IMG/VR virus record: IMGVR_UViG_3300022198_005508
Location: 1 to 39,411 of that record
Origin: a virus
Reading direction: 5' to 3' (one strand)
Length of the DNA stretch: 39,411 bases
Of this stretch, positions 1-39,411 are shown piece after piece. Both the position numbers and the translations under genes were made by a program. The notes beneath the pieces are model-generated. The model worked only from the letters and a program-made list of their open reading frames with translations. It was not told where the DNA came from and ran no database searches. Position 1 is the stretch's first letter; every line of letters starts with the position of its first letter.

Positions 1-429
1 ATATCAAAACCAGTATTTGTAGCTGGATCTGAGAGACAAAGTAGTTTAATTAAATTTATATCAGAATACGAATCTGCTACTGGGAGATCAAATATATTAA
101 ATATCTATAGAACTGCAGTTGTAAATTTAATTTTAAAAAAAGAGCTACAGCATGGATTGAATAGAGATGATTCTGAAATTAAAACTCATTTTGAGAATGC
201 TCAAATATCATATTTTTTAACTCGTGGTGGCCCAAATTTACATCTATACTTAAAGCAAAGAATATTCTTAACTGTATTTGGGGTTATTACAAAAAAATCA
301 TATAAAGTGTTCTTGAATAATATGACTGGAACTACACAAATGATTAGTGCAATTAAAGCACAAGTTATGAAAAGTATGATGAAAAATATAAAAGAGTTTG
401 ATACGGTACCACACTTCTACATGTCTTGA
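1..429 (+). CDS. 3' end of an unrecognised protein (partial)
   Basis: The frame is open from the first base of the window to a TGA at 427-429, so this is the C-terminal 142 residues of a protein that starts outside the window. The internal TTG at 157 is not needed as a start. The sequence is rich in Lys, Asn, Ile and Phe and ends in ...VPHFYMS. I see no catalytic motif, membrane segment or repeat that would name a family. It is more AT-rich than the helicase gene that follows. Its stop codon lies inside the -35 box of the next promoter (TTGACA, 426-431), so the gene end and the promoter are fused, as elsewhere in this early region. Function unknown; that it is coding is likely because of the uninterrupted frame. 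Confidence 0.7.
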   Translation: MSKPVFVAGSERQSSLIKFISEYESATGRSNILNIYRTAVVNLILKKELQHGLNRDDSEIKTHFENAQISYFLTRGGPNLHLYLKQRIFLTVFGVITKKSYKVFLNNMTGTTQMISAIKAQVMKSMMKNIKEFDTVPHFYMS

Positions 430-454
430 CATGGCTGGGGCTTCATGGTAGGAT
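426..454 (+). promoter_or_regulatory. sigma70-like early promoter for the helicase
   Basis: TTGACA (426-431), 17-bp spacer, TAGGAT (449-454). The -35 overlaps the stop codon of the upstream gene. The leader to the ATG at 476 is about 15 nt and lacks a Shine-Dalgarno sequence. Confidence 0.65.
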
Positions 455-475
455 GGATCCATTCGTTCATCACCC

Positions 476-1717
476 ATGAAGCTCCGTCCTCACCAAGCCC
501 GAAGCCTCACCAAGATGGAGCTGGTTAAGCTTGGCCAGATCTATGTCCCCACTGGTGGTGGCAAGACTCTGATTATGATTCGTGATCTCATGCGTAGATT
601 ATCAGAATCAGACAAACCATTCACTGCACTGATTGTTGCTCCTCGCATCCTGCTTGCGAATCAGTTATGTGCAGAGTTCACACAAGATATTAAAAATGCT
701 GTAGTTGCTCACATTCACTCAGGTGAGACCAAGCATTTCTCTACAACTAATCCTGATCATCTTACCATGTTTCACAACATGGTTAAATCTACCAATGAAC
801 ACCAACTACTTTTTACTACTTATCATTCTCTTCATCGTGTTGTTGACAGTGGAATACACATTGATACAGTCTACTTTGATGAGGCTCACAATGCCTGTAA
901 GCGAGACTTCTTTGTTTCTACTGCAATGATGTCTCAACATGCAGAGTCTGCATACTATTTCACTGCCACACCTAAACTGTCACAGAATCCAAAAGGTCGT
1001 GGCATGAATAACTCTATTGTGTTTGGACAGGTGATTGAGAATGTACCTGCACCCGAACTGATTGAGAATGGTAGCATCATTCCTCCAATGGTTCAAATTC
1101 ATGAAGTAGATGGTGAGCGTGAGAAAGAAAATGCAGCAAAACATGATGCTAAAACTCTGTTATCTATTCTTGATGGCCTAGATGATACTAAAGCTCAAAA
1201 AGTGCTAGTTGCTGCACCTAGTACCAAAGTGTTGTGTCAAATGCTATTTCGTACTGATGTGATGCATCAGTTCAAACAACGTGGCTATGATATTCTGCAC
1301 ATTACATCAAAGGAAGGTGCATATGTCAATGACAAGAAAGTGAATCGTGAAGTATTCTTTGACACCATGACTCAGTGGGGTCAGGATAGGACAAAGAAGT
1401 TTGTGTTATTTCATTATTCTATTCTGAGTGAAGGTATCAACTGCCCAGGGCTCACCCACTCTGTGCTCCTGCGAAATCTCAACGTGATTGAAATGTGTCA
1501 AACTATTGGCCGAGTTATTCGTGTTGATAGAGAAGATGCTGCAGATATGGCCAATGGTGTTCTCACTCCTGGTGATTATCTGTCCTATCGGAAATCATAT
1601 GGGTTCGTGACTGTACCAGTCCACAAGAACTATGGCAAGAACACCCAGCAGCGGCTGCAGAGCGTGGTAGACTTTGTGTTCAGGCAGGGCATCCCTCCTG
1701 AGTACTATGTTGACTGA
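476..1717 (+). CDS. Superfamily 2 DEAD/DEAH-box helicase (UvsW/ResIII-like)
   Basis: ATP-dependent nucleic-acid helicase or translocase of 413 residues. Motifs seen in order: Walker A PTGGGKT (residues 25-31), DEAH (135-138), TAT motif III (163-165), a motif V region around SILSEGINCPGLTH, and motif VI QTIGRVIR (342-349). This is the two-RecA-domain layout of SF2 enzymes such as T4 UvsW, which remodels branched DNA during recombination and replication, and of restriction-type ResIII helicases. It is shorter than T4 UvsW (about 500 residues) and begins almost directly with the Q-motif/Walker A region, so the extra N-terminal domain of UvsW seems absent. It is a single-gene unit with its own sigma70-like promoter at 426-454 and is followed by a hairpin and the next promoter. 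The helicase call is firm; equivalence to UvsW is inference. Confidence 0.9.
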   Translation: MKLRPHQARSLTKMELVKLGQIYVPTGGGKTLIMIRDLMRRLSESDKPFTALIVAPRILLANQLCAEFTQDIKNAVVAHIHSGETKHFSTTNPDHLTMFHNMVKSTNEHQLLFTTYHSLHRVVDSGIHIDTVYFDEAHNACKRDFFVSTAMMSQHAESAYYFTATPKLSQNPKGRGMNNSIVFGQVIENVPAPELIENGSIIPPMVQIHEVDGEREKENAAKHDAKTLLSILDGLDDTKAQKVLVAAPSTKVLCQMLFRTDVMHQFKQRGYDILHITSKEGAYVNDKKVNREVFFDTMTQWGQDRTKKFVLFHYSILSEGINCPGLTHSVLLRNLNVIEMCQTIGRVIRVDREDAADMANGVLTPGDYLSYRKSYGFVTVPVHKNYGKNTQQRLQSVVDFVFRQGIPPEYYVD

Positions 1718-1727
1718 GCCAGTTCAC

Positions 1728-1773
1728 GGGCTGTCACATATCACTTGACAGCCCAGCCAATCTGACCTATTGT
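1728..1773 (+). promoter_or_regulatory. Stem-loop with embedded sigma70-like promoter
   Basis: A 9-bp stem (GGGCTGTCA 1728-1736 / TGACAGCCC 1746-1754) contains the -35 box TTGACA (1745-1750) in its right arm. After 17 bp comes TATTGT (1768-1773). It can end the helicase transcript and start the eight-gene operon that follows. Confidence 0.6.
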
Positions 1774-1823
1774 GTCTTTGTTGACACGGAGGTTTCTTGA
1801 CCTACACACGACGACGCAAACGC

Positions 1824-2060
1824 ATGAACAATCACAACTATACCTGGGCTGAAGCTCTAGGTGCTATTGCAGGACTTATCATTGTAGCAGTATTTGCATT
1901 CTCCTTGACTGCACTGTTCATGATTCCTGTAGCATGGATGATTCACTGGATTCTAGTGAATTTGTTCAGCTACACTGTACTCACTCTCTGGCAAGTCTGG
2001 GGTATCATTCTTGGTGTTCGACTTGTATTCTCTGGTCTTGTAACTGTAAACAAAAACTGA
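1824..2060 (+). CDS. Small two-helix membrane protein
   Basis: A 78-residue hydrophobic protein with two predicted transmembrane segments, about residues 10-36 and 52-72, and a short polar C-terminus ending in NKN. I do not recognise the family. The ATG at 1824 is chosen; an in-frame TTG at 1797 lies 4 nt after a GGAGG (1788-1792) and would add nine basic residues, so it is a real alternative. It is the first gene of an operon running to 3964 in which genes overlap or touch. It probably sits in the host inner membrane. Small membrane proteins in phage early regions often affect membrane state or superinfection, but nothing here shows which. Confidence 0.65.
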   Translation: MNNHNYTWAEALGAIAGLIIVAVFAFSLTALFMIPVAWMIHWILVNLFSYTVLTLWQVWGIILGVRLVFSGLVTVNKN

Positions 2061-2062
2061 TC

Positions 2063-2296
2063 ATGAATGAAGGTAACATCACAGTCACTCTGACTGAATC
2101 CCAGCACGAACTGCTGAATGAGATTTTATGCCATTCAATGGATGCATTTCAACTTGTATCTCCATATGATGATGGTATGTGGGATCTGCCACTTGACAAT
2201 CCTATCATTCAACGCTATACTATGGTTGAGAACCTTCGGGAACTCTTCTATGAACTTTGGTCTGATCGTTTCACCCCAACTGAGGAAGTTCTTTGA
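2063..2296 (+). CDS. Small acidic hypothetical protein
   Basis: 77 residues starting MNEGNITVTL, rich in Glu, Asp and Leu, with a predicted helical C-terminal half (ENLRELFYELWSDRF). No known motif. It starts 2 nt after the stop of the membrane-protein gene, and its TGA overlaps the ATG of the next gene (TGATG at 2294-2298), which argues for translational coupling. The internal ATG at 2063 is preferred over upstream in-frame starts, which would run back into the preceding gene. Unknown function; the packed operon context makes it a real gene. Confidence 0.65.
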   Translation: MNEGNITVTLTESQHELLNEILCHSMDAFQLVSPYDDGMWDLPLDNPIIQRYTMVENLRELFYELWSDRFTPTEEVL

Positions 2297-2469
2297 TGCT
2301 ACCATTTCTTCTTGCCACTGTGGTTCAGTATGATTTCCTATCGACTCCTGTTCCTGAAAGTATTGCAAAGCAATGTGCCAGTGATGTTGGTATTCCTTGG
2401 GCTAGTGATAATTTTAGTGATACTGAATGGCAAGAGTTTAAGCGTTGTATCATTCATAGGGTAAAGTAA
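2296..2469 (+). CDS. Small hypothetical protein
   Basis: 57 residues starting MLPFLLATVVQYDF and ending CIIHRVK. The first ten residues are hydrophobic but too short for a sure membrane span. The middle segment (VPESIAKQCASDVGIPW) resembles a helix followed by a turn. It begins on the last base of the previous stop codon and ends 1 nt before the next start, so it is embedded in the operon. No family recognised. Confidence 0.6.
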   Translation: MLPFLLATVVQYDFLSTPVPESIAKQCASDVGIPWASDNFSDTEWQEFKRCIIHRVK

Positions 2470-2470
2470 C

Positions 2471-2797
2471 ATGGCACAACTCTGGAGAGCAACAATCCGA
2501 ACTCAATCCAATGTTTTACAGAATGTTGAGATTGAAACACCAGGCATTGTACGGCAAGATGCTATTGCACAAGTTAAATCAACCTATGGTGCAAAGGAGG
2601 TTATTACCTGCAATCCTATCAGTTCATCTTCATCATCTAGTTCTGGATCCAGTTATTCATCTGGTTCATCTGATGGTAGTTGGTTCTGGATATTGCTTTT
2701 CGGTGCAATGATGGCAGTCTATGTATTTCGTTATGTAATTTTAGTTGCATTGATTATCTTTGCAATCTATTTTATCTACAAATGGCTTAACAAATGA
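2471..2797 (+). CDS. Membrane-anchored protein with Ser/Gly linker
   Basis: 108 residues in three parts: an N-terminal soluble part (about 1-50, MAQLWRATIRTQSNVLQNVE...), a low-complexity Ser/Gly linker (about 51-69, with a run of eight Ser), and a long C-terminal hydrophobic stretch (about 70-105) that could form one or two transmembrane segments ending in Lys-Trp-Leu-Asn-Lys. The layout suggests a small domain tethered to the inner membrane by a flexible linker. It ends with an ATGA overlap with the metallophosphoesterase gene, so the two are likely translated together. The family is not recognised. Confidence 0.7.
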   Translation: MAQLWRATIRTQSNVLQNVEIETPGIVRQDAIAQVKSTYGAKEVITCNPISSSSSSSSGSSYSSGSSDGSWFWILLFGAMMAVYVFRYVILVALIIFAIYFIYKWLNK

Positions 2798-3426
2798 AAA
2801 GTATTCGCTTCATTGGTGATGTTCATGGTAAATGGAAACAATACAAGAAGATCATCAGTGAATGTGATACTTCTATTCAGGTGGGTGATTTTGGAGTGGG
2901 CTTTATTAGTAAAATCACTGAGGCAGTTCACTCCAATCCACCATATGATTCCATGAAAAAAGGTGATCATCGCTTTATTCGTGGAAATCATGATAATCCA
3001 AATGTATGTAAGAAGCATCCATTCTGGATACCAGATGGTACAATAATTCATGATAAGATCTTCTGTGTTGGTGGTGCAAAGTCTATTGACAAATCATACC
3101 GAACAGAAGGTTATGATTGGTGGGCTGATGAAGAGCTAGCATACTCAAAATTATTAAAGATGTATGATGAGTATGAAAAACTCAAGCCATCAGTGATCGT
3201 AGCACATGAAATGCCAGAAAGCCTGACATACATAGTCTGTGCAAAGTGTAACATGACAAAGCTTAACGATGTGTCTGTCACTCGTTTGTTTTTTGATAAT
3301 ATATTAGAGTTACACAAACCAGACCTCTTTATTCATGGGCATTGGCATGTCAATCACCATACCATGCACAATGGTGTTGAGTATATTGGTCTGGATGAAT
3401 TAAATTACGTGGACCTGGAATTATGA
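2794..3426 (+). CDS. Calcineurin-like metallophosphoesterase
   Basis: A 210-residue enzyme of the two-metal phosphoesterase superfamily. Metal-ligand motifs are in order: GDVHG (residues 8-12), GDFG (31-34), GNHDN (64-68), VAHE (136-139) and GHWH (182-185). These are the complete ligand set, so it should be active as a phosphomonoesterase or phosphodiesterase; members act on proteins, nucleotides or nucleic acids, and the substrate cannot be read from sequence. Start and stop codons overlap both neighbours (ATGA at 2794 and at 3423). Lying directly after a membrane-anchored protein, it may act on a host signalling molecule or nucleic acid during takeover; that is inference. Confidence 0.9.
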   Translation: MKSIRFIGDVHGKWKQYKKIISECDTSIQVGDFGVGFISKITEAVHSNPPYDSMKKGDHRFIRGNHDNPNVCKKHPFWIPDGTIIHDKIFCVGGAKSIDKSYRTEGYDWWADEELAYSKLLKMYDEYEKLKPSVIVAHEMPESLTYIVCAKCNMTKLNDVSVTRLFFDNILELHKPDLFIHGHWHVNHHTMHNGVEYIGLDELNYVDLEL

Positions 3427-3578
3427 ACGATGAAGACTGGACTAACCTTAGCAACATGCACAAGGAGTTGACAAAAAACCATTTAGCAGCCTATGATACA
3501 GCATATCTTGAGAAGTACGCTGAGCTTCTTGCGAAATCACTTGAAGGGAAAGGAGACCCACATCATGACGGAGACTGA
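3423..3578 (+). CDS. Small hydrophilic hypothetical protein
   Basis: 51 residues, MNDEDWTNLSNMHKEL..., mostly one predicted amphipathic helix (about 10-42) followed by a His/Asp/Gly-rich tail (DPHHDGD). It overlaps the phosphoesterase stop by 4 nt and the next gene by 14 nt. No family recognised. The tight overlap on both sides supports it. Confidence 0.6.
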   Translation: MNDEDWTNLSNMHKELTKNHLAAYDTAYLEKYAELLAKSLEGKGDPHHDGD

Positions 3579-3786
3579 TTATTCAATTTATCTCTCACAT
3601 ACAAATGCTATGGAGAGAATGGATAAGTTCAATCAGCGTGCAGTGAAGGCTAAGACCTACAAAACAATGCACAAGAACTTTAGAATTGCTGATGCTCTTT
3701 ATGCAGAGTATCGTGAACTGATCGAAGAAGATCAAACCTATGTTACACTTTGTCTAGATCACCTTGAGGGTATTATCAATGATTGA
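3565..3786 (+). CDS. Small helical hypothetical protein
   Basis: 73 residues, MTETDYSIYLSHTNAMERMD..., predicted all-helical, with a basic middle and an acidic end (LEGIIND). An AGGAG 9 nt upstream supports the ATG at 3565, one of the few Shine-Dalgarno-like sites in this region. Both neighbours overlap it. Function unknown. Confidence 0.65.
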   Translation: MTETDYSIYLSHTNAMERMDKFNQRAVKAKTYKTMHKNFRIADALYAEYRELIEEDQTYVTLCLDHLEGIIND

Positions 3787-3964
3787 AACCACTACATTCC
3801 CAGTTGAAGTTAATGCTATTGCAGCTGTTGCTGGACTAGCTGGAGCACTTGTTGTGATTCTTTACGCATTCACACGGAACCATCAGTATGAAATGCGGAA
3901 ACGTATGCGGAGCATCAGGAAGGCTAATGAGTCAGAGGTTGACATGCCCCCGCAAATCGGTTAA
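3779..3964 (+). CDS. Small single-pass membrane protein
   Basis: 61 residues: a short N-terminus, one transmembrane segment (about 9-32, Ala/Val/Leu-rich), then a basic cytoplasmic tail with several Arg and Lys (RKRMRSIRKANESEVD). By the positive-inside rule the C-terminus should face the cytoplasm. The start at 3779 overlaps the previous stop by 8 nt. Its last codons contain the -35 box and spacer of the next promoter, and its TAA overlaps the -10. It closes the operon that began at 1824. Family not recognised. Confidence 0.65.
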   Translation: MIETTTFPVEVNAIAAVAGLAGALVVILYAFTRNHQYEMRKRMRSIRKANESEVDMPPQIG

Positions 3965-3967
3965 TCT
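3939..3967 (+). promoter_or_regulatory. sigma70-like early promoter inside a gene's 3' end
   Basis: TTGACA (3939-3944), 17-bp spacer, TAATCT (3962-3967). The promoter lies within the last codons and stop of the upstream gene and drives the six-gene operon from 3994. Confidence 0.6.
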
Positions 3968-3993
3968 ACTGGGGTAGTCAAGGGAACCAACCC

Positions 3994-4245
3994 ATGAACG
4001 ACATCATCACACTCACGCCAGTCAAGCCCAGAACTCGTGAGGTGTATCATTACACCACCAGCCGCTGGGATTGGCAAGATGGTAATGTAAACCAGATGTG
4101 GATTGAGCAAGTGGATGAAGACCAATACGTTGCCATCGCCCACAATCCAGCAAAAGGTGCTAGTATGGTGATGTCGAACCCCAGAGGCTATCATGATACG
4201 CTACAATGGGTTCGACAGTTCTGTGGTTCCTTCTGCATTCTCTGA
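3994..4245 (+). CDS. Small hypothetical protein
   Basis: 83 residues, MNDIITLTPVKPRTREVYHY..., with many Trp, Tyr and Gln residues and a predicted beta-rich middle (QMWIEQVDEDQYVAIAHN). No known motif. It is the first gene of an operon of six tiny genes to 5070. The ATG follows a leader ending in AACCAACCC, like other first genes here. Function unknown. Confidence 0.65.
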   Translation: MNDIITLTPVKPRTREVYHYTTSRWDWQDGNVNQMWIEQVDEDQYVAIAHNPAKGASMVMSNPRGYHDTLQWVRQFCGSFCIL

Positions 4246-4247
4246 TC

Positions 4248-4409
4248 ATGAAAAACTACAAAGTTGTTGTAAAAACCTATGATGGTCTGTGTACTATCTG
4301 GTATGAAAAGTCTAAAGCAAAGTCTGCAACAGATTTGATTTGCCGTCGTGTGCATGAACAACTCTGTGGACTTAACATCAAGCAAATTGAAGTTTCTCTC
4401 TCGGTATGA
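4248..4409 (+). CDS. Small hypothetical protein
   Basis: 53 residues, MKNYKVVVKTYDGLCTIWYE..., with a beta-alpha-beta pattern: strand, strand, helix (SATDLICRRVHEQLCG), strand (IKQIEVSLSV). This is a compact ferredoxin-like or swapped-hairpin size, but I cannot assign a family. It lies 2 nt after the previous gene and its stop overlaps the next start (ATGA at 4406). Confidence 0.6.
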   Translation: MKNYKVVVKTYDGLCTIWYEKSKAKSATDLICRRVHEQLCGLNIKQIEVSLSV

Positions 4410-4582
4410 AACCCTATCCACTTGGTATTGATAATCCGTACAGGATTATGCAAGAAATTGGTTCTACTAAATGGTCTATTTACAGACTAGAACCATTCCA
4501 AAAAGTAGCAACATTCAAGTCACAATTCGATGCCTATGATGCTCGCAGGGCTCTACTCAAAGTAGAAGGTTACAATGCATGA
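4406..4582 (+). CDS. Small hypothetical protein
   Basis: 58 residues, MKPYPLGIDNPYRIMQEIGS..., ending with a likely helix (FDAYDARRALLKVEGYNA). It resembles short beta-strand/helix proteins common in phage early regions, but no family is recognised. It shares ATGA overlaps with both neighbours. Confidence 0.6.
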   Translation: MKPYPLGIDNPYRIMQEIGSTKWSIYRLEPFQKVATFKSQFDAYDARRALLKVEGYNA

Positions 4583-4716
4583 CTGCTAAGTATATCATTA
4601 CAGGCATGATTGGCGTTATTCTAATCATTGCCTGGAATGTGTTTCTAATTCATAGAGATACAGAAATGTTCAAGTCCTATTACTATCCAAATTACCAACA
4701 AAATGAACTTCACTGA
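4579..4716 (+). CDS. Small single-pass membrane protein
   Basis: 45 residues with an N-terminal transmembrane segment (about 5-27, YIITGMIGVILIIAWNVFLI) and a polar C-terminus rich in Tyr and Asn. It overlaps the previous gene by 4 nt and the next by 14 nt. Function unknown; likely inner membrane. Confidence 0.6.
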   Translation: MTAKYIITGMIGVILIIAWNVFLIHRDTEMFKSYYYPNYQQNELH

Positions 4717-4972
4717 TCTAAACTTTCAACCACATCCACATTACAAAGATGGTGTGCAAGCTAAGTACTTTTTCTCTAATGGGTATGGTGTATCTGTAGT
4801 CAGGTTTCCTGGTTCCTATGGTTTCCAAAATGATCTGTATGAAGTAGCCATCCTGAAAGGTACAGAAGATAAATATGATCTAGTTTATGATACACCAATC
4901 ACTGATGATGTATTAGGTCATCGTGATGAACAAGACATTAACAACATTCTAGAGGAAGTAGCAGCACTATGA
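4703..4972 (+). CDS. Small hypothetical protein
   Basis: 89 residues, MNFTDLNFQPHPHYKDGVQA..., with a pattern of beta-strands (AKYFFSNGYGVSVVRF; LYEVAILK; YDLVYDTPI) and an acidic C-terminal helix (DINNILEEVAAL). It looks like a small globular domain, but no family is recognised. It overlaps both neighbours (14 nt and 4 nt). Confidence 0.65.
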   Translation: MNFTDLNFQPHPHYKDGVQAKYFFSNGYGVSVVRFPGSYGFQNDLYEVAILKGTEDKYDLVYDTPITDDVLGHRDEQDINNILEEVAAL

Positions 4973-5070
4973 GTAACAAACCTTACAACAAGCAACCAAA
5001 GCCCAAAACTGTAAAGATCTTCGGTACCTATCATACCTATATTAAGCCAGTTAAGTCACTGGCACAATAA
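4969..5070 (+). CDS. Very small basic protein
   Basis: 33 residues, MSNKPYNKQPKPKTVKIFGT..., rich in Lys, Pro and Tyr. It starts with a 4-nt ATGA overlap and is the last gene of its operon; the next 60 nt hold a hairpin with a GCAA loop and a -10 box. Small and of unknown function; supported mainly by the overlap and by the clean stop before the hairpin. Confidence 0.5.
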   Translation: MSNKPYNKQPKPKTVKIFGTYHTYIKPVKSLAQ

Positions 5071-5079
5071 CCATACACC

Positions 5080-5102
5080 AGGGGCTGCAAAGCCCCTATA
5101 CT
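5080..5102 (+). promoter_or_regulatory. Stem-loop plus TATACT -10 box
   Basis: Perfect 7-bp stem AGGGGCT (5080-5086) / AGCCCCT (5091-5097) with a GCAA (GNRA) tetraloop. It runs directly into TATACT (5097-5102). No good -35 is seen 17 bp upstream (TACACC). Probably ends the operon to 5070 and starts the gene at 5131. Confidence 0.5.
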
Positions 5103-5130
5103 AGTTTCAGTTCCATCGCAACCACCTCCA

Positions 5131-5580
5131 ATGGGTACTCGCTCCAGAATCGGCATCGAACTCAAGAACCGCTCTGTGGTTTCTGTGTATTGTCATTATG
5201 ATGGCTACCCTGAGCACAATGGTAAGATTCTCCAGAATCTGTATACTACCAGAGAGCAAGTCATCAATCTAATTGATGGTGGCAGTATGTCATCTTTGCA
5301 TACGTCACATGTATGGGAAACCAAAGCCATGCGGAATGAATCAAATGAAATCATCACTGATTCCGCAGGTAATTGGATGTATGAACCCACCAGACCTGAA
5401 CAACCACTGTATCATACAGAGCGAGGTGAAGAACTAAATGTAGAACACACCAGCAAAAAGGAATTCCTGTCTGGTAATTCTGGAGAAGAGTATGCTTATC
5501 TCTTCACCCTAGATAATCAATGGAAATGCTATAAGATTGGCTGGGGTGATACCAACACTCAAGAGATTCCTCTATCATGA
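5131..5580 (+). CDS. Conserved phage protein of the MGTRSRIG type
   Basis: 149 residues beginning MGTRSRIGIEL, followed by VYCHYDGYPEHNGKIL. This start and the 'YCHxDGYP' stretch are typical of a widespread phage and plasmid family of unknown function, whose members run about 100-150 residues. The C-terminal part (EYAYLFTLDNQWKCYKIGWG) is the usual ending, where the protein reads out a Trp/Tyr-rich strand pair. It is the first gene of a two-gene unit under the hairpin-linked promoter at 5080-5102; the next gene overlaps by 4 nt. Family membership is recognised by pattern; no biochemical role is established to my knowledge. Confidence 0.8.
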   Translation: MGTRSRIGIELKNRSVVSVYCHYDGYPEHNGKILQNLYTTREQVINLIDGGSMSSLHTSHVWETKAMRNESNEIITDSAGNWMYEPTRPEQPLYHTERGEELNVEHTSKKEFLSGNSGEEYAYLFTLDNQWKCYKIGWGDTNTQEIPLS

Positions 5581-5723
5581 ACATTCCAAACTGGCAACAC
5601 CATTCTAATAAACCAAAAACCACTAAAGGACAATCAAAAGCCAAACTCAAAGCACGTAGACAATCACTGAACCACCTCAAAGCCAAGTATTTACAACAGA
5701 AAAACACCACTTTCTCACATTAA
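5577..5723 (+). CDS. Small basic hypothetical protein
   Basis: 48 residues, MNIPNWQHHSNKPKTTKGQS..., very rich in Lys, Gln, Asn and His, with a likely basic helix (KAKLKARRQSLNHLKAKYLQ). Such a charge pattern fits nucleic-acid binding, but no family is seen. It overlaps the previous gene by 4 nt. It ends 15 nt before a late promoter motif. Confidence 0.55.
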   Translation: MNIPNWQHHSNKPKTTKGQSKAKLKARRQSLNHLKAKYLQQKNTTFSH

Positions 5724-5737
5724 AATTATACTCTATA

Positions 5738-5745
5738 CTAAATAC
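5738..5745 (+). promoter_or_regulatory. T4-type late promoter (CTAAATAC)
   Basis: Close to the T4 late -10 TATAAATA. Transcription would begin near 5751, after the ATG at 5749, which supports the start at 5773 for the next gene. Confidence 0.5.
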
Positions 5746-5772
5746 ATCATGTTCCATCGTTTCTTTCAAAAA

Positions 5773-6111
5773 ATGCGTACTTTCAGACAATTCCTAGAAG
5801 AAGCAAAGAAGAAGAAGCCACTATATTCCGAAAAGCAAATCATGAAAGCCCTAAACAAACAAGGTGGAATTGGTGGTAAAGCAGTAGAAAAGTATAATCA
5901 ACAGAATCCAGATAGAGGACCAAGAGAGTATAAACTAGGTGAAGATATTCAACAGAGACAACAACAACTTAATACAACACAGAGAGAAAGACTACAAGCA
6001 GAAAGAGAAAGAGTAGCAAAGTATAAAGCAAAGAGACAAGCAGATGTAGAGAGAGAAGATGAACAAGATGAAATTATTAAACGAATAGAAATCATTAACA
6101 AAAATAAGTAG
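5773..6111 (+). CDS. Putative packaged internal head protein with capsid-targeting-like N-terminus
   Basis: 112 residues from the ATG at 5773 (an ATG at 5749 would precede the predicted transcript start). The N-terminus MRTFRQFLEEAKKKKP closely follows the pattern of the T4 internal-protein capsid-targeting sequence (MKTYQEFIAEA in IPIII). The LEE/A junction (residues 8-11) fits the T4 prohead protease rule, cleavage after hydrophobic-x-Glu. The rest is highly charged, Gln/Arg/Lys/Glu-rich and predicted to be a long helix or coiled coil (about 50-110). It stands alone behind a late-type promoter in an otherwise early region, as expected for a virion protein. Packaging into the head is inference from the N-terminus. 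It could instead be a scaffold component. Confidence 0.7.
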   Translation: MRTFRQFLEEAKKKKPLYSEKQIMKALNKQGGIGGKAVEKYNQQNPDRGPREYKLGEDIQQRQQQLNTTQRERLQAERERVAKYKAKRQADVEREDEQDEIIKRIEIINKNK

Positions 6112-6118
6112 AGTATAG

Positions 6119-6174
6119 TATTAGTTTTCCACAGGTAGAGTATAAATTGTGGAAAAACCTGTGGAAAACTAATA
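6119..6174. repeat. Perfect 18-bp inverted repeat with DnaA-box-like sequences
   Basis: TATTAGTTTTCCACAGGT (6119-6136) is exactly reverse-complemented at 6157-6174, with a 20-nt loop. The arms hold TTTTCCACA, one base from the DnaA consensus TTATNCACA, and the loop holds a third copy (TGTGGAAAA, about 6149-6157). It lies in the longest gene-free stretch of the window (6112-6649). It could be a replication or recombination site, or a strong terminator without a U-run. Confidence 0.65.
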
Positions 6175-6244
6175 GATTAAAAATATGTTAAAAAATATGT
6201 ATGAGAGAGATAGAATTATTAAGTATATGTGATAGAAAGAAAGG

Positions 6245-6389
6245 ATTATTAACCTTATACTGTATGCCTCCGAGAATTATTAACTGTATACTGTATGCCT
6301 CCGAGTGTGTCAAGTAAATTATTAACCTTATACTGTATGCCTCCGAGTGTGTCAAGTAAATTATTAACCTTATACTGTATGCCTCCGAG
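6245..6389 (+). repeat. Four 30-bp iteron-like direct repeats
   Basis: Core units at 6245-6274, 6276-6305, 6318-6347 and 6360-6389, each ending CTGTATGCCTCCGAG. The last three are spaced by exactly 42 bp with an identical 12-bp linker (TGTGTCAAGTAA), so the spacers are not variable. A related half-site TTCGGAGG occurs at about 6415-6422 and CCTCCGAG again near 6554. No believable gene lies here. Confidence 0.8.
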
Positions 6390-6521
6390 TGTGTCAGAGA
6401 AAGTATCTGAAATGTTCGGAGGTGTAGCAGTCTTGGCCCGCAGTATATCACATCACGCCGAATTTGTCAAGCCCCCCAGCCCAAAAAACCCATAAGGACT
6501 CCAAATCATTCCGAGGCCACC

Positions 6522-6584
6522 AATAAGTATTACTAATATAAGCATTCCAAATCCCTCCGAGTCCATTCATTAGCATTACTAATC
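6522..6584. repeat. Two degenerate copies of the 17-bp palindrome
   Basis: AATAAGTATTACTAATA (6522-6538) and CATTAGCATTACTAATC (6568-6584) match the palindrome GATTAGTATTACTAATC found at gene ends further right. The second lies 9 bp before the -35 of the next promoter. Confidence 0.55.
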
Positions 6585-6593
6585 ACAGACCCC

Positions 6594-6622
6594 TTGACAT
6601 ACCACCCAGGATCAGGTATATT
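6594..6622 (+). promoter_or_regulatory. sigma70-like early promoter
   Basis: TTGACA (6594-6599), 17-bp spacer, TATATT (6617-6622). It is the strongest-looking early promoter here and drives the gene at 6650. Confidence 0.65.
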
Positions 6623-6649
6623 ACATATGTCACTGAGACACCCCAACCC

Positions 6650-6844
6650 ATGAACTACCCAGACGTGGTACAATTCTTCAGCCCATCCATGAAACAAGAT
6701 GAGATGATTGAAGTATTAACAGAAGAACTTTATAGTAATAACTACAAACTAATGGAAATGATTATTGAGGAATATGTAACCTCTATGGATAGTGAACAGT
6801 TGACTCATTTAGAATGTTTTATCAATAACAACCTGACTGATTAG
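6650..6844 (+). CDS. Small acidic hypothetical protein
   Basis: 64 residues, MNYPDVVQFFSPSMKQDEMI..., strongly acidic, predicted all-helical (IEVLTEELYSNNYKLMEMII). It has its own promoter and a leader ending ACCCCAACCC, like other first genes. It resembles in size and charge the acidic genes that follow, especially that at 7818, but I would not call them homologous by eye. Function unknown; tiny acidic early proteins can be inhibitors or DNA mimics. Confidence 0.65.
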   Translation: MNYPDVVQFFSPSMKQDEMIEVLTEELYSNNYKLMEMIIEEYVTSMDSEQLTHLECFINNNLTD

Positions 6845-6861
6845 TAACACTTATGGCTCAG

Positions 6862-6894
6862 GGGGTTGACTCCAGCCCCAATTCAGGCCATACT
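6862..6894 (+). promoter_or_regulatory. Stem-loop with embedded early promoter
   Basis: GGGGTTG (6862-6868) pairs with CAGCCCC (6873-6879), one U-G wobble, loop ACTC. The -35 TTGACT (6866-6871) lies in the left arm and loop; 17 bp later is CATACT (6889-6894). The leader hairpin GTTCA/TGAAC (6901-6915) begins at the predicted start of transcription. Confidence 0.65.
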
Positions 6895-6917
6895 TGAATC
6901 GTTCACCACCTGAACCC

Positions 6918-7193
6918 ATGAAACTCACCACCGAGCAAACTCAAGACCTGCTGACTGCACATTGCTATCGAGTTATTGATAACATGGATGCAGATGATTT
7001 GTTTAGCTATGCTATGCAACTCATGATGCAATCTTTTGACAAGAATCCTGGCCAAGGTGATACAGATGTTGAAGGATTGATTTCTGACATCTGGATTGCA
7101 GAAGATGAGGATGATGATAGTGCTCAAGAGTTTATTGCTGGTGTTCTAGGTAATGAACTCGCAGAGGAGATTGTAAAGACTACTCAATTCTAA
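6918..7193 (+). CDS. Acidic helical protein, copy 1 of a duplicated gene
   Basis: 91 residues, MKLTTEQTQDLLTAHCYRVI..., with a very acidic stretch AEDEDDDS (about 66-73). It is about 60% identical by hand count to the product of 8081-8353. The conserved parts are AHCYRVI, KNPG, the acidic run and the C-terminal helix. It heads a three-gene cassette (6918, 7203, 7337) that is repeated at 8081-8625. The start at 6918 is chosen over an in-frame TTG at 6894 because the latter overlaps the -10 box. No family known to me; its charge pattern would fit a DNA mimic or a binder of basic proteins, which is inference. Confidence 0.7.
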   Translation: MKLTTEQTQDLLTAHCYRVIDNMDADDLFSYAMQLMMQSFDKNPGQGDTDVEGLISDIWIAEDEDDDSAQEFIAGVLGNELAEEIVKTTQF

Positions 7194-7202
7194 TTATTAA
7201 CA

Positions 7203-7331
7203 ATGGAAACTAGCTTCGATTTCCCTGAACTAGAGACTGAATGGCAGGATGACATGTTAATTCCTGCAGATGATGACTATGAAAGTGAACAACACTTTCA
7301 GCAGTTTATTAACTCCAACACTGATTATTGA
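7203..7331 (+). CDS. Tiny acidic protein, copy 1
   Basis: 42 residues, METSFDFPELETEWQDDMLI..., net strongly negative, ending INSNTDY. The homologue at 8357-8491 shares WQDDMLIPADDD and the entire C-terminal FINSNTDY. The DNA of the two copies is identical for 42 nt across the gene end (7302-7343 and 8462-8503). Second gene of the duplicated cassette; starts 9 nt after the first. Function unknown. Confidence 0.65.
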   Translation: METSFDFPELETEWQDDMLIPADDDYESEQHFQQFINSNTDY

Positions 7332-7336
7332 TTATT

Positions 7337-7477
7337 ATGTCTAAAGCACTTCTGGTTTCAATGCTTCGCAAAGGTCAAACTGGCAATGAGATTCTCACGA
7401 TTCTTAACATGCTCGCCAGTGAAGATGAAGACATTAGTAATACTAATGAACCAACTCTAGATGAGATTGAGTTCTGA
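7337..7477 (+). CDS. Small protein, copy 1
   Basis: 46 residues, MSKALLVSMLRKGQTGNEIL..., with a short helical motif (SMLRKGxxGxxILTIL) and an acidic tail ending DEIEF. The copy at 8497-8625 keeps the helical motif and the EIEF end. The motif resembles small cyanophage and cyanobacterial proteins with 'LL..GxnGxqILxILD' that I recall only generally. The stop codon is the first three bases of a 19-bp palindrome. Third gene of the duplicated cassette. Confidence 0.65.
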   Translation: MSKALLVSMLRKGQTGNEILTILNMLASEDEDISNTNEPTLDEIEF

Positions 7478-7493
7478 TTAGTATTACTAATCA
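7475..7493. repeat. 19-bp perfect palindrome over a stop codon
   Basis: TGATTAGTATTACTAATCA: two 9-bp arms around a central T. It begins with the TGA of the gene at 7337. Identical copies at 7739-7757 and 8623-8641. Confidence 0.85.
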
Positions 7494-7495
7494 TT

Positions 7496-7531
7496 CAGGG
7501 GGTTGACAAGACCCTGAAAATCGGTTAAGTT
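7496..7531 (+). promoter_or_regulatory. Stem-loop with embedded early promoter
   Basis: CAGGG (7496-7500) pairs with CCCTG (7512-7516), with TTGACA (7503-7508) in the loop; 17 bp later TAAGTT (7526-7531). The leader hairpin GTTCA/TGAAC (7538-7551) starts 7 nt after the -10. Confidence 0.65.
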
Positions 7532-7558
7532 ACCTTTGTTCACTTCTGAACCACTCCA

Positions 7559-7741
7559 ATGGCTCTGATTCTCGACACCAGCAATCAGTACAACTCTGTT
7601 GCAAACCATGACTACAAAATGACATGGTGTGCATCTTGGGTTGACCATTATAATTTCCTTGCAGGTATTAGCTTTAATACTGAAGCTGAAACTGCAATGT
7701 ATAAAGAAGAGATGATGGAATATCTCTGCTATGATGTCTGA
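7559..7741 (+). CDS. Small hypothetical protein
   Basis: 60 residues, MALILDTSNQYNSVANHDYK..., aromatic-rich (MTWCASWVDHYNFLAG), with a short acidic C-terminus (EEMMEYLCYDV). It stands alone between two promoter cassettes, inserted between the two copies of the duplicated three-gene set. Its TGA opens another 19-bp palindrome. No family recognised. Confidence 0.65.
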   Translation: MALILDTSNQYNSVANHDYKMTWCASWVDHYNFLAGISFNTEAETAMYKEEMMEYLCYDV

Positions 7742-7757
7742 TTAGTATTACTAATCA
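7739..7757. repeat. 19-bp perfect palindrome over a stop codon
   Basis: Second identical copy of TGATTAGTATTACTAATCA, starting at the TGA of the gene at 7559. Confidence 0.85.
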
Positions 7758-7761
7758 ATCG

Positions 7762-7795
7762 GGGGGTTGACACCTCAACCCCCACCTGCTACATT
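7762..7795 (+). promoter_or_regulatory. Stem-loop with embedded early promoter
   Basis: 9-bp stem GGGGGTTGA (7762-7770) / TCAACCCCC (7775-7783), loop CACC. The -35 TTGACA (7767-7772) overlaps the left arm and loop; TACATT (7790-7795) follows after 17 bp. The leader hairpin GTTCA/TGAAC is at 7802-7815. Confidence 0.7.
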
Positions 7796-7817
7796 ATCAA
7801 TGTTCACTACTGAACCC

Positions 7818-8003
7818 ATGACCAACACTTTTGACCGTGATTCGCTGATTGAAACCTATGTTCAGCAGCTTATTGATGGTATGGACATGAAGACTATGGA
7901 GCGTATGGTTTATGATACCTTGATTGACAATCTTTCTTCCTATTCTGATGAAGAACTGATTACAGAGGTTGAAGAATACAATCCCGAACTGTTGGAGGAT
8001 TGA
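7818..8003 (+). CDS. Small acidic helical protein
   Basis: 61 residues, MTNTFDRDSLIETYVQQLID..., all-helical and acidic, ending EEYNPELLED. The ATG at 7818 is chosen because the upstream in-frame TTG at 7767 is the -35 box itself. It has its own promoter cassette. Its TGA opens a variant of the palindrome (8001-8019). Function unknown. Confidence 0.65.
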   Translation: MTNTFDRDSLIETYVQQLIDGMDMKTMERMVYDTLIDNLSSYSDEELITEVEEYNPELLED

Positions 8004-8019
8004 TCAGCATTACTAATCA
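8001..8019. repeat. Variant palindrome over a stop codon
   Basis: TGATCAGCATTACTAATCA, 7 of 9 arm positions paired. It starts at the TGA of the gene at 7818. Confidence 0.7.
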
Positions 8020-8022
8020 ATC

Positions 8023-8057
8023 GGGGGGTTGACAGGGATCAATCCCCATGCCATACT
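8023..8057 (+). promoter_or_regulatory. G/C stem with embedded early promoter
   Basis: The G-run at 8023-8028 and TTGA can pair with TCAATCCCC (one bulge). TTGACA (8029-8034), 17-bp spacer, CATACT (8052-8057). GTTCA (8064-8068) follows at the predicted transcript start, but the TGAAC partner is lost. Confidence 0.6.
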
Positions 8058-8080
8058 TACATCGTTCACCACACAAGGCC

Positions 8081-8353
8081 ATGAACCTCACTTCTGAACA
8101 GGTCAAAGATCTCTGTCAGGCACATTGTTATCGTGTCATTGAACAAATGAACCACGATGATTTAATTAGCTATGCTGTACAGATGATGTACATGTCATTT
8201 GAAAAGAATCCTGGTGATGGTGACATTGATGTTGAAATGTTGGTTTCTGACATCTATGTTGCTGAAGATGAAGATGATGATTCTGTGTATGAATTTGTTT
8301 CTGGCACAGTAGGTGAAGAGATTGCTGAACAAGTTATTAACTATCAATTCTGA
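8081..8353 (+). CDS. Acidic helical protein, copy 2 of a duplicated gene
   Basis: 90 residues, MNLTSEQVKDLCQAHCYRVI..., paralogue of 6918-7193 (about 60% identity by hand count, with AEDEDDDS kept). The ATG at 8081 is preferred to an upstream in-frame ATG at 8048, which lies before the -10 box. It heads the second copy of the three-gene cassette. Retention of the same three genes in the same order suggests that they act together or were copied as a block. Unknown function. Confidence 0.7.
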   Translation: MNLTSEQVKDLCQAHCYRVIEQMNHDDLISYAVQMMYMSFEKNPGDGDIDVEMLVSDIYVAEDEDDDSVYEFVSGTVGEEIAEQVINYQF

Positions 8354-8356
8354 ATC

Positions 8357-8491
8357 ATGGACACTTATGATTTCGCTGAACTTGAGGCTGAAGTATTTGA
8401 CTGGCAGGATGATATGTTGATTCCTGCCGATGATGATGCTGAAGCTGACAAACATTTCAGCCAGTTTATTAACTCCAACACTGATTATTGA
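8357..8491 (+). CDS. Tiny acidic protein, copy 2
   Basis: 44 residues, MDTYDFAELEAEVFDWQDDM..., paralogue of 7203-7331 with three extra residues before WQDDMLIPADDD. It has the same FINSNTDY end and an identical 42-nt DNA stretch across the junction to the next gene. It starts 3 nt after the previous stop. Confidence 0.65.
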   Translation: MDTYDFAELEAEVFDWQDDMLIPADDDAEADKHFSQFINSNTDY

Positions 8492-8496
8492 TTATT

Positions 8497-8625
8497 ATGT
8501 CTACAGAAGTTCTGATTTCGATGCTTCGCAAGGGAAAGAATGGTGAGCAAATTCTCACTATTCTCGACATGATTACTGGTGAGGATGATACTGCAGAGCC
8601 CACATCTGAAGAGATTGAGTTCTGA
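8497..8625 (+). CDS. Small protein, copy 2
   Basis: 42 residues, MSTEVLISMLRKGKNGEQIL..., paralogue of 7337-7477, shortened in the acidic tail but ending in the same EIEF. Its TGA opens the third perfect copy of the 19-bp palindrome. Last gene of the second cassette. Confidence 0.65.
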   Translation: MSTEVLISMLRKGKNGEQILTILDMITGEDDTAEPTSEEIEF

Positions 8626-8641
8626 TTAGTATTACTAATCA
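8623..8641. repeat. 19-bp perfect palindrome over a stop codon
   Basis: Third identical copy of TGATTAGTATTACTAATCA, starting at the TGA of the gene at 8497. Confidence 0.85.
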
Positions 8642-8646
8642 TTCAA

Positions 8647-8679
8647 GGGGTTGACAAACTCAGCCCCATCCTGTAAATT
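8647..8679 (+). promoter_or_regulatory. Stem-loop with embedded early promoter
   Basis: GGGGTTGA (8647-8654) pairs with TCAGCCCC (8660-8667), one wobble. TTGACA (8651-8656), 17-bp spacer, TAAATT (8674-8679). Confidence 0.65.
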
Positions 8680-8706
8680 ATTAACCGTACACCTGCTGAA
8701 CACATC

Positions 8707-8970
8707 ATGGCAACTGCAATCGCTCCTGTACATCGTCAGTTTACTAAAGAGCAATCTAGTGCTATTCATTCTATTACTATCCCTGGTGATAGTAATGATG
8801 TTTTTATTAACTATCATAGCAATGCAGATAAAGTTTACAACTTCACTGCATCAGATAGTTACATTGAATTCCTAAGTGATCTTCTCACTAATGATGAGAT
8901 CCTGAAGAATGTTAGCATTGGTTCTACTATTGCTGATGGGCGACGGACTGAAGAACTGAAGTCTGTCTGA
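8707..8970 (+). CDS. Small protein, possibly KTSC-domain-like
   Basis: 87 residues. After a short lead, SSAIHSI starts a pattern of two strands (DVFINYHS, KVYNFTA) and a helix (YIEFLSDLLTNDEIL). This recalls the KTSC domain found in phage and bacterial proteins, in which Ser-Ala-Ile, a Tyr-x-Phe strand and a helix are typical; the usual C-terminal part is not convincing. KTSC domains are linked by genome context to nucleic-acid processing, but no activity is firmly known. It is a single-gene cassette ended by a G6/C6 stem-loop with a short T-run. Confidence 0.6.
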   Translation: MATAIAPVHRQFTKEQSSAIHSITIPGDSNDVFINYHSNADKVYNFTASDSYIEFLSDLLTNDEILKNVSIGSTIADGRRTEELKSV

Positions 8971-8980
8971 TAGAATCTAT

Positions 8981-9014
8981 GGGGGGTGAGATTCCCCCCT
9001 TTTCATTACATTAT
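8981..9014 (+). promoter_or_regulatory. Intrinsic terminator with overlapping weak promoter
   Basis: GGGGGG (8981-8986) / CCCCCC (8994-8999), then TTTT (9000-9003). A weaker promoter overlaps: GTGAGA (8986-8991), 17-bp spacer, CATTAT (9009-9014). Confidence 0.55.
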
Positions 9015-9093
9015 TACAGATTGTGACAGCTGAACTCATTGCAGCCCTGATCATGCTTAAACTGTTGAACACAGCCCATCGCAAACTCTCACA

Positions 9094-9285
9094 ATGGATC
9101 CGATGATTTCTGTTCAGCCTATCAGCAAAAAGGCCAAAAACAGGTTCGCTAATCTAATGGAATCTTGCGAGCATTGTATTGTTGAACAACACAAAGGAGA
9201 TAAAGTCTTTCTGCGTAGTCTAAATGGCAGAAACTTCTTCTGGGTTAATGTACACCACGATCAGGATTGGCTGTTGGAGATGTAA
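9094..9285 (+). CDS. Small hypothetical protein
   Basis: 63 residues, MDPMISVQPISKKAKNRFAN..., with a His/Cys-containing segment (LMESCEHCIVEQHKGDKVFL) and an aromatic C-terminus (FFWVNVHHDQDWLLEM). C, H, H, H and H residues could bind a metal, but spacing fits no known finger. It reads like a small beta-barrel or double-psi fold; not recognised. ATG at 9103 is an alternative start. Confidence 0.6.
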   Translation: MDPMISVQPISKKAKNRFANLMESCEHCIVEQHKGDKVFLRSLNGRNFFWVNVHHDQDWLLEM

Positions 9286-9305
9286 TTATTTCGGATTGTG
9301 AACAT

Positions 9306-9339
9306 GGGGGCATCCAAGCCCCCAGCCATGCTGTAGGAT
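9306..9339 (+). promoter_or_regulatory. Stem-loop and TAGGAT -10 box
   Basis: GGGGGC (9306-9311) / GCCCCC (9318-9323), then TAGGAT (9334-9339) with no clear -35. The same motif GATTGTGAACA precedes this cassette and the one at 10302. Confidence 0.4.
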
Positions 9340-9364
9340 TGATGAGTCAACCGCAAACGACACC

Positions 9365-9529
9365 GTGACCAGCCAAAACCCCTACGTTCAGCAGCTGCAA
9401 GCCCAGGGCAAGGAGCCCAGCAAGGCTGCTGCCCCTAAGCGGACCTTCCCTTGCACCATCGGTGCTCGGACCTTCCACACCGAGGAGCAGTATCAGGAAG
9501 CCCTGCACGAGTTTCTGAACGGGTACTGA
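9365..9529 (+). CDS. Small GC-rich-gene protein (GTG start)
   Basis: 54 residues from a GTG at 9365: MTSQNPYVQQLQAQGKEPSK..., with an Ala/Lys/Pro linker and a C-terminal part FPCTIGARTFHTEEQYQEAL. No in-frame ATG exists. Codon choice (CTG, GCC, AAC, CAG) switches sharply here to a GC-rich style unlike the genes to the left. Its TGA opens another palindrome variant (9527-9545). Family not named, but the compact strand/helix end looks like a conserved phage mini-domain. Confidence 0.6.
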   Translation: MTSQNPYVQQLQAQGKEPSKAAAPKRTFPCTIGARTFHTEEQYQEALHEFLNGY

Positions 9530-9567
9530 TAAGCAACGCTAATCAGTCGGGGGCTCCACGAGCCCCC
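9527..9567 (+). promoter_or_regulatory. Palindrome variant plus strong stem-loop
   Basis: TGATAAGCAACGCTAATCA (9527-9545) starts at the stop codon, as in the AT-richer cassettes. It is followed by an 8-bp stem GGGGGCTC (9549-9556) / GAGCCCCC (9560-9567). TAGACT (9577-9582) is the likely -10 for the next gene; GTTCA follows at 9590. Confidence 0.55.
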
Positions 9568-9604
9568 ACCAGCTGCTAGACTTTTCTCAGTTCACACCCA
9601 AGCC

Positions 9605-10273
9605 ATGAACTTCGCCCTCACCGCCATCAGCAGCAACGCTAAGACTGGCCCGATCCCCACCAGCACTAGCAGCCGTGAGACCTGCCCCAGCACCTGCCCC
9701 TTTTACGACAAAGGGTGCTACGCTAAGTCTGGCCCCCAGAACATTCACTGGAAAAAGGTTACTGAAGGTGAGCGTGGTGTAAACTTTCAAGAGTTTACAA
9801 CTGCAATCCGTAAGCTTCAGCGAGGCCAACTCTGGCGGCACAATGTATCTGGTGATCTGCCACACATTCTGGGTGACATTAACGCACCTATGGTGGAAGC
9901 TCTCGCTGATGCAAACCGTGGCCGCAAAGGTTACACCTACACCCACCACATTCTGAATGATCATAACCTAAAGGTCATTCAGGAAGCTAACAGCAAAGGC
10001 TTCACGATTAACGCTTCCACTGAAGACGTAGAGGTGGCTGATGCAGTGATGACAGAGCACGGTATTCCTGCTGTTGCTGTTGTCAAGTCTGACAAAACAG
10101 ATAGATTCTACAAAACAGAATCAGGTCGCAAAGTTGTCACCTGCCCCGCTACAATTCATGAGAATGTAACTTGTGCAACCTGTAAGCTTTGTGCAAAGTC
10201 TGACCGAGACTTTATCATTGCATTCCCTGCACATGGCAATGCAAAGAAAACAGTGAACGAGATTGTCGCCTAA
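9605..10273 (+). CDS. Cysteine-rich phage protein (DUF7227-like)
   Basis: 222 residues beginning MNFALTAISSNAKTGPIPTS. Two cysteine clusters stand out: CPSTCPFYDKGCYA (about 28-41) and CPATIH...CATCKLC near the C-terminus, so it probably binds zinc or an iron-sulphur cluster. Between them is GQLWRHNVSGDLP and a GYTYTHH segment. This pattern is one I associate with a phage/plasmid family of unknown function, often labelled DUF7227; the label is from memory. The first ~130 nt have GC-rich codons while the rest is closer to the phage average. It has its own cassette promoter and leader. Confidence 0.75.
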   Translation: MNFALTAISSNAKTGPIPTSTSSRETCPSTCPFYDKGCYAKSGPQNIHWKKVTEGERGVNFQEFTTAIRKLQRGQLWRHNVSGDLPHILGDINAPMVEALADANRGRKGYTYTHHILNDHNLKVIQEANSKGFTINASTEDVEVADAVMTEHGIPAVAVVKSDKTDRFYKTESGRKVVTCPATIHENVTCATCKLCAKSDRDFIIAFPAHGNAKKTVNEIVA

Positions 10274-10301
10274 AGTATAATTATTTCGGATTGTGAACAA
10301 T

Positions 10302-10343
10302 CGGGTCTGGGGCATCGCCAGCCCCCACCCGATGCTGTAGAAT
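10302..10343 (+). promoter_or_regulatory. Stem-loop with embedded promoter
   Basis: Outer CGGGT (10302-10306) / ACCCG (10327-10331) and inner GGGGC (10309-10313) / GCCCC (10321-10325). A -35-like TCGCCA (10315-10320) is in the loop; 17 bp later TAGAAT (10338-10343). A second hairpin, GCGAGG (10352-10357) / CCTCGC (10365-10370), lies at the predicted transcript 5' end. Confidence 0.5.
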
Positions 10344-10387
10344 ACGATCAAGCGAGGCAAGGGACCTCGCACAACCCACCCGAGACA

Positions 10388-10702
10388 ATGACCAGCTCTG
10401 ACCGTCTGACCCGTACCAGCATCCCCACCGTGGTGGCTGTTGCCATTGCCAAGGTCACTCTGCTGAAACCCCACGTTATCGGCAGGCACCGTGCACAGTG
10501 GCTGTTCGATCTGGCCACCAGTGAGACTGCTCTCAAGGAGGAGCGCAAGCTGGGCCGTAAGGCACTGCAGATCGCTGCCGATGCTGCTGGCCGCAGCGTG
10601 ATCACCCTGGCTGATGGTCGCACCATCGGCAACCGAGTCTACAGCAAGGCCAGCAACCGCAGGCTAGTTCGCTGGAGCCAGGATCGCCCTAGCGCAGTCT
10701 GA
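10388..10702 (+). CDS. Basic GC-rich-gene hypothetical protein
   Basis: 104 residues, MTSSDRLTRTSIPTVVAVAI..., Ala/Arg-rich, with a helical middle (AQWLFDLATSETALKEERKL) and a C-terminal basic stretch (KASNRRLVRWSQDRPSAV). Net positive. No family recognised; the charge and helix content would fit a nucleic-acid binder. Single-gene cassette, followed at once by a strong intrinsic terminator. GC-rich codons throughout. Confidence 0.6.
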   Translation: MTSSDRLTRTSIPTVVAVAIAKVTLLKPHVIGRHRAQWLFDLATSETALKEERKLGRKALQIAADAAGRSVITLADGRTIGNRVYSKASNRRLVRWSQDRPSAV

Positions 10703-10716
10703 CAAGTGGCACAAGG

Positions 10717-10741
10717 GGGCTTGACAGCAAGCCCTTTTTTT
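10717..10741 (+). terminator. Intrinsic terminator
   Basis: GGGCTTG (10717-10723) / CAAGCCC (10728-10734), loop ACAG, followed by seven T. TTGACA (10721-10726) lies in the loop as in the promoter cassettes, but no -10 follows at 16-18 bp, so this copy seems to act as a terminator only. Confidence 0.8.
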
Positions 10742-10948
10742 GTCTTTTTTTATTAACTATTTTATGGCAGGGGGCGTGGCGACCATTTCATCATCAGGCT
10801 TACCCCAGCCCTCTCTCGGTTGTGAAACTATCCTAGCACGGCACCAGCCCACTAGGACAGCTCCAAACCAGTTCAGCCACTGGCACAAGACCCCTAGACT
10901 CTGGCCAGGATCTGTGCGATTCTATAAAGGTCAAACAAAGGCAACCCC
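10742..10948 (+). other. Gene-free stretch with a promoter-like end
   Basis: About 200 bp without a believable gene. The only notable signal is TATAAA (10923-10928), preceded at 16 bp by a weak -35 (CTGGCC, 10901-10906), which would serve the gene at 10949. Confidence 0.4.
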
Positions 10949-11098
10949 ATGAATCCCTTTCTCACTGATTCACAAGTGGAAGAACTGAATACAATGGGTT
11001 ACATTGAATTGACTGAAGAATTATTAAGCGTTATATTTAATACTACCAATGTAGTTTGGGAGAATGATATTCTGGTAGACAAGAATTATTATCAATAA
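10949..11098 (+). CDS. Tiny AT-rich acidic protein
   Basis: 49 residues, MNPFLTDSQVEELNTMGYIE..., acidic, helix then strands (VVWENDILVDKNYYQ). It is an AT-rich gene set among GC-rich neighbours, which argues that single genes in this block have been exchanged independently. The SQVEELNxxGYIELTEELL segment looks like a short helix-turn-helix-sized unit, but I cannot support DNA binding. Function unknown. Confidence 0.55.
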   Translation: MNPFLTDSQVEELNTMGYIELTEELLSVIFNTTNVVWENDILVDKNYYQ

Positions 11099-11131
11099 TA
11101 CAAAATTATTAACCGTAATAGGTAATACTTA

Positions 11132-11246
11132 ACCATACATTCCCCCATACACATAGGGGCACAATGTATGATTAAAGCACACACCTAGGCCAGTCCAGAG
11201 ACTGGCCACCAGCTGGCCCAGACCCCACCAGCCCACCTGCTATACT
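11132..11246 (+). promoter_or_regulatory. Two hairpins and a promoter
   Basis: CATACATT and CCCC (from about 11132) pair with GGGG and AATGTATG (to about 11170), and GGCCAGTC (11188-11195) pairs with GACTGGCC (11200-11207), loop CAGA. Then CAGACC (11219-11224), 16-bp spacer, TATACT (11241-11246). GTTCA (11254-11258) marks the leader. Confidence 0.5.
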
Positions 11247-11268
11247 GATCTCAGTTCAGCCAAAGGCC

Positions 11269-11478
11269 ATGATCGCCAACCACGCCACCGCACAAGACTT
11301 CGCCAACTGGGAAGCCAAGGCCAAGGCCATGACCATGGCTGAGCTGCTATGGTCGGCACAGGATGCTCGCAAGGCCGAACAGGCGATGCGAGGCTGGAAC
11401 CCCATCGCTGAGGGTCGCTACAGCGATGAGGCAAGCACCTATGGCGATGAGATCCGCCGCCGCAGGGCCAGAGCCTGA
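11269..11478 (+). CDS. Small helical phage/cyanobacterial-type protein
   Basis: 69 residues, MIANHATAQDFANWEAKAKA..., two helices: MTMAELLWSAQDARKAEQAM, then GRYSDEASTYGDEIRRRRAR. This order (AEL.. D...A, then a Gly-x-Tyr-x-Asp turn and EIRRR) is shared with small proteins I recall from phages of many hosts, function unknown. GC-rich codons. Single-gene cassette with leader ending CCAAAGGCC before the ATG, closely like the leader at 9605. Confidence 0.65.
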   Translation: MIANHATAQDFANWEAKAKAMTMAELLWSAQDARKAEQAMRGWNPIAEGRYSDEASTYGDEIRRRRARA

Positions 11479-11494
11479 GCTGGCCCAGGGCCAC

Positions 11495-11531
11495 CTGGCC
11501 CACTGGCACACTCCAAACCCCAGTGGGCCAG
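11495..11531. terminator. 12-bp stem-loop without U-run
   Basis: CTGGCCCACTGG (11495-11506) / CCAGTGGGCCAG (11520-11531), 13-nt loop, 16 bp after the gene at 11269. Likely transcription-end or RNA-protecting hairpin. Confidence 0.55.
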
Positions 11532-11580
11532 CTCCAAACCCGTCACAGTGTGACAATCCAAAAAGCTGCACAAGCCCCTG

Positions 11581-11610
11581 TTGCCAGCTGCCGCTTGGGC
11601 CTGCTAGTGT
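11581..11610 (+). promoter_or_regulatory. sigma70-like promoter
   Basis: TTGCCA (11581-11586), 18-bp spacer, TAGTGT (11605-11610), 25 bp before the ATG at 11636. Confidence 0.45.
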
Positions 11611-11635
11611 TGATCACGTACACCGCACTACAGCG

Positions 11636-11839
11636 ATGCAACCCACCGTCACCCTGACCCTGACCGCTTGGGAGGCCGAGCAGCTGCGCCGCATGGCCTT
11701 CGACTCCAGTTCCTACTGGTTCGGCATCCTGCAGGAGGCATTCAACGACCCTGCCAACACCAGGGATCGGGAAGCCATTGAGCGCCTGTGGCGTCAAAGC
11801 GGGGCCATGGCCCAGCGCCTGGGTGAGCTGATCGGCTGA
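11636..11839 (+). CDS. Small GC-rich-gene hypothetical protein
   Basis: 67 residues, MQPTVTLTLTAWEAEQLRRM..., one strand then helices (WEAEQLRRMAF, YWFGILQEAF, DREAIERLWRQSGAMAQRLG). The frame is open further upstream to 11363, but that part overlaps the previous gene and the hairpin, so the internal ATG at 11636 is chosen. No family recognised. Confidence 0.6.
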   Translation: MQPTVTLTLTAWEAEQLRRMAFDSSSYWFGILQEAFNDPANTRDREAIERLWRQSGAMAQRLGELIG

Positions 11840-11847
11840 TCAACCAC

Positions 11848-11910
11848 GGGGCCACCATCTGGCCCCACCATGATGTACACTTAATCTCAAGCGGGCCGAC
11901 AGGAGCCCGC
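11848..11910 (+). promoter_or_regulatory. Stem-loop, -10 box and 5' leader hairpin
   Basis: GGGGCCA (11848-11854) / TGGCCCC (11860-11866); TACACT (11876-11881) as -10, no clear -35. A leader hairpin GCGGGC (11891-11896) / GCCCGC (11905-11910) starts near the predicted transcript 5' end. Confidence 0.45.
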
Positions 11911-11926
11911 ACACCCCCCAGAGACA

Positions 11927-12220
11927 ATGGCAAACGACATCGCCACCCTCGCCCTCGCCTACAAGCAGGCCACTGATGCCCTGAAGCTCGCCGAGCAGGC
12001 CAAAGCCGATGCCAGCCTGGCCTTGGTGGAAGCCATGCAGGCTGCCGAACAGGAGCGGGTTGAAACCCCTGCAGGCAAGGTCAGCCTGTGCCAGGGTCGC
12101 CGCACCGTTAAGGTCACTTGCAAAGCTTTGCAGGCCGAGATCAAGCTCCTACAGGAGCGGGCCGTCAGGACAGGCCGAGCCGTTGAAGCGGTGGGCAAAC
12201 CCTACGTCATGATCCGCTGA
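11927..12220 (+). CDS. Ala-rich coiled-coil protein
   Basis: 97 residues, MANDIATLALAYKQATDALK..., an Ala/Lys/Glu-rich helix over residues 5-45 with heptad-like spacing, then a short strand pair (VETPAGKVSLCQGRRTVKVT) and another helix. The layout of long helix plus 'GRRTVKV' strand resembles the C-terminal half of phage Gp157-like proteins, but I would not assign it. GC-rich codons; leader ends CAGAGACAATG, almost identical to that of the gene at 10388. Confidence 0.6.
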   Translation: MANDIATLALAYKQATDALKLAEQAKADASLALVEAMQAAEQERVETPAGKVSLCQGRRTVKVTCKALQAEIKLLQERAVRTGRAVEAVGKPYVMIR

Positions 12221-12228
12221 TCAACCAT

Positions 12229-12267
12229 GGGGCAAGCTTGACGGCTTGCCCCTTTCTGCCCCATAAT
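12229..12267 (+). promoter_or_regulatory. Stem-loop with -35 exactly in the loop
   Basis: 9-bp stem GGGGCAAGC (12229-12237) / GCTTGCCCC (12244-12252); the six-base loop is TTGACG (12238-12243), the -35 box. After 18 bp comes CATAAT (12262-12267). The clearest promoter/stem-loop of the GC-rich block. Confidence 0.65.
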
Positions 12268-12293
12268 GGGGAAGTCCAAACGACACCCGACCC

Positions 12294-12479
12294 ATGGCCA
12301 CGATCAACCCCATCGAAGCCGACTTCATCACCCATTGCATCGAGGTGTGGTGTAACGAGCTGCCGCAGATCGCTGGGCGTCCCGTGATGTTCACCACACA
12401 GGGCGAGCAGCCTGAGCAGGTGCTGCTGACTCATGATCAGATCGAAGCTCTGTACCTGCGGCTGCAGGCCCTGAAGTGA
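12294..12479 (+). CDS. Small GC-rich-gene hypothetical protein
   Basis: 61 residues, MATINPIEADFITHCIEVWC..., one helix, a strand/turn part (GRPVMFTTQGEQPEQVLL) and a final helix (HDQIEALYLRLQALK). No family recognised. Own promoter at 12229-12267; the next gene follows after a UACG-loop hairpin. Confidence 0.6.
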   Translation: MATINPIEADFITHCIEVWCNELPQIAGRPVMFTTQGEQPEQVLLTHDQIEALYLRLQALK

Positions 12480-12486
12480 GCCCTAC

Positions 12487-12506
12487 GGGGAGCCTACGGG
12501 CTCCCC
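12487..12506 (+). terminator. Stem-loop with TACG tetraloop
   Basis: Perfect 8-bp stem GGGGAGCC (12487-12494) / GGCTCCCC (12499-12506), loop TACG (UNCG-type, very stable in RNA). It lies between the genes at 12294 and 12539; no long U-run. Confidence 0.6.
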
Positions 12507-12538
12507 TTCCTATCCACAACCACAACCACACACCGAGC

Positions 12539-12727
12539 ATGTTTGAGACCCTCAGAGAGGCCACCATGGCCCGTGCAAACGATGCTGGCTGCATCCCATA
12601 CCAAGACGCCCTAACCGAGGCCATCAGCCACGGTGCAGGCCAGGAGTTTATTGCCCTGTATGGGTCAGCCATCGCCTGGCCTATGGGTGTGGATGCTGGC
12701 GAGTGGCTGGCCTGGCTCGGTTACTGA
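12539..12727 (+). CDS. Small GC-rich-gene hypothetical protein
   Basis: 62 residues, MFETLREATMARANDAGCIP..., helical with an aromatic C-terminus (IAWPMGVDAGEWLAWLGY). The ATG at 12539 is chosen over a GTG at 12476, which would read through the hairpin. Last GC-rich gene before the sharp drop in GC near 12840. Followed by a stem GGGGGAG (12735-12741) / CTCCCCC (12747-12753). Function unknown. Confidence 0.6.
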   Translation: MFETLREATMARANDAGCIPYQDALTEAISHGAGQEFIALYGSAIAWPMGVDAGEWLAWLGY

Positions 12728-12756
12728 ATGTAACGGGGGAGCCAGTCTCCCCCATT

Positions 12757-12811
12757 GATCAGCGATACTGATCGATCAGCAGTGCTGATCAGTGGGCAGA
12801 GGCAGTATAAA
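12757..12811 (+). promoter_or_regulatory. Tandem GC variants of the palindrome next to a -10 box
   Basis: GATCAGCGATACTGATC (12757-12773) directly abuts GATCAGCAGTGCTGATC (12774-12790), the latter a perfect 17-bp palindrome with central G. Fifteen bp later is TATAAA (12806-12811). The layout is what an operator pair overlapping a promoter would look like. Confidence 0.55.
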
Positions 12812-12899
12812 CGGCCCTTATGGGTCGCCGCCCCCCGTACCCGTGGAAAATTCTAAATACTCAAGCTATAAACCTTTACCAGCGACTTCGATATATTCA

Positions 12900-13355
12900 A
12901 TGATTAAAAATAAAAAAATTTTGCCCACAAAATTTGACGGCTACTATGTTTCTGAAGACGGAAAAATTTTTACTGAGTGGCATTTAGTAAATAATAATGG
13001 AAGATTTGGTTCAATCAGAGGAGAGCTGCGAGAAGTAAAATCTCATCCAAGAGGAGGATGTAATCCAAATGACAGATATTTAGCTGTAAATATTTCATTA
13101 AAAAATGACCAAGGAAAAACTATTAAGCAAATCAAATATTACTCACATAGACTCATAGCAGAGACTTTTATAGAAAACCCACAAAATTTGAAAGAAGTAG
13201 ACCATATTGATGGAAACAAACAAAATAACTCAACAACAAATCTGAGGTGGGTAGATAGAAAAGAAAACCTAAAATGGATGATAGGAAATACTTTTGGAAA
13301 AAATTTTCGACAAAAAAAATCCGAGAACCTTGTAGATTCTCGGAGAAAAAAATAA
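12900..13355 (+). CDS. HNH homing endonuclease (NUMOD4-like + HNH)
   Basis: 151 residues from the ATG at 12900; an in-frame GTG at 12843 is possible. The N-terminal PTKFDGYYVSEDGKIF (about 9-25) matches the NUMOD4 pattern of phage homing endonucleases. The HNH core follows: HRLIAETFIENP (from about residue 83), then VDHIDGNKQNN...NLRWV, with the DH and N residues of the metal site. It nicks or cuts DNA and spreads by repair; here it appears free-standing. It is AT-rich and begins just after the GC-rich block, a sign of insertion. Its 3' end contains the terminator of the opposing gene. Confidence 0.85.
   Translation: MIKNKKILPTKFDGYYVSEDGKIFTEWHLVNNNGRFGSIRGELREVKSHPRGGCNPNDRYLAVNISLKNDQGKTIKQIKYYSHRLIAETFIENPQNLKEVDHIDGNKQNNSTTNLRWVDRKENLKWMIGNTFGKNFRQKKSENLVDSRRKK
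13312..13343 (-). terminator. Minus-strand intrinsic terminator inside the HNH gene
   Basis: Read on the minus strand: CCGAGAA (13343-13337) / TTCTCGG (13327-13321), then ATTTTTTTTG (13320 downward). It lies 24 bp beyond the end of the minus-strand kinase gene and within the last codons of the HNH gene. Confidence 0.75.
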
Positions 13356-13366
13356 TTTATTTGAGA

Positions 13367-14005
13367 TTAGTCTTTACCTCTCTTTGGATTTTCAACTCCT
13401 AGTCTTGCTCTTGCAGAATTACGATTCAATCTGAATCTCTTAGTCAGGTCTTTACCTGTCTTAACTGCTTCTTTTCCTTCTTTAGACTTTCTAAATTGCT
13501 TTTCTTGTGATGCCATGCTTTTCATCACAAATCTTGGAACTGGCTGATCTCTTTTTGCATTTCTTGCAAATGATCTCCTTTGTGATGTTCTAGGTGATAC
13601 TGTAGTAATAGATCTAAAATCAGCATCTTTCTTTAGACTATCATCAGTGCTCTTTTTAAACTTTGGATTAACATTAGTGTTATCCTGAATTCTTGGCTTA
13701 GATTTATCTGCGTTTCTTAGTCGATTCATTGTAAGTTTGTGGACTTCAGGAAACTTAGATTGATTAGATCTATTACCATGAATTGTTTCTCGTGCATCAT
13801 CATATCCAGTTGCAGTTCCACCAGTCTTCTTGGCTAGCCCTTTTGCCATTGTTGATTTACCAGAGCCAGGCATTCCAGCCATTTTAATATCTAATGGTGC
13901 ACTAGATTTGCCACTCTTTGCACCTGGCTTTGGTGTTCTACCTTGCTTTGATGCAACTTGTGATCTTCTAGAAGATTCTAAAAGAAATTCAGAATATGTC
14001 TTCAT
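13367..14005 (-). CDS. P-loop kinase with capsid-targeting-like N-terminus
   Basis: 212 residues, the only minus-strand gene. It begins MKTYSEFLLESSRR, almost the T4 IPIII capsid-targeting sequence (MKTYQEFIAEA), with LLE/S (8-11) fitting the prohead protease rule. Then comes GMPGSGKS (44-51, Walker A), a YDDARETIHG segment (68-77) and IQDNTNVNPKF (106-116). The order and the D-NTNxN motif are those of T4 polynucleotide-kinase-type and zeta-toxin-like P-loop kinases. The last 90 residues are very basic (Lys/Arg/Ser). The late promoter AATAAATA (14031-14024, minus) and its own terminator show late expression. Prediction: a kinase packaged in the head. Its phosphate acceptor is unknown. Confidence 0.75.
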   Translation of the reverse strand: MKTYSEFLLESSRRSQVASKQGRTPKPGAKSGKSSAPLDIKMAGMPGSGKSTMAKGLAKKTGGTATGYDDARETIHGNRSNQSKFPEVHKLTMNRLRNADKSKPRIQDNTNVNPKFKKSTDDSLKKDADFRSITTVSPRTSQRRSFARNAKRDQPVPRFVMKSMASQEKQFRKSKEGKEAVKTGKDLTKRFRLNRNSARARLGVENPKRGKD

Positions 14006-14023
14006 ATAATTGAATTTTTTAAA

Positions 14024-14058
14024 TATTTATTTCGGCTATATACTGTAGTTTTAAATAC
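14024..14058. promoter_or_regulatory. Divergent late promoters
   Basis: Minus strand AATAAATA (14031-14024) for the kinase; plus strand TTAAATAC (14051-14058) for the gene at 14064. The plus-strand start would fall on or next to the ATG, suggesting a nearly leaderless mRNA. Confidence 0.5.
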
Positions 14059-14063
14059 AATAC

Positions 14064-14246
14064 ATGTCAACATTTTCTTCATTTACTACTGAGGTACAGT
14101 ATGATGATGCATCTGGAGAATACTTCATTACATTCCCAGATGAGCTTATAGATGAGATGCAATGGCAAGAGGGTGATACTTTAGAATTTGAATACTTTGA
14201 TCACCATGATACTCCTGGTATTCGCATACATAAAGTAGGAGACTGA
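14064..14246 (+). CDS. Small SpoVT/AbrB-like protein
   Basis: 60 residues, MSTFSSFTTEVQYDDASGEY... The stretch YFITFPDELIDEMQWQEGDT followed by LEFEYFD and IRIHKV matches the swapped-hairpin AbrB pattern: strand, 'P-x-E-L', helix, 'W-x-x-G-D', strand, strand. Such proteins bind DNA, often as antitoxins or transition regulators. It is the first gene of the late module and sits 10 nt before the large structural gene. Role in the phage unknown; a DNA-binding regulator of late genes is possible. Confidence 0.65.
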   Translation: MSTFSSFTTEVQYDDASGEYFITFPDELIDEMQWQEGDTLEFEYFDHHDTPGIRIHKVGD

Positions 14247-14256
14247 CCCTAATAAT

Positions 14257-17200
14257 ATGTCTAATTGTAGTCCAAAGAAAGACCCTGTAGATAAGAAGCT
14301 TACTTTTACATATACAGAGTGCCCTGCACCAGAAGAAGGATCACCAGCTCAGATTACTATAGAGTTTCCATATATTGAAAAGTACTGGTACGAAGTTAGG
14401 CCGCCTGATGCAGCAAACAAGACCATCCAAAATGGAAGCAAGCAACAAAAGCTTCGTCGATCTGTAATTCAAGTACCTGCTGTTGATGCAGAGAATGCAG
14501 ATGGAGATAATGTAAACTTTGTTGATCAGGTATTTTATCAACCAGAATATGAGATTGTTGGTTCTGGTGATGACATTAAAAGTAAGCCAGTATATGAAAG
14601 ATTCTGTAAGGCAGATAAAGTATACGACGAGCAATACTTCTACCATATCTTTGAATGGCCATTAACACATACTCTTCCTGCACGACCTGTGGGAGGTATT
14701 ACTGTAACTACTCCACCACCTCCTCCACCAGGATCTGAGGGTGGAGAAGAGAGTTGTCCAGTTTATGCAGTATCCAGTACCAGCGTCGGTGGTACATTTA
14801 CACTCAATAGAGTAGACAGTCAAGTAATTGGCCTACCTGAGGGAAGCGTTGCTTACCATGGAGGTACACTCGATAATAAGATATTCTTTTACTATGAGAA
14901 TACCACCAATAAAGATATGATTGCTGTTGGTGATGTCATTAATGGCTGGACAGTTGATAAAGTAGTTAACTATAACTCTGAGCACTTTGACGAGAAATCT
15001 TTAAGAACCACAGAGTCCGTTAGAAGAAGAGTCTCTAAGTTTTCTGAGAAGAACAAGACTCCTGGGTTTATCTTTATCAACAAAAACGACGGTGCAGAAG
15101 ATAGAATTATCAACGTCGGGGACTTAGTGACTGGCTATGGTATTCAGAAGGACACTTATGTAGATAGTATTCAAGGACTTAAGATCTTTCTTACTAGACC
15201 TTTAAAGTACAAAAACAAGAGAAGAGTTAGAAACGTCAGGTTTACTAACACTGGTCTTGCTAATAACATCTCAAACCAGATTCTTTGCTATGCAGAAATT
15301 AGTGGTGGCAGTGCTGCATTCATTAAAGACCAGTACTATTCAAAAGATACCCCCTCAACTCCCCAGTATACAAGTACGATTTACCATGTTTTTGACGACA
15401 AAAAGAACAAAAACATACAACTGACCACAACCAAGGAAATAAAGGTTCAAACTATCAATAGAAACGACGAAGGTGGGTCAAATGATAGTGATAACAGAAA
15501 GCACTACTTAGTGACTTTCTTGGATGAAACTACAATTAGCAATAAAAGTGATGTGCAAATTTCTATTACTGATGATAGGACTGCATCAGGAGTAGAACAA
15601 TCTTTTGTATTTGCTTCTAAAATTGAAGTTGTAGACAGTAAAAGTTTCAAAGTATGGTTCAAGAGAAATGATAACAAGGTTAACACTTATGTTCGTGGAT
15701 GGAATGTAACCAGAGTTCCAGGTGGAGCAGTCATTCCTGAAAATAGAATTCAAGTGATTGCTGGTAGAGGCATCATAGACAGGTCTGCAGTCTGTGGTGT
15801 TTATGTCAGTAATGATAAAAAGTTCTATACTTATACTCCTTTATTCTATTCTAGAGATGGATTCTGCGAATCTACTTACCTAGAAGATGACCTAGGTAAA
15901 TTTGCACTTGGTAGTGTTATTCTAAACGATAAAAGTTATTACTTACAACAACAGTTTTTATGTGTTGGACCTGCAAATGACACTGCATACCAAATCAATA
16001 ACATTTTTTGGACCTATTTTAACAGGCCATCCGAGATTAATGAACTAAAAACTTGGATAAGTCGCTTAGCTTCTTCTGATTTTCTTACTATTCAAAAGGA
16101 AATTATAGATTCTGAGAAGTTAAAACTCGGACAAAGAACTATTTTAGCAGTTAAAGACTCCGAATGTGACAGCACTATCAATCCAGACTACTCAAAAGTC
16201 TATTATCCACACAGTGAATTCAATACTTTTAATGAATATATTGCTCCTGTTCAAAATGATAGTGTATTTGACCCATGTATTGACGTAAAAACACCTAAAA
16301 CTTACAGTAAAGAAGAGTTAGACTCTATAATTACGACAAATCTTGGTGGTAGTTTTCACTTTTCTAGTATCAATTTACCTGAGGAGATGTATAAACAGGT
16401 GATTTCTAATGAAAATTCACTTCAAAATACCCTACTGAGAGCAATTACTGCTATTGGTAGTTCTGTTCCAAAGCAAACTACCATCCCAAATCTACCTCCA
16501 CTCATTGAAGGAGAGGATAAATCCAGTCAAGTGTTTAGAACTGAGGCTGCATATCGCATTCCACCAAGATTTAAGTCACTTGAATACATTATTGAAGACT
16601 TTAGTTTCGTCAGTGATTCAAGTCTCTTCCCAGATTCAGATGAAAACAACACTGAAATACAAATTAAGTCTATTCCTAAGTGGACTGGAAGTGTTTCTCC
16701 AGCAAGTGGGGATGGTTGGCAAGCAAATGTCAATACTGATGGAGAAGGTTTCATTAACACAGTAACTATTTCTGCAGTTCCATTCCCTGCTCCACCACTA
16801 GGTGGAAGTACTACTGCATGGGCTGCTGGGCCAGCTCCTACTACATTCTGGCATGGGGATGATACTAACTACCAAGTTACATTTAAAAAGATCTTAAACT
16901 TTAGAGTTAACGAAGTTAGTAAGAACCTTTCTAATGCAGTCAAGAACAAAGGTAATCCATTTATGGATGAACCTCCATATGCAAAGCTAGTTCAAGATCT
17001 AAAACCAACTGATACTACAATCAAAGTAGACAGTACTAGCCAATTTATCTCTGCAGGATATTTAATTATTCCAAAATATATCGTCAAAAAAGAAGTAAAT
17101 CCAGAAACTAGGAATGAAACCCCATATCATTATTACCTAGGTGAAGAAATTATCTATTACAGAGATAAAACAGAAACAGAGTTTCTGCAATGTACACGAG

Positions 17201-17511
17201 AGATGTTTGATACAACATCTTCATTTGAAAAAATTGCAAATTCAGGAGATATTGAATCTGATGTAACCTATATAATTAAGACTCTTGGATCTGTCAATTG
17301 GAAAGATTATGGTGCTCCAGATGATTATGGAGTCGGAACTATATTTACTGCTACATCTGATGGCTCTGGTGAAGTTGAAAGTGGAGAAGTATACTTGTTT
17401 GAGAGTACTATGACTCCATTTGAAAATAGTAATTATGCATACTATAGTTATGAAAAGAATAATTACTTGTCTCAATTCTGGCCAATCTCAATTCAGAATA
17501 AAAACGTATGA
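14257..17511 (+). CDS. Large virion structural protein (baseplate/tail)
   Basis: 1084 residues. Visible parts: a Pro run (about 148-156); beta-rich modules of the type VGDxI.G..V.KV; a segment INNIFWTYFNRPSEINELKT (about 580) that resembles the DUF4214 helical motif; and a C-terminal module TIKVDSTSQF...EEIIYYRDKTETEFLQCTRE (about 925-985), which is also found in gp7. Near the end is VNWKDYGAPDDYGVGTIFTA, a degenerate copy of the 'GxxFTATGxGxG' repeat common in phage tail proteins. It overlaps the PAAR gene by 4 nt and precedes gp25, so a baseplate role is likely. I cannot match it to a single T4 gene. Confidence 0.8.
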   Translation: MSNCSPKKDPVDKKLTFTYTECPAPEEGSPAQITIEFPYIEKYWYEVRPPDAANKTIQNGSKQQKLRRSVIQVPAVDAENADGDNVNFVDQVFYQPEYEIVGSGDDIKSKPVYERFCKADKVYDEQYFYHIFEWPLTHTLPARPVGGITVTTPPPPPPGSEGGEESCPVYAVSSTSVGGTFTLNRVDSQVIGLPEGSVAYHGGTLDNKIFFYYENTTNKDMIAVGDVINGWTVDKVVNYNSEHFDEKSLRTTESVRRRVSKFSEKNKTPGFIFINKNDGAEDRIINVGDLVTGYGIQKDTYVDSIQGLKIFLTRPLKYKNKRRVRNVRFTNTGLANNISNQILCYAEISGGSAAFIKDQYYSKDTPSTPQYTSTIYHVFDDKKNKNIQLTTTKEIKVQTINRNDEGGSNDSDNRKHYLVTFLDETTISNKSDVQISITDDRTASGVEQSFVFASKIEVVDSKSFKVWFKRNDNKVNTYVRGWNVTRVPGGAVIPENRIQVIAGRGIIDRSAVCGVYVSNDKKFYTYTPLFYSRDGFCESTYLEDDLGKFALGSVILNDKSYYLQQQFLCVGPANDTAYQINNIFWTYFNRPSEINELKTWISRLASSDFLTIQKEIIDSEKLKLGQRTILAVKDSECDSTINPDYSKVYYPHSEFNTFNEYIAPVQNDSVFDPCIDVKTPKTYSKEELDSIITTNLGGSFHFSSINLPEEMYKQVISNENSLQNTLLRAITAIGSSVPKQTTIPNLPPLIEGEDKSSQVFRTEAAYRIPPRFKSLEYIIEDFSFVSDSSLFPDSDENNTEIQIKSIPKWTGSVSPASGDGWQANVNTDGEGFINTVTISAVPFPAPPLGGSTTAWAAGPAPTTFWHGDDTNYQVTFKKILNFRVNEVSKNLSNAVKNKGNPFMDEPPYAKLVQDLKPTDTTIKVDSTSQFISAGYLIIPKYIVKKEVNPETRNETPYHYYLGEEIIYYRDKTETEFLQCTREMFDTTSSFEKIANSGDIESDVTYIIKTLGSVNWKDYGAPDDYGVGTIFTATSDGSGEVESGEVYLFESTMTPFENSNYAYYSYEKNNYLSQFWPISIQNKNV

Positions 17512-17831
17512 CAAGACCCATCGCAGCATTAGGAAATCCAGATTCTATTTCATTTAGACCCTGTTGTGTCTATCCACCAAATATCGTCACTCCCATTGTG
17601 GCAACGGTATTTGCCAATGGACGCCCTAGAGCCAAGGCAGGAGACGTTCTAACCCCAGCTCCAGGCTTTCCAGTCTGTCCAAATACTACATGCACCCCCA
17701 TAGCTAGGACTATCATTGCCCCCAGCAAGGTCTTTGTAAATGGTCGGCCATCCGCACACGTAGGGGACTTGACAAATCCAGTTTCCCCACGTACAATACT
17801 ACCTGTACCCACCAACATTTTCGTGAACTAA
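17508..17831 (+). CDS. PAAR-like spike-tip protein
   Basis: 107 residues with two PAAR-type repeats: VFANGRPRAKAGD (about 34-46) and VFVNGRPSAHVGD (about 75-87), with scattered Cys and His (CCVYP, CPNTTCTP). PAAR proteins form a sharp cone that caps the gp5 spike, using metal-binding His/Cys, and help puncture the cell envelope. Its position just before gp25 and gp6 is usual for T4-type cyanophages. It begins inside the previous stop (ATGA). Confidence 0.85.
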   Translation: MTRPIAALGNPDSISFRPCCVYPPNIVTPIVATVFANGRPRAKAGDVLTPAPGFPVCPNTTCTPIARTIIAPSKVFVNGRPSAHVGDLTNPVSPRTILPVPTNIFVN

Positions 17832-17832
17832 C

Positions 17833-17976
17833 ATGGCAAAAGCACCTAGTTTTAACAAGTCTGGCTATACTCCAGCTAAGCCCAAAATGACTCGTCAAGG
17901 TCAGTCAAAAAATACCCGACTTTCTGCATCCAGTCGAAATGGACGCAAAAAAGCCTATCGAGGGCAAGGTCGATAA
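17833..17976 (+). CDS. Small, very basic protein
   Basis: 47 residues, MAKAPSFNKSGYTPAKPKMT..., about one third Lys/Arg, no hydrophobic core, likely disordered. It starts 1 nt after the PAAR gene and ends 9 nt before a strong terminator. It could bind nucleic acid or be a small virion component. I do not know the family. Confidence 0.6.
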   Translation: MAKAPSFNKSGYTPAKPKMTRQGQSKNTRLSASSRNGRKKAYRGQGR

Positions 17977-17985
17977 TAGTAAAAA

Positions 17986-18007
17986 GGGGTCGAAAGACCC
18001 CTTTTTT
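17986..18007 (+). terminator. Intrinsic terminator with GAAA loop
   Basis: GGGGTC (17986-17991) / GACCCC (17996-18001), loop GAAA, then TTTTTT (18002-18007). The five A before the stem make it usable on both strands. Confidence 0.9.
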
Positions 18008-18011
18008 GTCC

Positions 18012-18019
18012 CTAAATAC
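18012..18019 (+). promoter_or_regulatory. Late promoter (CTAAATAC)
   Basis: Lies 4 bp after the T-run of the terminator, so a late transcript would restart here and read the genes from 18080. Confidence 0.5.
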
Positions 18020-18079
18020 TACCGAAGGGATAGCAACCCCTTTAAAAGTTCTGTTAGACCCATTTTTTGGAGAAAACAG

Positions 18080-18235
18080 ATGGCAATTCACCCAAATCCC
18101 GACAGGGATGTTACATATATGAAGCAAACGTGGGGAACTACAAAATTAGTTACAGATTATGCTTCGTTACCAACAAAAAGAAAAAAGGTTTACCAAGTAG
18201 ACTATTGTGAATACTTTAAAGATACATCTAAATAG
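18080..18235 (+). CDS. Small conserved-looking protein before gp25
   Basis: 51 residues, MAIHPNPDRDVTYMKQTWGT..., basic, ending VYQVDYCEYFKDTSK. An in-frame open stretch continues upstream to 17939, but it crosses the terminator and late promoter, so the ATG at 18080 is chosen. GGAGAAAACAG before the ATG can serve as ribosome-binding site. Function unknown; it is read with the gp25 group. Confidence 0.6.
   Translation: MAIHPNPDRDVTYMKQTWGTTKLVTDYASLPTKRKKVYQVDYCEYFKDTSK
18228..18235 (+). promoter_or_regulatory. Late promoter (CTAAATAG) over a stop codon
   Basis: The last three bases are the TAG of the gene at 18080. Predicted transcript start is about 20 nt before the gp25 ATG. Confidence 0.45.
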
Positions 18236-18260
18236 TTTATAATTACAACATTTTATTTAA

Positions 18261-18677
18261 ATGTCAACTGTTTCACAAGAGTTAGGCAAAATTTCTAGGT
18301 CATTTAAGGACATTAGTTTAAATTTTGGACTAAATCCTGTGACTAAAGACATTGTAGTGCTAAAGAATGAAGAGGCAATTAAACAGTCGGTAAAAAATTT
18401 AGTATTAACTAGGTTAGGAGAAAGACTGTTTAATCCTCTTATTGGAACTGATACTACAAGTTACTTATTTGAGCTAACTGCTACATTCTCAGCAAATTCA
18501 CTGATTGAAGAAATTGAAAGTGTTTTGCTTACATATGAACCTAGAATAACACTTAATAATATTACAGTTAATGTGGATGACGATACAAATGAATTTGAAG
18601 TTATAATAGATTATTTTATTGTTGGATTACCTCCCATAGTACAAACCGTAGATTTTATCCTCGTAAGAGAAAGTTAA
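18261..18677 (+). CDS. gp25: Baseplate wedge subunit gp25
   Basis: 138 residues; T4 gp25 is 132. The GPW/gp25 pattern is clear: NEEAIKQSVKNLVLTRLGER, LFNPLIGTD, then YEPRI and a final strand VDFILV. gp25 is the sheath-polymerising baseplate subunit with a lysozyme-like fold but no lysozyme activity; it sits at the baseplate core and joins gp6 and gp53. The adjacent gp6 gene follows after 3 nt. Confidence 0.95.
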   Translation: MSTVSQELGKISRSFKDISLNFGLNPVTKDIVVLKNEEAIKQSVKNLVLTRLGERLFNPLIGTDTTSYLFELTATFSANSLIEEIESVLLTYEPRITLNNITVNVDDDTNEFEVIIDYFIVGLPPIVQTVDFILVRES

Positions 18678-18680
18678 TAA

Positions 18681-20849
18681 ATGGAACTACCTACTATCTC
18701 TGCTTTAGAATTCGATCAAATCAGAGAATCCATTAAAAATTTTATCAAAAGTAAGACTGATTTCCAGGATTACGATTTTGAAGGATCCAACTTATCCATG
18801 TTGGTGGATGTTTTGGCATATAACAGCATGTATTCGTCATATAACATCAATATGGCGGCAAATGAGCTTAATCTGGATACTGCAGTGCTTCGTGATAATG
18901 TAGTTTCACATGCAAAAAGATTAGGATATACTCCAAATTCATATACTTCGGCAAAAGTCAATTATAACATTACAGTAAACAACGTTGGCAATTACCAATC
19001 AGTAAATATTAGTGCCGGACCACTATTTTCTACAACTCAAAATAATAAAGTATATACATTTTTACTTAGAAGTGCGCTGAATGTAAATACTCAAGGAAGT
19101 TCTTCAGTAACATTTCAAAATATAGAGCTAGTTGAGGGCTCCGAATTTAGTATTAGATACACTGTAGATGATGCCAACGAAAACCAACGTTTTTTTGTCC
19201 CAAATAACTTTGTAGATGCAGATTCCATCAAGGTTTTCATAATTTCAGACCCATCAACTAACTTAGAAGTTGAATATGAAAGAAAACTTGGTATTGTAGG
19301 TGTAATTGCATCAGATAGAGTATTTTTTGTCGAAGAAGTTCAAGATCAAAAATATGAAATTATTTTTGGAGACGATATAATTGGTAGAAAACTACAAAAT
19401 GGAGAAATTGTAATCATACGATATATTGTGTCAAATGGATCAGATGCTAATCAAATTGCGACCTCTCAATTAAAGTTTATTGGTACTGTAACTGGAGATT
19501 CATCTAATATTTCAGCAACTAATATTTCTACCACTGCACTAAGTACAAAAACTGATGGTGGATCAGAGTTTGAATCAATTAAATCAATAAAATATAGAGC
19601 CCCTAGATACTACGCTGCCCAGCAACGAGCAGTAGTGAATAGTGACTATGAAAGCATTCTACAAAATATTTATTCAAATGCAGATTTAATTAGAGTTATT
19701 GGAGGAGAAACTAAATCGCCTCCAGAATTTGGTAAAGTTTTTATTTCAATTAAGCCAAAAATTGGTTCTACAATTTCAATCGTAGAAAAAACTAAAATTG
19801 TTAATGAATTAAAAAGATATGCAGTTGGTTCTATAACTACAGTTATAGAAGATGCTATTCCATTCTTTATTGATTTATACATTGATGTCATTTATGAACA
19901 AAGTAAAACAAATAAAGATAAATTAACTCTCATTAATTTAACTAGACAAATTATATCAAATTATAATTTAGACGATGAATTTAAAAACTTTAATGGTATA
20001 TTTTCGTCATCTAAATTAATTTGTCTTATTAGAGATATTGAACCTGCAGTAAAATTTGTTATTGTGAAATCAATATTTAGAAGAACAGTTCAATTATTTG
20101 AAAACGTACATTATAGATATAAAGTTAATTTTTATACTAAATTAAAGAACAACATTGATAGTAAGTACACTTTAATTAGTGATCCGTTTTGCATTAAAGG
20201 TTATAATGTTCCATTGGTTTTGGTAGCATTTTCAAATAATTTTTCTGGTTGTGAAAAAAATGGAATTGTCTATTTAATGACTGAAAATGAAAGAGTTATA
20301 GCAATTGCAGGATCTATAAATTATGACACTGGTGTTGTGCAATTTGATTTAACTGCATGTCAAACCACACCAATAAATATCTATGTTATTCCAGACAATC
20401 CAGATGTAACCACTGGAGCAGACACTTATCCAGTGGTCACTCCAATTAATGTGGAATATATTGATATAGGATCTTCTACTGGATCTCAAACCACAGTTCA
20501 ACCGTTGCCAACTACAACCTCTCTAGTTCCACCAACACCAGCACCATCTGGAGATCCATTAGGATCTTCTCCAACAAATAATATCCCAGGAACTACAGTA
20601 ACAAACCCAGATGGTAGTGTTACCACAGTGGATGATGATGGAACTGCAATAACAACAAATCCAGATGGAAGCCAAACTATAGAGCAACCAACAGATCCAG
20701 TAGATCCTTGCATTGCACTATATGATAAAATTGAAGCTCAAGGCTACATGGATAATGATACCAAGCAAAAGCTTGCAGAATATGGATGCCCACCACCAGA
20801 TCCAACTATTGAAGACTTTACTCCAGTTACCCCAGATATCTGCTCATGA
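18681..20849 (+). CDS. gp6: Baseplate wedge subunit gp6
   Basis: 722 residues, somewhat longer than T4 gp6 (660). The N-terminus (IKNFIKSKTDFQDYDFEGSN, MAANELNLDTAVLRDNVVSH) and the middle (RYYAAQQRAVVNSDYESILQ) are typical of gp6/baseplate-J proteins, which form the iris-like ring around the central hub. The last ~140 residues are an extension: Pro/Thr-rich (about 610-640) with two 'NPDGS' repeats, then a Cys-containing end (CPPPDPTIEDFTPVTPDICS). The extension may be a linker or a surface decoration. It overlaps gp7 by 4 nt. Confidence 0.93.
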   Translation: MELPTISALEFDQIRESIKNFIKSKTDFQDYDFEGSNLSMLVDVLAYNSMYSSYNINMAANELNLDTAVLRDNVVSHAKRLGYTPNSYTSAKVNYNITVNNVGNYQSVNISAGPLFSTTQNNKVYTFLLRSALNVNTQGSSSVTFQNIELVEGSEFSIRYTVDDANENQRFFVPNNFVDADSIKVFIISDPSTNLEVEYERKLGIVGVIASDRVFFVEEVQDQKYEIIFGDDIIGRKLQNGEIVIIRYIVSNGSDANQIATSQLKFIGTVTGDSSNISATNISTTALSTKTDGGSEFESIKSIKYRAPRYYAAQQRAVVNSDYESILQNIYSNADLIRVIGGETKSPPEFGKVFISIKPKIGSTISIVEKTKIVNELKRYAVGSITTVIEDAIPFFIDLYIDVIYEQSKTNKDKLTLINLTRQIISNYNLDDEFKNFNGIFSSSKLICLIRDIEPAVKFVIVKSIFRRTVQLFENVHYRYKVNFYTKLKNNIDSKYTLISDPFCIKGYNVPLVLVAFSNNFSGCEKNGIVYLMTENERVIAIAGSINYDTGVVQFDLTACQTTPINIYVIPDNPDVTTGADTYPVVTPINVEYIDIGSSTGSQTTVQPLPTTTSLVPPTPAPSGDPLGSSPTNNIPGTTVTNPDGSVTTVDDDGTAITTNPDGSQTIEQPTDPVDPCIALYDKIEAQGYMDNDTKQKLAEYGCPPPDPTIEDFTPVTPDICS

Positions 20850-23800
20850 ACAGTCTAAAAGAAAAAATTGTAAATATTTCTTCCCTGATTGAAAAGCAGT
20901 TACCAAACTTTGTTGCTGAGGATAATCCAAAATTCATTTCATTTTTAAATTCATATTATGAATCTCAGGAAACCAAGTATAATTCGTTAGATTTAGTTAC
21001 CAACTTAATTAATTATTATAATATTGGAAGTTATACTCCAGCTAGTTTAACACAATATACAAATTTACAATCTCATTTAACAGATAGTTCTGATAGTATT
21101 ACTGTAATATCCACTAAAGGATTTCCAGACAAAAATGGGTATCTTTCAATTGATGGAGAAATAATTTTTTATAAAGAGAAAACCGCAACTCAGTTTATTA
21201 ACTGTGTTCGTGGAACTTCTGCGTTTGTGTTTGAAAGTGTTCCATATAATCAAGTAGTATATAAACAAGGTTCTGGCGCTGTTTCTCATGCTAGTGGATC
21301 TCAAGTAGTTAATATTGCATATTATTTTACTCAGGAATTTTTAAAGAGAATAAAATCTGAAATTTCTCCAAATCTACCAGAAGTACTAGTACAAGATCTA
21401 AATTTAATCACATTTTTAAAAAATATAAAATCTTTTTATTCCGCTAAAGGAAGTGAAGAGTCTCATAAAGTTTTATTCCGAATTTTATTTAACGATAAAA
21501 AGGTAAAGATACGTCTCACACCTAGAGGTTCTGGTGCTGCCATTGATATTTTAAATTATACAGGAAAAATTGATATATTTAATTTAGTATCTGGTGGTAG
21601 TGATTACTACTACGAATTAGTCAATGGAAATTTAGTTTCTGAACCGTTGATTGAAATTGTCGGTTCTGGCACTGGCAAAAAGTTACCAGGGGAATTATCT
21701 GTACCACCTTCAGCTCAAATGAAAGTGACTCAGATGAATTCATCTGGTGCCATTACTCAAATCTCAGTTTTAAATGAAGGTGAAAATTACATTGGTCCAA
21801 TTAGTGCAAGAATAAGACCAAGAACATTTACGCAAGATCAACAAATTTATAATGTAGATTCAAATGGAGTTACTACTGGAACTGCAAAAGTAGATACTTG
21901 GGATTCTGGTGCAAATGAACTAATTTTGTATGATGTGGTCGGATATTTTAAAATTGATGATAAAATTATTGGAGAGGGTGGAGAAAATCCAAGAGCATTT
22001 ATTTCAAAAGCATATGCAGTAACAGATATAAACAAAGAAGGAAATCCTGCAATTGAAATTATTTCTGAAGATCCTACTATAGAATATCCAAAAAATTATG
22101 TATTTAGACCATCATCTGCATCATTTTATGAAAGAATAGCTATACGTTGTGAGTTATTGGCAGACCATAGTTCAATGCGAAGTTTAGATAATGTAAATTT
22201 AATCGAATTAGTACAAGCTAAAGATACTATCAATAATATTTCTGGAACATCATTCATAGTATCTGAAATTTCAAAGATAAGTGATTCATTATATGAGTTT
22301 GAATTGCAAAAATCATTGAACTATAAAGATTTATATCTCCCGTCATCAACAAAAGTTACTTCTACTGTCAGTAACATTACATCTTCATCAAATTCTACTA
22401 TTTCAGTCGAATCAACTTTTAATTTTCCAAAAACTAATGGAAAATTGTTTGTAAATAATGCAATTATAAACTATCAAAGTAAAAATGATACTCAATTTTT
22501 AAACTGCACATTAGTAGGAAATGGGAATGTCAGTGTAGTATCTGGCAATAATATTCATTTATATGGTAGAAATTGCTTAACCTCTGGAGAACTTACATAT
22601 TTCATTAAAGGTTATATTAATGGAGATAGAAGTTCTACTCCTGTTTTATTAAGATTGTATGCTCTTCCATCCACCCCAATTATTGAAGATGGTGGAAAAT
22701 TATACTCAAATGACATATATGAGTTGGAAGTTCCATCTTTAAAATTTAATAAAACTATATTAAAGTCTAGTCAATATAGTAGTGGAAAAATAGATAGTGT
22801 AATTATAGAAAATGCAGGAACTAACTACAAGGTAAATGATAAATTAATTATAAACAACGTGGGAAATATTGGTAGTGGATTTTCTGCTCAAATTTCTAGT
22901 ATTGTTGGAAAGCAACTAGTATCAGTTAATTTTGCTGAAATTAATGAGCAAAATTGCATAGTATTTACAACTAGTGAAAATCATGGTTTGGTAGTTGGGG
23001 ATAAGGTAAAATTTAATACTAGTTTGGGAAATCAAACAGTTTTCAATGTAGTATCAACTACTAAATTTGCTGTTGAAAATTCAACTAATTTGACAACATT
23101 ATCGCTGGTAAACGTATTTTATATTACTAACTCGCCTACCGCATTGGGTCCTATTAACTCAATCAATATTTCAAATTATGGAAAAAATTATTCTAAACTA
23201 CCAGAAGTAGTTGGAGTAAATTCTCAATTTGGCACTGGAGCATTTATTCAGTTAAATTCTTCTGAAGTAGGAAAACTTACGAAGTTTACATATGATTCAG
23301 TTGGCGATGAATTGATTGGGAACAAAAATACTAAATATCAAGTAAAAATTCCAACTAGTGCTAAAATTATTAATAATTTTGAATTAGCCTCTATTGAGGT
23401 TTTAATTGGTGGTAATAATTATAATTCTTTATTAGATAAAATAACTGTAAATGGTGTAGTAGATTTAAACTATGAGTTTGAGATAATAGCTGATTCTGGA
23501 ATTATTAGGGAAGTCAATATTTTAAAAAGTAAGTATAACTTAAATTCATTTCCTACAATTGGTGTTCAAAGCCAGTTTGGATCTGGGGCAACTTTTAATT
23601 CAAAATTAAAAAGAAAACAGCTAAAGCAAGGTGATATTTTAACATTTGGAACTCCCACATCTAATGTTAAAGCCGAAGTGGTACAGTTCGATTCTCAGTC
23701 ATCTACACTAGAGTATTATGTGATATCTGGAACTATCTCAAATGGAGATGCAATTTATGATTCACTTGGGATGATATATGGAAATATTCAAAGTATTAGC

Positions 23801-26800
23801 AATGCTTCAGTTTATTGCAAAAGATCTCCTTACATTAAATACACACCAAAGTTTTTAGATAATCTTGGATTTGTTAGTGATTCAAGTCAAAGAATTATTA
23901 ATAGTGACTACATTCAAGATTGGTCATATACAATATCATCTACCAGAAATACATCAGAGTGGAAAAATCAAGTACTTGATAATACTCATGTATCTGGCTG
24001 TAGAGTATTTGGAAAGCACAGAATTGAAAACAAAAAGGAATTTTTTGAGGCAAAAGAGGAAGTATTTAATAGTTCAGTTATTTTTAAATCTTCTCTAAGT
24101 AATTTAGTTAATTTAAATTTAAATTTATCTAAATCAACTTTATATAAAATTGCAATAGCTGATGTATCTACATTTTCAGTTTCTGATATTGTGTATGGCA
24201 GTTTTAGCAGATCATATGGAATTATTACTGCAATAAATGATAATTACATTACAATTAATACAGTCAGTGATACTGAATTTGAACTTGAAGAGTACATATT
24301 TAAAGTATCAGTAGAATTTATTCTTGAAAATGATAATATTACTAACTATGGCATCTCTTTCTGGAATGGTATTTTTCAACAGCCAGTTAATTCATATTAT
24401 TTGACAGAATCTGACTATATTCCTGCATTCCCAGTATCATCCACTGACGATATAGTATTGCAAGAACTTGAAACACCATTTCAAGTTTTAGATACTACGT
24501 TAATAGGAAATCAAATAATTTTAACCAAAAATTCAATACCAGTAGTACCATCAGCTAAAGAGCAACTTATAATTTCAATTCATGGCGTAGTTCAATCACC
24601 ATCAGCTTATACACTTTCCCAAAATATTTTAAATTTTAATTCAATTACGATAAAACCAGAGGATAATCTAATTGTACTATATCATCCAAAATTAAAATCA
24701 CTTACATTCACTGGTTCTGGAACTAATTACACGATAAATTATACTCCCGCATCTACATGCAATTTAGTTGTATTTGCTAATGGAGTTTATCAGACTCATT
24801 TATCTCCACTATCTAATTATTCGTTAACTGGTAATCAAATAGTATTTGCTAGTTCAATTATAAATCCTTCCATAAATCTGGTAGGATGGTACATTGATGA
24901 AACAGTAACCTGCTCTATTGTAGATATAGGAGACATCAATAATAGAAAAATTATTGATTTAAAACCAGTAGATCTTCAAAAATTAACTGAGTATTTAGAA
25001 ACCAATTCAGTTAAGTCGCCATCATCTTCATATGAAATAACTAAAGATTTACTTGAAGGTACAGTATACACAGATAATATTGGTAATGTATATGGATTTG
25101 ATACAAAATTTATGTATTCAAGTCCAGAATACTCAAAGAGTTATGTTGAAGTACTAGATCCAATTATATTTGATGGAAGTTCATACACATTTCCATTAAA
25201 GTACATGGATGGAAATTCATATGCGCTAATTAATGGAAAAACTAATTTAATTGTAAATATAGATGGAAATATTTTAGATCCAAAAAAATATACCATTACT
25301 GGTTCAAATATAGTATTTCAAAATTTATATACTTCTGCAAATAAATGCACGATAATTGATTTCTTTAGCAATTATATCGCAAATACAACTTCTTCATCTA
25401 GGGGAATAATTTTAGATGACTTAAATGTAGTTCAAGATGGAAGCAGAAAAACTTTTAATTTATCTGATAGAGGTGTTCCTCAATATGTTAAAAATACAGC
25501 AGATATATTTACCGTAAAAAATCAAGTATTATTAATTCCTACCACACAATCACAAACAGTATCTGCAAATAAAATTACATTGCAAGAAGCACCAACTGCA
25601 TCTGATATTACTCAATTATTTTATTTTAATAGACAATTAAGTCCAGCAAACACAAAGAATGTAATTTTAGATGCGTGGGAATGTTTTGATGGAGTTGATA
25701 AAACTTGGCCATTGACACGAAATGGAATTTTATTTACACCAGTAAGTGTCAATAATTTACTGGTTTGTAGAAATGGCGTGTTTCAAATTCCAGGAGTAGA
25801 TTATACTATTTCTGGCACATACATAACTTTTGATGAAGCACCAGAAATTACTGAAGATATTGTACTTATCTATTCATATAATAACATCAATCAAAATAGT
25901 TATATCACTAGCTTTAGTGCAATCGCTGAAGTATCTACTGTAAACTTAGGATTGACTCCACCAAATGTATATGATTTGTTAGTTTCTAGAAATGGAATTA
26001 TTCAAAATCCAACAGAAGATTTTACAGTATCTGGTTCTACATTAACATTTACTTCTCCAGTTCAGGTATCAGAAAGTGTCTTTATAGTATATGCTCATGC
26101 TTCTGAAGAAATTGGTATTTCTAGTGTTACTAATTCTACCATAGTTTTAGCCACTGCAATCACTTCTGGGCAGGAAGATGGTCTTGTACTTTATGTTAAT
26201 GGAACTCCAAAATTTAACAATAAAGATTATACCATTTCCAATGGAAATACAGTGACTCTTCTCGATGGAGTTACAGTAGATCCTGGCACAGTACCATTTG
26301 CCATCAAATATGTTACTTCATTCATTGTAGATGATCTTGGAGATTGCCAAAATGGAATCAAGCAAAAATTCAGACTATTCTACAATCAACAAAACTTAAT
26401 CGCTTCGGATGTAGCAAGCAATGCAGATATCTTAGTTTCAAAAAATGGAACTATTCTATCTCCTGGAGTTCAATACACAATAAACTCTGAGAGAGGCATG
26501 ATAGTATTTTCTACACCTCTAATCTCTACAGATGTAGTGTTTATGGTTAGAATGTACAATAATAAACTAATAACTTTATCTGGAAGTGGTTCGCAGTACA
26601 CTCTAAGTGAAGCTGTAACAACACCAGAAAGAGAACAGTTAATTATATTTGGGTCTAAACAATGGTGTAGCGAAGAAGCTAATGACTTTGCATTCCAGAA
26701 CTCAACTACTGTAACTTTTAATGGTATTACTGCAGGTGCAAATCTGTTTGCTATAAAATTTGATGTCTCATTTAAAGTGTTAGATCAAATTAATACTCCA

Positions 26801-28312
26801 TTTAATGGAGTAAATACTAAGTTTAATTTGTTTGCTACTCAAGAGAATTTCCTACCACAAGGAACTATTGAAAATAATCAATACCCGAGTGAAACTAGTT
26901 TGATTGTAATCAAGGATGGTAAATTGCTTGATCCTGGAGTAGATTACACACTACAAGGAGACATTAAGAGTCAAATTCAATTTGCGACAGCTCCTAGTTC
27001 ATCCAGTGAAATTTCAGTTAGATCAGTCGGTTCTTTCCTAAAATTAAAAACTATTAATTCTGCTACTGGAGCTTCATTTAATATTCAAAAAGTTGATAAT
27101 ACAGATTATTATGCAAATAAAGATATTGGTAGACCTAGAAAACTTGAAAATCAGATTTTAGTTTTTAGAAACGGAAATATTCAAAGTCCACTATATGACT
27201 ATTACATTGATAATAATAAATTAATTTTTACTTCAAGTATTTCATCAAGCAAATTAGTTATACTAGATTTTAGAGGAGTTTCTTCCGATGTAAGTGTTGA
27301 TTCTGTCAATTACCAAGTTTCGGTTGGAGATAAAATATTACTAGATGGAGATCCTGACTTAAAAGTAGTTTCTTCTGTGCTGTCTCCCACTGCAATGACC
27401 GTAACTTCATATATTGAGGTTGGCAAAAAGTATGTTATTACTACAGCAGGAACTAATTTTACAACATTTGGAGCTTCAAATAATAATATAGGTACTATAT
27501 TTACTGCTACTGCTTCTGGAACTTCTAATGGGATCGCAAATACAGTAAATACTAAACGAGCATCTGGGCTTGCAGTTACTAGCACCACTTCAAATGGAAA
27601 AGTTACTAATTTTTCTATTACAAACGGTGGAAATAATTACAAAGATCCTGTTGTAATCAGAACTAAAGGAACTGGATTTAATGCCAAAGGAACTGCAACT
27701 GTAGATATTACTTTAGGAAACAAAGTAGTTGAACCAGTTAAAATTGAATCTCAAGGATATAATCAATATTCTACTCCTATAGTAGTACCTACTTTATATT
27801 CATATCTCTATAGACAAGTTCCATTTAGTAATTCTACAATCAAAGTAGCTACAAAATTACACACTGCAATAAATTCAACTGATGAAATTATAACTATATC
27901 AAATTCAAGTCGATTTGAATTTAGTGATATTCAGGTTGTTGTAACCTCATCTACTGGATCTGGAGCTACATTTAGGCCATTTGTTAATAAAGGAAAAATT
28001 ACTAAAATAGAGTTATTGAGTGGTGGTAGTAATTACAATGAAATAGATATATCCGTTGATGTCATCAATGGTGGTGGGTCTGGTTGTGTAATTGAACCCG
28101 TGTTAAATTCTAGTGGAACTATAACGTCAATAAATCTAAGGAATTCTGGAGAAGGATATGATAACTATAGAGTAATTATAGATTCTGAAATAGTAGAATA
28201 TACTACAATTGATACTACTCAGGCACAACCACGTTTACTAGGATGCACTAGAGCACTAAATGCAACTTCACATAATCAAAATACTTTGGTTTATTTTGAT
28301 AGCTTTATTTAA
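20846..28312 (+). CDS. gp7: Giant baseplate wedge protein gp7 with repeats
   Basis: 2488 residues; T4 gp7 is 1032. The N-terminal ~220 residues (LPNFVAEDNPKFISFLNSYY, FYSAKGSEESHKVLFRILFN) match the form seen in cyanophage gp7. Then come 'V.NxGxNY' motifs (for example ISVLNEGENYIGP) and modules like SIDGEIIFYKEKTATQFINC. Between about 1239 and 2130 are nine or ten repeats of 70-90 residues with the pattern 'LLVxRNGxxQxPxxDYTxxGxxIxF', probably beta-sandwiches. Near 2190 is an 'IFTATASGT' repeat unit. The C-terminus holds another 'EIVEYTTI' module. In T4, gp7 bridges the inner ring to the fibre-bearing periphery; the repeats may lengthen the arm or display receptor-binding sites. Confidence 0.85.
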   Translation: MNSLKEKIVNISSLIEKQLPNFVAEDNPKFISFLNSYYESQETKYNSLDLVTNLINYYNIGSYTPASLTQYTNLQSHLTDSSDSITVISTKGFPDKNGYLSIDGEIIFYKEKTATQFINCVRGTSAFVFESVPYNQVVYKQGSGAVSHASGSQVVNIAYYFTQEFLKRIKSEISPNLPEVLVQDLNLITFLKNIKSFYSAKGSEESHKVLFRILFNDKKVKIRLTPRGSGAAIDILNYTGKIDIFNLVSGGSDYYYELVNGNLVSEPLIEIVGSGTGKKLPGELSVPPSAQMKVTQMNSSGAITQISVLNEGENYIGPISARIRPRTFTQDQQIYNVDSNGVTTGTAKVDTWDSGANELILYDVVGYFKIDDKIIGEGGENPRAFISKAYAVTDINKEGNPAIEIISEDPTIEYPKNYVFRPSSASFYERIAIRCELLADHSSMRSLDNVNLIELVQAKDTINNISGTSFIVSEISKISDSLYEFELQKSLNYKDLYLPSSTKVTSTVSNITSSSNSTISVESTFNFPKTNGKLFVNNAIINYQSKNDTQFLNCTLVGNGNVSVVSGNNIHLYGRNCLTSGELTYFIKGYINGDRSSTPVLLRLYALPSTPIIEDGGKLYSNDIYELEVPSLKFNKTILKSSQYSSGKIDSVIIENAGTNYKVNDKLIINNVGNIGSGFSAQISSIVGKQLVSVNFAEINEQNCIVFTTSENHGLVVGDKVKFNTSLGNQTVFNVVSTTKFAVENSTNLTTLSLVNVFYITNSPTALGPINSINISNYGKNYSKLPEVVGVNSQFGTGAFIQLNSSEVGKLTKFTYDSVGDELIGNKNTKYQVKIPTSAKIINNFELASIEVLIGGNNYNSLLDKITVNGVVDLNYEFEIIADSGIIREVNILKSKYNLNSFPTIGVQSQFGSGATFNSKLKRKQLKQGDILTFGTPTSNVKAEVVQFDSQSSTLEYYVISGTISNGDAIYDSLGMIYGNIQSISNASVYCKRSPYIKYTPKFLDNLGFVSDSSQRIINSDYIQDWSYTISSTRNTSEWKNQVLDNTHVSGCRVFGKHRIENKKEFFEAKEEVFNSSVIFKSSLSNLVNLNLNLSKSTLYKIAIADVSTFSVSDIVYGSFSRSYGIITAINDNYITINTVSDTEFELEEYIFKVSVEFILENDNITNYGISFWNGIFQQPVNSYYLTESDYIPAFPVSSTDDIVLQELETPFQVLDTTLIGNQIILTKNSIPVVPSAKEQLIISIHGVVQSPSAYTLSQNILNFNSITIKPEDNLIVLYHPKLKSLTFTGSGTNYTINYTPASTCNLVVFANGVYQTHLSPLSNYSLTGNQIVFASSIINPSINLVGWYIDETVTCSIVDIGDINNRKIIDLKPVDLQKLTEYLETNSVKSPSSSYEITKDLLEGTVYTDNIGNVYGFDTKFMYSSPEYSKSYVEVLDPIIFDGSSYTFPLKYMDGNSYALINGKTNLIVNIDGNILDPKKYTITGSNIVFQNLYTSANKCTIIDFFSNYIANTTSSSRGIILDDLNVVQDGSRKTFNLSDRGVPQYVKNTADIFTVKNQVLLIPTTQSQTVSANKITLQEAPTASDITQLFYFNRQLSPANTKNVILDAWECFDGVDKTWPLTRNGILFTPVSVNNLLVCRNGVFQIPGVDYTISGTYITFDEAPEITEDIVLIYSYNNINQNSYITSFSAIAEVSTVNLGLTPPNVYDLLVSRNGIIQNPTEDFTVSGSTLTFTSPVQVSESVFIVYAHASEEIGISSVTNSTIVLATAITSGQEDGLVLYVNGTPKFNNKDYTISNGNTVTLLDGVTVDPGTVPFAIKYVTSFIVDDLGDCQNGIKQKFRLFYNQQNLIASDVASNADILVSKNGTILSPGVQYTINSERGMIVFSTPLISTDVVFMVRMYNNKLITLSGSGSQYTLSEAVTTPEREQLIIFGSKQWCSEEANDFAFQNSTTVTFNGITAGANLFAIKFDVSFKVLDQINTPFNGVNTKFNLFATQENFLPQGTIENNQYPSETSLIVIKDGKLLDPGVDYTLQGDIKSQIQFATAPSSSSEISVRSVGSFLKLKTINSATGASFNIQKVDNTDYYANKDIGRPRKLENQILVFRNGNIQSPLYDYYIDNNKLIFTSSISSSKLVILDFRGVSSDVSVDSVNYQVSVGDKILLDGDPDLKVVSSVLSPTAMTVTSYIEVGKKYVITTAGTNFTTFGASNNNIGTIFTATASGTSNGIANTVNTKRASGLAVTSTTSNGKVTNFSITNGGNNYKDPVVIRTKGTGFNAKGTATVDITLGNKVVEPVKIESQGYNQYSTPIVVPTLYSYLYRQVPFSNSTIKVATKLHTAINSTDEIITISNSSRFEFSDIQVVVTSSTGSGATFRPFVNKGKITKIELLSGGSNYNEIDISVDVINGGGSGCVIEPVLNSSGTITSINLRNSGEGYDNYRVIIDSEIVEYTTIDTTQAQPRLLGCTRALNATSHNQNTLVYFDSFI

Positions 28313-28319
28313 ATAAATA
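28312..28319 (+). promoter_or_regulatory. Late promoter (AATAAATA)
   Basis: Begins on the last base of the gp7 stop codon; about 35 nt before the gp8 ATG, which also has an AAGGA ribosome-binding site. Confidence 0.5.
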
Positions 28320-28353
28320 ATCATACAAAAGACTAACTACAAGGATAAAACTA

Positions 28354-29955
28354 ATGCCTTCTTTAGTAACTGATAATTTTAGAGTGTTTGCAGCACAGCA
28401 GTTCATAGAATCACTTGCAGAGCCTTTTACTGGGCAAGCTCAAGATGCAGATTCATCTGCTAGTGCTCAAGCATATAGAAGTAAAATATATCTGTTTATT
28501 GGAAGATCCTATAACTGGAATGATCCAAACGGCGCAATTAAGGAAAAATATGCCCTATTGCCATCTGTTAGCGATCAAACACCACCAAATCCAATTGACA
28601 ATTTAGATGAATTGAACGAAATTTATGATGATATGATTGCAATTAAACGAATTCAGCCAGGTGATGTAGCTGAAGTAATTCGTAAAAGAACTTGGCAATC
28701 TGGAATTGTCTATGATATGTACAGGCATGACTATGGCCCATCAAATCCAGCAAAGGCATCATTGCAGGCAAAATTATATGATTCCAATTTTTATGTGATG
28801 ACTGATGATTTTCGTGTTTATAAGTGCATTTATAATGGTCAAACTCCAGCAGGCGGGGCATATCCAAACGGAAAACCTTCAACAGTAAAACCTACTGCAA
28901 CTACTCCTACTATTGACACTACTAGTGATGGATATAGATGGAAGTACATGTATACTATTTCTATAACTGACTATATTAAATTTGTTTCTACAGATTTTAT
29001 ACCAGTTAGAATAGAATCTACTGTTGCAAATGCTGCAATTCCTGGTTCAATAGATCAGGTACTTATTCAAAATGCGGGATCTGGATTAACAATAAATGGT
29101 AGTACCACATCTGGTACTGTACACACTAGTATTGACGGAAATGGAACTGGCGGAGTTGTTTCTATTACAATTGCTGGAGGAGTAGTTACTGGAGCATCGG
29201 TAGTTGCTGTTGGTACTGGATATACATTTGGATATATTGATTTATCTAAATGCTATACTCAAAGTAATTTAAGTGGTTCTGTTGTGGGACTAGGGTTAAA
29301 TTCAAGCAGTGCTAAAATTCTTCCAATTATTTCACCTCCTGGAGGACACGGCAAAAATGCCATCTATGAATTAGGTGGGTATAGAGTAATGATCAATAAA
29401 ACTATTGAATTTTTGGATGGCAGTGGCGACATTCCAGTTAATATGGAATTTAGACGATTTGGTATTATTGAAGATCCTCAAATCAGTAGTTTAGATTTTG
29501 TTGAAACTACTGGAACAGTGTGTAAGGCAGTCAAATTTTTAGATACTACACCAGAAACAACTACATTTCAAAATGGTCAAATTATAACTCAAACTAGAAC
29601 AGTTAATGAAGTTACATATGAAGCAAAAGGAAGGGTAATTCATTGGGATTCAATTAATAAAGTTTTAAGGTATTATCAAAATGAATATATTTCAGAAACT
29701 CAATCGTCAACAAGTAAAAATAAATTAGTACCATTTAATGGAAATTCTCCCATTACTAGTGCTACTGGATCTGCTACTCCAGATTCTTCATTTACTGGAT
29801 CTATTGCAGGGCTACCCGCAATTCAATTTTTGAATGGATACTTTACTTCCGAAATAACCCCATACAGTGGCAATATTCTATATGTTGAAAATAGAAAGCC
29901 TGTATTTAGATCAAATGATCAGATTGAAGATGTAAAATTAGTGATCGAGTTTTAA
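28354..29955 (+). CDS. gp8: Baseplate wedge subunit gp8
   Basis: 533 residues, longer than T4 gp8 (334). The start FRVFAAQQFIESL...IYLFIGRSYNWNDPN and the middle VIRKRTWQSGIVYDMYRHDY follow T4 gp8. The end LYVENRKPVFRSNDQIEDVK corresponds to the T4 end MIYMENRPPI..DQTEEI. The extra length is mostly a Gly/Thr-rich insertion around 230-300 (SGLTINGSTTSGTVHTSIDG). gp8 is a dimer that links gp7 to gp6 in each wedge. A good ribosome-binding site (AAGGA) precedes the ATG. Confidence 0.95.
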   Translation: MPSLVTDNFRVFAAQQFIESLAEPFTGQAQDADSSASAQAYRSKIYLFIGRSYNWNDPNGAIKEKYALLPSVSDQTPPNPIDNLDELNEIYDDMIAIKRIQPGDVAEVIRKRTWQSGIVYDMYRHDYGPSNPAKASLQAKLYDSNFYVMTDDFRVYKCIYNGQTPAGGAYPNGKPSTVKPTATTPTIDTTSDGYRWKYMYTISITDYIKFVSTDFIPVRIESTVANAAIPGSIDQVLIQNAGSGLTINGSTTSGTVHTSIDGNGTGGVVSITIAGGVVTGASVVAVGTGYTFGYIDLSKCYTQSNLSGSVVGLGLNSSSAKILPIISPPGGHGKNAIYELGGYRVMINKTIEFLDGSGDIPVNMEFRRFGIIEDPQISSLDFVETTGTVCKAVKFLDTTPETTTFQNGQIITQTRTVNEVTYEAKGRVIHWDSINKVLRYYQNEYISETQSSTSKNKLVPFNGNSPITSATGSATPDSSFTGSIAGLPAIQFLNGYFTSEITPYSGNILYVENRKPVFRSNDQIEDVKLVIEF

Positions 29956-29963
29956 AATAAATA
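29956..29963 (+). promoter_or_regulatory. Late promoter (AATAAATA)
   Basis: Immediately after the gp8 stop; a GAAGG lies further down, 9 nt before the next ATG. Confidence 0.5.
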
Positions 29964-29997
29964 ATAAGAAGCACAAAAAAACTTGAAGGTTAAATAG

Positions 29998-32900
29998 ATG
30001 CAAAATACAGATCTTAGTTTGCAACCATACTTTGATGATTTTACTGAAGATAAAAAATTTTATAAGGTATTATTCAAGCCAAACTATCCTGTACAGGCTA
30101 GAGAGTTAACCACTCTGCAGTCTATGCTACAATACCAAATTGAAAAATTTGGACAGCATGTATTTAAAGAAGGTTCGGTAGTTATTCCTGGTCAAACAGG
30201 ATACAATACTCAATATCATGCAGTATTAGTTCAACCAACTGTAAACTCTATTAGTTTTGAAACTATTAGAGAAAATTTAGTTGAAAGGACTGTTAGGGGA
30301 CTAACAAGTAATGTAGTTGCAACTGTAGTTAATAGTATTAGTGCCGAAGAATCTGAAAAATCTGTAGCTACATTATATGTAAAGTATACTTCATCTGGCA
30401 ATATTGTCAACGGAGTTCAGTTTACTAAATTTACTAGTGGAGAAACTTTAGTCGATGAATTTAATAATCCAGTAGCAGTGACAGCATCTCAAAACGCTAC
30501 TGATTATGTTGGAAGTGCCGCATACATTACTGAAGGAATATTTTTTATCAGGGGATTTTTTGTAACTGTACCTGCACAAACTATTATACTAGATCAATAT
30601 TCAAATTACCCATCTTATAAAATTGGGTTATCTGTACAAGAGTCTATAGTAACTGCAGAAACAGATTCTACTCTATATGATAATGCTGTCGGATCTTCTA
30701 ACTACACTGCTCCTGGCGCAGACAGACTAAAAATTGATGCAGTATTAACAAAACAAGATACTAATTTTGGAACAGACTCGGCATTTATTGAACTACTTAG
30801 ACTAGATGAAGGAAAATTAGTCGAGCAAGTCGATGCTTCAGTTTATGATGAACTGGAGAAAAATTTAGCCAGAAGAACTTATGATGAGTCTGGAAACTAT
30901 ACTATTAACAATATTAATCTTAGAATTCGTGAAACATATGACGACGGAAGAAATAATGGAGTTTACAAATTGAATGATGCTCTTCCAGATGGAAGAAAAG
31001 TATTAAATAGAAATCCAACTTCAGAAGATGGTAGTGCAATTAATGGTTTAGATTATTATACTATTGAATTGGATCCACTAAAAGCTTATGTAAAAGGATA
31101 TGAAATTAATAATACCAGTAAAAAATATTTAACAGTAGAAAAACCTAGATCATCATTAGCTTTAAATAACCAAGGCATTTCTTCAATTTTTGGTAATTAT
31201 TTTACATTGAAAGTGAATACTATTATTGGTGGAGTAATTCCAACAGGAACTACAATTCAGCTACTAAGTTCAGGAACTCAAGTCGGTCAATGTAGATCAT
31301 TAGCATTAATCTCTGGTGGAAGATTATTTGTATGTGATGTTACGATGTTTTCTGTCATCACTACAAATGAAGCAACACCAAATTTAGTGGTAGGAGATTT
31401 TATTTTTGGTTCAAATGGCAGTCAAGGAGTAGTTCATGGAGTAAATGGTAATATTATTACTGTAAGGCAAACTACTGGAGATTTTTCTAGTGGCGTATCA
31501 TTTTCTAATAGTAATAATTCTAGTACATATATTATAAACACTGCAGTAAATAATAAGATTGAAAATATAACTTCAATTTCTACATCTGGTGGTGCTACTG
31601 CAGAATTAGAGTTAGAAAAAGTTTCAATTTCTGGTTCCTCATTTGCAGTAACAAGCAATATTTTAACAGGAACTTCTACTCAATTTTCAAGAGATTTGAA
31701 AGCTGGCATGAAGCTTGAAATTGGCACTAATATTGCTACACTTCAATCTATTACTGGAGAATCTGCAACTTTATCTACTGGAAGTATTGCAGATGGAAAT
31801 TATTATTCTATTAAAAAATTAGTACCAAAATTAAAAACATTTGGCACTAATTTCTTTTCTAAATTTCCAAATACAGTTAAATCTACATCAGATTTGACAT
31901 ATTATAAAACTATAAACGAAACTAAAGTAGTAACTTCTGGTTCAGGTGGAGTAGGAAATATCACAATTTCAACTACTGCGGATTATTCAATTTCAACTGG
32001 AGATATTAGTGTATCTAATTCTTCTGGATTTGTGTCATATACAGTAAGTCCTTCATCTCAGTCCAATAGTGTAATTTTGGTAGTAAGTGATGCATCAATT
32101 GGATCTTCAGTATTAGTTACATATAAAGTACGAGTAAACAACCCAACATTAAAAGGCAAAACTTCTAATAAATTTACTAGTTTACTTGTAGATAAACAAA
32201 AAAATAATACAAATACTAAATATGGAACTAGAATTTCCGATAAAGAAATTTCATTAAAATTTTCTGATGTATATAGAATTCATGCAATTCATGAGGCTAT
32301 ATCATCATCGGATGCAAATACTAGTTTATTTGACAGTGTAGTAGTAAATAGTTCCAATCAAATTCAAGTTGGTGATGTATTATATCATGAATTAATTAGT
32401 GCAAGAGTCATTTCTATTAGTGGAAATACTTTATACATTAAGTACTTATCTTCCAATAAATTTCCAGTAATATTTACTCAGCCAATAGAAATTACAGTTG
32501 CAGGAAATTCTAATGTACAAGGAAAATTTGTTACTTCTGTAACAAATGGAAATTATAGAGATATTACAAATAACTTTAATTTAGTAAAAAATGATTCATC
32601 AGAATTTTATAATATCTCTAAATTAGTTAGAAATGATGGAAGACCAGTTCCAACCAACAAATTTATTGTAATATTTGATTATTATATTCATTCCAATACA
32701 TCAAATGATTTCTATACCGCAAATTCATACAATTTTAGTGAAGAGCCTTTTGCAACAGTTCCTACAACATACAACGGAATTGCATATACAGATATTGTAG
32801 ATTTTAGATATGAAACTGCTGCATCCTCAACTTCTGGGACATCTGGAACTCTATCGTCTCCTTTTGTTGAAACCAATTCTGCATTTGACTTATTTAATGC

Positions 32901-35900
32901 TACTTCACTAGCAAATAGACCTGTTAATGTATTTACCTACCCAGGAGAAATTATTAGTGCAGATTATAGTTACTACTTAGGAAGAATTGACAAAATTTTC
33001 CTAGATGAAAATAACAATTTATTGGCTCTAAAAGGATCCGAATCAAATTCTCCACAAGAACCTCAGGAAATTCAAAATTCACTATTACTAGCTACAGTTA
33101 CGATTCCTCCATACATGAAGGATGTTTCAACAGCTAGTGTAAAAATTAGTGACTTTAAACGTTATACAATGAAGGATATTTCATCAATTGATAAGCGTTT
33201 AGAGACTGTAGAAAATTTAACCTCACTAAATCTACTAGAAGTTGGAACTAACAGCTTATTAATACTAGATGAATTTGGAAACAATAGATTCAAAACGGGC
33301 TTTATTGCAGATAATTTTAAAAGTACTGACTTTGCAGATTTAAATAATGTTACATATACTGCGTCTATTGATACTGAAAATGCAATACTGAGACCATATC
33401 CATATGCAACAAAGATTGGAGTAAATTATGATGATGTTTCAACTACAGTGAAAAAAGGATCTATAGTAACATTACCATATACAGAAGTTGAATACATCAA
33501 ACAACAGTATGCAAGTAGAGTAGAAAATTTACAACCATTTGAAGTTATTTCATGGAATGGAGAAATTACACTTGAACCAAATAAAGATGTGTGGTTTGAC
33601 ACTGTTAGAACTGAGACTAATACTCAACAAATAGATTTAACCACTCCTTTTAGAGCACTATTTGATCGCACAACTGCACTAGCAGATCAATGGAATGATT
33701 GGAATAGAAATATTGTTCCTAGACTTCAAGTTGCAGGAGGAACATTAAATGTTAGTAATACTGGTAGTGTAGACAATACATTTACAACATTTACTCAAGA
33801 TATTGAAGTTGGAGACAGCATTAATAGTATTGAAGTAAACAGGTTTGTTCGTTCTAGACTAGTTTATTTAAGTGCTAATAAATTAAAAGCCAATACTGTA
33901 ATTCATTTCTTTGTTGATGAAGTTCTACATGATGAAATGATTTTCCCTCTGGATATCATTGACATGACCGAAAGGACTGGAACTTTTGTAATTGGAGAAA
34001 AGGTATTTTTATCTAATACTGATACAGTAACCACTCCTCCAGAATCAACTACTATAGAAACTACTGTAATTAGTTCATCTCTGGGAGATTATACTTCATC
34101 TAGTACATATCTATCAATACAGCCACCAACTACATCTGATGGAACTCAGTTAAATCCAACAATTTTAAATTCTACATTTTATGTTATTGGAGAAACTTCT
34201 GGTGCAATTGGAAAAGTAACCTTATTAAATTCGGCCAGAGTTAAAACAGATGCAGCTGGTAGCTTAGAAACATTTTTAGTAATTCCTCCAGATACTTTTG
34301 AGACTGGCAATTTATCCTTTAAAGTTTGTGATCAAATTACTGGAACTTCAATTTATGGTATTTCTGATACTAATGCAGTAGCTACATATGATACTTTAGG
34401 AACTACTGTGAATTTGACCAGTAACATTATGTCTCTAGATTTGCCAGAAATTTCTTCTGGTCCAATTAGAGGAACTACAGTAAGATTTATTCCATTCCCA
34501 CCACCACCACCACCAGCTGGACGAGATCCAATAGCTCAATCATTCTATGTAGATTCCCAGGGTGGAGTGTTCTTATCTTCAATTGATTTATATTTCCAGT
34601 CAAAAGATCCAACAATTCCAGTTTCTATTGAAATTAGAACAATGGAGAACGGAACACTTACTGATACTGTAGTTCCAAACTCAGTTGCAGTAGTTCAGGC
34701 TTCTGATGTAAAAATTTCTTCCGATGCTTCTCTTGCGACTAAATTTACATTCCCATCTGTAGTATATCTAAATCAAGACACATATTACGCATTTGTGGCA
34801 AGAAGTGATTCAAAATTATATAAAATTTGGGTTTCTAGACTCAATGATTCTGATGTAACCACTGCTTATGCTATTGATAAACAACCATATTCTGGGTCAC
34901 TATTTAAATCTCAGAACATGTCCACTTGGACTCCAGATGATTTTGAAGATGTTAAATTTACAATTAATCGAGCAAAATTTGCTACTAACTCAACATACAC
35001 TTGTGTATTAAATAACGATCCAATTGCAGATGCAGCACTAATTCAAAGTCCATTGCAAATGACTTTGAATTCATCTGAAATTAGAGTTTTTCAGCCAAAT
35101 CATTGTATGAATACTACACAAAATTATGTTAAAATTTCTGGTGTTACTTCAGATGCTCCTGCAACTATACTAAGCAATCCAATTACAATAACGTATATTG
35201 GAAATGTTACTGTAGGAAATGCAGCATCAACTACATGGCAGACAATTAATGGGGCACCTGTCAGTGCATCTAATCCTGGTTATGTAATGATTGATAACGA
35301 AATTATTACATACGCTTCTATATCAGGAAATACTTTAGGTATTGTTGAAAGAGGTGTTGCAGGAACTACTGCAACTGGACATAGCGGAAATGCCCCAGTA
35401 ATGTGTTACAATTTAAATGGAATTCCACTAATAGAAATTAATAAAGTGCACAAAATAACAGAAGTTATTGATTTTGATAATTACAAAATTTCAACTATTA
35501 GTAAAGCATCTTCAGATTTAAGAAGTGGAGGAGATACTGCAAAAGCTTCTAAGAATATTCAGTATGAAGAATTATATCCAGATTTAAATAATCTAGTTCT
35601 TCCATCTACAGATATGTCTATAACATTTACTAGTGTAAGTGGAAGTTCTCTATATGGTGCTGCCAATTCATTTACACAACTAAACGAAGAGTCTGTTGAA
35701 AATAGACAATATTCTAGAATGAACTCATCTAGATTAATTGCATCCGCCCCAAATACTGCTGTATACTATCCAGGGTATCCATATACTTTAAAATTAAATG
35801 TAAAAATGTCTTCTAATTTAGATAATGTTAGCCCTGTACTAGAATTATACGGATCTGCCATTAATACGGTGTCTAATAGGTTAAGTAAAAAACTTATAGA

Positions 35901-36300
35901 TAATAGTGTTGATATTTCAGCAGAATTAACACCTTCATCTGGTTTCTATTCATCATACATAACTAAAAAAGTTACATTAGAAGGAGTATCTACATCAATT
36001 AAAGTATTCTTGGATGCAGTTAGAACTCAAGGTTTAAATGGAAATTACTCTGATATTAAAGTATTTGTTAGAACTGTTGGTGATGGAAATCTAGGATCAT
36101 TTAATGAAACTGGTTATGTAGAGGTTCCAGCAGTATCATATCCAAAATCTTCAAATTCTAATGATTACAAAGCTTTTGAGTTTGAGTTGAAAAATTTACC
36201 TGAATTTAAACAATATGCAGTAAAAATTTGTATGATTAGTGAAGATCAAACAAATAACATTAAAATTAGAAACTTTAGAGCTATTTCTCTAGCAGTATAA
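29998..36300 (+). CDS. Giant baseplate/tail protein with DUF4815-like N-terminus
   Basis: 2100 residues. The N-terminal ~400 residues (LQPYFDDFTEDKKFYKVLFK, ARELTTLQSMLQYQIEKFGQ, FKEGSVVIPGQTGYNTQYHA) match the DUF4815 family found in tailed phages of cyanobacteria and related hosts. The middle is beta-rich. A run of seven Pro (from about 1501) followed by GRDPIAQSFYVDSQGGVFLS marks the start of the C-terminal third, with a lectin-like stretch (VSIEIRTMENGTL). Near 1760-1800 is a module VMIDNEIITYASI...IVERGVAG shared with gp7. It takes the place of gp9/gp10 in the gene order, so it may connect baseplate and fibres; that is inference. Confidence 0.8.
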   Translation: MQNTDLSLQPYFDDFTEDKKFYKVLFKPNYPVQARELTTLQSMLQYQIEKFGQHVFKEGSVVIPGQTGYNTQYHAVLVQPTVNSISFETIRENLVERTVRGLTSNVVATVVNSISAEESEKSVATLYVKYTSSGNIVNGVQFTKFTSGETLVDEFNNPVAVTASQNATDYVGSAAYITEGIFFIRGFFVTVPAQTIILDQYSNYPSYKIGLSVQESIVTAETDSTLYDNAVGSSNYTAPGADRLKIDAVLTKQDTNFGTDSAFIELLRLDEGKLVEQVDASVYDELEKNLARRTYDESGNYTINNINLRIRETYDDGRNNGVYKLNDALPDGRKVLNRNPTSEDGSAINGLDYYTIELDPLKAYVKGYEINNTSKKYLTVEKPRSSLALNNQGISSIFGNYFTLKVNTIIGGVIPTGTTIQLLSSGTQVGQCRSLALISGGRLFVCDVTMFSVITTNEATPNLVVGDFIFGSNGSQGVVHGVNGNIITVRQTTGDFSSGVSFSNSNNSSTYIINTAVNNKIENITSISTSGGATAELELEKVSISGSSFAVTSNILTGTSTQFSRDLKAGMKLEIGTNIATLQSITGESATLSTGSIADGNYYSIKKLVPKLKTFGTNFFSKFPNTVKSTSDLTYYKTINETKVVTSGSGGVGNITISTTADYSISTGDISVSNSSGFVSYTVSPSSQSNSVILVVSDASIGSSVLVTYKVRVNNPTLKGKTSNKFTSLLVDKQKNNTNTKYGTRISDKEISLKFSDVYRIHAIHEAISSSDANTSLFDSVVVNSSNQIQVGDVLYHELISARVISISGNTLYIKYLSSNKFPVIFTQPIEITVAGNSNVQGKFVTSVTNGNYRDITNNFNLVKNDSSEFYNISKLVRNDGRPVPTNKFIVIFDYYIHSNTSNDFYTANSYNFSEEPFATVPTTYNGIAYTDIVDFRYETAASSTSGTSGTLSSPFVETNSAFDLFNATSLANRPVNVFTYPGEIISADYSYYLGRIDKIFLDENNNLLALKGSESNSPQEPQEIQNSLLLATVTIPPYMKDVSTASVKISDFKRYTMKDISSIDKRLETVENLTSLNLLEVGTNSLLILDEFGNNRFKTGFIADNFKSTDFADLNNVTYTASIDTENAILRPYPYATKIGVNYDDVSTTVKKGSIVTLPYTEVEYIKQQYASRVENLQPFEVISWNGEITLEPNKDVWFDTVRTETNTQQIDLTTPFRALFDRTTALADQWNDWNRNIVPRLQVAGGTLNVSNTGSVDNTFTTFTQDIEVGDSINSIEVNRFVRSRLVYLSANKLKANTVIHFFVDEVLHDEMIFPLDIIDMTERTGTFVIGEKVFLSNTDTVTTPPESTTIETTVISSSLGDYTSSSTYLSIQPPTTSDGTQLNPTILNSTFYVIGETSGAIGKVTLLNSARVKTDAAGSLETFLVIPPDTFETGNLSFKVCDQITGTSIYGISDTNAVATYDTLGTTVNLTSNIMSLDLPEISSGPIRGTTVRFIPFPPPPPPAGRDPIAQSFYVDSQGGVFLSSIDLYFQSKDPTIPVSIEIRTMENGTLTDTVVPNSVAVVQASDVKISSDASLATKFTFPSVVYLNQDTYYAFVARSDSKLYKIWVSRLNDSDVTTAYAIDKQPYSGSLFKSQNMSTWTPDDFEDVKFTINRAKFATNSTYTCVLNNDPIADAALIQSPLQMTLNSSEIRVFQPNHCMNTTQNYVKISGVTSDAPATILSNPITITYIGNVTVGNAASTTWQTINGAPVSASNPGYVMIDNEIITYASISGNTLGIVERGVAGTTATGHSGNAPVMCYNLNGIPLIEINKVHKITEVIDFDNYKISTISKASSDLRSGGDTAKASKNIQYEELYPDLNNLVLPSTDMSITFTSVSGSSLYGAANSFTQLNEESVENRQYSRMNSSRLIASAPNTAVYYPGYPYTLKLNVKMSSNLDNVSPVLELYGSAINTVSNRLSKKLIDNSVDISAELTPSSGFYSSYITKKVTLEGVSTSIKVFLDAVRTQGLNGNYSDIKVFVRTVGDGNLGSFNETGYVEVPAVSYPKSSNSNDYKAFEFELKNLPEFKQYAVKICMISEDQTNNIKIRNFRAISLAV

Positions 36301-36304
36301 AATT

Positions 36305-36538
36305 ATGAAAAAAGTAATGGTAGATGGACACCCAGGATTATACAGAGACCTTGAAAGTGGTGCCATAGTAAATGATAACTTATATGAATATGAATCCTAC
36401 ATGAAAAGTTATCAGAATAGAAAAGATAAGTTTGATAAAATTAATCAAATTGAAAATGATCTCAGTACATTAAAATCTGAGATGTCTGAAATTAAAAATT
36501 TGCTATTAGAATTACATGAACGAACTTCCCCTAACTAA
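36305..36538 (+). CDS. Small coiled-coil protein
   Basis: 77 residues. The N-terminal part (MVDGHPGLYRDLESGAIVND) is a conserved-looking turn motif. From about residue 40 there is a heptad-spaced coiled coil (IENDLSTLKSEMSEIKNLLL). Such proteins occur between the tail-fibre and neck genes of T4-type cyanophages. It overlaps the next gene by 23 nt. May trimerise as a small fibre or chaperone. Confidence 0.7.
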   Translation: MKKVMVDGHPGLYRDLESGAIVNDNLYEYESYMKSYQNRKDKFDKINQIENDLSTLKSEMSEIKNLLLELHERTSPN

Positions 36539-36674
36539 ACAGTTTACTCTTCAAAAAATTTATAATGATATAGACACTTTGAATGAAGAGGAAGCTAAAA
36601 AAATAGCAAAGGAATTTGCTAGACTATACCATATGCAACAACATGTTGTGATGAATTTATTAATTAGAAAATAA
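36516..36674 (+). CDS. Small helical protein
   Basis: 52 residues, MNELPLTKQFTLQKIYNDID..., two helices (NEEEAKKIAKEFARLYHMQQ; HVVMNLLIRK). It overlaps the preceding coiled-coil gene by 23 nt in another frame and ends on the late promoter. No family named; conserved position suggests a virion or assembly role. Confidence 0.65.
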   Translation: MNELPLTKQFTLQKIYNDIDTLNEEEAKKIAKEFARLYHMQQHVVMNLLIRK

Positions 36675-36682
36675 TATAAATA
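36675..36682 (+). promoter_or_regulatory. Exact T4 late promoter (TATAAATA)
   Basis: Perfect match to the T4 consensus. The transcript would start near 36688, 18 nt before the next ATG. Confidence 0.7.
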
Positions 36683-36705
36683 TTAGAGAAACCTCTATAT
36701 TAATA

Positions 36706-37041
36706 ATGGCAGCTGTAAAGAACTTGTATGTTGATCAAGGATCTGATTTTAATGCTGAAATAACATTATATGATTATTTTAATCAACCTTGGAATTTAGC
36801 TTCTTATACAAGTGTAAATGCAAAGATAAAAAAATCTTATTACAGTACAAATTCTGTAAATTTTACAGCAACTTTTGTAAGTGATCGAACAAGTGGATCT
36901 ATATTATTGACTTTATCTTCTTCTCAAACATCTTCTTTAGAACAAGGAAGATACCTGTATGATGTAGTAATTACTCATTTGGATGGCACAAAAACCAGAG
37001 TAATAGAGGGAATTGTTACTATTAATCCTGGAGTAACATGA
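36706..37041 (+). CDS. Small Ig-like/BppU-N-like structural protein
   Basis: 111 residues, LYVDQGSDFNAEITLYDYFN..., nearly all beta: 'D-x-G-x-x-F...L-x-x-P-W-N-L-x-x-Y' then paired strands and a final VIEGIVTINPGV. This resembles the N-terminal domain of phage BppU-type baseplate proteins, which sit between baseplate and receptor-binding parts. Assignment is by pattern only. It overlaps the next gene by 4 nt. Confidence 0.65.
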   Translation: MAAVKNLYVDQGSDFNAEITLYDYFNQPWNLASYTSVNAKIKKSYYSTNSVNFTATFVSDRTSGSILLTLSSSQTSSLEQGRYLYDVVITHLDGTKTRVIEGIVTINPGVT

Positions 37042-37244
37042 AAACAAATGTAAGAGTCTCAAATCAACCTCAAGTAATAACTGTTGCAACAAACTTTGCA
37101 GCTAAAATTTCATCTGCAGTTGATGTTGACATGACAAATGCATCAACAGGGGCTCTATTACAATATGATGATACAACCAAAACTTGGTATGCAAGAACTA
37201 TTATAGAAGAAAGTGGTTTAATTATAAATTGCGGAAACTACTAA
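37038..37244 (+). CDS. Small conserved-looking fibre-region protein
   Basis: 68 residues, MKTNVRVSNQPQVITVATNF..., with the segment GALLQYDDTTKTWYARTIIE, a 'L-Q-Y-D-x-x-T-x-x-W' motif widespread in phage tail-fibre proteins, where it forms a strand pair. Probably a small fibre or fibre-attachment component. Confidence 0.65.
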   Translation: MKTNVRVSNQPQVITVATNFAAKISSAVDVDMTNASTGALLQYDDTTKTWYARTIIEESGLIINCGNY

Positions 37245-37262
37245 CTATTAGGAAGTAAAAAA

Positions 37263-39014
37263 ATGGCAACAATTATTAAAATTAAAAGATCTTCTGGAAC
37301 TAGTCAACCAAACCTTGGTCAAGGTGAATTAGGTTATTCCTGGGGTGCTGGAACTTACACAGACGCACAAAATGCCACAGTATCATCTTATGGTAAGATG
37401 TACTTGGGTACTGGTACTGAAACTAGTGGAATTGCGGCAAACATAGAAGTTATTGGTGGTAAGTATTTCACCGATATGCTTGACCATGGACATGGTATAT
37501 TAACAGCAAACTCAGCAGTTATTGTTGATTCTGCGAGTAAAATTAATGTTTGGAATGTAGATAATTTAAGCCTAGATGCAAATACAATTTCATCTACTGA
37601 TACAGATGGAGACATTGTAATTGACCCAAATGGTACTGGGGAAATTGTTGTTCCAGATGATACATATTTAACTTTTGGTACAAGTAAGGATACTAAAATT
37701 AAATATGACGAAGCTACTGACGATAGACTAGAAGTAACTGGTGCTGATTGGAATTTTGCATCTGGTGTTGCAATCAGTGTTAGTGATAGTACTGCATCCA
37801 CAGATACAACTTCTGGAGCTTTTGTTGTATCTGGTGGAGTTGGTATTGGAGGAAATCTAAATGTAGGTGGTTCCTTAAATTCTGGATCTTTAACTGTAAT
37901 TGATTTTACAGCTTCTGGAGATTTAACAGTTCAAGGTGGAGATATTAATGTAATTGCAACCGCAACAAATATTAATATTAAAGATAATACTCCTAGTGCT
38001 CTTGCAATTAAAGAAGGTACTAATGAATATATTAAAATTGACACTACAGATGGTTTTGAATTAATTACATTAGGAACTTCAAATGTTGTTATTTCTAATG
38101 ATTTGTCAGTTAATGGTGGAGATCTTACAACAAATCAAACTACATTTAATCTATTAAATGCAACTGCTACTACAGTAAATGCATTTGGTGCTGCAACCAC
38201 TATTAACATTGGTACTTCTGCAACTACTACAGACTTTGGTGATTTAAAAATTAATGGATCTACTATTTTTGGAGATGAAAATGGTCAAACTATTACCTTT
38301 GATCCTTATCCTGCTGGTGGAGACGCTGGTGGTGATGTCGTTGTCAGGGGTAACTTTAAGGTAACTGGTACTACAACTACGGTAAATTCTACCGTAATGA
38401 CAGTAAATGATCCAATCTTTACCTTAGGTGATGCTATCAGTGAAAAGGTACTAAAAAATTCTGCATCTAATGGTGCAACTACACTAACACTTGATAATAC
38501 AACAGGTTTAAACACTGGCGATATTATCACTGGAGATGCAAATATTCCTGCAAATACTACAATTACAGTAGATAGTGCAACACAAGTAACATTAAGTGCT
38601 GCATTGACAGGTGGGATTGCAGCTGGAACTACTCTGACCTTCACTCAAGGTGCAGATGATAACATGGATCGTGGTATTGAATACAGATACTACAACGGAA
38701 GCCTTAAGACTGGATTCTTTGGTTATGATGAATCTGGAATCTCTGAGGATGTAACCACATATTATTTCACATATATTCCAGATGCAACAAATAGTGGAAA
38801 CGTATTTACTGGAACAAGAGGTAGTGCATACTTCAAGACTGTAAAGCTTGATGATGGTGTTCTAAATGGTGTTGCATTCTTTGATCAGTATAAGAGACTA
38901 ACTAGAACAGTAGCAGCAGGAACTTCTGATGCAACTACTTCTAATCAAATTTTAACTGTAGATGGATCTGGAGTTCCTGTTTGGACTACAACTCTTGACG
39001 GTGGAACCTACTGA
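37263..39014 (+). CDS. Tail-fibre-like protein
   Basis: 583 residues. It begins MATIIKIKRSSGTSQPNLGQ...GELGYSW, a start typical of phage fibre proteins. Then GEIVVPDDTYLTFGT and TTSGAFVVSGGVGIGGNLNV (about 180-200), a known fibre repeat; TTTTVNSTVMTVNDPIFTLG (about 370-390); a 'TTLTLDNTTGLNTGDIITGD' module (about 405-460); and a Cys-free C-terminus ending PVWTTTLDGGTY. It is Thr/Gly/Asn-rich and beta-structured. No intramolecular chaperone is seen. A ribosome-binding site AGGAAG precedes the ATG. Probably receptor binding or a fibre shaft. Confidence 0.8.
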   Translation: MATIIKIKRSSGTSQPNLGQGELGYSWGAGTYTDAQNATVSSYGKMYLGTGTETSGIAANIEVIGGKYFTDMLDHGHGILTANSAVIVDSASKINVWNVDNLSLDANTISSTDTDGDIVIDPNGTGEIVVPDDTYLTFGTSKDTKIKYDEATDDRLEVTGADWNFASGVAISVSDSTASTDTTSGAFVVSGGVGIGGNLNVGGSLNSGSLTVIDFTASGDLTVQGGDINVIATATNINIKDNTPSALAIKEGTNEYIKIDTTDGFELITLGTSNVVISNDLSVNGGDLTTNQTTFNLLNATATTVNAFGAATTINIGTSATTTDFGDLKINGSTIFGDENGQTITFDPYPAGGDAGGDVVVRGNFKVTGTTTTVNSTVMTVNDPIFTLGDAISEKVLKNSASNGATTLTLDNTTGLNTGDIITGDANIPANTTITVDSATQVTLSAALTGGIAAGTTLTFTQGADDNMDRGIEYRYYNGSLKTGFFGYDESGISEDVTTYYFTYIPDATNSGNVFTGTRGSAYFKTVKLDDGVLNGVAFFDQYKRLTRTVAAGTSDATTSNQILTVDGSGVPVWTTTLDGGTY

Positions 39015-39020
39015 TAAATA
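39013..39020 (+). promoter_or_regulatory. Late promoter (GATAAATA) over a stop codon
   Basis: Starts inside the TGA of the fibre gene, 20 nt before the next ATG; a GAGG lies in front of that ATG. Confidence 0.55.
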
Positions 39021-39040
39021 ATTAAAACCATGAGGTAATT

Positions 39041-39256
39041 ATGAATCCAGATGAAGTAAACAATTTGTTGTCAGTCATGCAAAAGAAAATAAATGATCTG
39101 ACATCTCAAAATATTATGCTTGAAGCTAAGGTAATTTACCTTAATAATATTGTAACTTCACTGCAAAAACAAGTTCCTGTGTCTGATGGAGGATCTTTCG
39201 GTGAATCTTCTGACACAGAAACTAAAGAACCAGTAAAATCTAGAAGGTCAGCATAA
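39041..39256 (+). CDS. Small coiled-coil protein before gp13
   Basis: 71 residues, MNPDEVNNLLSVMQKKINDL..., a heptad coiled coil over about 5-45 and a disordered Ser/Asp/Glu/Lys tail ending SRRSA. It shares one base with the gp13 start (TAATG). Likely a small virion or assembly protein. Confidence 0.7.
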   Translation: MNPDEVNNLLSVMQKKINDLTSQNIMLEAKVIYLNNIVTSLQKQVPVSDGGSFGESSDTETKEPVKSRRSA

Positions 39257-39411
39257 TGGCAAAACCAAGTAGCAGAGTACAATTAAAAGAATATTGTCTT
39301 CGTAAACTTGGTAAGCCAGTGATTGAAATTAACGTGGACGATGATCAGATTGAAGATCTAATTGATGATACCATTCAACTCTTCAATGAAAGAGCATATA
39401 ATGGTATGGAG
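39256..39411 (+). CDS. gp13: Neck protein gp13 (5' part)
   Basis: The first 52 residues, MAKPSSRVQLKEYCLRKLGK..., followed by VIEINVDDDQIEDLIDDTIQ. The pattern 'R-x-x-x-K-x-Y-C-L-R-x-L-G-x-P-V-x-x-I-N-V-D-x-D-Q' is the characteristic start of gp13 in T4-type phages, and the position after the fibre/baseplate genes fits. gp13 with gp14 closes the filled head and receives the tail. The gene is cut by the window end. Confidence 0.9.
   Translation, partial: MAKPSSRVQLKEYCLRKLGKPVIEINVDDDQIEDLIDDTIQLFNERAYNGME

Follow-up and report, generated by a model that had tools for sequence, protein, structure and literature searches.

Introduction

T4-type phages reportedly carry promoter early stem-loops (PeSLs), which Arbiol et al. 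in 2010 and Comeau et al. in 2014 are said to have described; they combine a promoter with a stem-loop, sit among the small early genes found in a hyperplastic region, and are themselves sites of gene exchange. For the Campylobacter group II phage CP21, passages of the published description present modules bounded by repeats, and short shared repeats were proposed to drive modular shuffling (PMC4546147). In the case of the cyanophage S-PM2, the density of PeSLs was judged too low for shuffling (PMC4503421).

Here we analyzed positions 1-39,411 of the IMG/VR record IMGVR_UViG_3300022198_005508; this whole stretch of 39,411 nt is called the window. As its phage encodes gp25, gp6 and gp8, and a 172-kb relative carries psbA, it is a T4-like cyanophage belonging to the T4 superfamily. 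An Rfam search of the whole window gave no match, and neither did a near DNA search of the window against 50,697 phage records. A distant search with the repeated element described below (the joint) as query returned weak chance matches only. We propose, with a probability of about 0.8, that the joints of this phage are standardized promoter/hairpin links between exchangeable early-gene cassettes, recombining at a shared core.

Results

Five units composed of a G-run, TTGAC(A/T), a C-run, 17 bp and a -10 box were found on the + strand at 6862-8680 (Table 1). A first-pass annotation had placed stem-held -35 boxes, each followed by 17 bp and a -10, at these five sites, and all of them were confirmed with their coordinates; the spacer is exactly 17 bp in all five. 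Dinucleotide shuffling of positions 6401-9000 yielded a mean of 0.0015 units vs. 5 observed, and shuffling of the whole window 0.017 vs. 6, so the unit is not equally frequent in shuffled sequence. The stem around the -35 box has 7-9 bp and a dG of -10 to -17 kcal/mol in the five focal units. It holds the -35 at each site; at 7496-7531 the first-pass description is corrected to TTCAGGG/CCCTGAA. Pairing in part extends into the -35, through its TTGA (GGGGGTTGA/TCAACCCCC), so that the box lies in stem plus loop. The -10 boxes are moderate (3-4 of 6 matches), and their mediocre quality in the focal joints was counted against the joint explanation.

The focal family comprises 28 distinct joints. 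In 22 of these the hairpin energy was better than in spacer shuffles (p≤0.05), despite the varying distance of the right arm, although such statistics are inflated, as homologous copies are not independent. The register of the -35 to the stem and the 16-18 bp to the -10 are conserved across the whole family, and with sigma-70-type boxes at this distance the joints are predicted promoters. Two further copies proposed earlier fit less well: the one at 12229-12267 has the expected stem with a TTGACG loop but a spacer of 18 bp, while that at 1728-1773 retains TTGACA, 17 bp and a -10 in another geometry, for which it was set aside as a family member.

Table 1. Positions of joints, related elements, cassettes and anchor genes in the window.
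Feature	Positions	Strand	Description
Joint 1	6838-6894	+	degenerate palindrome 6838-6856; hairpin GGGGTTG/CAGCCCC 6862-6879; -35 TTGACT 6866-6871; 17 bp; -10 CATACT 6889-6894
Joint 2	7475-7531	+	palindrome TGATTAGTATTACTAATCA 7475-7493, whose TGA serves the upstream gene as stop codon; hairpin TTCAGGG/CCCTGAA 7494-7518; -35 TTGACA 7503-7508; 17 bp; weak -10 TAAGTT 7526-7531
Joint 3	7739-7795	+	palindrome 7739-7757; hairpin GGGGGTTGA/TCAACCCCC 7762-7783; -35 TTGACA 7767-7772; 17 bp; -10 TACATT 7790-7795
Joint 4	8001-8057	+	palindrome variant TGATCAGCATTACTAATCA 8001-8019; hairpin GGGGGTTGA/TCAATCCCC 8024-8047; -35 TTGACA 8029-8034; 17 bp; -10 CATACT 8052-8057
Joint 5	8623-8679	+	palindrome 8623-8641; hairpin GGGGTTGA/TCAGCCCC 8647-8667; -35 TTGACA 8651-8656; 17 bp; -10 TAAATT 8674-8679
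Promoter without G/C hairpin	6567-6622	+	palindrome TCATTAGCATTACTAATCA 8 bp before TTGACA-17-TATATT
Related joint without -35	9527-9582	+	palindrome TGATAAGCAACGCTAATCA; hairpin GGGGGCTC/GAGCCCCC; -10 TAGACT in same register
True intrinsic terminator	10717-10741	+	GGGCTTG-ACAG-CAAGCCC-TTTTTTT; contains TTGACA, no -10 at 17 bp
Further copy	12229-12267	+	stem GGGGCAAGC/GCTTGCCCC; loop TTGACG; 18 bp to CATAAT
Further copy	1728-1773	+	stem GGGCTGTCA/TGACAGCCC; TTGACA in right arm; 17 bp to TATTGT
F12	6650-6844	+	left anchor gene of shuffling zone; found in all compared relatives
First F26-F01-F02 cassette	6918-7477	+	three tiny genes (6918-7193, 7203-7331, 7337-7477); F26 matches phrog_1352, no assigned function
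F30 cassette	7559-7741	+	single gene; L138, L139 and L141 have copies of 92-95% identity
F34 cassette	7818-8003	+	single gene; phrog_1352, no assigned function; 97% identical to L139 copy
Second F26-F01-F02 cassette	8081-8625	+	87-97% identical to L141
F13	8707-8970	+	right anchor gene; phrog_4357, no assigned function
Terminator-like stem	8981-8999	+	GGGGGG/CCCCCC-TTTT, after F13

Each focal unit also has a palindrome (consensus TGATTAGTATTACTAATCA) 8-9 bp upstream of the -35, a feature absent from the first-pass annotation; in four of the five it starts with the TGA stop of the upstream gene. We regard it as a probable DNA-binding site that keeps a fixed phase to the promoter downstream. That it acts instead in the RNA, as a hairpin located at the stop codon, is rather unlikely: perfect copies do fold (dG about -6.5) and some variants keep the inner-arm pairing, but several (TGATCAGCATTACTAATCA, TGATAAGCAACCCTAATCA) break the pairing without compensation, the copy at 6567 is not located at a stop codon, and the 8-9 bp to the -35 position are constant even where the hairpin or the -35 box is missing. 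In the 172-kb relative, the palindromes occur in the early zone only and, except for variant copies, are oriented with a promoter, which makes free mobility as a MITE-like repeat unlikely.

We compared nine viral contigs, with eight distinct genomes among them (the window plus seven relatives). From F12 to F13, each of these genomes holds one to four cassettes in varying order; the gene after F30 is F34, F19 or F26, and six different genes occur next to F12 on its downstream side. When gene order was compared between the units, as had been suggested from the first reading, a joint was present at 29 of 29 cassette boundaries and at 0 of 14 intra-operon junctions. The view that each cassette is a single tiny gene holds for some, but others contain up to three.

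Identity to the window changed abruptly at the joints, rising from about 40-75% to 90-100% and then falling again. In the relative L141 it rose from 40 to 90% at 7490, a cassette was lost at 7740-8010, and identity fell from 94 to 58% at 8650; similarly sharp changes at joints were seen for L139 and L138. F30 of these three relatives is 92-95% identical to the window copy, while neighboring genes reach 69-81%, the exceptions being F34 in L139 and F26-F01-F02 in L141, which were exchanged too. For F30 and F34 (97%), the flanking anchors of the same relatives are only 69-77% identical. The two F26-F01-F02 cassettes of the window share about 74% identity, and the second resembles that of L141 (87-97%, flanking anchors 69-74%). 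A local tandem duplication was ruled out, as copy 2 is nearer to L141 than to copy 1; the second cassette is thus a different allele and not a recent local duplicate.

The sister phages L138 and L139, for the most part 94-100% identical per gene around the zone, differ by one F34 cassette. The L138 joint consists of the left half of one L139 joint and the right half of the other, which places the crossover within a 13-bp core, TCAGGGGGTTGAC. This hybrid is the only case that fixes a crossover inside the core. The right halves of joints track the downstream gene (similarity 0.68-0.72 vs. 0.49-0.52), and the core is uniform. Given the gene-order switching, the identity breakpoints and the hybrid joint, the modular shuffling suggested earlier for dense PeSL-like elements receives strong support, and, as judged from these genomes, it is well supported that joints are the exact places where blocks of genes were swapped, gained or lost. 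It is quite improbable that the elements are ordinary intergenic promoters, with G/C stems as leftovers of homology and shuffling produced by random recombination and selection without a special role of the joint in exchange. They are homologous copies, and between-gene breaks are favored in any phage, as breaks within genes are harmful, so intergenic swapping is expected anyway. Yet the L138 vs. L139 crossover falls in the 13-bp core, no cassette boundary lacks a joint, the core is uniform while the flanks have diverged, and in an IMG/VR scan pairing versions numbered at least 120 vs. 14 non-pairing ones, an excess of at least 8-fold.

Our computational analysis documents the joint anatomy, the coincidence of joints with the boundaries of cassettes and with breakpoints of identity, and a single hybrid joint. 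Under the joint explanation, the cassette downstream of each joint would be read from a sigma-70 promoter of the host type, set in a G-run/C-run hairpin that would span the 3′ end of the cassette before it; the palindrome, as a probable binding site, would stand upstream at a fixed phase. Since joints share the core TCAGGGGGTTGAC, with small variants, and have complementary flanks, any two of them could undergo homologous recombination, by which a whole cassette would be swapped, added or deleted. The resulting hybrid joint would once more possess the palindrome, the hairpin, the -35 and the -10; on its downstream side the gene would retain its own -10 and leader, and on its upstream side its own 3′ end. 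From the sequence we infer promoter activity, use of host sigma-70 and expression early in infection, and that the hairpin may help to end or to shield the transcripts that arrive from upstream.

Intrinsic terminators combine a GC-rich hairpin with a U-tract. At the focal joints we found the hairpin but not the U-tract, and both at 8981-8999 and 10717-10741. As none of the 28 distinct joints of the focal family has a U-tract after the hairpin, the first-pass proposal that one element also ends the upstream transcript is unsupported there; a terminator scan found none at the five focal sites, and its clearest match was at 8981, after F13. The same -35-in-hairpin design does occur with a U-tract at other sites of these genomes and in IMG/VR; examples from relatives and other cyanophages are those of G001 (GGAGGGC-TTGACA-GCCCTCC-TTTTTT-N4-TATACT) and of the cyanophage P-HM1 (GAGGGTGT-TTG-ACACCCTC-TTTTTTT-TATACT). 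Among the matches listed for IMG/VR, 47 of 103 distinct G4-TTGACA-C4 promoters were T-rich after the stem, vs. 0 of 12 non-pairing controls. In vitro, RNA polymerase was reported to slide after intrinsic termination and to re-initiate (PMC6978380). The absence of U-tracts and the negative scan set against these points, we give slightly less than even odds to a stop-start element compatible with the joint explanation, in which the hairpin would terminate the upstream gene, the released polymerase would slide and re-initiate at the overlapping promoter, and the tiny genes would be separate short messages.

When TTGACA promoters were taken together, an excess of hairpins (dG≤-6) was not detected in G001 or P-HM1 and was weak elsewhere, so only some promoters have the -35-in-hairpin design. 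Over the entire 172-kb relative the excess was modest (5 of 31 promoters vs. 6% expected). It is unlikely that the hairpin functions in the RNA that is made from the upstream gene, either to stabilize its 3′ end or as a site of processing, with the promoter located there merely because intergenic space is short. Strong stems without a U-tract and palindromes beginning at a stop codon in several joints would agree with this, but the constancy of the -35/stem register and of the distance to the -10 throughout the family, and the hairpin-less promoter with the same palindrome at 6567-6622, argue against it.

Discussion

Our results show how large phages, here uncultured cyanophages, could trade tiny early genes of no assigned function while the control of each gene is kept, and they place one crossover within a core of 13 bp. 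Such cassettes could also be found in metagenomes by means of the joint sequence. We tentatively suggest, at odds somewhat below even, that the joints represent a second, widespread stop-start design of phages, in which the -35 is placed in the hairpin so that the terminator arm and U-tract fit the 17-bp spacer, and which acts as a universal joint in this cyanophage lineage. Any recombinant of two joints would regenerate hairpin and promoter, and blocks would therefore be swappable with regulation intact on both sides. If the hairpin terminates, a -35 in the loop would be a compact stop-start element of many environmental phages.

Among T4-like phages, CP21 resembles the window phage in the short shared repeats proposed for shuffling, but has multi-unit repeat regions instead of single joints, and in the passages considered its repeats are not described as promoters (PMC4546147). 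S-PM2 is likewise a cyanomyovirus with a host-like early promoter and stem-loops (PMC4503421), whereas in the window the units occur at high density and fall on the boundaries of exchange. Terminator-overlapping promoters of P-HM1, DSL-LC03 and many IMG/VR contigs have TTGACA in or beside the loop, a 16-18 bp spacer and a -10 directly downstream, as in the joints; they often carry the U-tract that is absent from the focal joints.

With the PeSLs of T4-type phages, as these have reportedly been described, the joints share a stem-loop and promoter in one short element that marks the boundaries of exchanged, inserted or deleted genes in a plastic region. They differ in the stem around the -35 (TTGACA) and the palindrome at a fixed distance upstream. 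In T4, promoter-overlapping hairpins were -10-centered in 4 of 26 and -35-centered in 0 of 26; the former, we infer, are the published PeSLs. The proposal that this phage has its own dense PeSL system therefore stands as to density, shuffling and the T4-like phage, but not as to anatomy, since the stem-loop is centered on the -35 and not, as in T4, on the -10. We conclude that the joints belong to the PeSL kind, of which they form a cyanophage variant.

Lineage and Sampled Relatives

The window, one IMG/VR virus record, encodes three T4-type baseplate proteins (gp25, gp6 and gp8); its gp6 shares ~34% identity with marine cyanophages, and a 172-kb relative carries psbA. Judged from these genes, the phage is a member of a T4-like cyanophage lineage remote from cultured ones. 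Relatives (27–172 kb) were found by a palindrome scan and by searches using two tiny proteins, and gene families were built by BLASTP. Contig L134 was excluded because it is 99.99% identical to the window across 16 kb, and L136 was omitted from counts as it equals L135 between the anchor genes F12 and F13. The comparison set was eight distinct genomes, including the window.

Putative Promoters Within Hairpins

The five promoter-hairpin units of the first-pass annotation (6862–8680) were confirmed: each holds TTGAC(A/T), 17 bp and then a -10, with stem dG values of -10 to -17. Such units far exceed chance: 5 were observed, whereas 2000 dinucleotide shuffles of 6401–9000 yielded 0.0015 on average. 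Two extra copies are also present with amended details: at 1728–1773 TTGACA sits in the right arm, unlike in the five main units, and at 12229–12267 the spacer is 18 bp, not 17.

Over the 28 distinct joints, as we call these elements between cassettes, the hairpin has a mean dG of -13.3 vs. -8.4 with shuffled spacers, and it beats spacer shuffles at p ≤ 0.05 in 22. The right arm, (A)GCCCCC or CCCTGA, lies at varying distance from the -35 (loops of about 4–11), and each version can pair with the common left side TCAGGGGGTT; the -10 is constant at 16–18 bp. Arm variation with the -10 held in place fits selection for pairing, a reading to be taken with caution as the joint copies are related to each other.

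Each -35 is preceded, at 8–9 bp, by a palindrome of 19 bp overlooked in the first pass (TGATTAGTATTACTAATCA and variants), its centre at ~ -54 given a 17-bp spacer. In joints 2–5 its first three bases form the TGA stop of the preceding gene. The palindrome keeps the same register ahead of a hairpin-less promoter (6594) and of a hairpin that lacks the -35 box (9549), and in the 172-kb relative it is confined to this putatively early zone. Because several copies carry uncompensated changes and the phase is fixed, we infer that the palindrome is a putative DNA-binding site and not an RNA hairpin.

Further elements were seen nearby. Two overlapping palindromes of this family (TGATCAGCGATACTGATC, GATCAGCAGTGCTGATC; 12755–12792), then TATAAA, lie upstream of an HNH endonuclease gene (12900–13355). 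Close to where transcripts are expected to start, joint 5′ leaders (e.g., 7800–7817) share a recurrent small inverted repeat, GTTCAC-TAC-TGAACCC, ahead of ATG. The GC-rich 9300–12760 region has tiny genes parted by G-run/C-run hairpins with TAnnnT 4–11 nt later, TTGACA being mostly absent (e.g., 9305, 9549, 11848). A tandem repeat at 6245–6396 (42-bp unit, ~3 copies, plus a 31-bp version; TTGACA-17-TATAAG on the minus strand) is expanded only in the window record, with 5 CCTCCGAG vs. 0–1 in relatives. A good leftward promoter (6442–6470, minus strand, TTGACA-17-TATACT), with similar leftward ones in L140 and L011, faces genes all on the plus strand and is possibly an antisense or small RNA start.

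Cassette Exchange at Joints

Gene-order comparison and a motif search in relatives, proposed as a check in the first-pass annotation, showed that order varies and that joints occupy 29/29 cassette boundaries and 0/14 junctions within cassettes in the eight distinct genomes.

Cassette order between F12 and F13 (brackets, cassettes; dashes outside them, joints)
Genome	Order
Window	F12-[F26 F01 F02]-[F30]-[F34]-[F26 F01 F02]-F13
L135	F12-[F19]-[F26 F01 F02]-F13
L137	F12-[orphan]-[F19]-[F34-like F01 F02]-F13
L138	F12-[F30]-[F19]-[F01 F02]-F13
L139	F12-[F30]-[F34]-[F19]-[F01 F02]-F13
L140	F12-[orphan]-[F01 F02]-F13
L141	F12-[F30]-[F26 F01 F02]-F13
L011	F12-[F01 F02]-F13

In per-gene identity to the window, some cassettes depart from the genes around them, both in L139 (F12 69%, F30 95%, F34 97%, F01 79%, F13 76%) and in L141 (F12 69%, F30 93%, F26 97%, F02 94%, F13 74%). 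Shifts in sliding identity fall at joints: about 7490, 7740–8010 and 8650 for L141, 7490 and 8000–8030 for L139, and 7490 and 7770 for L138. From both patterns, the window's two F26-F01-F02 cassettes are best read as two alleles acquired separately. Recent duplication as their origin was rejected on the identity pattern vs. relatives.

L138 and L139 are sisters (mostly 94–100% identity per gene around the zone) set apart by one F34 cassette, present in L139 but not in L138. The single L138 joint is a hybrid, its left side from one L139 joint (...CTAATCAA/TC...) and its right side from the other (TTGACA/CCAGCC...), which places a crossover inside TCAGGGGGTTGAC. In all joints the right half tracks the downstream gene, the left half tracks the upstream gene weakly, and the core is uniform.

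Changing gene order, identity shifts at joints and the hybrid joint support the modular shuffling suggested earlier. The best-supported reading is that joints are hairpin-embedded putative promoters that would serve as interchangeable recombination boundaries; hybrid joints should remain functional because core and pairing logic are common to them.

Wider Survey and Comparison With PeSLs

In IMG/VR, GGGGTTGACA-N3-CCCC-N10-TATANT matched at least 120 stretches, reversed pairing (CCCC/GGGG) 32 and non-pairing GGGG/GGGG 14. Among the matches listed, pairing continues outward from the stem (mean 1.9 extra pairs vs. 0.4) and the sequence after it is T-rich in 47/103, vs. 0/12 controls and 53/445 other TTGACA promoters. 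Thus, a hairpin or predicted terminator overlapping the next promoter's -35 is a real, common design in environmental phages.

A possible reading of the joints is a stop-start element, with predicted termination at the joint, polymerase sliding and re-initiation at the overlapping promoter; such re-initiation is known in vitro and would suit it (PMC6978380), but a U-tract after the stem was found in 0/28 distinct focal joints.

The named phages P-HM1 and DSL-LC03 hold clear -35-in-hairpin examples. A -10-in-terminator version occurs in freshwater cyanophages (DSL-LC03 18041, S-CRM01 177089), with the -10 (TAGAAT) in the hairpin loop and a T-run after. In two relatives, G001 (69832) and G002 (74375), a very strong hairpin of reversed orientation (C-run on the left, G-run on the right) is conserved, with loop TTGACA and TACTAT 17 bp on.

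The -35 hairpin was found in 0/26 T4 promoters, and four of the 26 have a strong hairpin around the -10, presumably the published promoter early stem-loops (PeSLs). Joints, as candidate promoters at exchange boundaries, would work like PeSLs, in a lineage also T4-like, but their stem is at the -35 and not around the -10 as in T4. S-PM2 was reported without dense PeSLs (PMC4503421), whereas in the window's lineage the elements are dense and stand at exchange boundaries.

Follow-up and report, generated by a model that had tools for sequence, protein, structure and literature searches.

According to a 2026 review (PMC13249358, citing Bolay 2022), RbcR is a CbbR-type activator of RuBisCO genes from the LysR family, with the consensus ATTA(G/A)-N5-(C/T)TAAT; the review places its activating site some 90 nt ahead of the transcription start and has it able to repress from other positions. 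Cyanophages are known to borrow host nutrient regulators: control of cyanophage genes by host PhoB was shown by gel shifts (PMC10976474), and NtcA promoters have been predicted in cyanophages (PMC3037559). T4-like phages also have PeSL promoter/stem-loop cassettes (Arbiol 2010; Comeau 2014; both as cited in PMC4503421). The palindrome described here resembles the RbcR sites of cyanobacterial RuBisCO and CCM promoters in its ATTA(G/A)-N5-(C/T)TAAT core and its LysR-like T-N11-A spacing, and differs from them in standing in viral early promoters at about –54 and not about –90, in many copies per genome, with tandem 22-bp and shared divergent arrangements. It shares with the PhoB and NtcA promoters the apparent borrowing of a host nutrient regulator, whereas the regulator would here be one of carbon fixation and the box stands ahead of many small early-region genes and of the UvsW helicase; the PhoB case has gel shifts, while the phage RbcR-type boxes are known here from sequence. 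We consider it likely that the palindrome is the site of a LysR-type regulator, most likely the host RbcR, built into the early promoters of T4-like viruses of picocyanobacteria. The word early, for the boxed promoters and genes, is suggested by promoter type and gene neighbourhood.

The window, by which we mean the whole stretch analysed (39,411 nt), corresponds to one entire entry (39.4 kb) in a virus collection, and by its predicted genes it is a fragment of a T4-like cyanomyovirus (Table 1). Its closest annotated relatives at the DNA level are the Synechococcus phages DSL-LC03 and S-RIM8. A cassette-like region of small ORFs occupies about 3.9–12.7 kb. Within it, G+C content rises to about 0.55 between 9300 and 12700 (0.36 in the whole record) in a series of single-gene units, which may be of host or other-phage origin. 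The ORF groups at 6894–7477 and 8048–8625 look like tandem duplicates of each other, with similar acidic proteins in the same order, and direct repeats of ATTATTAACCTTATACTGTATGCCTCCGAG are found at 6243–6400, upstream of the box at 6568.

The 19-bp palindrome TGATTAGTATTACTAATCA is present exactly at 7475, 7739 and 8623, and with up to three mismatches it has 11 strand matches in the window against 0.04 expected from shuffles, so the three exact copies and the variants reported in the preliminary description are found far above shuffled expectation. A degenerate palindrome also gives 11 matches (0.41 expected), the signature AT.AG.{5}CT.AT gives 13 (1.4 expected under a Markov-1 null), and the same signature with TTGAC at a gap of 9 or 10 gives 7, where 0.005 would be expected. 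In most boxes of the window these 9 or 10 nt lead to TTGAC and then, over a 17-nt spacer, to a –10 element. The more distant versions given earlier at 6522, 6568, 12757 and 12774 are all present, and to them we add copies at 6839, 7432 and 3913, the last of which came to light only once other loci had yielded the general signature; it too has TTGACA 9 nt on. The GC-rich copies had been said to keep the two-fold symmetry; that at 12774 is indeed a perfect palindrome, but its neighbour at 12757 contains two non-Watson-Crick pairs. Abutting-box clusters lacking a –35, like that at 12757–12830 of the window, are also seen in the contigs L014 (near 1740) and L011 (near 580), and GCAGTATAARCGGCCCTTATGGGTCGCCGCCCCCCGTACCCG follows the clusters of the window and of L014.

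Table 1. Boxes and landmark genes of the window (positions in nt; gap, distance from the 17-bp box to the –35 hexamer)
Feature	Position	Strand	–35 and gap	–10	Remarks
UvsW-type helicase	476–1717				
Box CATCAGGAAGGCTAATG, RbcR-type	3913–3929	+	TTGACA 3939, gap 9		ORF start 3994
Box AATAAGTATTACTAATA	6522–6538	.			Without own promoter; next box 46 bp downstream
Box CATTAGCATTACTAATC	6568–6584	+	TTGACA 6594, gap 9	TATATT, ends 6622	
Box GATTAGTAACACTTATG	6839–6855	+	TTGACT 6866, gap 10	CATACT, ends 6894	
Box CATTAGTAATACTAATG	7432–7448	.			Within ORF 7328–7477; next box 44 bp downstream (two 22-bp periods)
19-bp palindrome	7475–7493 (17-bp box 7476–7492)	+	TTGACA 7503, gap 10		Includes ATTAG-TATTA-CTAAT
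19-bp palindrome	7739–7757 (box 7740–7756)	+	TTGACA 7767, gap 10	TACATT, ends 7795	
Variant TGATCAGCATTACTAATCA	8001–8019 (box 8002–8018)	+	TTGACA 8029, gap 10	CATACT, ends 8057	
19-bp palindrome	8623–8641 (box 8624–8640)	+	TTGACA 8651, gap 10	TAAATT, ends 8679	
Variant TGATAAGCAACGCTAATCA	9527–9545 (box 9528–9544)	+	TCCACG 9555 (non-consensus), gap 10	TAGACT 9577–9582	Ahead of DUF7227 gene (9605)
Abutting boxes GATCAGCGATACTGATC and GATCAGCAGTGCTGATC	12757–12790	.	None at usual gap		
HNH endonuclease	near 12900				
Baseplate gp6 homologue	18681				
Baseplate gp8 homologue	28354				

The arrangement is not peculiar to the window. Scans of the viral collection returned many contigs with the composite of box and promoter, from which 139 sites with a gap of 9 or 10 were read together with two at other gaps. 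Cyanomyovirus (Kyanoviridae-type) DNA has the 17-bp element 9 or 10 nt upstream of TTGAC at some 140 sites. The 104 non-redundant copies follow the pattern [GC]AT-N-AG-N5-CT-N-AT[GC], with the consensus [GC]AT(A/T)AGCAAYRCT(A/G)AT[CG]. Positions 2, 3, 5, 13, 15 and 16 are invariant among them and positions 6 and 12 are conserved in 98–99%, all of which are upper estimates, since the search pattern favours the fixed bases and allows one departure only. As a guard against circularity, the 71 sites that do not fit the original scan pattern were tallied separately: 42 have a gap of 9, 29 a gap of 10, and none any other. When a looser signature was run over whole records with gaps of 4–14 nt allowed, 89 of the 93 distinct GTCAA-linked matches again had a gap of 9 (48) or 10 (41). 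Promoter prediction makes the downstream promoter a sigma70-type one, with the box centred at about –54, and where a gene could be assigned its start codon is mostly 50–58 nt past TTGAC (phage gene starts, like the host –35 and –10 positions, are predictions).

Several sites are more elaborate. A second full box lies 22–23 bp upstream in 10 of 95 non-redundant sites, and a half-site ends 5 nt before the box in 18 of 95. At five loci (L084, L096, L099, L059 and L025) one box is common to divergent promoters, with TTGAC 9 or 10 nt off each end. The box is also retained beside non-consensus –35 hexamers, TTCACA in L012, L064 and L106 and TCCACG at the 9527 copy of the window. Outside the small-gene cluster, a box with TTGAC at gap 10 precedes a peptidase-like gene (MSDIKQ.KSILAKLLATENL) in L222, L223 and L224. 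Another conserved upstream element, approximately GANAAG(T/C)GGCACA or GATAAGCTGCACA, is located about 20 nt before the –35 at 10700–10740 and 11555–11600 of the window and in L135, L141 and L144; cyanophages from both marine and fresh waters have it ahead of the T4-GC 637 gene, and it is possibly the site of another regulator.

The feature that had first drawn attention to the palindrome was its coincidence with stop codons, and at 7475, 7739, 8001, 8623 and 9527 the first three bases of the copy are indeed the TGA of the upstream gene (ORF ends 7477, 7741, 8003, 8625 and 9529). This link is real in the window but is not a general rule. Of roughly 95 copies with an assignable upstream ORF, 28 have its stop, a TGA, at –1; otherwise a TAA or TAG falls within the box, as at 6839–6855, whose internal TAG (6842–6844) terminates ORF 6650–6844, or the stop is farther upstream, mostly by 4–20 nt. 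No upstream gene terminates at the box 6568–6584, which precedes ORF 6650. Since the stop offset varies widely and the promoter gap does not, we rejected the idea that the arrangement is organised around the stop codon: it is the promoter that sets where the box lies, and the overlap is a consequence of tight gene packing up to the box, which supplies TGA, TAA or TAG.

The palindrome had been attributed to selection either for protein-binding DNA or for an RNA stem. As an RNA element at gene ends, it would be a terminator or a 3'-end stabilising hairpin in the manner of the T4-like PeSL cassettes, a reading encouraged by the five window copies on stop codons, by the folding of the exact palindrome (–5.7 kcal/mol, z –5.9) and by the separate G/C-rich stem around many –35 boxes. 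However, only the perfect palindrome folds well; the common forms reach 0 to –1.9 kcal/mol, and the variant at 8001–8019 has two C-A mismatches as RNA. Pair 4-14, which the search pattern leaves free, can form in only 15 of 104 copies against a mean of 31.6 with shuffled arms, as the prevailing form has GATAAG in one arm and CTRATC in the other, in either orientation; pair 8-10 can form in 42 of 104, also below shuffled arms. A terminator scan found none at the boxes, no U run follows them, no gene ends at the copies between divergent promoters, and the same pattern recurs upstream of host csoS1. A role as RNA is therefore highly improbable: arms that often cannot pair as RNA, and single copies serving two divergent promoters, argue for a DNA-binding site and not for an RNA stem or terminator.

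Protein-binding DNA, the other half of the earlier proposal, is supported by the eight fixed bases, the fixed promoter spacing and the recurrence in many distinct phages. Loss of symmetry in copies elsewhere, which was to count against it, does occur at four of the eight pairs (1-17, 4-14, 7-11 and 8-10) and does not touch the eight fixed positions, as expected for a pseudo-symmetric operator. Judged from the arm statistics, the divergent sharing and the tandem and half-sites, the box is the predicted site of a dimeric DNA-binding protein. A plain UP element was judged unlikely, as UP elements would have neither eight fixed G/C-containing positions nor two-fold symmetry.

The likeness to PeSL cassettes lies in compact early-promoter units between small variable-region genes with a G/C stem near the promoter; the boxes do have a promoter beside them, and some of the –35s lie within a G/C stem. 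The difference is that the palindrome is an upstream DNA site and not the defining stem-loop, and that the U run of a terminator is absent. The G/C-rich stem itself (GGGGGGTTGACA-cct-CAACCCCC) surrounds the –35 hexamer of several units (7761–7783 of the window and equivalents), and a similar –35 stem is kept in other phages with different –35 letters.

As for the protein, a blind scan of 390 cyanobacterial genomes with the phage pattern gave few matches, five of which lie in small (picocyanobacterial) genomes upstream of csoS1-rbcL, the operon for carboxysome and RuBisCO. Of 58 such upstream regions collected from Cyanobiaceae, 56 contain the exact signature AT.AG.{5}CT.AT, where shuffles would give 0.36; in 55 of the 58 it stands 41–43 nt ahead of a conserved TTGAC, and host site and phage box have the same eight fixed positions. 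Some 25 bp downstream of this host box, the Cyanobiaceae regions (L145–L211) show another conserved block, A..GTGAT, which is probably the activation half of the LysR site.

The RbcR core itself is matched exactly in the three perfect copies, where GATTAGTATTACTAATC holds ATTAG-TATTA-CTAAT. Other copies fit the looser AT-N-AG-N5-CT-N-AT and not the strict core; the alpha-cyanobacterial AT-N-AG..CT-N-AT is looser at position 4 than the Synechocystis consensus. The box has T-N11-A in a short inverted repeat (aTtagtattactAat), as LysR sites do, and these often comprise more than one dimer site, with which the tandem boxes and half-sites agree. Exactly one LysR HTH scored above the cut-off in each of eight Cyanobiaceae genomes, and the best PDB match of the host protein is 5y2v, "Rubisco operon transcriptional regulator". 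In Prochlorococcus MED4, RbcR is the one named LysR-type regulator (PMC6778093). The assignment of the single host LysR gene as the RbcR orthologue rests on this literature and on the PDB match. The stretch ahead of rbcR showed no box in these hosts, although in Synechocystis RbcR controls its own gene. The activating position of about –90 is not that of the phage boxes, which by promoter prediction are centred at about –54, with the host csoS1 box at about –86. Since the phage position is unlike –90, our claim is limited to an RbcR-type box and does not extend to a proven RbcR-activated promoter. By inspection, the box is not an NtcA site (it holds GTA-N1-TAC and not GTA-N8-TAC; consensus from PMC3037559) and contains neither form of the Pho box (PyTTAAPyPy(T/A) or CTTA-N7-CTTA; PMC10976474, PMC3037559). 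An Rfam search gave zero matches. The exact motif was not found in papers, and a literature search found none linking RbcR (or CbbR) to cyanophages.

The position at –54 deserves separate comment. Across 201 Cyanobiaceae genomes the phage-like architecture has two matches only, both within porin-like genes of one genome, and 11 scattered matches occur in the genome collection; host promoters sharing it were not found. On these counts the arrangement is a viral one, virtually absent from the 201 genomes. It is reminiscent of the sites of P2 Ogr and P4 delta, zinc-finger phage activators of late promoters, which are centred near –55 and are likewise two-fold symmetric activator sites just upstream of the –35 in phage promoters; we know of no sequence relation between them and the phage box. 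In the same manner, the early promoters might be controlled by a regulator that the phage itself encodes, with the box as its operator and the rbc likeness due to convergence or to host descent of the phage protein. The phage specificity of the architecture would agree with this, as would the presence of the box in only some phage lineages. S-H38 has six boxes, S-CREM1 four, and B23 and DSL-LC03 at least one each, with one box directly ahead of the helicase gene in both S-CREM1 and S-H38; by signature none was found in Syn9, P-SSM2, P-SSM4, S-CRM01, S-SZBM1 and several others, so that the box is not a general need. Yet a search covering the LysR fold found no HTH above cut-off in 18 phage records, which are mostly fragments, a result that carries more weight for S-CREM1, B23 and DSL-LC03, which are complete isolates, and the identity of the eight fixed positions with those of the host rbc site speaks against a phage protein. 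We regard a phage-encoded regulator as unlikely and the host RbcR as the better candidate.

We propose that phage early promoters have captured host RbcR-type boxes, and that the host RbcR would bind the phage copies. In each unit the box is followed 9 or 10 nt later by TTGAC, then, over some 17 nt, by a –10 element, and by the start codon at the distance given above. Compared with the host site, the phage box is 32–33 bp nearer TTGAC, that is about three helical turns, so that a dimer bound there would sit on much the same side of the helix and now adjoin RNA polymerase, which RbcR could activate by contact from this nearer site. The three-turn shift and the boxes kept by non-consensus –35s (TTCACA, TCCACG) favour activation as the probable direction of control, and the latter, with the tandem 22-bp boxes, fit a LysR-type activator. 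It should be noted, however, that many phage –35s match the consensus as they stand and may have no need of activation. The boxes could instead be RbcR sites serving mainly for repression or titration, many copies sequestering RbcR and lowering the host RuBisCO/carboxysome operon. Up to nine boxes per record, the promoterless boxes at 12757–12790 and the similar clusters in L014 and L011 would suit such a sponge, but it would have no need of the one exact promoter distance at which most boxes stand, nor of boxes common to divergent promoters, and we give it rather less credence than even a phage-encoded regulator.

With activation by RbcR, phage early expression would track the light and carbon status of its host. 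The analysis also documents, for almost every picocyanobacterium sampled, a regulator site at a constant place by the RuBisCO operon, and the RbcR-type box probably adds to the PhoB and NtcA precedents a further host regulator, that of carbon fixation, with many sites in early-type regions. Cyanophage genomes include genes for redirecting the Calvin cycle, and an RbcR box in early promoters would, if true, be a direct regulatory link to host carbon fixation; it bears on the light dependence of cyanophage infection and on the means by which phages perceive host carbon status. The box is also a sequence handle by which early genes could be predicted in cyanophages of fresh water and estuaries that have not been cultured. 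Tentatively, it is possible that one cyanomyovirus lineage has brought its early programme under the control of RbcR, gated by Calvin-cycle metabolites, and that the same boxes draw RbcR off the host RuBisCO/carboxysome operon, which would couple take-over of the cell to the shutdown of carbon fixation.
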